This document shows, in pieces, positions 1 to 30,718 of a stretch of 30,718 nucleotides of DNA (position 1 is its first letter; each line of letters opens with the position of its first letter). This stretch comes from a virus, in IMG/VR virus record IMGVR_UViG_3300042516_001705, positions 1 to 30,718 of that record. One strand, 5' to 3'. Made by a program: the position numbers and the translations under genes. The notes beneath the pieces were generated by a model. The model saw nothing but the letters and a program-made list of their open reading frames with translations, did not search any database and was not told the DNA's origin.

Positions 1-1267
1 CGTGGTATGTATTACCTTGTTTAATGGTTACGGGATATTCGAGTAGGTCTACTATATCTTGCAATATGTCGCCATCCTCTTTGCTATAATCGAATAAAAA
101 CGCATCATAAGTATACAATACGATTTTTGTTTTTTTACCTTTTAAATAATCAAGTACCTTTTCTAATAACATAACATTAGTTGATGTTTCAGTACTTTGA
201 ATTATATAGTTGAATAATTTTGCTGGTGTTATTTCAGTGGTATATGAAAATGTTTTGTTTGTTGTTGTATATGATTTGCCATATTGGTACGTATTCCACA
301 TATCATCAATAAACATATTTACATTTTTAAAGAATGGTTTGGATTGGTATTCATTCCACACACCACCATACAATTGTTTGAATGTTAATTCCTTAGCTGC
401 TTGTTTATCTACGCCTAATAGTTCACCCAATACATCATATGTGTTTTTATCTTTAGGAAAATTAAAACCAATCAATTCACCAATTAATCGTGGATGATAA
501 CCCTGAAAGTCCATTTCAATAAACATATCATTTTCAGGTTGATAACACATACGTTCGCCGTCATCTTTATTTAATGCTGCAAAATTAACGCTATTAAATG
601 TGTTAGATGGGCGCGATGTTGTTGTATACAGATTGTATTGAGTGTATATTTTTCCGCGAGATAAATTGAATTCTGGGTGGGGTATCTTGCTTTGGTAATA
701 GTCGATGAAACAGTCTTTATTGAGCTTTATACCGTTTGATTCGAGCTGATAAAATACATTAGATGTATGATCATTGTTAAAATCAAATTGGATACTTGGT
801 GTATGTGATGCGATAATAGGCGCAACGATACTAAATGTATTTTCCCACTCTTCATAATGTTTGCTGATTGGTATTAGGCAATTAACATTAGGTAGATAAT
901 AATGATGAGAATAGTAAAATTCACTACAGTTAGTTGGTACTTTATGTGTATGCTGAATGAAATTTACATCAAATAATTTGTGTGGTTTATTGAAATAATA
1001 TAGTGCTTCTTTCTTATCTAGCACCCACATCTTTTGTGTATTATTAAGTAACCACCATTCAACATTTTCTTTCTTTAAACCAAATGATTCATTGTGGTTA
1101 ATACACAGCATAAATCCTTTAGTTCTAATAAGATCCCTAACGTAAACTAAACTCAATTCAGTTAATGCAGGATGATATTTGTTGTTTTTGGGGATGAAAC
1201 TGACGAAACAGTCCCCAAAACTGCCCAGCTTTTCTAGCTGGTCTAAGCGTTCAATAATATAAAACAT
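1..1267 (-). CDS. Family A DNA polymerase, 3' end cut by window edge
   Basis: This is template-directed DNA synthesis in phage replication. The minus strand from the ATG at 1267 reads through 422 codons without a stop and leaves the window. The polymerase palm and fingers are recognisable. A T-T-S-R-P-S-N-T stretch (residues 216-223) resembles the TGRLSS region. Motif A is MDFQGYHPRL with D253. The O-helix is KQAAKELTFKQLYGG, with K292, F296 and Y300 matching Klenow K758, F762 and Y766. A Q-helix-like segment lies near 357-371. Motif C is YTYDAFLFD with D388. Oddities: the Klenow steric-gate Glu position is His258, R754 is Lys288, and the HDE of motif C is Y-D-A. The first 200 residues show no 3'-5' exonuclease motif that I recognise. 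The start follows an A-rich leader and a variant of the intergenic motif. Only a short C-terminal piece is probably missing. Confidence 0.85.
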   Translation of the reverse strand, partial: MFYIIERLDQLEKLGSFGDCFVSFIPKNNKYHPALTELSLVYVRDLIRTKGFMLCINHNESFGLKKENVEWWLLNNTQKMWVLDKKEALYYFNKPHKLFDVNFIQHTHKVPTNCSEFYYSHHYYLPNVNCLIPISKHYEEWENTFSIVAPIIASHTPSIQFDFNNDHTSNVFYQLESNGIKLNKDCFIDYYQSKIPHPEFNLSRGKIYTQYNLYTTTSRPSNTFNSVNFAALNKDDGERMCYQPENDMFIEMDFQGYHPRLIGELIGFNFPKDKNTYDVLGELLGVDKQAAKELTFKQLYGGVWNEYQSKPFFKNVNMFIDDMWNTYQYGKSYTTTNKTFSYTTEITPAKLFNYIIQSTETSTNVMLLEKVLDYLKGKKTKIVLYTYDAFLFDYSKEDGDILQDIVDLLEYPVTIKQGNTYH

Positions 1268-1283
1268 AACCTTTTTATTTGAG

Positions 1284-1291
1284 TTAAATAT
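1284..1291 (-). promoter_or_regulatory. Variant of the intergenic ATATTTAT motif
   Basis: The coding strand reads ATATTTAA, one base off the recurrent element, 16 bases before the polymerase start. It lies in the 36-base gap after the 138-residue gene. Weaker than the other copies. Confidence 0.3.
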
Positions 1292-1303
1292 AAGACCAAA
1301 AAT

Positions 1304-1720
1304 TTAGGCCAACAAGAAAGTCTTTAAACCGGGTATTTGAGTTTCGGCTTTATCTAGTTCAGCAGATCCTCTAAATACTGTTCCTCTACTTATTACAGCA
1401 GACTGATATAGAGGATCATTAGTGAAGTTATTATATGTTTGTTCGTCTACTTCTTTTATTGATATAGGGAATACATTTATTTTTTTAAGAAAATAACGTT
1501 TTGGTGCTCCTACCTGTGGTGGGAGTGATGTTGGTGTTGATGGTGCTGGGGTGGCAACTATTTTTGATAATTCTTTTGATTGAATAGTATAAGTTTTTCC
1601 AGTATAATATTTACTATCCAAAACAACACAATAATATCCTTGATAGTATTTGCCTGTACTGTCGATATATTCATTTCCTCGAGTGTATTGATTTTCTAAT
1701 ATTTTATCTGCTGGTATCAT
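1304..1720 (-). CDS. Unrecognised 138-residue protein, end of the baseplate block
   Basis: I do not recognise a family. The start overlaps the stop of the hub-lysozyme gene as TAATG, implying translational coupling and probably a role with the baseplate. The N-terminal half has a Tyr/Gly-rich stretch (residues 12-44, with YYQGYYCVV) that looks like a small beta fold. A Pro/Ser/Thr linker (57-70) follows, then a C-terminal segment (75-138) without obvious motifs. There is no signal peptide or membrane segment. A small baseplate or spike accessory protein is plausible but rests only on position. Confidence 0.7.
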   Translation of the reverse strand: MIPADKILENQYTRGNEYIDSTGKYYQGYYCVVLDSKYYTGKTYTIQSKELSKIVATPAPSTPTSLPPQVGAPKRYFLKKINVFPISIKEVDEQTYNNFTNDPLYQSAVISRGTVFRGSAELDKAETQIPGLKTFLLA

Positions 1721-4700
1721 TAGTTAAATTCTCCGCTTGTTATACGATTTAATAAATCATTTGCATATCCTATTCTTTTACCAGTTTCTGCAGCTGATAA
1801 AACGTCAGCATATGTTGTGTTAGCTCCTTTAGTTATACCGTCATATCTTTCATATAATGCAGCAGCAGTAACAGCTTCTTCTAGGCTGGTAGATGATTTT
1901 AATCTATCACCTGCTAATTTTTCATTACCATTAAATTCACTAATTATAAATTCTAACTGTACATTTAGTGTATCCCACCCCTTTTTAAATTTCTTCAAAC
2001 TTTCAAGTCTAGGACCTAACCACTGAGCAATACCATATGCTCCTCTACTATTTGTTAGTGTTGGATTTAATTGTGATTCTTGTAATAGGCTACCTACAAA
2101 GGCTGCTGTTTGAAAATCAGTATAGCCTTTATTTCTAAAGAATTGAATTGCTATCTTTAAATTTGTTTGATTAAAACCAGCAGTAGATATTGGGGATGTT
2201 GCAGATAGTGATGTTAATAGGTTTAATGGTATTCCTTCTGTTATAAATTTAGACCAAAATCCATCAGTCGCAACAGTAATGTCATCAGATGCAGGGATGA
2301 TAAATGGATATGCATCTATAGTAGTAACCCAATCGTTATTTTCTAGTTTGTGGTTGAATGCTTTAACTAAGAATCCCAATTGTCTACCATTACCCCCAGT
2401 ATTAAAGAATTTATATCCTTTAGGAAGGATTTCTTCATTTATTTTAAATAAATTTCCAATAACAACACCACCAAACCCATCCATATCCATTGTTAAAGTT
2501 ATTGGTATAATGCTTGAGAAGTTGTTTGGGCTTTCTTTTAGTTGGGAGAAGAAACCTAGCATGTCTCTTAAAACATTATTGTAACTTCCTGGGGCATATT
2601 TTAGGTTAGTAGATCTATTTAATATTGTATTAACTACTCTTTGACCCGATAATGCTGATCCTACACTTGTTGTTTGTTGATAATCTACACTGTCTCCTAA
2701 AGAGCTAAAATATTTTTGTAATTGAGAGAAATTAGCAAGCAAAATACCTATGTAGCTATCTTTATCATTATTTTCATCATAAGATGGAGTAACTACTCTT
2801 GGCTTTAATCTGTCAGTAATGTTATTGTTATATGCAGTTAGTGTACTATTTTTGTATCCTAATTGACCTGATGATTGAAATGCTTGAGCACTAATGGCTA
2901 TCATTGCTCCTTGTTCGGGAAATATCTTTGATTCTAATTTATAACTACGAGCTGTTGACTTTAAATTATGTAATTCAATCTGGAATAGGTTAGAGGTTTT
3001 AGCATCAGGTGTAATGTTTAAATCAACAATACGTGCTTTACTGTCTCTACCGTCTATATGAATATCAAAGTCATTTATGTTACCAGTACATTCCTGCATT
3101 GTTTGGCATATAACTTTAAAGAAGTCAAGAATGTTAATTGTATTCTTACCTTGTGGATCTTTAGCTTCAATATTAGAATTAGTAAGTATTGAATGTAGGT
3201 AATCTATATCTAAGTAGAAATTTGATATATGACCTGAGCTATAGTTGCTACTCTTAACAAAGTATTCTTTAAGGCTGCCCAAACCTTTTAAAACTTCTTT
3301 AGCAGTAACTACAGTAGTAGCTGCTACTTGAGATGTTTTTTGGCTTAATATAAAGGTACCCCAAGTACTATTATTATAAGTTAATGGTTGCCAGCCTAAT
3401 TCTTTACTTAAGATGTTTTTAATATTTATATCATCTGGTTTTTGTAATATAAATACAGTTCCATTAGGGGCATTTGGATTTGAAATTTGAGGATTAATTG
3501 TAGTAAATAAATTAGTAAAGTTGTCTTTAGCTACTTTGTTTCCATACTTATTAAGATGTTGGTCTTGAGCATATGCAGTTAATAATTTAAATAATTCACC
3601 AACATCCTTATACCCTAAAAAACTTAAAAAATTTAATCCAAATTGACCAGACTGGGTACTAGAAAATATAACTTCATTTCCTTTAATTTCACCGTCACCA
3701 CTTGTATTGGTTGGGTTTGTTGGATCAAATATACCTAAAACATAATTGTTTGATCCTATATATTTAATGTAGTTAATTGTTTCTTCTCTTGCTTTTTTAA
3801 GGGCATTTTCAAAATCTTGGATTGGGGAATTAGTAGAAGAATTTTTCATGTATTCTTCTATAAAAAATACTAATTCAAAACGACGTTGAGATGTTCTAGG
3901 TAAGAATGTAAATATATCTTTAATTCGTTTAGAGGTAGGTCCTTGAACAGCTGCACTTGGTGCTTGTACACCTTTAGTTTGACCTTCTATCCACACATCA
4001 CCTTTAATTAAACATTTAGTTGGATCTGTTGATATTTGGAGAGGGTGAGCAATACATTTTAAGTCAACGGCTACAGATCCTGGTACTTGGTAATTTCTAT
4101 CATATGTTATTACTTCAATAAGGGTAGAATTACTACCTTTAGCATCTTGATTTTGAGGTAAAACATATGTGTTAACTAAATCACATAAACTTTCTAAAGT
4201 AATATAATAATTAAACTTATCACCCAATGCATTAGGTGGGGGCAAATTATTTGCATCTCTGTTTTTAAAACCCCATTGTTTTCTAAATATATGATATGTT
4301 TTTCCCTTAATAACCATATCAGGATAAGGTCCTGTAAGGGTAGTTGCATCTGGAAATTCTTTATTATTTGCAAGAAGAGATTGTATTTCAAACAATAGTC
4401 CACTTAATATTCCTTTTGAATAATAGTCTTTTACATCATCTGGTTTGGGGGATATTGGCTTTAGTATTGTGGAAGGTGCTAAAGTAGAAGTACATTCTTT
4501 TATTAAACCAAACGATCCAGTACTACCTAAATCAATATTTAATGGAGCGTAGTTTATTTTTAATGACTCTAATACTTCACCTAATGAAATAATGTAAGTT
4601 GTACAATCATATCCTCCATCTGATCTAGCTGACCATTGATAATTTTTAACATATCCTAATATTGCTTCATATTCACCCTTATTGTCTCTACATTTTTGGA

Positions 4701-5271
4701 ATATGTCTTTGTATGCTTGCTGGAAGTCTAAGTTGTTTTTAGATGAATCTAAAATATCATAGTAGCTTGGAATAAATCCATTATAAGACCAACCCCATTC
4801 TAACAATACTGTGTAGCCAGGGCGCATAAATAATAATTCTAAATCTTCTAGTTGTTGAATATCCCAGCATTGGAATGTTACTGTAGCTTCAATTAATGAA
4901 CCATAAGCTGTTTTGCATTCGGCATTCATACCTGTAATACCAGGCATAGGTCTCATACCACGAAGATACGGGTTTCCAGAACTACCATTACTGCTGTATG
5001 CGTTGTTAATAAATGAAGTACCAACACCAGATTTTCTATCAAATACTCCTGTGGCTGAATTTGTTAAAGTACCGCCTTGTAAAACATATTTTTTAGCTAA
5101 AGCACCAGCATCACCATTAACTTCAACACCAGACGTCATTCGTATAAATGCGTTTCTAGTTGATTGATAGGTAACTAATTCTGGGCGACGAGTAGGATTA
5201 GATAATCTATCTTGTCTATTAGATAACGATGATGTAACGAAATCTGGGAATGTTTCTTTGAATATAGACAT
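1720..5271 (-). CDS. Baseplate hub-like protein with C-terminal tail lysozyme domain
   Basis: This 1183-residue protein probably sits at the tip of the tail and cuts peptidoglycan during DNA injection. Residues 1038-1183 match the phage tail lysozyme pattern: an N-terminal helix, FVGSLLQES with candidate catalytic Glu1065, then GIAQW at 1080-1084, followed by a W-x-T-L-x-x-Q-L segment. The first ~1030 residues contain a conserved-looking stretch near 105-165 (GMRPMPGITGMNAE, later LLEWGWS) and a long beta-rich body. I infer a hub or spike role from the fused lysozyme and from the position between the LysM protein and the end of the block. The arrangement recalls T4 gp27 plus gp5, but as a single chain with the lysozyme at the very C-terminus. 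The ATG lies five bases after the LysM gene stop. The lysozyme call is firm; the hub identity is inference. Confidence 0.8.
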   Translation of the reverse strand: MSIFKETFPDFVTSSLSNRQDRLSNPTRRPELVTYQSTRNAFIRMTSGVEVNGDAGALAKKYVLQGGTLTNSATGVFDRKSGVGTSFINNAYSSNGSSGNPYLRGMRPMPGITGMNAECKTAYGSLIEATVTFQCWDIQQLEDLELLFMRPGYTVLLEWGWSYNGFIPSYYDILDSSKNNLDFQQAYKDIFQKCRDNKGEYEAILGYVKNYQWSARSDGGYDCTTYIISLGEVLESLKINYAPLNIDLGSTGSFGLIKECTSTLAPSTILKPISPKPDDVKDYYSKGILSGLLFEIQSLLANNKEFPDATTLTGPYPDMVIKGKTYHIFRKQWGFKNRDANNLPPPNALGDKFNYYITLESLCDLVNTYVLPQNQDAKGSNSTLIEVITYDRNYQVPGSVAVDLKCIAHPLQISTDPTKCLIKGDVWIEGQTKGVQAPSAAVQGPTSKRIKDIFTFLPRTSQRRFELVFFIEEYMKNSSTNSPIQDFENALKKAREETINYIKYIGSNNYVLGIFDPTNPTNTSGDGEIKGNEVIFSSTQSGQFGLNFLSFLGYKDVGELFKLLTAYAQDQHLNKYGNKVAKDNFTNLFTTINPQISNPNAPNGTVFILQKPDDINIKNILSKELGWQPLTYNNSTWGTFILSQKTSQVAATTVVTAKEVLKGLGSLKEYFVKSSNYSSGHISNFYLDIDYLHSILTNSNIEAKDPQGKNTINILDFFKVICQTMQECTGNINDFDIHIDGRDSKARIVDLNITPDAKTSNLFQIELHNLKSTARSYKLESKIFPEQGAMIAISAQAFQSSGQLGYKNSTLTAYNNNITDRLKPRVVTPSYDENNDKDSYIGILLANFSQLQKYFSSLGDSVDYQQTTSVGSALSGQRVVNTILNRSTNLKYAPGSYNNVLRDMLGFFSQLKESPNNFSSIIPITLTMDMDGFGGVVIGNLFKINEEILPKGYKFFNTGGNGRQLGFLVKAFNHKLENNDWVTTIDAYPFIIPASDDITVATDGFWSKFITEGIPLNLLTSLSATSPISTAGFNQTNLKIAIQFFRNKGYTDFQTAAFVGSLLQESQLNPTLTNSRGAYGIAQWLGPRLESLKKFKKGWDTLNVQLEFIISEFNGNEKLAGDRLKSSTSLEEAVTAAALYERYDGITKGANTTYADVLSAAETGKRIGYANDLLNRITSGEFN

Positions 5272-5276
5272 AACAT

Positions 5277-5585
5277 TTATCTGGCTTGGTTAAACTGGTT
5301 AAATAGATTTATAACGAAATTTACATCTGTTGGTATTCTTAATTGTGTGCCTGGCTCTGGGAATAGTGCTCCTTTAGTTGTATTATTATTTGCAGCTGCA
5401 ATTATCCACCATAGGGTAGTATCACGATAATAAGAGTAGGCTAGATTATCAAGTCTATCTCCAACAGTAGTGATAACATACACATCCGATTCTGCCAAAG
5501 GAATATTTGGGTAAAATTTACCTTTGTAATAGGGACGATCTGTGTATTCTGTCTTTAATATGTCTCTACTGTTATAACGTTCCAT
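5277..5585 (-). CDS. LysM-type baseplate wedge / tail protein X-like
   Basis: A 102-residue protein with one LysM-like fold at about residues 34-90: YVITTVGDRLDNLAYSYY, then LWWIIAAANN and a closing PGTQLRIP. This is the layout of tail protein X and of the LysM part of T4 gp53, small proteins that help assemble the baseplate around the hub. The start directly abuts the stop of the 624-residue gene (TAAATG), and the lysozyme-bearing hub gene follows. No signal peptide is present, so a free peptidoglycan-binding enzyme is less likely. Whether it is closer to gp53 or to protein X cannot be settled by eye. Confidence 0.8.
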   Translation of the reverse strand: MERYNSRDILKTEYTDRPYYKGKFYPNIPLAESDVYVITTVGDRLDNLAYSYYRDTTLWWIIAAANNNTTKGALFPEPGTQLRIPTDVNFVINLFNQFNQAR

Positions 5586-7460
5586 TTATTCAGTCTTTAC
5601 AGGTATATCTTTTATAAATTGTTTTATTTTCTTAGATGAAATAAAGAATCCAGCATCCTTTTTATCTTGATTACCATTAGGAATTGCAGGAATTGCAGGT
5701 TGAGGCAAATATCCAAAGAATCCATCTGTAGCACTATATTGTGGTAATTTATTATGTACAATAGTAAGATTAAAAGATGCATTTATATTCATTGCTAATA
5801 AAGCATCTTCACTTATATCCCAAGCAGTATCATCTGGTATGTCGTAGCTTAGGTTATTTAATATAGCATATTCTCCTACTAAATAATTACCAACATTTAC
5901 TTTTAATAAAATACCACCTAATAAATTGTTATCGCTATAAGCACCAGCTGTTGTAGATGCTAATTGACCTAATGCTCTATGTTTTCTAAATAATTCTACT
6001 TTATTAAAGCAAGGTATTTGTAGGTTAAAAGATACACTACGTTTAAATTTATTATAGATGTAGAAACTTTCTGCTCTACCAGTGTAATTAACATCACCCC
6101 AAGTAGCATCAAAGTTATCTTTAAATCCATTCATATATGCTGAAAATAAAAATCTATCTTTGTCATCTGAAAGACCAGTGAATGGGTTAATTGCTCTGAA
6201 AGCAACTGACAATATATTAGCATCAGTTCTTCTGTTATGGACATTGGTATTGCCATATTCTGCTTTAGATCCTGAAAATCCATCTACTAATTTTCTCCCA
6301 CCATAGTATTTGTAGTCAGTAGCAGTTCTATCTAATCTAGAATCTACTGTTGATATAGAACCAGTATAAGATCCTACTTCATCACCATTATAATAGTATT
6401 GAGTTAATGTAGATTGTTGGTCTACTTTTGCTTTTAATTCTGAATATTTTCTTAGTGTTGGAGAGTTACTAGTACCATTAGCTCCAGCTGGGATATTTTG
6501 GGTATAGTTAACTGCATTTTTATTAGGTGTTGGAAATTCAACTTCTGGTGTGACTAGGATTGGGGCAAACTCTTCAAATCCTAAAGCTTCATTAAATTCA
6601 GCTAAAGGATTTATCGTTTCTGTATTTCCAAAATACTGACTTGATACTCCTAATAAACCTTGATAATTTATTATTCCTTTATCTTGTGATTGTTGTTTAT
6701 TTACACCATTTTTTGTGTAATCATATCTTTTAATAAATGTTTTTCCAATACCATAAACAGACCCAGGACCACCAACATATTCATCTATCATTTGTTGTTG
6801 TGGTTTAACAAATAATGATCCACCTGGTATTATTGATAGTATTTGATCAAGGGTACTTAGTGATCTACTTTGTGGTGGGTTATCTGGTAATAATTCAATT
6901 GCTTTTTGAACTAATCTGTTAGTACTCCTTTGAGGTAATCCAGCTCCTACAAACTTAGTATTTTGGTTATTTGCTCGTACTACAGCTAAATATTTTGTAT
7001 TATCGTCTTGTACAGGTAGTAAACCGTGTCTATTAAAGTGAACACCAAATGCATTTACTGGTATTTGAGCGATTGTATTAATACCTAAGTTATAGGTACG
7101 AGTTGGACCAATACCAACTTTACTAATAGCAGAAGATATTGTATCTATAAAACTAATACCAGTTTTAATAGATCTAGATTCTAATTTTGGATTTGATAAT
7201 TGTAAGCCTACTTGCTTAGTAATCCATAGCGGTCCTTTTGGTAAATCAGTTAAGAATTTACCAATACGAAGAGTATCAATCACTGATGATTTTGTGGCTC
7301 CTACTACTCCTCCTCTAACTAACCCATCATCAAATCCTATTTGATTTATAGGGTTATTGATATCGTTTGTAATGTAAGGTTGACCACTATTGCCACCACC
7401 AGGACGATCCTTTCCGTACTTAAGTGATTTTAAATCAGTCTTAAGATCTATTAAAGGCAT
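5586..7460 (-). CDS. Phage structural protein, probably baseplate (624 aa)
   Basis: No catalytic motif is visible. The N-terminus is polar and Gly-rich (residues 9-31, with GKDRPGGGNSGQPYI). A central region contains FNRHGLLPVQDD. The C-terminal half is beta-rich and aromatic (FNLQIPCFNKVELFRKH, then VGNYLVGEYAIL), typical of phage structural proteins. The gene overlaps the upstream 82-residue gene by one base (TAATG) and abuts the LysM gene, so the three are probably translated together. Position between tape measure and hub suggests a wedge or hub-proximal component. The specific T4 counterpart is not recognisable. Confidence 0.7.
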   Translation of the reverse strand: MPLIDLKTDLKSLKYGKDRPGGGNSGQPYITNDINNPINQIGFDDGLVRGGVVGATKSSVIDTLRIGKFLTDLPKGPLWITKQVGLQLSNPKLESRSIKTGISFIDTISSAISKVGIGPTRTYNLGINTIAQIPVNAFGVHFNRHGLLPVQDDNTKYLAVVRANNQNTKFVGAGLPQRSTNRLVQKAIELLPDNPPQSRSLSTLDQILSIIPGGSLFVKPQQQMIDEYVGGPGSVYGIGKTFIKRYDYTKNGVNKQQSQDKGIINYQGLLGVSSQYFGNTETINPLAEFNEALGFEEFAPILVTPEVEFPTPNKNAVNYTQNIPAGANGTSNSPTLRKYSELKAKVDQQSTLTQYYYNGDEVGSYTGSISTVDSRLDRTATDYKYYGGRKLVDGFSGSKAEYGNTNVHNRRTDANILSVAFRAINPFTGLSDDKDRFLFSAYMNGFKDNFDATWGDVNYTGRAESFYIYNKFKRSVSFNLQIPCFNKVELFRKHRALGQLASTTAGAYSDNNLLGGILLKVNVGNYLVGEYAILNNLSYDIPDDTAWDISEDALLAMNINASFNLTIVHNKLPQYSATDGFFGYLPQPAIPAIPNGNQDKKDAGFFISSKKIKQFIKDIPVKTE

Positions 7461-7708
7461 TATCTAGGTTTGTTGTCTGAGTATTTGAAACTAGGCTTAA
7501 ACTTATCTTTAGTATCACCAATATCTAAGCGAGATGGTTGTGGTTTTTGACCTACACCGCTAATAGTTCTCCAAGTTACATCAGGTTTACCATCTGTTGA
7601 GTAATTCAAATGTAATGAATCTGGTGGAACTGGATTAACACCGAATTGCTGAGGTCTAGCACCTTTTAATCCTAAAATGCCTGTTTTTAATTTGTCTAAT
7701 AATCCCAT
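7460..7708 (-). CDS. Unrecognised small protein, start of the baseplate block (82 aa)
   Basis: The short protein begins with an amphipathic helix (GLLDKLKTGILGLKG, residues 2-16) and continues with a Pro/Asp/Lys-rich, largely extended region. I do not recognise a family. It is the first gene after the tape measure, preceded by a good copy of the intergenic motif, and its stop overlaps the start of the 624-residue gene (TAATG). This suggests it opens the baseplate transcription unit and encodes a small tail or baseplate component. Confidence 0.65.
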   Translation of the reverse strand: MGLLDKLKTGILGLKGARPQQFGVNPVPPDSLHLNYSTDGKPDVTWRTISGVGQKPQPSRLDIGDTKDKFKPSFKYSDNKPR

Positions 7709-7722
7709 GATTGTATGTTTAA

Positions 7723-7731
7723 TATAAATAT
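7723..7731 (-). promoter_or_regulatory. Intergenic motif ATATTTATA before the baseplate block
   Basis: Exact coding-strand ATATTTATA, 14 bases upstream of the ATG at 7708, in the 30-base gap after the tape measure gene. Candidate late promoter element. Confidence 0.5.
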
Positions 7732-7738
7732 TTAATTA

Positions 7739-9838
7739 TTATGCTGATTGATAAGTAGCTCTTACTATTCCTGTACCTACTGCACGGCCGTCTAAGTTAA
7801 CGCCTATTTTAGTAGATTTAGTTACATCGATTAATGTTGACATTAATTCTTCTAATTTACCATTATTACCACCACCTAAATTTAATTTGCCTTTAGGGAA
7901 TGACATAACATCATCACCTTTAAATAAATTAGTCCCAGCAATTACTGTATCGTTATTATTTAATGCTACTGTACCTGTTGGTGTTGTTAATGTTCGAGCA
8001 CCATAACCAACCATATCATCTGCACTGCTCATTACTCCACTAGCTAATCCAGCAACACCTCCTATTAAGGCACCCATAGGACCTCCTACCGCAAATCCGG
8101 CAGCAGCTCCTAAAACTCCTTTCATTAAGGTATTACCTAGTATTGATTGTATTCCTGATATTAATTTTCCTACTAATCCAACAGCATCTGAAAGTACATC
8201 TAATATAGTTCCTAAAGGTCCTCCTACTAGATTACCAAATAGATCTTTTAATTTTTCAACAGCCGCATTAAACTTATCCTGTGCTGCTAATGCTTCTAAA
8301 CGCTTAGCTGCTTCTTCCCCACCTAATGCTACTATTTCAGAACGAGATTTACCAATGGCTTCTTGTTTTAATAATTGGTCTGATAATTGGTCTGATGATA
8401 ATCCTAAAGATTCTGCTAATGCGTTCTGTTGGATAACATTCATCTTACTAAACTTATTAAAGTTAATATTTTGGTTTGTTAACTCTTTAGCTACAGTAAC
8501 TTGATCACCTTGTAATGCTGCTGCTCTAGCTCTTTCTAAGTTTAATTGTTGTCCTGTCAATAATTCAGCTTTTAACTGACTACCTATTGATGATTCGAAA
8601 TCTAATAATTTACTAGCTTGGTTTTTAGTTTGTTCGAGTGTAGTTCCTAATACTTTAGTTTGAGCTACTGCTTCTGCTATTGCTGCAGGATTACCTTTGA
8701 AGTTTGCTAATAATTGTCCTGATATTTTACCTGATTCTTCTAATATTTCTTTACCATCTAATTGAATGCCGTTTTGAGCACTAATCTTAGATGTAATACC
8801 TGCTATTGTTTGTTCAGTAGATTTTAATGTTCTACCTGTTGCTAAGCTTACTCTAGCTAATCCACCAGCTGCTTCCTCACTTAATCCTATTTTCTTTGTT
8901 AAGTCAACAAACGTTTGATTCATGTCCTGAGAGAACACTTTATTGAATCCTAATTGTTTACCTAACGAAGCGTTTGCTTCTATTAGCTTATCTGTATTAA
9001 TAAAAGCATCACCCGCAGCATTAGCCATTCCTACAAACTCTTCTCTTGTTTGCATCGCCTCACCCTTGGTTTGCATCATGGATTTGGCTAATGCTGTTGT
9101 TTGTTTATCTGCTTTATTTGCTTGTGCAAGAAGGAAAGTTATAACAGTAAGAGGATCAGTGAGTGCTTGTCCTATTCCTTTTGCTAAACCTGAAACTGCT
9201 GTAGTTACAACCTTTAGAGCACCGCCACTTTTAGCAGCATCTCTCATATCTTCCTTCATATCGCTGAAGAAAGTATTATTAATTCCTATTTTTCCTAGAG
9301 CACCAACTATACCATCAATGGCTGCTCCTGTTAAACCTAGTTGTTTTTGTATTTTTTTCTCTTCCTTTAATCTCTCTTTAGCTAATTTGTATAATTCTTC
9401 ACTTTGACTAATAACACTTTCAGCTTCGGCAGCAGTGATTCCTGTAACTTGCTTTTGTAAAAGCATAGTTGATAGCAAGTCTTTTTCTTGCTTAATCTTA
9501 GTGATATTACGCTTAATTTCTTTTTCAGACATGGTTGAATAATCAAGCATGTCATATTTGAATTTAGATGCAACACCCTCTAATGATCTAAAACTACTTA
9601 AAACTCTTTTAGTATTTGCATCTCCTTTAGATAACGACTGAACTGAATCTCTAAGTGATGTAGATAATGTGGTAGCAGCATCCGACATACCATCAAAAAA
9701 AGATTGAGCTGCTGATAGTTGTGTGTTAAGATAATTTTGGTTTCGACCTGCTGTAGCTAACTGAGCTTCTATATCTGCAGTATCTAACTTTATCTGTCTA
9801 TAATATCGGGTAAGTAATTCAACTGTTGCTTGATCCAT
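7739..9838 (-). CDS. Tail tape measure protein
   Basis: A 699-residue protein that fills the tail tube lumen, sets tail length and leaves first during infection. It has long helical, coiled-coil-prone stretches (about 1-180, rich in Lys/Glu/Gln/Ala). A repetitive helical middle follows. A Gly/Ala-rich hydrophobic segment at about 572-605 (GVLGAAAGFAVGGPMGALIG) is typical of membrane-interacting parts of tape measures. Location supports the call: it follows tube and chaperone genes and precedes the baseplate block, and it is the longest gene of the tail tube module. By the rough rule of 0.15 nm per residue it would specify a tail of about 100 nm. It has its own upstream motif directly after a terminator, so it probably starts a transcription unit. 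Confidence 0.85.
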   Translation of the reverse strand: MDQATVELLTRYYRQIKLDTADIEAQLATAGRNQNYLNTQLSAAQSFFDGMSDAATTLSTSLRDSVQSLSKGDANTKRVLSSFRSLEGVASKFKYDMLDYSTMSEKEIKRNITKIKQEKDLLSTMLLQKQVTGITAAEAESVISQSEELYKLAKERLKEEKKIQKQLGLTGAAIDGIVGALGKIGINNTFFSDMKEDMRDAAKSGGALKVVTTAVSGLAKGIGQALTDPLTVITFLLAQANKADKQTTALAKSMMQTKGEAMQTREEFVGMANAAGDAFINTDKLIEANASLGKQLGFNKVFSQDMNQTFVDLTKKIGLSEEAAGGLARVSLATGRTLKSTEQTIAGITSKISAQNGIQLDGKEILEESGKISGQLLANFKGNPAAIAEAVAQTKVLGTTLEQTKNQASKLLDFESSIGSQLKAELLTGQQLNLERARAAALQGDQVTVAKELTNQNINFNKFSKMNVIQQNALAESLGLSSDQLSDQLLKQEAIGKSRSEIVALGGEEAAKRLEALAAQDKFNAAVEKLKDLFGNLVGGPLGTILDVLSDAVGLVGKLISGIQSILGNTLMKGVLGAAAGFAVGGPMGALIGGVAGLASGVMSSADDMVGYGARTLTTPTGTVALNNNDTVIAGTNLFKGDDVMSFPKGKLNLGGGNNGKLEELMSTLIDVTKSTKIGVNLDGRAVGTGIVRATYQSA

Positions 9839-9855
9839 AGTACGTTATTGCGCCG

Positions 9856-9864
9856 TATAAATAT
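9856..9864 (-). promoter_or_regulatory. Intergenic motif ATATTTATA before the tape measure gene
   Basis: Exact coding-strand ATATTTATA, 17 bases upstream of the ATG at 9838 and immediately downstream of a terminator-like hairpin. A transcript ended there must restart, which supports a promoter role. Confidence 0.55.
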
Positions 9865-9867
9865 ACT

Positions 9868-9897
9868 AAAAAGCACCTATTTTTTGGTAGGTGCTTT
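9868..9897 (-). terminator. Rho-independent terminator after the chaperone frame
   Basis: On the minus strand a 10-bp stem (AAAGCACCTA pairing with TAGGTGCTTT) closes an 8-base loop and runs into a five-T tract. The hairpin overlaps the stop codon (9877-9879) of the downstream chaperone frame. Confidence 0.75.
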
Positions 9898-10161
9898 AGC
9901 TGTATACGTTGGTTGTTTCGGGGCTATGCCGGGTTTAGCTAGTTCTTTTGATTTATTTTCTAGTGTTTTGTGTGATTTTTCAGCTTCAGCCTTCTTTTCA
10001 TAATGCTCTTTTAATGTTTCAAATGTAAAACGACGAAGCCAAATAGGCATATTATACACTACATCCCATTGATATCCACCCTGTCCATTAAATACAATTT
10101 CATGTATTTGTTTGAATACAGATAATCTATATTCCTGCGTCAGGCCAAAAAAAGTTAGCTT
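9877..10161 (-). CDS. Downstream frame of a frameshifted tail assembly chaperone
   Basis: This frame is open from 10161 (after an in-frame TAG at 10162-10164) to the stop at 9877. Its first ATG is at 10059 (60 codons). The coding sense begins well before that ATG: GLTQEYRLSVFKQIHEIV and then GYQWDVVYNMPIWLRRF. It overlaps the gp26/gp51-like gene by 35 bases, and the overlap holds a run of seven T. A +1 (or -2) slip there would give a fusion of about 330 residues with a charged, Lys/Ala/Pro-rich tail (residues after LKEHYEKK). A two-frame chaperone just before the tape measure is a widespread tail-gene arrangement. The alternatives are an independent 60-codon gene or a homopolymer sequencing error in one longer gene. 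Confidence 0.7.
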   Translation of the reverse strand, partial: KLTFFGLTQEYRLSVFKQIHEIVFNGQGGYQWDVVYNMPIWLRRFTFETLKEHYEKKAEAEKSHKTLENKSKELAKPGIAPKQPTYTAKAPTKK

Positions 10162-10870
10162 CTATTTCGAAGCTCACGCCCTCCCCAACGTAATTTTCAT
10201 CATTTGGAATGAACTTTAAATCAATACCTGGAGATATTTTATTGTAATATTGGCGTAAGGCTCTAGCATCTGGTGCTAATAATGCATTATCAACGAAATC
10301 ACGTATTGTTTTAGTTTCACGATTACCATTAATTGAAGTAATCATATATTTCATACGTGTTGTTAAAGATGGAGATGAATCTGGATTTACTTTTTGTAAG
10401 CCTTTAATTTCTTGATCGATTTTAGTTTCGTCAGCGTGTGTTAATAGTTTAAATGTAACTGTATTACCAGTTTTAGGTAAAGTAAATGAAAAATCATTAG
10501 TACCAGCTTCAAATAAGCTTATATCAATTTTTTTATCTTCTAATTTAGATAAATCGATTGTTTGTTCTTTACTACCATATAATATAGTGTAATCTTTACC
10601 ATATCCTAATGTACGAGCTGCTATCAATATTGCATCTTTATCACATGATAATAAATCATCATAATTGATTGGAGATACAATTAATGATTTTAATAATTTA
10701 TCTAACCAAGTACCATTAACAAGATAATTTCTATTAGTTAAAATATCTTCTTCACGAGCAGTCATGTATTTCATTTCTACTTGACCTGATGATAGTGGTG
10801 ATTCTTTAGGGTATAATAAGCCCTTTGAAGGTAATGAAACTGTTTCAGTTGGAATTTTAAATTCACTCAT
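10127..10870 (-). CDS. T4 gp26/gp51-like baseplate-family protein, probable tail assembly chaperone
   Basis: A 247-residue protein resembling the T4 baseplate hub family that includes gp26 and gp51. Features are an N-terminal LPSKGLLYP (residues 13-21), a charged MTAREEDIL (35-43), the D-x-x-x-I-L-I-A-A-R-T-L-G-Y-G region (79-93) and a terminal FFWP. It lies between the tube and the tape measure, where tail assembly chaperones are normally encoded. Near its 3' end the codons TTT TTT TGG form a seven-T run from which ribosomes could enter the +1 frame and make a longer product. A terminator and a motif copy separate it from the tube gene, so it probably has its own promoter. The family resemblance is fairly clear; the chaperone function is inferred from position and frameshift. 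Confidence 0.75.
   Translation of the reverse strand: MSEFKIPTETVSLPSKGLLYPKESPLSSGQVEMKYMTAREEDILTNRNYLVNGTWLDKLLKSLIVSPINYDDLLSCDKDAILIAARTLGYGKDYTILYGSKEQTIDLSKLEDKKIDISLFEAGTNDFSFTLPKTGNTVTFKLLTHADETKIDQEIKGLQKVNPDSSPSLTTRMKYMITSINGNRETKTIRDFVDNALLAPDARALRQYYNKISPGIDLKFIPNDENYVGEGVSFEIEANFFWPDAGI
10147..10153 (-). other. Seven-T slippery run, candidate frameshift site
   Basis: The coding strand reads AAC TTT TTT TGG in the zero frame. A tRNA-Phe can re-pair one base forward (TTT to TTT), giving GGC next, with TGG as the slow A-site codon. A -2 slip on the same run enters the same frame with one extra Phe. It lies inside the 35-base window where both frames are open. Confidence 0.6.
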
Positions 10871-10892
10871 ATAACATTTTTATTTGTGTATA

Positions 10893-10901
10893 TATAAATA
10901 T
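10893..10901 (-). promoter_or_regulatory. Intergenic motif ATATTTATA before the chaperone gene
   Basis: Exact coding-strand ATATTTATA, 22 bases upstream of the ATG at 10870 and three bases after the U-run of a strong terminator. The clearest terminator-then-motif pair in the window. Confidence 0.6.
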
Positions 10902-10904
10902 ACG

Positions 10905-10936
10905 AAAAAAAAAGACGTTTGCCAAAAGCAAACGTC
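10905..10936 (-). terminator. Strong rho-independent terminator after the tail tube gene
   Basis: On the minus strand a perfect 9-bp stem (GACGTTTGC with GCAAACGTC) and a 5-base loop are followed by nine consecutive T. It lies in the 91-base gap downstream of the tube stop. Confidence 0.9.
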
Positions 10937-10961
10937 CTTTGAAAAGAAATATTGTAATTTT

Positions 10962-11447
10962 TTAGAAATTCAATACGCAGTAATCCATAGCGATTGTAAC
11001 TGTTAAGTTAATTGCAGCTTCGCTAGCCCAATCGTATTCACCGAATGTAGCTGTTTTAACGTAAGCACCTTTAACTATCCATTCACCTACTACATCGCCT
11101 ACTGGTCCTAAAATGTCTAAGGTTAAGTCTTTCTTGTAGAAATCAGAATAACCATCACGGCCAGTTACTGATTCGTGTGCCAAACGAGCCCATTCCATTA
11201 CTGATTGAGCACCACTTGGGGTAACAGGATCGTATAATCCTAAAGTCATGTCGTTCCAACGTACTTTACCTTTAACTTTACGGTAAACGTTGATGTGGTC
11301 TAAAATAATTTCACTAGCATCAAATCCAGGAGCTGAAGCACTTTTAATCAAGTACGCTGGAATACCATCGATGTACATGATAAAGCGATTCTGAACTTTA
11401 GGTTCAAATGCTGTGAACATTATTTCATTAGCGTCTAATACAGGCAT
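10962..11447 (-). CDS. Tail tube protein (T4 gp19-like)
   Basis: This is the monomer of the inner tube through which DNA passes. The 161-residue length matches the T4 gp19 family (about 160). The order of elements also fits: an N-terminal loop, RFIMYIDGIPAYLIKSASAPG (around 21-41) as the first beta strand and turn, the ILDHINVYRKVKGKVRWNDM stretch (48-67), VMEWARLAHES helix (83-93), and a C-terminal beta hairpin with FGEYDWASEA and TIAMDYC. The sheath gene lies just upstream, as is usual. High expression is expected: it has its own upstream motif and a strong terminator. Confidence 0.93.
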   Translation of the reverse strand: MPVLDANEIMFTAFEPKVQNRFIMYIDGIPAYLIKSASAPGFDASEIILDHINVYRKVKGKVRWNDMTLGLYDPVTPSGAQSVMEWARLAHESVTGRDGYSDFYKKDLTLDILGPVGDVVGEWIVKGAYVKTATFGEYDWASEAAINLTVTIAMDYCVLNF

Positions 11448-11472
11448 TTTATATTGTGTTTAATTGCTATTA

Positions 11473-11480
11473 ATAAATAT
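11473..11480 (-). promoter_or_regulatory. Intergenic motif ATATTTAT before the tail tube gene
   Basis: Exact coding-strand ATATTTAT followed by T, 25 bases upstream of the ATG at 11447 in the 49-base sheath-tube gap. No convincing terminator precedes it here, so sheath transcripts may read through. Confidence 0.5.
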
Positions 11481-11496
11481 TAAGCAACTACATCCC

Positions 11497-13224
11497 TTAT
11501 GCAGGGAATGTAGCGCCAGTTGGTAATATGTTGAAGTTTAATATGATAAACTCAGCAGTCTTAGTTGGTTGGATATAGATCTGACCTACTAATTGGTTTC
11601 TATCAATTACATCAGCTGTGTTGTTTGTTTCATCCATTACAACTTTGTAAGCAAATAAACCTTGTCTTTGTACTACTGATTCCATGTATGGATTAACTTG
11701 AGCTAAGAATCTGTTACGAGTAACGTTTGTATTTTGTTCGAATACTAAGTTATTAGCTACTTGACCAATAAATCCTTTCAATGCAATTAATAAACGACGA
11801 ACGTTTACGCGATCTAAAGCTGTTGCTTTACGTTGTAATGTCTTTTGACCAAATACTACAACACCTTCACCAGGGAATGTAGCTAATGGGTTAACATTTG
11901 CATTATATAAAGTATCGCGATCGTTTTGAGATAATTTTCTTTCAGCTCTTAATACTGATGGAACACCACCACGATTTAAACCTGCTGGAGCGAACCATTC
12001 AGCACCAACTTGGTCGTTGAATGCTAAAACACCACCCATTACTGTTGATGCTGGAGCCCATACAGATTTGCCTAAAGTGCTTGAAAATAATTGAATCCAA
12101 GGCCAATATGTTGCAGCATAGTTGCTTGATTGACCAGCAGCCGCTGTTGTAGCACCTGTTACTGTTGAACCATATGTTGTAGTATCTATTATTGCAATAG
12201 CATCGCCTCTACCTTCGCAAGTAGAAATCATAGATGATGCTGCTACGCCGCTGCCTAAGGTAATACCTGGGGCTAATAATACGTTAAATTGATATTCGTC
12301 TTTATTATTTAATAAAGTGAAAGCAGCTTGATAATCAGCTGGAACAAATCCCTGAATGCTTCCTGTTGTAATTGCTTCATTCATTAATTGAACTGCAGAT
12401 GTTGCAGCTACACCACCAGCAAATGAACCATTGAAAGAACCACTACCTAAAGCAGGTAATGAACCACTATATAAAGTTGCTTTAAATAAACCGTTATTAT
12501 CAATTGAATCAATTTGTGGATTTGGAACAGATGCTACACGAATATATTGAGAAGCATTAGCATAAGAACCAGTTTGATCAATGAATGGAGTACCTGCAGT
12601 ATCTACACGGTAAACTGGTTTAATATCACCGATCACACGAGAGATAAAGTTAGATTGAGCTGGGTCTAATGATAAATTAGGCCATGTTTCAATATAGTTA
12701 GGTTGGTTAGCGTTATCATTACCTTGACGAACTGCTAAACTAAATGTACCACTACCTGTATTTACGTTTGTAACTTCCCAACGAACGTTAGTTGCACTAC
12801 CACTTGCTAAAGCACCACTTACTGCACTAGAAGTATTATTCATTATATCACCCCAAGCTAACGTTTCGATAGTAAATGAACTACCCGTTAAATTGAAAGC
12901 TCCAACAGCAGCACTAGCGTAAGTACTCATACTAGTACTACCACTAGAAATAACTCTAGTTACTAATAATGTTTGACCACCATTTTGGAAGAAATCTTTA
13001 GCGGCTAATGAAGTAAGATATTCGTAGTAGTAACTACCACTTTTAAATGTTTCTCCGAACTTTGACACATACTCAGTGTAAGAAGTAACGTATGTAGGAA
13101 CGAATGGTTGACCTAATACTGTAGGACCAACAATTGCTGTTGAAGTTCCTTGAATACCTCTTTGAACTAATGATTGGTCAGATTCATTTTGGAATACGCC
13201 AGGAGATAAAATTTTTTCTGCCAT
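11497..13224 (-). CDS. Contractile tail sheath protein
   Basis: A 575-residue protein that wraps the tail tube and contracts to drive it through the cell envelope. The N-terminus KILSPGVFQNESDQS (4-18) is the typical sheath start. GTSTAIVGPTVLGQP follows, then a Ser/Gly-rich, probably surface-exposed insertion domain (about 90-290). The conserved C-terminal domain includes a long helix region (RRLLIALKGFIGQVANNLVFE), an N-T-x-V-T-R-N-R-F-L-A segment and the closing strand AEFIILNFNILPTG. Length is slightly below T4 gp18 (659). It starts a unit after a probable terminator and a motif copy, and the tube gene follows. Confidence 0.95.
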   Translation of the reverse strand: MAEKILSPGVFQNESDQSLVQRGIQGTSTAIVGPTVLGQPFVPTYVTSYTEYVSKFGETFKSGSYYYEYLTSLAAKDFFQNGGQTLLVTRVISSGSTSMSTYASAAVGAFNLTGSSFTIETLAWGDIMNNTSSAVSGALASGSATNVRWEVTNVNTGSGTFSLAVRQGNDNANQPNYIETWPNLSLDPAQSNFISRVIGDIKPVYRVDTAGTPFIDQTGSYANASQYIRVASVPNPQIDSIDNNGLFKATLYSGSLPALGSGSFNGSFAGGVAATSAVQLMNEAITTGSIQGFVPADYQAAFTLLNNKDEYQFNVLLAPGITLGSGVAASSMISTCEGRGDAIAIIDTTTYGSTVTGATTAAAGQSSNYAATYWPWIQLFSSTLGKSVWAPASTVMGGVLAFNDQVGAEWFAPAGLNRGGVPSVLRAERKLSQNDRDTLYNANVNPLATFPGEGVVVFGQKTLQRKATALDRVNVRRLLIALKGFIGQVANNLVFEQNTNVTRNRFLAQVNPYMESVVQRQGLFAYKVVMDETNNTADVIDRNQLVGQIYIQPTKTAEFIILNFNILPTGATFPA

Positions 13225-13267
13225 TTTATATTATTGTTTTTGAAAATTTAATAGGATTGACCTAATA

Positions 13268-13275
13268 ATAAATAT
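13268..13275 (-). promoter_or_regulatory. Intergenic motif ATATTTAT before the sheath gene
   Basis: Exact coding-strand ATATTTAT followed by T, one base after the U-run of the terminator-like hairpin, 43 bases upstream of the sheath ATG. The longest leader among the copies. Confidence 0.5.
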
Positions 13276-13276
13276 C

Positions 13277-13308
13277 AAAAAACAACTATAAACCGCAGGT
13301 TATTGTTG
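13277..13308 (-). terminator. Probable rho-independent terminator before the sheath gene
   Basis: On the minus strand a two-part stem (CAAC/GTTG outer, AACC/GGTT inner, separated by an internal loop) with a 3-base loop is followed by six T. It overlaps the stop codon of the 89-residue gene. Weaker than the terminator at 10905-10936. Confidence 0.5.
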
Positions 13309-13569
13309 GACAGGTGTGATTTCTCCGGTTTCGATATTTATATTACCTTCACCGTGTTTTTCTTGCAATGATTTAACTAGCTCTGTTTCTTTCTGTTCAA
13401 TTGTCGCAAGATCAGATACTAAACCTTTCTTAGCTTCCTGCAATTTATCGATGTTTTGTTGAAATACGATTAGTTGCGCTTCAGCCGCACCAATTTCAAA
13501 TATGGTTTGGTTGTATTTAGACTGTAAGTCTTTAATAGATTGTAATTCTTCTGGGGTTAATTGTGCCAT
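13300..13569 (-). CDS. Small coiled-coil protein (89 aa)
   Basis: The protein is nearly all helix from residue 5 to 72, with heptad-like spacing of Leu/Ile/Val (LQSIKDLQSKYNQTIFEI, then VFQQNIDKLQEAKKGLV). It ends in a short charged tail (GEGNINIETGEITP). It is prefoldin-like in general appearance only. The start lies four bases after the zinc-ribbon gene stop. It is the last of the small-gene group before the sheath unit. Function unknown; a scaffolding or assembly role would fit but is not shown. Confidence 0.7.
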   Translation of the reverse strand: MAQLTPEELQSIKDLQSKYNQTIFEIGAAEAQLIVFQQNIDKLQEAKKGLVSDLATIEQKETELVKSLQEKHGEGNINIETGEITPVQQ

Positions 13570-13573
13570 AACG

Positions 13574-13807
13574 TTATTTTTCCCATTTAGCTAATGGGCA
13601 AGCTTTAGGGCCTTCAACAGGCGAAAATACTTTTTTGGAGAGTGGACATCCACATTCACCGCAAATAAATGATTGAATAGCAGCAACATACGTTTTTTTA
13701 TCGCATGTATCGCATATAGCTGATCTGCTTTCAGCTACCAGGGTTTGTTCAGGCGTTGGGTTAGCCGCAGCTACCCACGCCTGAAATATTTCTGATATTT
13801 TATTCAT
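13574..13807 (-). CDS. Small zinc-ribbon protein (77 aa)
   Basis: Five cysteines are arranged for metal binding: C-D-T-C at 32-35, C-G-E-C-G-C-P-L at 49-56 and a final C-P-L-A-K-W at 70-75. This C-x-x-C / C-x-x-C pattern with GCPL and CPLAKW recurs in small phage zinc-ribbon proteins of unknown role. The N-terminal 25 residues form a helix. The start overlaps the stop of the 153-residue gene by 8 bases (ATGAATAA), so translation is probably coupled. DNA or protein binding is possible; no partner is evident. Confidence 0.75.
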   Translation of the reverse strand: MNKISEIFQAWVAAANPTPEQTLVAESRSAICDTCDKKTYVAAIQSFICGECGCPLSKKVFSPVEGPKACPLAKWEK

Positions 13808-14261
13808 CTACTTTTACAAGTTTAAAGAATACTGGGTAGTTACCTTCAGATTCAATGTTTTCTAATTCATTAATACTTACTGGTTTGTACTCTAATTCTT
13901 TTTCTTCTTGTAACAGTGCGTTAAATTCATTTTGGAACTCGATGAACTTTGGGTTGTTTTTGCCATCAACAATATTACCTTCTTCATCTTTAACGATGTC
14001 GATGTACATTGGGATACTAACATTACCTGTTTCGTCAGTTTCGCCGTGCTTCTTAATTAATTCTTCTTTCAAAGACTCAATAGAAACTTTTTCAGCAGCA
14101 ACTTTCTTAGATAACTCAGTTAACCAATACTTAGTTGTTAACTTTAACTTTTCGGCCAATAAACCAGCTGAAATTTTTTCACCGGTTTGTTGATTCATAA
14201 CACCGTTTAATTCTGAATCTAGATTGTAGAATTCATACAATTTTAAACTGATTTTTTCCAT
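13800..14261 (-). CDS. Unrecognised 153-residue protein
   Basis: I do not recognise a family. The protein is acidic, Lys/Glu-rich and mostly helical (residues 1-70 and 105-130). A polar turn (GETDETGNVSIPMYIDI, about 72-88) leads to a D-E-E-G-N-I-V-D-G segment (92-100) that could be a beta hairpin. It lies two bases downstream of the membrane-protein gene and overlaps the zinc-ribbon gene, so these are co-translated. Placement before the sheath gene leaves head-tail or tail assembly roles open. Confidence 0.65.
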   Translation of the reverse strand: MEKISLKLYEFYNLDSELNGVMNQQTGEKISAGLLAEKLKLTTKYWLTELSKKVAAEKVSIESLKEELIKKHGETDETGNVSIPMYIDIVKDEEGNIVDGKNNPKFIEFQNEFNALLQEEKELEYKPVSINELENIESEGNYPVFFKLVKVDE

Positions 14262-14263
14262 AA

Positions 14264-14524
14264 TTACTTCTTGGTTGTTTTTTTAGCTGTTGATTTTACT
14301 TTTGGAGCTGGTTGTTTTTTTGCTTTAGGGGCTGTAGCTTTTGGAGCTTTAGCTGCTTTAGCTACTACTTCTTTAACTTCAGCAACGATTTCTTTAACTT
14401 CTTCAACTTTAGTTTCGATAGCGTCAGGAATGTTGTTGTTGTTTGCATCTTTTACTTTACCAGTTTTCATAGCAACGAATACCGCTACTACGGCAACGAT
14501 GATTAGGATTACTAATACTGTCAT
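14264..14524 (-). CDS. Membrane-anchored Lys/Ala-rich protein with EF-hand-like loop (86 aa)
   Basis: Three parts are visible. Residues 3-19 form one strongly hydrophobic helix without a signal-cleavage site. Residues 26-37 (DANNNNIPDAIE) match the D-x-N-x-N-x-I-P-D calcium-binding loop seen in bacterial surface proteins. Residues 38-54 are an acidic helix. Residues 55-86 are a disordered histone-H1-like tail of Lys, Ala, Pro and Thr. It starts a gene group behind a motif copy. I cannot name a family. Possibilities are a membrane-lysis accessory (holin or spanin-like) or a DNA/membrane tether; the basic tail would face one compartment and bind nucleic acid or acidic polymer. The antisense strand is open too, but only as a mirror of the Lys codons. 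Confidence 0.65.
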   Translation of the reverse strand: MTVLVILIIVAVVAVFVAMKTGKVKDANNNNIPDAIETKVEEVKEIVAEVKEVVAKAAKAPKATAPKAKKQPAPKVKSTAKKTTKK

Positions 14525-14544
14525 AATAAATTTTATTTGTTTGA

Positions 14545-14553
14545 TATAAATAT
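14545..14553 (-). promoter_or_regulatory. Intergenic motif ATATTTATA before the small-gene group
   Basis: Exact coding-strand ATATTTATA, 20 bases upstream of the ATG at 14524, in the 67-base gap after the 118-residue gene. No clear terminator precedes it. Confidence 0.5.
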
Positions 14554-14591
14554 ATACAAGAATGTGAAGACCACCAAACTTATTTTTTCAA

Positions 14592-14948
14592 TTAGATAGA
14601 TCCTGATATGTTTAACCACGGTGATGTTAAAGTAACAGTTGGTGGATTGATTTTATCAGCGATTTGAGTTGCTAAGCTATCTTTCATTGCTTGTACTTTT
14701 TCTTCACCCATAGCATTTTCTACCCATCCTTGTACTTGTTCTAATGTTAATTCATTGAACGGAGTGAACGGTGTTCCTGCTTCATAAGTTAAGCCTTCTG
14801 TTCCGATTGATGTTGCTGTGTAAGTAGTTTCGTCTACTGTTTCAGTAGCATGAAACTGCCAATGTGCTGTGAATACTACATCTGATTCACCTGATGCTGT
14901 TGGATACGCCTCTAATGGGTTGATTGTCCAATTGTAAGTTGTTGCCAT
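14592..14948 (-). CDS. Conserved small phage protein of unknown function (118 aa)
   Basis: The N-terminus (ATTYNWTINPLEAYP, then DVVFTAHWQFHATE) is beta-rich. The middle (FNELTLEQVQGWVENAMGE, about 64-82) is a turn plus helix and is followed by a second helix (86-99). The C-terminus is short and Pro/Trp-containing. The Y-x-W-x-I start, the V-V-F-x-x-H-W pattern and L-T-x-E-Q-V-x-G-W-V recur in small proteins of T4-like and marine phages; I have not assigned a database family. It begins two bases after the stop of the first S74 fiber gene, so it is the last gene of the fiber unit. A fiber-associated role is possible from position only. Confidence 0.7.
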   Translation of the reverse strand: MATTYNWTINPLEAYPTASGESDVVFTAHWQFHATETVDETTYTATSIGTEGLTYEAGTPFTPFNELTLEQVQGWVENAMGEEKVQAMKDSLATQIADKINPPTVTLTSPWLNISGSI

Positions 14949-14950
14949 TT

Positions 14951-17686
14951 TTATTTGTTTAATTGAGATTTTAATTCGTTGATTTGTTCTTGCTGTTCTT
15001 GCATTGCTTTGGTAAGCATAGCAATAATACCTCTATCATAAATACCCCATTTCTCATTACTATTTTTATTTGCAACCTCTATTCCTAATGATTCTTGAAC
15101 TTCTTGTGCATAAAAACCTAATTGTCTTTCAGTAGTTTCTATGCCGCTATCTTTTTTCCAATAAAAATAACGTGGATTTAATTTTAATACTTTACTTAAA
15201 GCATTTTCTATCCCTCCATTGTCATTTTTAAGATTTATATCTGAACTTGATACTACTTGACCACTTGATATAGATAAAGTACCATTTGAATATTGTCTTA
15301 AAAATAAAGTTCCTGCATCATTCAATTCAAATCTACCTCCACCAACACCCGGATAATCTATTTTTAGAGAACCAGTACCACCTATTGAAATAGCATCATA
15401 AGTAGAATTTGTTATAATTCTAATTCCACCTTTTGCTCCTGATGAAATATTTAATTTAGAACCATTATCAACAAAAGTATCTTGAATAGCTATATTTCCA
15501 TTTGCAAATATGCGCATACGTTCGGTAGGATTTGTTGACCCGTCAGCAGTTGTATGAAATTCTAACCTTCCCGGCATATCACTTGCTCCCGGTGTGCCAT
15601 CAACTTTACCAATTATTCTTGCTCCAGATTGAACTGCACTACCATCAGCTCCTTGAAATATAATTGCACCTAAAGTATCATTGTTTTGTACAATATTATT
15701 TGCATTTATAGTAGTGCCTCTTGTTTTTCCTAATACAAGATAAGCTCCCTCATCATTGTTTACGTTTACAAACCATTGACCACCTCCGTAATTTAACATT
15801 TCTGAGCATAAAGAACCAGCAACTCCTGTTGTCCAACCTGTGGTTCTTATTGATGTTGTATTTAAACAAACTACCCCCCCACTTGTTATGCGCATACGTT
15901 CGCTTACTCCATAATTATTTGAAGTGCCACCTGTTCTAAATATCAAATCATTATTACCAACTGTTGCAGCACCTGCACTATCTATATAAGAACCATTTGA
16001 GCCTTTGTAAAAACTAAACTCTCCATAAGCAGTAGCATTTGTAAAATGCAATTTTAATGCACCACCACCTGTTCCTGCTATATCTAAAAATGTACCTGAA
16101 CCAATTATGCTATCCGTTGGAGATGTAGTACCTATACCTACGTTACCGCCACTTTGACTATTTAATAATAGGCTTGAGCCATCTAATTTTAAAGTAACAA
16201 AAGCATTTGCTGCATCATTAACCGCTTGTATTGATGTGCTTGTTTCTGATGAAATTCTTACATTTTGATTAGTAGCTACTTTTACTAATAAAGGAAATGA
16301 TGTTCCTGCTCCATTAATTCCTACATTACTTGAGAATGTAGCTGCTCCTGTAGAGGCTATGTTTAATGGAGTAATATATGTAGAGCCTGTTTGTGTTGTA
16401 GATACCTGTATTGCAAAGTCTCCCCAATTAATTTGGTCATTAGATAATCTCCAACTTCTTGAACCAGTATTTGGTCCACTATTATAGAATAAAAGCCCTT
16501 GCGCTCCTGCCGTATTTGATGCACTATTTAAATATAAAAATTGTGTAAATCTACCTGTTCCACTTACATCAAGCTTATATGTATCATTAGTGTTTCCTAT
16601 TGATAAATTACCAGAAGCGTTTAACGTCATTGCTTGGGTAAAGGATATAGCGTTACCTGCCGTTCCTGATGGAGCTATTTGCCAAGCGTGTCCACCTGCG
16701 GTTTGAAAATATCTTGTTGCAAAGTCGTTACCTACATATTTCCAACTACCATCAAAAAACGCATTTACACCTAATTGAACATTAGCAAAACTATCTGTTC
16801 TACCAGCAAGAAACGCAGGTATTGAACTGCCAATTTGTATTACACGAAATACGCTATTATCCCACGCACTCGGTGTAACTCCTAATCCTAAATTGCCTGA
16901 GTCTGTTAATGTTAATCTTGTAGTTCCTTGTGGTTGAATATAAAAAGTACCTGTTGCATCAACAAAAAAGTCAGTACGATATGTTGTTGATTGTCCAAAA
17001 CTAAATTGAGCAATACTGCCTCCGCTTTTAATAACTTCTAAAAATCCATTAGTAGTCGCTGCACCACCAATTACAACACCTGTTCCACTATCATAAACTA
17101 AACTATTCCCTATTGTACTTCCACTTGTAAATTTAGGTAGGTAGTTAGTAGTACCACTTCCTAATACTACAGCAGTTCCATTAGAAGTAATGTTTCCTAC
17201 TAATGCTAACGATCCAGTTATTGAAACAGAACCAGTAAAAATATGTGTATTTCCAATCACAGATCCAAATCTAGTTGAACCCGTAACAAAATCAACACTG
17301 CTTGTAATCGTTTGTACTACTAATGTTTGCGCAGTTAATGTTCCAGCAACAGTAAATGCATTCGCAAATGACGCTGTTTGGGCAGCAACTGCATTTGATG
17401 CACTTTGAGCATTAGCAACAAACGATGCTGTTTGTGCTGTAAGAACATACGATGCACTTTGTGCATTTTGAACAAACGATGCTGTTTGAGCAGCTAAAGC
17501 ATTAGATGCACTTATAGAATATGATGCAGATAGGGCATTAGAACCACTAATCACACCAGTGGTTATGATAGCGCCTGATGAGCTAATGTATAGTAAAGTG
17601 GTTGAGCCACTTACTAGTGAGATATTGCCTGCGGTATCGTATTGTACTATATTGGTTAAGCCTGATGCTGATTGATTTTTACCCAT
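14951..17686 (-). CDS. Tail fiber 1 with C-terminal S74 chaperone domain (911 aa)
   Basis: A probable receptor-binding fiber. The N-terminus (TNIVQYDTAGNISLVSGSTT) is shared with the next fiber. Nonapeptide TASFVxNAQ-type repeats run over about residues 47-112. The shared T-A-Q-T-L-V-V-Q-T-I-T-S-S module is at 112-141. A long beta-rich body carries repeated GNVGIGTTSP-type turns. The intramolecular chaperone domain begins at Ser815 (SDINLK), followed by LGFYAQEVQES and a terminal helix. In endosialidases this domain trimerises the fiber and cuts itself off before the Ser of S-D-x-x-x-K; Ser815 and Lys820 are both present, so self-cleavage is expected. The ATG overlaps the stop of fiber 2 by 8 bases. 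Body residues 320-372 are encoded by a DNA segment nearly identical to ones in two other fibers. Confidence 0.88.
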   Translation of the reverse strand: MGKNQSASGLTNIVQYDTAGNISLVSGSTTLLYISSSGAIITTGVISGSNALSASYSISASNALAAQTASFVQNAQSASYVLTAQTASFVANAQSASNAVAAQTASFANAFTVAGTLTAQTLVVQTITSSVDFVTGSTRFGSVIGNTHIFTGSVSITGSLALVGNITSNGTAVVLGSGTTNYLPKFTSGSTIGNSLVYDSGTGVVIGGAATTNGFLEVIKSGGSIAQFSFGQSTTYRTDFFVDATGTFYIQPQGTTRLTLTDSGNLGLGVTPSAWDNSVFRVIQIGSSIPAFLAGRTDSFANVQLGVNAFFDGSWKYVGNDFATRYFQTAGGHAWQIAPSGTAGNAISFTQAMTLNASGNLSIGNTNDTYKLDVSGTGRFTQFLYLNSASNTAGAQGLLFYNSGPNTGSRSWRLSNDQINWGDFAIQVSTTQTGSTYITPLNIASTGAATFSSNVGINGAGTSFPLLVKVATNQNVRISSETSTSIQAVNDAANAFVTLKLDGSSLLLNSQSGGNVGIGTTSPTDSIIGSGTFLDIAGTGGGALKLHFTNATAYGEFSFYKGSNGSYIDSAGAATVGNNDLIFRTGGTSNNYGVSERMRITSGGVVCLNTTSIRTTGWTTGVAGSLCSEMLNYGGGQWFVNVNNDEGAYLVLGKTRGTTINANNIVQNNDTLGAIIFQGADGSAVQSGARIIGKVDGTPGASDMPGRLEFHTTADGSTNPTERMRIFANGNIAIQDTFVDNGSKLNISSGAKGGIRIITNSTYDAISIGGTGSLKIDYPGVGGGRFELNDAGTLFLRQYSNGTLSISSGQVVSSSDINLKNDNGGIENALSKVLKLNPRYFYWKKDSGIETTERQLGFYAQEVQESLGIEVANKNSNEKWGIYDRGIIAMLTKAMQEQQEQINELKSQLNK
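16561..16669 (-). repeat. 109-bp dispersed repeat, copy in fiber 1
   Basis: Matches 25383-25491 with one mismatch and 29503-29605 with several. It encodes the S-G-N-L-S-I-G-N-T-N-D-T region. Identity at synonymous positions implies recent copying between fiber genes. Confidence 0.85.
17350..17545 (-). repeat. Nonapeptide (27-nt) tandem repeats in the fiber 1 shaft
   Basis: About seven degenerate units of T/S-A-S-F/Y-V-x-N-A-Q form the N-terminal shaft. Confidence 0.8.
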
Positions 17687-20063
17687 TTATTATTGCTTTT
17701 AATTCTTCTATTTGTAATTGTTGTTCTTGGATAGCTTTTACTAAATAAGGTGTTATGTATTCTTGATAGTAAGATAGAACATCTCCAAGCTCATCGTCTT
17801 TCCAAGATGCAAATACAGCTTCAGGAATTGCATCTCCTACATTTTGTGCTGTAAATCCTAATACAGTTCTGCTTGTTTCTAATTCTTTAGTCCATTTATA
17901 TTTAATAGGATTTAATTTCATTACAGCATCAACTCCATTTTCAACATTTGCAACGATTGTTTTCATGCGAGCATCAGATGTATAAGCTGCCCAAGCATTT
18001 GCTCCGTGTTGTAATTGTACTCCACCGCCATAAGCAGGACCGCCTCTCCAAGTAAAATAAACTGTTCTTCCTGTACCGGCAGAATCATTAGTTGTTCTTG
18101 CATTCTCAAACAAACATTGATTTACTGTATCATTATACCAAACTGCTTGTGTGAATGTACTAGTACCAGTAGCAATATTTGTAATAGAACCATTTATACC
18201 AATTCCTGAATTTACTTGTAATTGACCAAAATTATTATCTGTTGTAGTTCCTATTAATAAATTACCATTTCCATTAACTCGCATTCTCTCAGCCGTAGTT
18301 CCGCTACCATCACTAACTAAAAATCTTAAATTGTTATTAGCAGAGCTACCATCAGAATGTGCACTTACTATTTGGTTTAATCTTGCAGTGTCAAAACCTG
18401 ATTCTGTGAATGTTAATGTTCCGGCTATATGCAATCTGCTCTGTGGATTACTTACACCTATACCTACGTTACCCCCACTTGTTATGCGCATACGTTCGGT
18501 AGCGGAATCGTTAGTATGAAATCTAATATTTTTACTAGCTGTAGCTACCAACAATAAATCATTTGAAGTATCTCCTAACCACCACCCACTATTTCCTATA
18601 CCTCCTCCAATTGTACCATTATTTCTAAAGTAAATACCACCGCCACCTGTTGTAGATGAGTTATCTAAGTTTAATGTAATATAATTAGTTGCCCCTTTAA
18701 ATCTAACATCTTTTGAAGCTAATACATCTAAAATATTTCCCCCATCAGTTGTCGTTCCAATAAGCACGTTACCCCCACTTGTTATGCGCATACGTTCGGT
18801 AACAGAACCACCATTATCTCTTGTAGAAAAAGTTAATGCAAGTGAACCTGTACCTGTATTCACACCTGATATACAACCAAGTCCATTACCACCACCTGCT
18901 CCTTGTGCAACAAATAATAAATTAGCAGAAATTCCACTTGTAGTACTATTGTTTGCAATACGCATTGTTTGACCGCTTATTAATGCATTTGAACTATCAT
19001 AAGCAGTACTATTATTATTAGTTACATCAAATAAAGATTGAGGATTATTAGTACCTATACCTACGTTACCGCTTGAATTAATAGCTATATCAGGATTTAC
19101 ACCTGTGCTTGTTCCTCTACCTATTGCTACTATTCCAGAATAAGCATTTATACCGCCTAATGTTGTACTATTATCTCCACTAAATTGTATTGGGGCATAA
19201 GTACCTGTAACTATAAATCTTGAACCAACTTCATTTCCACCATTAACCTGTAATTTATATCCCGGACTACTTGTACCTATACCTACGTTACCTGAGCCTA
19301 AAATAGTCATAGCAGTAAGTGGAGCACCATTTGTTTTCATTCTAAATTGCATTACTGCACTATTAGAATTATATATACTATCAAAACTAATTGTTGTATT
19401 ACCTGAATTTAGGTAGGTAATATCTAATCCTTCTGATATAGATGAATTATAAGTTATTCTAAGTCCATCAGAAACTCCATTTGCAGTATTTAACTCTAAC
19501 TTTTTATTTGGAGATGTAGTACCTATACCAACAACTCCACTACTACTAACAAACAATCCTCCAGGATTCATTGTTACACTTCCACTAAACACGTGGGTGT
19601 TTCCTAATATAGATCCAAATCGAGTTGAACCCGTAACAAAATCCACACTCGAAGTTATCGTCTGCACCACCAACGTTTGTGCCGTTAATGTTCCAGCAAC
19701 AGTTAAAGTATCAGCGTATGAAGCTGTTTGAGCAGCAACTGCATTTGATGCACTTTGTGCATTAGCAACAAACGATGCCGTTTGTGCACTTAACACATAA
19801 GATGCCGTTTGTGCTGTAAGCACATAACTAGCAGATTGTGCATTCAGCACATAAGATGCTGTTTGTGCAGCTAATGTATTAGATGCCGATACTGCATACG
19901 ATGCAGATAAAGCATTTGATCCTGAAATTATACCTGTTGTAATGATGGCGCCTGAAGAGCTAATGAATAGTAGCGTAGTAGAACCACTTACGATGCTAAC
20001 GTTGCCGCCGTTATCGTATTTTACTACATTATTTATAAAGCCGGTGTCGCGTGTTTTGCTCAT
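17679..20063 (-). CDS. Tail fiber 2 with C-terminal S74 chaperone domain (794 aa)
   Basis: The N-terminus (INNVVKYDNGGNVSIVSGSTT) is the same class as fiber 1, so both probably attach to the same virion site. Nonapeptide shaft repeats span about residues 50-120, and the shared T-A-Q-T-L-V-V-Q module 121-150. The body contains several E-R-M-R-I-T-S-G-G and GNVGIGT units. The chaperone domain starts at Ser696 (SDARMK, with Lys701), then VLGFTAQNVGDAIPEA and a terminal coiled coil. This domain is more divergent than those of the 748- and 694-residue fibers. The gene begins one base after the stop of fiber 3. Receptor-binding is inferred; the target cannot be read from sequence. Confidence 0.88.
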   Translation of the reverse strand: MSKTRDTGFINNVVKYDNGGNVSIVSGSTTLLFISSSGAIITTGIISGSNALSASYAVSASNTLAAQTASYVLNAQSASYVLTAQTASYVLSAQTASFVANAQSASNAVAAQTASYADTLTVAGTLTAQTLVVQTITSSVDFVTGSTRFGSILGNTHVFSGSVTMNPGGLFVSSSGVVGIGTTSPNKKLELNTANGVSDGLRITYNSSISEGLDITYLNSGNTTISFDSIYNSNSAVMQFRMKTNGAPLTAMTILGSGNVGIGTSSPGYKLQVNGGNEVGSRFIVTGTYAPIQFSGDNSTTLGGINAYSGIVAIGRGTSTGVNPDIAINSSGNVGIGTNNPQSLFDVTNNNSTAYDSSNALISGQTMRIANNSTTSGISANLLFVAQGAGGGNGLGCISGVNTGTGSLALTFSTRDNGGSVTERMRITSGGNVLIGTTTDGGNILDVLASKDVRFKGATNYITLNLDNSSTTGGGGIYFRNNGTIGGGIGNSGWWLGDTSNDLLLVATASKNIRFHTNDSATERMRITSGGNVGIGVSNPQSRLHIAGTLTFTESGFDTARLNQIVSAHSDGSSANNNLRFLVSDGSGTTAERMRVNGNGNLLIGTTTDNNFGQLQVNSGIGINGSITNIATGTSTFTQAVWYNDTVNQCLFENARTTNDSAGTGRTVYFTWRGGPAYGGGVQLQHGANAWAAYTSDARMKTIVANVENGVDAVMKLNPIKYKWTKELETSRTVLGFTAQNVGDAIPEAVFASWKDDELGDVLSYYQEYITPYLVKAIQEQQLQIEELKAIING
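19705..19915 (-). repeat. Nonapeptide (27-nt) tandem repeats in the fiber 2 shaft
   Basis: About eight units alternating TASYVLNAQ, SASYVLTAQ and TASYVLSAQ. Neighbouring units are nearly identical at DNA level. Confidence 0.8.
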
Positions 20064-20064
20064 A

Positions 20065-23000
20065 TTATATTATGTTGTTGCGTTCTAATTTTTCTTCTAA
20101 TTCTGTGATTTTAGCCATTGCTTCTTGTAGCACTTTGATTGTAGCATGATATAAGTCGGCAGTATAGATAGATTTTAATGGTTCATCATTAAGGGTATCT
20201 TTACTATCCCAGCCATCTACATCTACAAACTCAGGTGCTATTTCTTCTACTTGTTGAGCAATTACACCAATATTAAAGTCATCGTGTGTTTGGTCTTTGT
20301 ATTTAAACTTAACTATTTCAATAGCCTTAAACTTATCCCAATAAGATTCTAATGGAGCAATATCTTTTTTAGTTCTTATGTCTGATAAGCTCACGTTATT
20401 TGCTTGAAAGTTTGCTATACCGCCATTAGAACGAACTTCAAATCTTAAAGTAGTTCCACTATTATCTGTACAATATAAAAATGGATTCCCTGTATTGTTT
20501 TTATTAGCAGCCGTATATTGTATAATTATACCATTTGGGCTTGTTGTACTTGCATTTGTTATAACGTGCGACCAATCAGCTATTGATGTAGTTTGACTTA
20601 TTTGCCCCCCACTTGTTATGCGCATACGTTCGGTATCGTTAGTAGAGATAATTAATGGGTGATTCGTAACTGTAAGTAATCTAAACTCATTAGCTTCACT
20701 ATGATATTGAAGAAAGCCACTAAAACTATCAGTTGTATCTATAAATTTAATTGTTGGATATGATGATTTTGATAAAGTTAATTGTTCATCAGGACTTGTA
20801 GTTCCTATACCTACGTTACCCCCACTTGTTATGCGCATACGTTCTACTGAAGAAGTTCCTGTAACATCAGGGCCGGGATTAGTAGAAAATGATAAAGCGG
20901 TTCCACTATACCAAAATGTCCCTGTTGATATGGCACTTATAACTGCACCACCAATATCAGGATTTGCAAAATAACCTCTATTACCAAGAAACAATGTAGC
21001 AGATACAGAATTTGCACTTTGGTTTCCATTAGCTGTAGCTAAATTACCACTAGCATATACAAAACCACCTGTTGATACATTGCTTGAAAATGTAGCTGCT
21101 CCTGTGGATGAAATAGTAAACCTAGTTGCCCCCGCTGTATAATCATATATCCTAAATCCATCACTATTATTATTTGCTATTGCAAATGGTGTAACACCTG
21201 CTCCACCTTCTAATCTTATTACTGCACCACTAATTGTTAATCTTTCACTTGGCGATGTAGTACCTATACCTACGTTACCGCCCGAAGTTATGCGCATCTT
21301 TTCACTATCGTTAGTTCCAAATAATAATGGCGAGTTTGTAATTGATGCTATATAAACATCATTTAATGTACTTGCTCTTGCCATTACAACTCCTCTAATA
21401 GATGCGGAGTTTGCACTTACAAAGAATTGACCAAAGTTTGCACCTGCTATTTCTAATGATGTTGGACTTGTTCCTTGACTAAATGGATTTGTAGTACCTA
21501 TACCTACGTTACCGCCATTGGGTTGTAATAATAAAGGATAATTAGTTCCTAAATTAGAAGTATCAGATACTTGCAACCAAATACCAAAAGGAGAAGCGTG
21601 TTGTCCTCCAACATACAAACCTACCCCTCTATTATTAGTTAAGCTTAACATTGGGTTATTAGGACTTGTCCCACTTGATGCAGGAGATTGACCTGTTGTT
21701 ATTCCACCAAAATATCCGTTTATTGTGCTATTTGCCGTTACACTACTTGAAAATGTAGCACTTGTTCCACTTAAAGAACCATTTACACTTACACTACCAG
21801 TAAATTGATGTGTGTTAGAGCCTGTAGAACCAAATCTAGTTGAACCAGTAACAAAATCTACAGACGAAGTTATTGTTTGAACTACTAGTGTTTGTGCTGT
21901 TAAAGTACCTGCTACTGTTAAAGAATCAGCATAAGATGATGTTATCGCACTTGTAGCGAATGATGAAGAAACAGCATTTAAAACATATGATGCTGTTTGT
22001 GCAGCTAAAGTATTTGATGCTGAAGCAGCATATGATGCTGAAGTAGCAACTACAGCGTAAGAAGCACTTGTAGCAGTACCACTAAATGATCCAGTAAATC
22101 CAGCTGTTGAAGTGATTGAACCACTAAATACAGCAGGACCAATATTTGTAAAGGTTCCACTTCCTGAAACTAGTAAAGAACCAGTTACAGTCATTGTAGA
22201 ACCACTAATTGTAAAATTAGATGAACCAGTAATTGAATTACTAGTATTAAAGTAAGCTATTTGAGCTGCAGATCCTGCACCTCCAATACCGCTAAAAGCG
22301 CCTACTTGGTATGAATAAACGAATACATCTAGTATATCGCCATCTGCACTGCCTGTAGCTAAAGTGAAGAAAGTACCGTTATTTGCGGTATATTCGTTAT
22401 TTGATAATCTAGAACCATTATAGAAAATATCTAATAATCCAGGCACATATGATGCTGAGAATACTGTTTGGCCTGCACTAGCTGTGAATGTTGTTAATGC
22501 TCTTAAAGCATTATTTGTAACACCGCTTGCTGGTTGGTAAACAACAAATTCAACTATATCACCTGCAAATGATCCTGTTGTAAGAATAATTTGTGTGCCT
22601 GAAAGGTCTGTGTATTCTACTCCACGAGTTAGTTTAGTACCATTGATAAAGGTATCAATCAATCCTGTAGTGTAACCACTAGGAATGTTAAATGTATTTT
22701 GACCTGCAGATGCAGTTACTACCTGATTTAATTTGATTGCAGTTAATGGAGTTTGGGCTAAAAGAGATCCAGTTGCGTCAGCAACAATATATCTTACTCC
22801 AGTTCCTGATAAGTTAGAAACTAATAATGAACCTGTAATTTCAGCAGATCCAGAATATGGAAATCCACCTCCTGCTAATGAGTAAGATGAAGTTAAAGCA
22901 TATGAGGCACTTGCTGCATTGTTAGCATATGATGCTGTAACAGGAACGTTTGCTGAGTATGATGCTGTTAAAGCATAAGACGCTGATGTAGCAACTAAAG

Positions 23001-23931
23001 CATTAGATGCTGATGTTGCATATGAAGCTGTTTCAGGAACATTTGCTGAATAAGATGCTGTTAAGGCATAAGATGATGATGTGGCAGTTGAAGCATTTGA
23101 TGCTGAAGTAGCAAACGAAGCACTTACAGCGTTTAAAACATAAGATGCACTTTGTGCATTTTGAACAAACGATGCTGTTTGAGCGTTTTGAACATATGAA
23201 GCAGTAGCTGCATTTATGATTGATCCACTCCAATAAGATGCACTTTGTGCATTTAAAGCGTTTGAAGCTGAAGCGGCATAAGATGCACTTACAGCGTTTA
23301 AAATATAAGATGCACTTTGAGCGTTTTGAACATAGCTAGCAGTTTGAGCATTTTCAACATAAGACGCAGTTTGAGCATTAGCAACGAAAGATGCTGTTGC
23401 TACAGACATCGATGAAGTCTGATTAGTTAAAATGGCAGAAGAGCCGTTAACTGCTAATGAGCCTGTTATTGAAACACTACCAGTAAACTGATGAGTGTTA
23501 ATAAGTTCAGATCCAAAACGAGTAGATCCAGTTACAAAATCTTGAGATGATGTAATGGTTTGCACAATCAATGTTTGTGCTGTAATATTACCATTCACAG
23601 TTAATGAACCACTGATACCAGCAGATCCAGTGAACGGGAATGGAGGAATATAATTTTCTAAATAAGAAGCAGTAGATGAAAATGATGCAGATGTTGCATT
23701 AACTGCATATGATGCGCTTGTAGCAGCAGCGGCGTATGATGCGCTAGTTGCGTTAACAGCATATGATGCTGAAACAGCAGTTGCTGCAAATGATGCAGAT
23801 ACAGCATTAGTAGCAGAACCAGTAATATCACCAGTAACAGTTAAGCTACCAGTAATTACGACATTTCCAACTTGATTGAGTGAACCAGACGCGGCGTATG
23901 AGCCACTTATGATAGGACTATCTATTATCAT
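20065..23931 (-). CDS. Tail fiber 3, longest, with C-terminal S74 chaperone domain (1288 aa)
   Basis: The N-terminus MIIDSPIISGS is shared with the 748- and 639-residue fibers. Two T-A-Q-T-L-x-V-Q modules are present (about 111-140 and 671-701), as if two fiber fronts were fused. Nonapeptide shaft arrays lie at 35-92, 172-355 and 615-671. Between about 395 and 545 two tandem ~70-residue beta domains (T-A-S-A-G-Q-x-x-F ... NG-x-x-L ... GD) resemble modules seen in other phage fibers. The distal body has GNVGIGTTSP repeats. The chaperone starts at Ser1183 (SDIRTK, Lys1188), with IGVIAQQVEEIAPEFV and a terminal helix. It opens a unit (fibers 3, 2, 1 and the 118-residue gene) behind a motif copy. 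Confidence 0.88.
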   Translation of the reverse strand: MIIDSPIISGSYAASGSLNQVGNVVITGSLTVTGDITGSATNAVSASFAATAVSASYAVNATSASYAAAATSASYAVNATSASFSSTASYLENYIPPFPFTGSAGISGSLTVNGNITAQTLIVQTITSSQDFVTGSTRFGSELINTHQFTGSVSITGSLAVNGSSAILTNQTSSMSVATASFVANAQTASYVENAQTASYVQNAQSASYILNAVSASYAASASNALNAQSASYWSGSIINAATASYVQNAQTASFVQNAQSASYVLNAVSASFATSASNASTATSSSYALTASYSANVPETASYATSASNALVATSASYALTASYSANVPVTASYANNAASASYALTSSYSLAGGGFPYSGSAEITGSLLVSNLSGTGVRYIVADATGSLLAQTPLTAIKLNQVVTASAGQNTFNIPSGYTTGLIDTFINGTKLTRGVEYTDLSGTQIILTTGSFAGDIVEFVVYQPASGVTNNALRALTTFTASAGQTVFSASYVPGLLDIFYNGSRLSNNEYTANNGTFFTLATGSADGDILDVFVYSYQVGAFSGIGGAGSAAQIAYFNTSNSITGSSNFTISGSTMTVTGSLLVSGSGTFTNIGPAVFSGSITSTAGFTGSFSGTATSASYAVVATSASYAASASNTLAAQTASYVLNAVSSSFATSAITSSYADSLTVAGTLTAQTLVVQTITSSVDFVTGSTRFGSTGSNTHQFTGSVSVNGSLSGTSATFSSSVTANSTINGYFGGITTGQSPASSGTSPNNPMLSLTNNRGVGLYVGGQHASPFGIWLQVSDTSNLGTNYPLLLQPNGGNVGIGTTNPFSQGTSPTSLEIAGANFGQFFVSANSASIRGVVMARASTLNDVYIASITNSPLLFGTNDSEKMRITSGGNVGIGTTSPSERLTISGAVIRLEGGAGVTPFAIANNNSDGFRIYDYTAGATRFTISSTGAATFSSNVSTGGFVYASGNLATANGNQSANSVSATLFLGNRGYFANPDIGGAVISAISTGTFWYSGTALSFSTNPGPDVTGTSSVERMRITSGGNVGIGTTSPDEQLTLSKSSYPTIKFIDTTDSFSGFLQYHSEANEFRLLTVTNHPLIISTNDTERMRITSGGQISQTTSIADWSHVITNASTTSPNGIIIQYTAANKNNTGNPFLYCTDNSGTTLRFEVRSNGGIANFQANNVSLSDIRTKKDIAPLESYWDKFKAIEIVKFKYKDQTHDDFNIGVIAQQVEEIAPEFVDVDGWDSKDTLNDEPLKSIYTADLYHATIKVLQEAMAKITELEEKLERNNII
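21917..22085 (-). repeat. Third nonapeptide repeat array of fiber 3
   Basis: About six degenerate units (TSASYAVVA, TASYVLNAV type) precede the second shared module of this gene. Confidence 0.7.
22870..23415 (-). repeat. Long nonapeptide (27-nt) repeat array of fiber 3
   Basis: About 20 units, the longest array in the window. Two blocks also repeat at higher order: ALTASYSANVP-E-TASYA and ALTASYSANVP-V-TASYA. Length variation by slippage is likely. Confidence 0.8.
23655..23830 (-). repeat. First nonapeptide repeat array of fiber 3
   Basis: About six units of A-T-S-A-S-Y-A-V-N type near the N-terminus. Confidence 0.75.
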
Positions 23932-23953
23932 TATTTATACAAGATTTATCAAG

Positions 23954-23962
23954 TATAAATAT
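23954..23962 (-). promoter_or_regulatory. Intergenic motif ATATTTATA before fiber 3
   Basis: Exact coding-strand ATATTTATA, 22 bases upstream of the ATG at 23931, in the 40-base gap after the 64-residue gene. Confidence 0.5.
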
Positions 23963-23971
23963 TGAAAAATA

Positions 23972-24166
23972 TTAGTAGGTTGCTGTAGCGTCCATTTCAG
24001 AAGCACGATATTTTCTACCAGTTTCGTCAGCTGCTTGTAATTCTGCTGCTTTAGCTTCGCACTCTTCTAATGTATCGAAGATATATAATGGATCTTCTGG
24101 TGTTAAACGAGCTACCCAGATTTGATCTAGTCCTGGTATGAATTGTTCTAATACGATGTATTGCAT
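23972..24166 (-). CDS. Unrecognised small acidic protein (64 aa) within the fiber array
   Basis: The protein has a beta-rich start (YIVLEQFIPGLDQIWVARL), then a helix with F-D-T-L-E-E-C-E-A-K-A-A-E-L-Q (30-44) and a polar end. One cysteine; no signal or membrane segment. It sits alone between fiber units, flanked on both sides by motif copies, which argues that it is expressed as its own short gene. I do not recognise a family. A small fiber-assembly factor or adaptor would fit the place but is not shown. Confidence 0.65.
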   Translation of the reverse strand: MQYIVLEQFIPGLDQIWVARLTPEDPLYIFDTLEECEAKAAELQAADETGRKYRASEMDATATY

Positions 24167-24181
24167 TGTGTTATTGTTTTA

Positions 24182-24190
24182 TATAAATAT
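24182..24190 (-). promoter_or_regulatory. Intergenic motif ATATTTATA before the 64-residue gene
   Basis: Exact coding-strand ATATTTATA, 15 bases upstream of the ATG at 24166. It touches the stop codon of the preceding fiber gene. Confidence 0.5.
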
Positions 24191-26436
24191 TATGGATGTG
24201 TTGCTTTATATTCGTCAAATTCTACTTTGAGTTCTTGGATAGCTTTTACTAACATTGGAACTAATACTGATGTTTTGATAGTTTTATTTTTTGTTTTAAG
24301 ATCTACTTCAATAAGATTAGGAAATACTTCTTCAAATTCCTGTGCAATAAAACCTAATTGCTTTTCATTTTCTCCTATGAAATTAAAGTTTCTTACTTTA
24401 AGATTTAATAAATCATTTAATTTAGGAGTAGCGTTTACGATATTTTCTTTTAATTTTAAGTCAGAAATAGTACCATATACACCGGTTGCGTTGTAAGTTG
24501 AGCCTCCATTTTGCACATAAAATTTAGCGGTGCTAGATTCAGCATAAAAATGATATCCAACAGTAGTAGAGGTACTATAATAGTTAGCATCTCCTACACC
24601 AGTTGCTGATGCCATAATAGCTCCATTGGAACCAGCTACTTGAAGTGCGTAGCTACCGCCAGCAGATGCTTTATTAATTAAAACACAAGGTGTAACACTT
24701 GGGGTAGTAGTTGTTAAGCGCATTATTTCAGTAGCATTGCTTACATCAATAAAACGTAATACTGGAGTTGATGTACTTCCGTAAAGATCGATATAATAAC
24801 CAGTAGCATTATCTGATGCTCTACCAAAACTAACTTGTCCACCTTCGTTAGTTGAATCAACTCTACCTGCTTTAATTTCGCCGCCTACTACTTCGAGTAG
24901 TTGGCTTGGAGATGTAGTACCTATACCTACGTTACCGCTTGAAAGAATGGTCATTCGGGGATTAGCTCCTGTATAAAAAACTAAACTACCGCTACTATGA
25001 TATATTTGAGTATTAAAGTTTGCTGCACTATTAAAAACAACTGCTCCTGTACTTGTTAAAAATAAATCTCCTGTTGAAGTTAAAGAACTTGCCGTTACAC
25101 TACTTGAGAATGTAGCTGCTCCTGTAGATGATAATGATAATATATCAGCTGCACCAACACCCATTTTATAGAAATTCAAACTATCATTAACATAGTTATT
25201 GTAAATCTGCCATTTTTGGTCACTACCTTCCTTAAATTCTATAATTGGGTATCCGTCTGTATTAGCTTGTATTGTTAAAACACTAAAATTGGATGATGAA
25301 TTGTTAGTGTTTTGAATAATTAATCCTGCTCCATAACCCCCTGTACTTGTTACAATAGATGTCCCTCTTAATATTGAAGTACCACTTACATCAAGTTTAT
25401 ATGTATCATTAGTGTTTCCTATTGATAAATTACCAGAAGCGTTTAACGTCATTGCTTGGGTAAAGGATATAGCGTTACCTGCCGTTCCTGAAGGAGCTTG
25501 TGACCAATTTATTGAGCCATCTGTATTATGATAAGTTCTTGAAGCTGCAGCCGTTCCAATATATCTATAATTAGAACCATCATAGTAAGCATTTGCAATA
25601 ATTGAAGCATCGTTGCCTGTACTCCAAAAAGAAGCGTTCTTAACTTGTAATGCAGTAAAGCCACTTGCCCACGCACTCGGTGTAACTCCTAATCCTAAAT
25701 TGCCACCGCTTGTAATAATTGCTCTAAAAGTATTATTAGTTTCAAAAGATAATGAACCCGATTCTTGATTTGATATAGTACTATTTAATCCACTTTGAAA
25801 AATTAATAATCCGTCATTACTTGTAGTTCCTGTTGTTGGATTAGTAAATTGTAAAGCAGGGAAACTTGAATTAATTGTTAATTGTCTTTGTGGGCTAGTT
25901 GTTCCGATTCCTACATCCCCACTAAACGTGGCACCCACACCACTTAATGATCCACTTATACCAACACTACCTGTAATCGGATGAACATCACCTATAACAT
26001 TTCCTATTCTTACTCCAGTGTTTGTAACTTGTAATTCTGTACCTGTTGTTACAACAGTTAATGAACCAGTTAAATTTAACGAACCAGTAAATACATGAGT
26101 GTTATCTAATAAACTTCCAAATCTAGTTGAACCCGTAACAAAATCCACACTCGATGTAATCGTTTGAACTACTAACGTCTGCGCTGTTAACGTTCCAGGA
26201 GTTGTAATCGAACCAGTTACTGTTAATGAACCAGTCACCACCTGATTTCCAACAAAGGTGTTGGAACCTGTGGTTGCTGCGCTTGCAGTAAATGTTAACA
26301 TGCTCGCACTAAATGTATTTAGTGATGCTGTAGCAGCATTTAAAGAAGTTATGTTAGCGGCTGAGCCAGTAATGCTTAAAACATCAACACCGTTGACTGT
26401 GAATGAACCTGTTAATATGGGATTGTGTATAATCAT
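24190..26436 (-). CDS. Tail fiber 4 with C-terminal S74 chaperone domain (748 aa)
   Basis: The N-terminus MIIHNPILTGSFTVNG is the same class as fibers 3 and 5. A short helical Ala/Ser/Thr region (20-60) replaces the regular nonapeptide array. The T-A-Q-T-L-V-V-Q module lies at 78-107. The body includes a segment encoded by DNA nearly identical to part of fiber 1. The chaperone begins at Ser658 (SDLKLK, Lys663), with LGFIAQEFEEVFPNLI and a terminal helix; it is close to the chaperone of fiber 6. The start is 18 bases after the fiber 5 stop and no motif lies between, so fibers 6, 5 and 4 form one unit. Confidence 0.88.
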   Translation of the reverse strand: MIIHNPILTGSFTVNGVDVLSITGSAANITSLNAATASLNTFSASMLTFTASAATTGSNTFVGNQVVTGSLTVTGSITTPGTLTAQTLVVQTITSSVDFVTGSTRFGSLLDNTHVFTGSLNLTGSLTVVTTGTELQVTNTGVRIGNVIGDVHPITGSVGISGSLSGVGATFSGDVGIGTTSPQRQLTINSSFPALQFTNPTTGTTSNDGLLIFQSGLNSTISNQESGSLSFETNNTFRAIITSGGNLGLGVTPSAWASGFTALQVKNASFWSTGNDASIIANAYYDGSNYRYIGTAAASRTYHNTDGSINWSQAPSGTAGNAISFTQAMTLNASGNLSIGNTNDTYKLDVSGTSILRGTSIVTSTGGYGAGLIIQNTNNSSSNFSVLTIQANTDGYPIIEFKEGSDQKWQIYNNYVNDSLNFYKMGVGAADILSLSSTGAATFSSSVTASSLTSTGDLFLTSTGAVVFNSAANFNTQIYHSSGSLVFYTGANPRMTILSSGNVGIGTTSPSQLLEVVGGEIKAGRVDSTNEGGQVSFGRASDNATGYYIDLYGSTSTPVLRFIDVSNATEIMRLTTTTPSVTPCVLINKASAGGSYALQVAGSNGAIMASATGVGDANYYSTSTTVGYHFYAESSTAKFYVQNGGSTYNATGVYGTISDLKLKENIVNATPKLNDLLNLKVRNFNFIGENEKQLGFIAQEFEEVFPNLIEVDLKTKNKTIKTSVLVPMLVKAIQELKVEFDEYKATHP
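25383..25491 (-). repeat. 109-bp dispersed repeat, copy in fiber 4
   Basis: Differs at one base from 16561-16669. The adjoining upstream DNA at 25670-25705 also matches fiber 1 around 16861-16895, so the shared tract extends beyond the core. Confidence 0.85.
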
Positions 26437-26454
26437 CTTGTTATTTTATTTCTA

Positions 26455-28374
26455 TTAAACTATATCAGTTGAAATTGATGTTACAAAGCTATTTGTTGTT
26501 CTTGCAAATATAGAAATCCTATCTACATTCTGAGTAACTCCAAATGTTATTCTTAAAACAAGGTTTGTAGATGTATCTGTAGATAACGTTACATTACTTA
26601 ATGTAACCCCAGCTGTTGATACGCTTGTTATAGATACTCCGTTATCACTCATTCTATAAGTAATAACACCAAAAGCCGTTGTTGTTTGATTATTTCCATA
26701 AGCTCTACCTTGATATTCTACATATACTGTTCCACTATCATTGTTTCCTCCCCAGTTAGCATGGGTAATATTTAATCGAAGATCCGCTGTATAAGGACTT
26801 AGTGGAGATGCTAAACTCGCAAATTCCCTAATTGGTCCTCTTACAACTTCACCCCCACTTGTTATGCGCATACGTTCGGTGTTGTTAGTTTGGAATGTCA
26901 TTGGAATACTGCCATTCGTATATAAACCAAAAATCGCATTTGTATTATCCCAAGAAAGACCGCCTTTTACGGAAGTTGCATTTGCTATATCTACCCCGCA
27001 ATATTGCGAAGTTGTATCTAATAATAATTGAGTTCCATTTCCACCATTTATATGTAACTTGTAAGCTGGCGATGTAGTACCTATACCTACGTTACCTACC
27101 GAATTGATTCGCATTCTCTCGAAAAGTAAAGCACCATCTTCTCTCGTAGTTTCAAAAGATAAATAACCCGCAGTTGAACCATCTGAAGCATCTTCTTTTT
27201 TGCCGTGTATTCTACCGAAAGTAGCTATGGTTGTACTTCCAGTCCAATATCTACCTCCTAAAGAAAATGAACCTCCCCTATTTATAGCAGGACCTTCGTT
27301 AGATGTAATTAAAACATTTCCGTAAGTATTAAATGCTCCACCAAGAGCTTGATTTGCTCCTGATACTGTAAATAAAGTTTGTGGGCTAGTAGTACCTATA
27401 CCTACGTTGCCGCCATTAGTCATAGTCATTATGCGGGCGGCAGCATTATTTCTAAAAATAATTGAACCTGTCCCACTTGCTTGTAAAAATGTATCCCCAC
27501 TATCTGCTAGTAAAACATTGTTGCCACTAAATTGTAGCCAAGCAGATGCATTAATATTAAAAGTGTTTCCTATCGTTAAACTACTTGAGAATGTAGCTGC
27601 TCCTGTTGAGGCTATTGTTAATCTTGTAGTTTGACTTCCAATAGCAGCATTACCTGTTGCAAAATTTATACCTTCAAAACCACCGAGATTTAAAAAGTTT
27701 CCGTCTGTTGTAGGGGCATTTGCTGCACCTCTCCATATACCTACGTTTACAGTTGTTCCATTTGCTTCTCCAAGTCCAAGAATACCTTGTGCATTACCTG
27801 TAGCTACTTTAATAGTTCCTAAAACTTGTAAATTTGCAAATGGAGATGTAGTACCAATACCAACTAATCCACTTCCACTAACAAATAATCCGTTAGGATT
27901 TACTCTTAAGCTACCACTTATAATATGAGAATCTGTTAATGCATTTCCTAAATTCACTCCAGTAGCTCCTACTTGCAACTCAGTTCCTGTTGTTACAACA
28001 GCTAAAGATCCAGTCATACTTACTGAACCAGTAAATTGGTGTGTGTTTCCTAATATCGATCCAAAACGAGTTGAACCAGTAACAAAATCCACCGAGCTAG
28101 TAATCGTTTGTACAACTAACGTTTGTGCAGTTAGCGTTCCAGCAACCGTTAAAGCATCAGCGTATGATGCTGTTATTGCACGTGTAGCAAATGATGCTGA
28201 AGTGCTATTTAAAGCATAAGATGCGGATGTTGCATTTAATGCAAAAGATGCTGATGTTGCGCTCGCTGCAAACGATGCAGAAGCAACAGAGCCTGATAGC
28301 GTTATACTGCCTGAGGCTAGGATGTTGCCTGTTACTGTTAATGAACCTGAGATTATGGGTGAGTTAAGTATCAT
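26455..28374 (-). CDS. Tail fiber 5 without S74 domain (639 aa)
   Basis: The N-terminus MILNSPIISGSLTVTGN, the nonapeptide repeats (about 25-75), the T-A-Q-T-L-V-V-Q module (75-105) and the GNVGIGTTSP body are shared with its neighbours. After the last ERMRITSGG the protein diverges. Instead of S-D-x-x-x-K it ends in about 85 residues of beta-rich sequence (YVEYQGRAYGNN, FGVITYRMSDNG, then LVLRITFGV and ISIFARTT). This looks like a complete alternative tip domain, not a frameshifted S74: no chaperone-like sequence follows, because the next gene starts 18 bases on. It may fold without self-cleavage. Its start lies one base after the stop of fiber 6. Confidence 0.85.
   Translation of the reverse strand: MILNSPIISGSLTVTGNILASGSITLSGSVASASFAASATSASFALNATSASYALNSTSASFATRAITASYADALTVAGTLTAQTLVVQTITSSVDFVTGSTRFGSILGNTHQFTGSVSMTGSLAVVTTGTELQVGATGVNLGNALTDSHIISGSLRVNPNGLFVSGSGLVGIGTTSPFANLQVLGTIKVATGNAQGILGLGEANGTTVNVGIWRGAANAPTTDGNFLNLGGFEGINFATGNAAIGSQTTRLTIASTGAATFSSSLTIGNTFNINASAWLQFSGNNVLLADSGDTFLQASGTGSIIFRNNAAARIMTMTNGGNVGIGTTSPQTLFTVSGANQALGGAFNTYGNVLITSNEGPAINRGGSFSLGGRYWTGSTTIATFGRIHGKKEDASDGSTAGYLSFETTREDGALLFERMRINSVGNVGIGTTSPAYKLHINGGNGTQLLLDTTSQYCGVDIANATSVKGGLSWDNTNAIFGLYTNGSIPMTFQTNNTERMRITSGGEVVRGPIREFASLASPLSPYTADLRLNITHANWGGNNDSGTVYVEYQGRAYGNNQTTTAFGVITYRMSDNGVSITSVSTAGVTLSNVTLSTDTSTNLVLRITFGVTQNVDRISIFARTTNSFVTSISTDIV
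28150..28290 (-). repeat. Nonapeptide (27-nt) tandem repeats in fiber 5
   Basis: About five units of SASFALNAT / SASYALNST type at the N-terminal shaft. Confidence 0.75.
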
Positions 28375-28375
28375 A

Positions 28376-30460
28376 TTATTTATTTTCTAATTCTTGTACG
28401 CGTGCTGTTAGTTCTTGGATTGCTTTAATAAGCATAGGAACAAATACTGAATATCTTACAGATTTTGTTGTTGTACCTAAATCTATTTTTTTACCTGTTT
28501 CATTATCAGTTATAATATCAGGAGTTTCATAAACCATTGCAGGAAATATTTCTTCCAATTCTTGTGCAATTACTCCAAGCTGCTTTTTTGTATCATTTTT
28601 AAAATTAAAATTCTTTATTTTAACTTTAAGTAAATCATCAAGTTTTGGGGTTGTATCTATTATATTTTCTTTTAATTTTATATCAGACCACCCACTGTAT
28701 GAATTTGTTCTACTATCAACATCGCCATTAGAAAAAACAGCAAATTTTCCTTCTGTTGAATCAGAAGCATAAATAAACCAGTTAGTTGTGTTGTTAGGAC
28801 TTACATTAGGAAATGCAATTGAAATACCATAAGGATTTGATGATGCAGAATGTGTAAAACCAACAATACCCCAAGCTGCATTATTACTTCTTATTTCATG
28901 ATTTGGGTCTGTAGCTCCTGCATATGTTCCATTGTTACTTAATTTTAAAAATCCAGTAGCGGATATACGCATACGTTCGGTATCGTTAGTATAGAATATC
29001 AAAGGTAAATTTCTATACTCGGCTAATATTGTTCTTGTTGCATCAGAATATAAAAAACCTGCTCTTGAATTACCTCTGTTTAATTCTAATACTGCATCTG
29101 TTGCATTATTAATTGATAAACCAACTGAAGCACCAATTAAGTTTGGACTTGTAGTACCTATACCTACGTTACCATTTCCTTGAACTGTTAAAAATGTTGT
29201 ATTATTTGCAGCATTATTTACTCTAAATGCTACATCACTAGAATTTGTCCCACCTCTTACAATACCTCCGTAAGATTGTCCTGTTGTTGTGCTTCCCCAT
29301 ATACTTAATCCCCAATCATTTGCTGGTCCATAAGCCGTTACACTACTTGAAAATGTAGCTGCTCCGTTTCTATCTACTTTAAATACTTCTGCACTTGCGT
29401 TATTTGCTGATATTAAAGCAGTACTTGAACCACCCCAAGCGTGTGTAATTACTAAGGGAATATCTCCAATAGCATTACCTCTAAACCTTCCCGTACCTGA
29501 TACATCAAGTTTAAAAGTATCATTAGTGTTTCCTATTGATAAATTACCTGAAGCGTTTAACGTCATTGCTTGTGTAAAGGATATAGCGTTACCTGCCGTT
29601 CCTGAAGGAGCGGTATGCCATTCGTGTCCACCACCAGATTGCTGATACCTTGAAGCTGCACCTGTTGTAATATATTTAAAATCACTACCATCATAAACTG
29701 TATTAGCTGATACAATTATATAGTTATTACTTGAAGCAATAGCACTATAAGTATTGCCACCTAATTGTAATGCAGTAAATTGACTCCACGCACTCGGTGT
29801 AACTCCAATTCCAACATTACCACTTCCCATTACTTGTAAAAGTGTAGACGTTTCTGCTCTATTTCTTACCAATAAAGCAAAGTCGGTTGAATTTGTACCT
29901 GCTGAAATACCAACCCCAAAAGAAGTTGATGTTGTGTTCCCACCTAAAAAATATCCTGCAAAACTTCCTGCATCACCTCTTACATCTAATTTACCATTAA
30001 CAGGATTGTTTGTTGCAATACCAACATTTGTTCCATTATCATATACTAAGCTATCTCCTATTGTACTTGAACCTGTAAACTTAGGTAGGTAGTTTGTACT
30101 ACCACTTCCTAATACTACAGCAGTTCCGTTTGAGGTAATATTGCCTGCTAACGCTAATGAACCCGTTATACTAACACTCCCTGTAAATTGGTGAGTATTT
30201 CCAATTACCGATCCAAATCGCGTAGAGCCAGTAACAAAATCCACACTTGAAGTTATCGTTTGTACTACAAGTGTTTGTGCTGTAAGAGTATTTCTTACTA
30301 ATAAGTTATCTGCAGATGATGCAGTTGATGCATTCGTAGCGAACGAAGCCGAAGCAATAGAACCTGAAATAGTGACAGCACCTGTAGTTGTTAAGCTACC
30401 TGATACTATAACATTTCCTAGACTTGTTATCCCGTTACGGGCTATAAATTCATTTGGCAT
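28376..30460 (-). CDS. Tail fiber 6 with C-terminal S74 chaperone domain (694 aa)
   Basis: The N-terminus (MPNEFIARNGITSLGNVIVSGS) is a third class, with a motif (F-x-x-R-N-G-I) common at phage fiber starts. There is only a rudimentary nonapeptide region. The T-A-Q-T-L-V-V-Q module is at 56-83. The body contains the 109-bp-repeat segment and GNVGIGTTSP turns. The chaperone begins at Ser592 (SDIKLK, Lys597), followed by LGVIAQELEEIFPAMV and a terminal coiled coil. It is first in the fiber 6-5-4 unit, behind a motif copy and a GC-rich leader hairpin. Because it carries a distinct N-terminus it may occupy a different attachment site from the other fibers. Confidence 0.88.
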   Translation of the reverse strand: MPNEFIARNGITSLGNVIVSGSLTTTGAVTISGSIASASFATNASTASSADNLLVRNTLTAQTLVVQTITSSVDFVTGSTRFGSVIGNTHQFTGSVSITGSLALAGNITSNGTAVVLGSGSTNYLPKFTGSSTIGDSLVYDNGTNVGIATNNPVNGKLDVRGDAGSFAGYFLGGNTTSTSFGVGISAGTNSTDFALLVRNRAETSTLLQVMGSGNVGIGVTPSAWSQFTALQLGGNTYSAIASSNNYIIVSANTVYDGSDFKYITTGAASRYQQSGGGHEWHTAPSGTAGNAISFTQAMTLNASGNLSIGNTNDTFKLDVSGTGRFRGNAIGDIPLVITHAWGGSSTALISANNASAEVFKVDRNGAATFSSSVTAYGPANDWGLSIWGSTTTGQSYGGIVRGGTNSSDVAFRVNNAANNTTFLTVQGNGNVGIGTTSPNLIGASVGLSINNATDAVLELNRGNSRAGFLYSDATRTILAEYRNLPLIFYTNDTERMRISATGFLKLSNNGTYAGATDPNHEIRSNNAAWGIVGFTHSASSNPYGISIAFPNVSPNNTTNWFIYASDSTEGKFAVFSNGDVDSRTNSYSGWSDIKLKENIIDTTPKLDDLLKVKIKNFNFKNDTKKQLGVIAQELEEIFPAMVYETPDIITDNETGKKIDLGTTTKSVRYSVFVPMLIKAIQELTARVQELENK
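29503..29605 (-). repeat. 109-bp dispersed repeat, copy in fiber 6
   Basis: Same segment as 16567-16669 with a few substitutions, so older or faster diverging than the fiber 1 / fiber 4 pair. Confidence 0.8.
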
Positions 30461-30483
30461 ATACTAGTGCTTTGGTTCCCTGT

Positions 30484-30496
30484 CCCCAAAGCGGGG
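30484..30496 (-). promoter_or_regulatory. GC-rich hairpin in the leader of fiber 6
   Basis: CCCC-GCTTT-GGGG lies between the motif at 30502-30510 and the ATG at 30460. No U-run follows on the coding strand, so it is not a minus-strand terminator. It could stabilise the mRNA or shape translation. Confidence 0.35.
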
Positions 30497-30501
30497 TTTT
30501 A

Positions 30502-30510
30502 TATAAATAT
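30502..30510 (-). promoter_or_regulatory. Intergenic motif ATATTTATA before fiber 6
   Basis: Exact coding-strand ATATTTATA, 41 bases upstream of the ATG at 30460, directly after the stop of the edge gene. Confidence 0.5.
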
Positions 30511-30512
30511 TT

Positions 30513-30718
30513 TTAAATAAATGTTGCTGTACTCTTTATACGCCATCCTGATGTATTAGTTTGAACATTAAATTGTACATCACCTGATACTACTATAACT
30601 GAACTAGTTACAGCTGTTGTTGTACCAATATCAGCAGTTGATACGTCGTTAAATTCTACTGTTCCACCGTTCCATACAGCTGTTACTTGACCTGCTCTAG
30701 CGTTTGAACCACTAGCTG
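30513..30718 (-). CDS. C-terminus of another fiber-like structural protein, cut by window edge
   Basis: The last 67 codons of a gene entering from the right, ending with TAA at 30513-30515. The readable part (SNARAGQVTAVWNGGTV, then FNDVSTADIG and VSGDVQFNVQ, ending WRIKSTATFI) is a beta-rich Thr/Val/Ser-rich domain of the kind found at the tips of phage fibers and related structural proteins (N-A-R-A-G-x-V-x-A-V-W-N). It is not an S74 chaperone end. The bulk of the protein lies outside the window. Confidence 0.65.
   Translation of the reverse strand, partial: ASGSNARAGQVTAVWNGGTVEFNDVSTADIGTTTAVTSSVIVVSGDVQFNVQTNTSGWRIKSTATFI

Follow-up and report, generated by a model that had tools for sequence, protein, structure and literature searches.

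Tail assembly chaperones and their known modes of expression

Tail assembly chaperones (TACs) need to be supplied as an abundant short form and a scarce long form. In phage lambda, the two products, gpG and gpGT, share one start and are encoded between the tube and tape measure genes, the long one acquiring its extension in a shifted frame by a −1 shift at a heptamer. The G-T frameshift has been stated to be conserved “except T4” (PMC5009743). The TACs of T4-like phages were identified by Vladimirov, Gautam & Davidson (Virology 2022, 566:9), as cited in PMC10885494 and PMC12846349. According to the PRFect paper (PMC10885494), which refers to that work, some T4-like phages pair a short gene with a long, fused one; for poly-T −1 signals in the TAC genes of T4-like phages, the same work is cited by the Adele paper (PMC12846349). 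As far as these two citing papers relate it, the two-gene split of T4 and the −1 signals count as known. In cyanophages, gp51 has been described as being about 20% of the T4 length, with the first 200 residues missing (PMC3037559). As for shifts in the opposite direction, a +1 shift in the tail chaperone gene of the archaeal myovirus HSTV-2 has been called very likely, and the release factor 2 genes (prfB) shift at CUU_U or UUU_U, where the P-site tRNA re-pairs one base forward (PMC5009743).

The locus considered here resembles lambda gpG/gpGT in having two predicted products with one start, an extension in a shifted frame and a position between tube and tape measure, with low shared sequence; it differs in its shift, which would be +1 at UUU-YUU-U rather than −1 at a heptamer, and in its protein, a member of the gp26/gp51 family. 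It is also similar to T4, where gp26 ends at the Phe-Phe motif, the very place at which the relatives shift frame, and gp51 spans the full length, extension included, although T4 uses two paralogous genes without a frameshift. The cyanophages S-RIM8 and S-PM2 likewise have a chaperone gene (gp26) followed by an out-of-frame extension, there annotated separately as a short “gp51”, but in cyanophages the shift is −1 at T_TTT_TTC (80/80 loci). In comparison with prfB, the proposed re-pairing is the same, whereas the A-site codon is UGG, UUC or UAC with no in-frame stop, and no Shine–Dalgarno (SD)-like stimulator is seen. With the T4-like TACs of Vladimirov et al., as the citing papers present them, the locus appears to have in common the chaperone family and the existence of short and long forms, while its long form would arise by +1 rather than by a poly-T −1 signal or a second gene. 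No description of the +1 clade, which comprises phages of Bacteroidota and related phages, was found in the open-access literature.

Organization of the locus

The window, i.e., the whole analysed stretch of 30,718 nucleotides, carries on its minus strand the genes of the sheath and the tube, a 247-aa open reading frame (ORF) and a 699-aa ORF, in this order. The features are as follows:

11497..13224, minus strand: sheath protein (phrog_23, 8e-73; PF04984/PF17482)
10962..11447, minus strand: tail tube protein, the gene before the chaperone (phrog_4542, 9.2e-21; phrog_45)
10910..10940, minus strand: intrinsic-terminator-like hairpin in the tube/chaperone gap, a 14-bp stem followed by a T run
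10127..10870, minus strand: putative short tail assembly chaperone (TAC-N, gpG-like) of the T4 gp26/gp51 family, 0-frame, 247 aa
10127..10161, minus strand: overlap of frame 0 and frame +1, 35 nt
10145..10153, minus strand: proposed +1 shift site TTT-TTT-TGG
9877..10146, minus strand: predicted +1-frame extension (C-terminal “T” domain of TAC-NC), 89 aa post-slip, GLTQEYRLSVFKQIHEIVFNGQGGYQWDVVYNMPIWLRRF...
9868..9896, minus strand: terminator-like hairpin enclosing the +1-frame stop codon, AAGCACCTA-CCAAAAAA-TAGGTGCTT-TTT
7739..9838, minus strand: probable tape measure protein, 699 aa, the gene after the chaperone, assigned in the window by its position

The overlapping frames thus sit between the tube gene and the tape measure gene, the latter recognized by position and by synteny with Flavobacterium phage immuto and Bacillus phage SP-15, both of which have an annotated tape measure in the matching place. 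The 0-frame gene (10870-10127) ends with GAA GCT AAC TTT TTT TGG CCT GAC GCA GGA ATA TAG, that is, with the C-terminus EANFFWPDAGI*, and its run of seven Ts (10153-10147) is read in frame 0 as TTT TTT TGG. The +1 frame opens at 10161 and reaches its stop codon at 9877-9879. Joining the frames at the T run yields a product of 330 aa, in agreement with the roughly 330 residues given in the initial annotation, whose 35-base overlap is likewise exact. As had also been noted there, the first 100 bases of the downstream frame contain no ATG in the window: counted from the slip, codon 29 is the earliest GTG and codon 32, within the conserved NMPIWLR, the earliest ATG.

Proposed mechanism

Taken together, the two frames very probably represent one gene that encodes a two-product tail assembly chaperone (247 and ~330 aa) by means of programmed +1 frameshifting, as judged from comparative sequence analysis. 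Most ribosomes would stop at 10127-10129 to release the 247-aa TAC-N, the equivalent of gpG. A minority would slip +1 on UUU-UUU-UGG, with the peptidyl-tRNA-Phe re-pairing from UUU to UUU one base on, and would then read GGC-CUG-ACG to produce the ~330-aa TAC-NC, the equivalent of gpGT, which would carry an additional helical domain. As in lambda gpG/gpGT, the segment shared by both forms may coat the tape measure protein, and tail-tube subunits may be recruited by the additional domain.

Coding potential of the downstream frame

A scan of IMG/VR provided 80 relatives with 52-96% identity, of which 79 include the whole end of the gene. In each of these 79, the +1 frame continues uninterrupted past the 0-frame stop and the overlap holds the slip site, while the remaining two frames of the stretch are interrupted by stops in all 54 sequences tested. 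At the base composition of the window, an open stretch of 94 codons has a chance of P ~6e-4. Selection on the 28 post-slip codons that precede any start codon in the window is purifying in the +1 frame (dN/dS = 0.21), against 1.27 and 1.48 when the stretch is read in the two remaining frames. Moreover, 29/60 distinct loci have no ATG, GTG or TTG between the point where the +1 frame opens and codon 28, and 43/60 have no ATG there. Since purifying selection precedes any start codon and since start codons are missing in those 29 loci, the comparison indicates that the extension is protein-coding and must be reached from the upstream frame. The programmed frameshift supposed in the initial annotation is thus supported at the sequence level by the 79 open +1 frames, the fixed slip site and the low dN/dS.

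Two explanations had been named at the outset as alternatives. The first is that a sequencing or assembly indel has split a gene that is really single-frame, which is conceivable in general because homopolymers such as the seven-T run are prone to error. The probability of such an artefact is close to nil: the 79 independent contigs share the layout with the cultured phages Flavobacterium immuto, Microcystis Mel-JY01 and Rhodothermus RM378, and the layout is retained in variants with three consecutive Ts and a C inside the run (TTTCTTTGG). In Rhodothermus RM378, identity has fallen to 25%, yet TTT-TTT-TGG is identical.

The second alternative is translational coupling, in which the downstream frame would be a gene of its own, separate from the upstream one and with its own start codon. 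Such an arrangement does exist in the related contigs L188 and L193, in which the T cistron has an ATG of its own just behind or overlapping the stop, and in Cygsa01 and Vibrio 144E46.1, in which the T domain is a separate coupled ORF. For the window, however, this reading is improbable, as the first GTG and ATG (codons 29 and 32) lie behind the most conserved part of the T domain, which is under purifying selection, and as 29/60 distinct loci lack any start codon in that stretch; in addition, L188 and L193 are nested in the +1 clade, have newly gained an N-terminus and show a degraded slip site. The separate downstream gene is therefore a feature of these two contigs, not of the window, and one gene read in two frames is retained for the latter.

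The predicted slip site

In the 79 complete relatives, the overlap site is TTT-TTT-TGG, TTT-CTT-TGG, TTT-TTT-TTC or TTT-CTT-TAC, each followed by CCT; TTT followed by TTT or CTT is found at all 80 sites counted. Among the nonredundant relatives, the first Phe codon is TTT in 42/42, the second codon is TTT in 34 and CTT in 8, and the site is followed by Pro CCT in 42/42 and Asp GAC in 39/42. The slip-site codons are the gene's peak of synonymous conservation (42 nonredundant members). Double coding explains the conservation of CCT-GAC, which specifies Leu-Thr in the shifted frame, but it does not require the T run. Because the overlap is just 23 nt in five distinct loci, the shift would be confined to the region of the T run, and in all relatives the 0-frame stop stays close behind the slip site.

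A canonical −1 signal (X_XXY_YYZ) is inapplicable, since the downstream frame is +1 in 79/79 relatives and −1 is characteristic of the cyanophage-type clade. The initial annotation had proposed a shift of +1 or −2, which enter the same frame; −2 frameshifting has been reported for phage Mu. The seven Ts of the window would permit a −2 shift. At TTT-CTT-TGG, TTT-CTT-TAC and TTC-TTT-TGG, though, the C would leave the P-site tRNA without proper pairing two bases back, while +1 re-pairing works at all C-bearing sites (UUU to UUC, CUU to UUU, UUU to UUU). Hence the +1 part of the proposal stands, the −2 part appears most improbable, and the shift is predicted to be +1. UUU followed by a pyrimidine is reportedly +1-prone in E. 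coli (Schwartz and Curran 1997).

Slippage of RNA polymerase on the T run, creating a mixed mRNA pool, would lead to identical products and is feasible on seven Ts, but some sites that retain the layout have only three or four consecutive Ts, and the −1 clade conserves the ribosomal heptamer T_TTT_TTC. Transcriptional slippage is therefore very unlikely compared with ribosomal +1 frameshifting.

A search for conserved stimulatory RNA structures up- or downstream of the site gave none in the +1 clade (mean z ~0 to −0.4; RNAalifold empty), and no SD-like stimulator is evident near the +1 site, so the efficiency of frameshifting could be low. In the cyanophage clade, the mean z near the site is about −1.3, without a consensus fold. 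In the window, the 6-bp hairpin AGCTTC-GAAATA-GAAGCT (10157-10174, minus strand) directly precedes the T run and is present in the closest relative (L001) as well; it is probably due to chance, as it is unconserved across the clade.

The upstream protein

The 247-aa protein matches phrog_150 “baseplate hub” in a profile search (E=3.4e-8), and the same profile also matches T4 gp26 and gp51. Its similarity to PF12322 T4_baseplate is below the gathering cut-off (E=0.005; 17.0 bits against 24.5). The AlphaFold (AF2) model of the protein has a pLDDT of 91.5, and Foldseek matches this model to the Bacillus SP-15 hub subunit and to T4-like hub assembly proteins. No signal emerged when the window clade was compared directly by hhalign with just T4 gp51/gp26; phrog_150, the fold search and intermediate phages provide the link to T4. 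The earlier assignment to a gp26/gp51-like family is thus upheld by the phrog_150 match and the fold match to T4-like hub assembly proteins.

The N-terminal residues 1-95 align with the solved structures of YqbN (Z 5.8) and the HK97 tail assembly chaperone (Z 4.7) in VIA-align; both values are modest, and common arrangements score in that range too. These two nevertheless rank first and second of 613 re-aligned chains. YqbN is a prophage tail protein. In Foldseek, the N-terminal domain matches solved chaperone structures weakly (E 1.1). Since the top two of the 613 chains are YqbN and a tail chaperone, and given the gene order, the 247-aa protein is likely a tail assembly chaperone, as the model and the sequence suggest; the same top-ranked, weak fold matches and gene order favour the chaperone role proposed initially. 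A G/GT-type frameshift in a T4-type family, which had been put forward there, is likewise supported, although the principle was already known for T4-like phages.

The extension domain

The most conserved part of the T domain, GLT..YR..F.QIHEIVF.G.GGY, lies ahead of the first GTG/ATG of the window. The clade member L018 matches phrog_634 “baseplate hub assembly catalyst” weakly but in register (E=0.033). The T domain of the window clade is weakly similar to that of the cyanophages, which is reached by −1 (hhalign E=0.0086), and the full-length comparison gives E 7e-4; a strong match to the C-terminal gp51-type domain is found for the −1 clades only. In distant family members, too, this C-terminal domain lies behind the same Phe-Phe motif in a shifted frame. 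Modelled apart from the 247-aa part, the T part reached mid-confidence (pLDDT 72), and a fold search with this model returned nothing significant. In present annotations, the extension is overlooked or begun at an internal ATG, e.g., in immuto.

The −1 relatives, gene duplication and T4

In loci of the cyanophage type, the gene ends with nnT TTT TTC nnn STOP in 80/80 (two of the 80 being cut at a contig end or ending early), and the −1 frame carries the domain. Both Phe codons are TTT-TTC, invariant, in 72/72 nonredundant sequences of this type. The heptamer T_TTT_TTC is seen one codon before the stop in L097-L176, S-RIM8 (L092) and S-PM2 (L206). A −1 shift at T_TTT_TTN also fits Pelagibacter HTVC008M, Methylophilales Melnitz-1, S-PM2, Ochrobactrum OC, Astolliot, Aeromonas 65.2, Desulfovibrio SRB7757, Xanthomonas XacN1, Agrobacterium Atu_ph07 and others. 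Besides the −1 fit, translational coupling could operate in YB07, RHph_N34 and Vibrio K575, whose stop is overlapped by an ATG.

The cyanophage −1 extension matches phrog_634 with 2e-30, as do residues 147-246 of T4 gp51 (1e-23). Fused by the −1 shift, the cyanophage G and T parts align with T4 gp51 end to end (E 4e-14), while the alignment of T4 gp26 with the cyanophage product (E 3e-14) stops at the Phe-Phe motif, where gp26 ends. Because gp51 aligns over its whole length and gp26 stops at Phe-Phe, T4 gp26 is predicted to be the counterpart of the short form and gp51 that of the long form, which accounts for the “except T4” statement. By the same token, the annotated short “gp51” of cyanophages appears to be the −1 extension of the chaperone gene, so that its odd size and missing first 200 residues are explained, and the two annotations should be joined.

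The SP-15 group of phages of Gram-positive bacteria (SP-15, GXN1 and LIS04; L085, L087, L089) has NCC-CGA-TTY before the stop and a +1 layout; the slip could occur at NCC_CGA, with the rare CGA codon as a pause, or at an upstream TTT_Y. Scans with the SRB7757, SP-15 and XacN1 proteins gave no new relatives.

Evolution of the shift

In a tree of 70 chaperone sequences, whose long branches make the deep order unsure, one side comprises the −1 phages of the cyanophage/T4 kind, the T4-type duplicates forming one group (98/94). The other side includes three −1 phages (LR756511, XacN1 and Atu_ph07), the SP-15 group (+1) and the window clade (+1). The +1 mode would be used by phages of Bacteroidota and Microcystis and by related phages, as well as by the Bacillus/Listeria/Streptococcus SP-15 group. 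L188 and L193 fall beside immuto; their separate T cistrons occupy L188:1722-2043 and L193:1720-2013, with the new N-terminal pieces MENIDNLLREIQ.. and MNIDRFLQELQ... Given their nested position and degraded slip site, the separate cistron looks like a secondary loss of the frameshift.

The same extension is thus predicted to be reached by four routes: a −1 shift, a +1 shift, a coupled cistron and gene duplication (T4, with 26 as the short and 51 as the long form). On balance, we favour the view that the direction of the shift changed within one orthologous chaperone family, with +1 (UUU-YUU-U) in one well-supported clade and −1 (T_TTT_TTY) in the rest, together with loss to a separate cistron inside the +1 clade and the two-gene split in T4. 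Such a natural series makes it testable whether the ratio of the forms or the mechanism itself is selected.

Other features of the window

The chaperone gene has terminator-like hairpins on both sides, and around half of the relatives have similar ones: 29/57 distinct relatives ahead of the chaperone start and 27/57 at the 3′ side. The pattern scan that found the hairpin in the tube/chaperone gap missed the one at the +1-frame stop. In SP-15, a terminator is annotated downstream of the tube gene.

Elsewhere on the minus strand, positions 1720-5271 encode a 1183-aa baseplate protein with a C-terminal Phage_lysozyme2 domain (PF18013, 4e-21), and adjoining the baseplate genes, at 2-1267, lies a fragment that by eye resembles a family A DNA polymerase.
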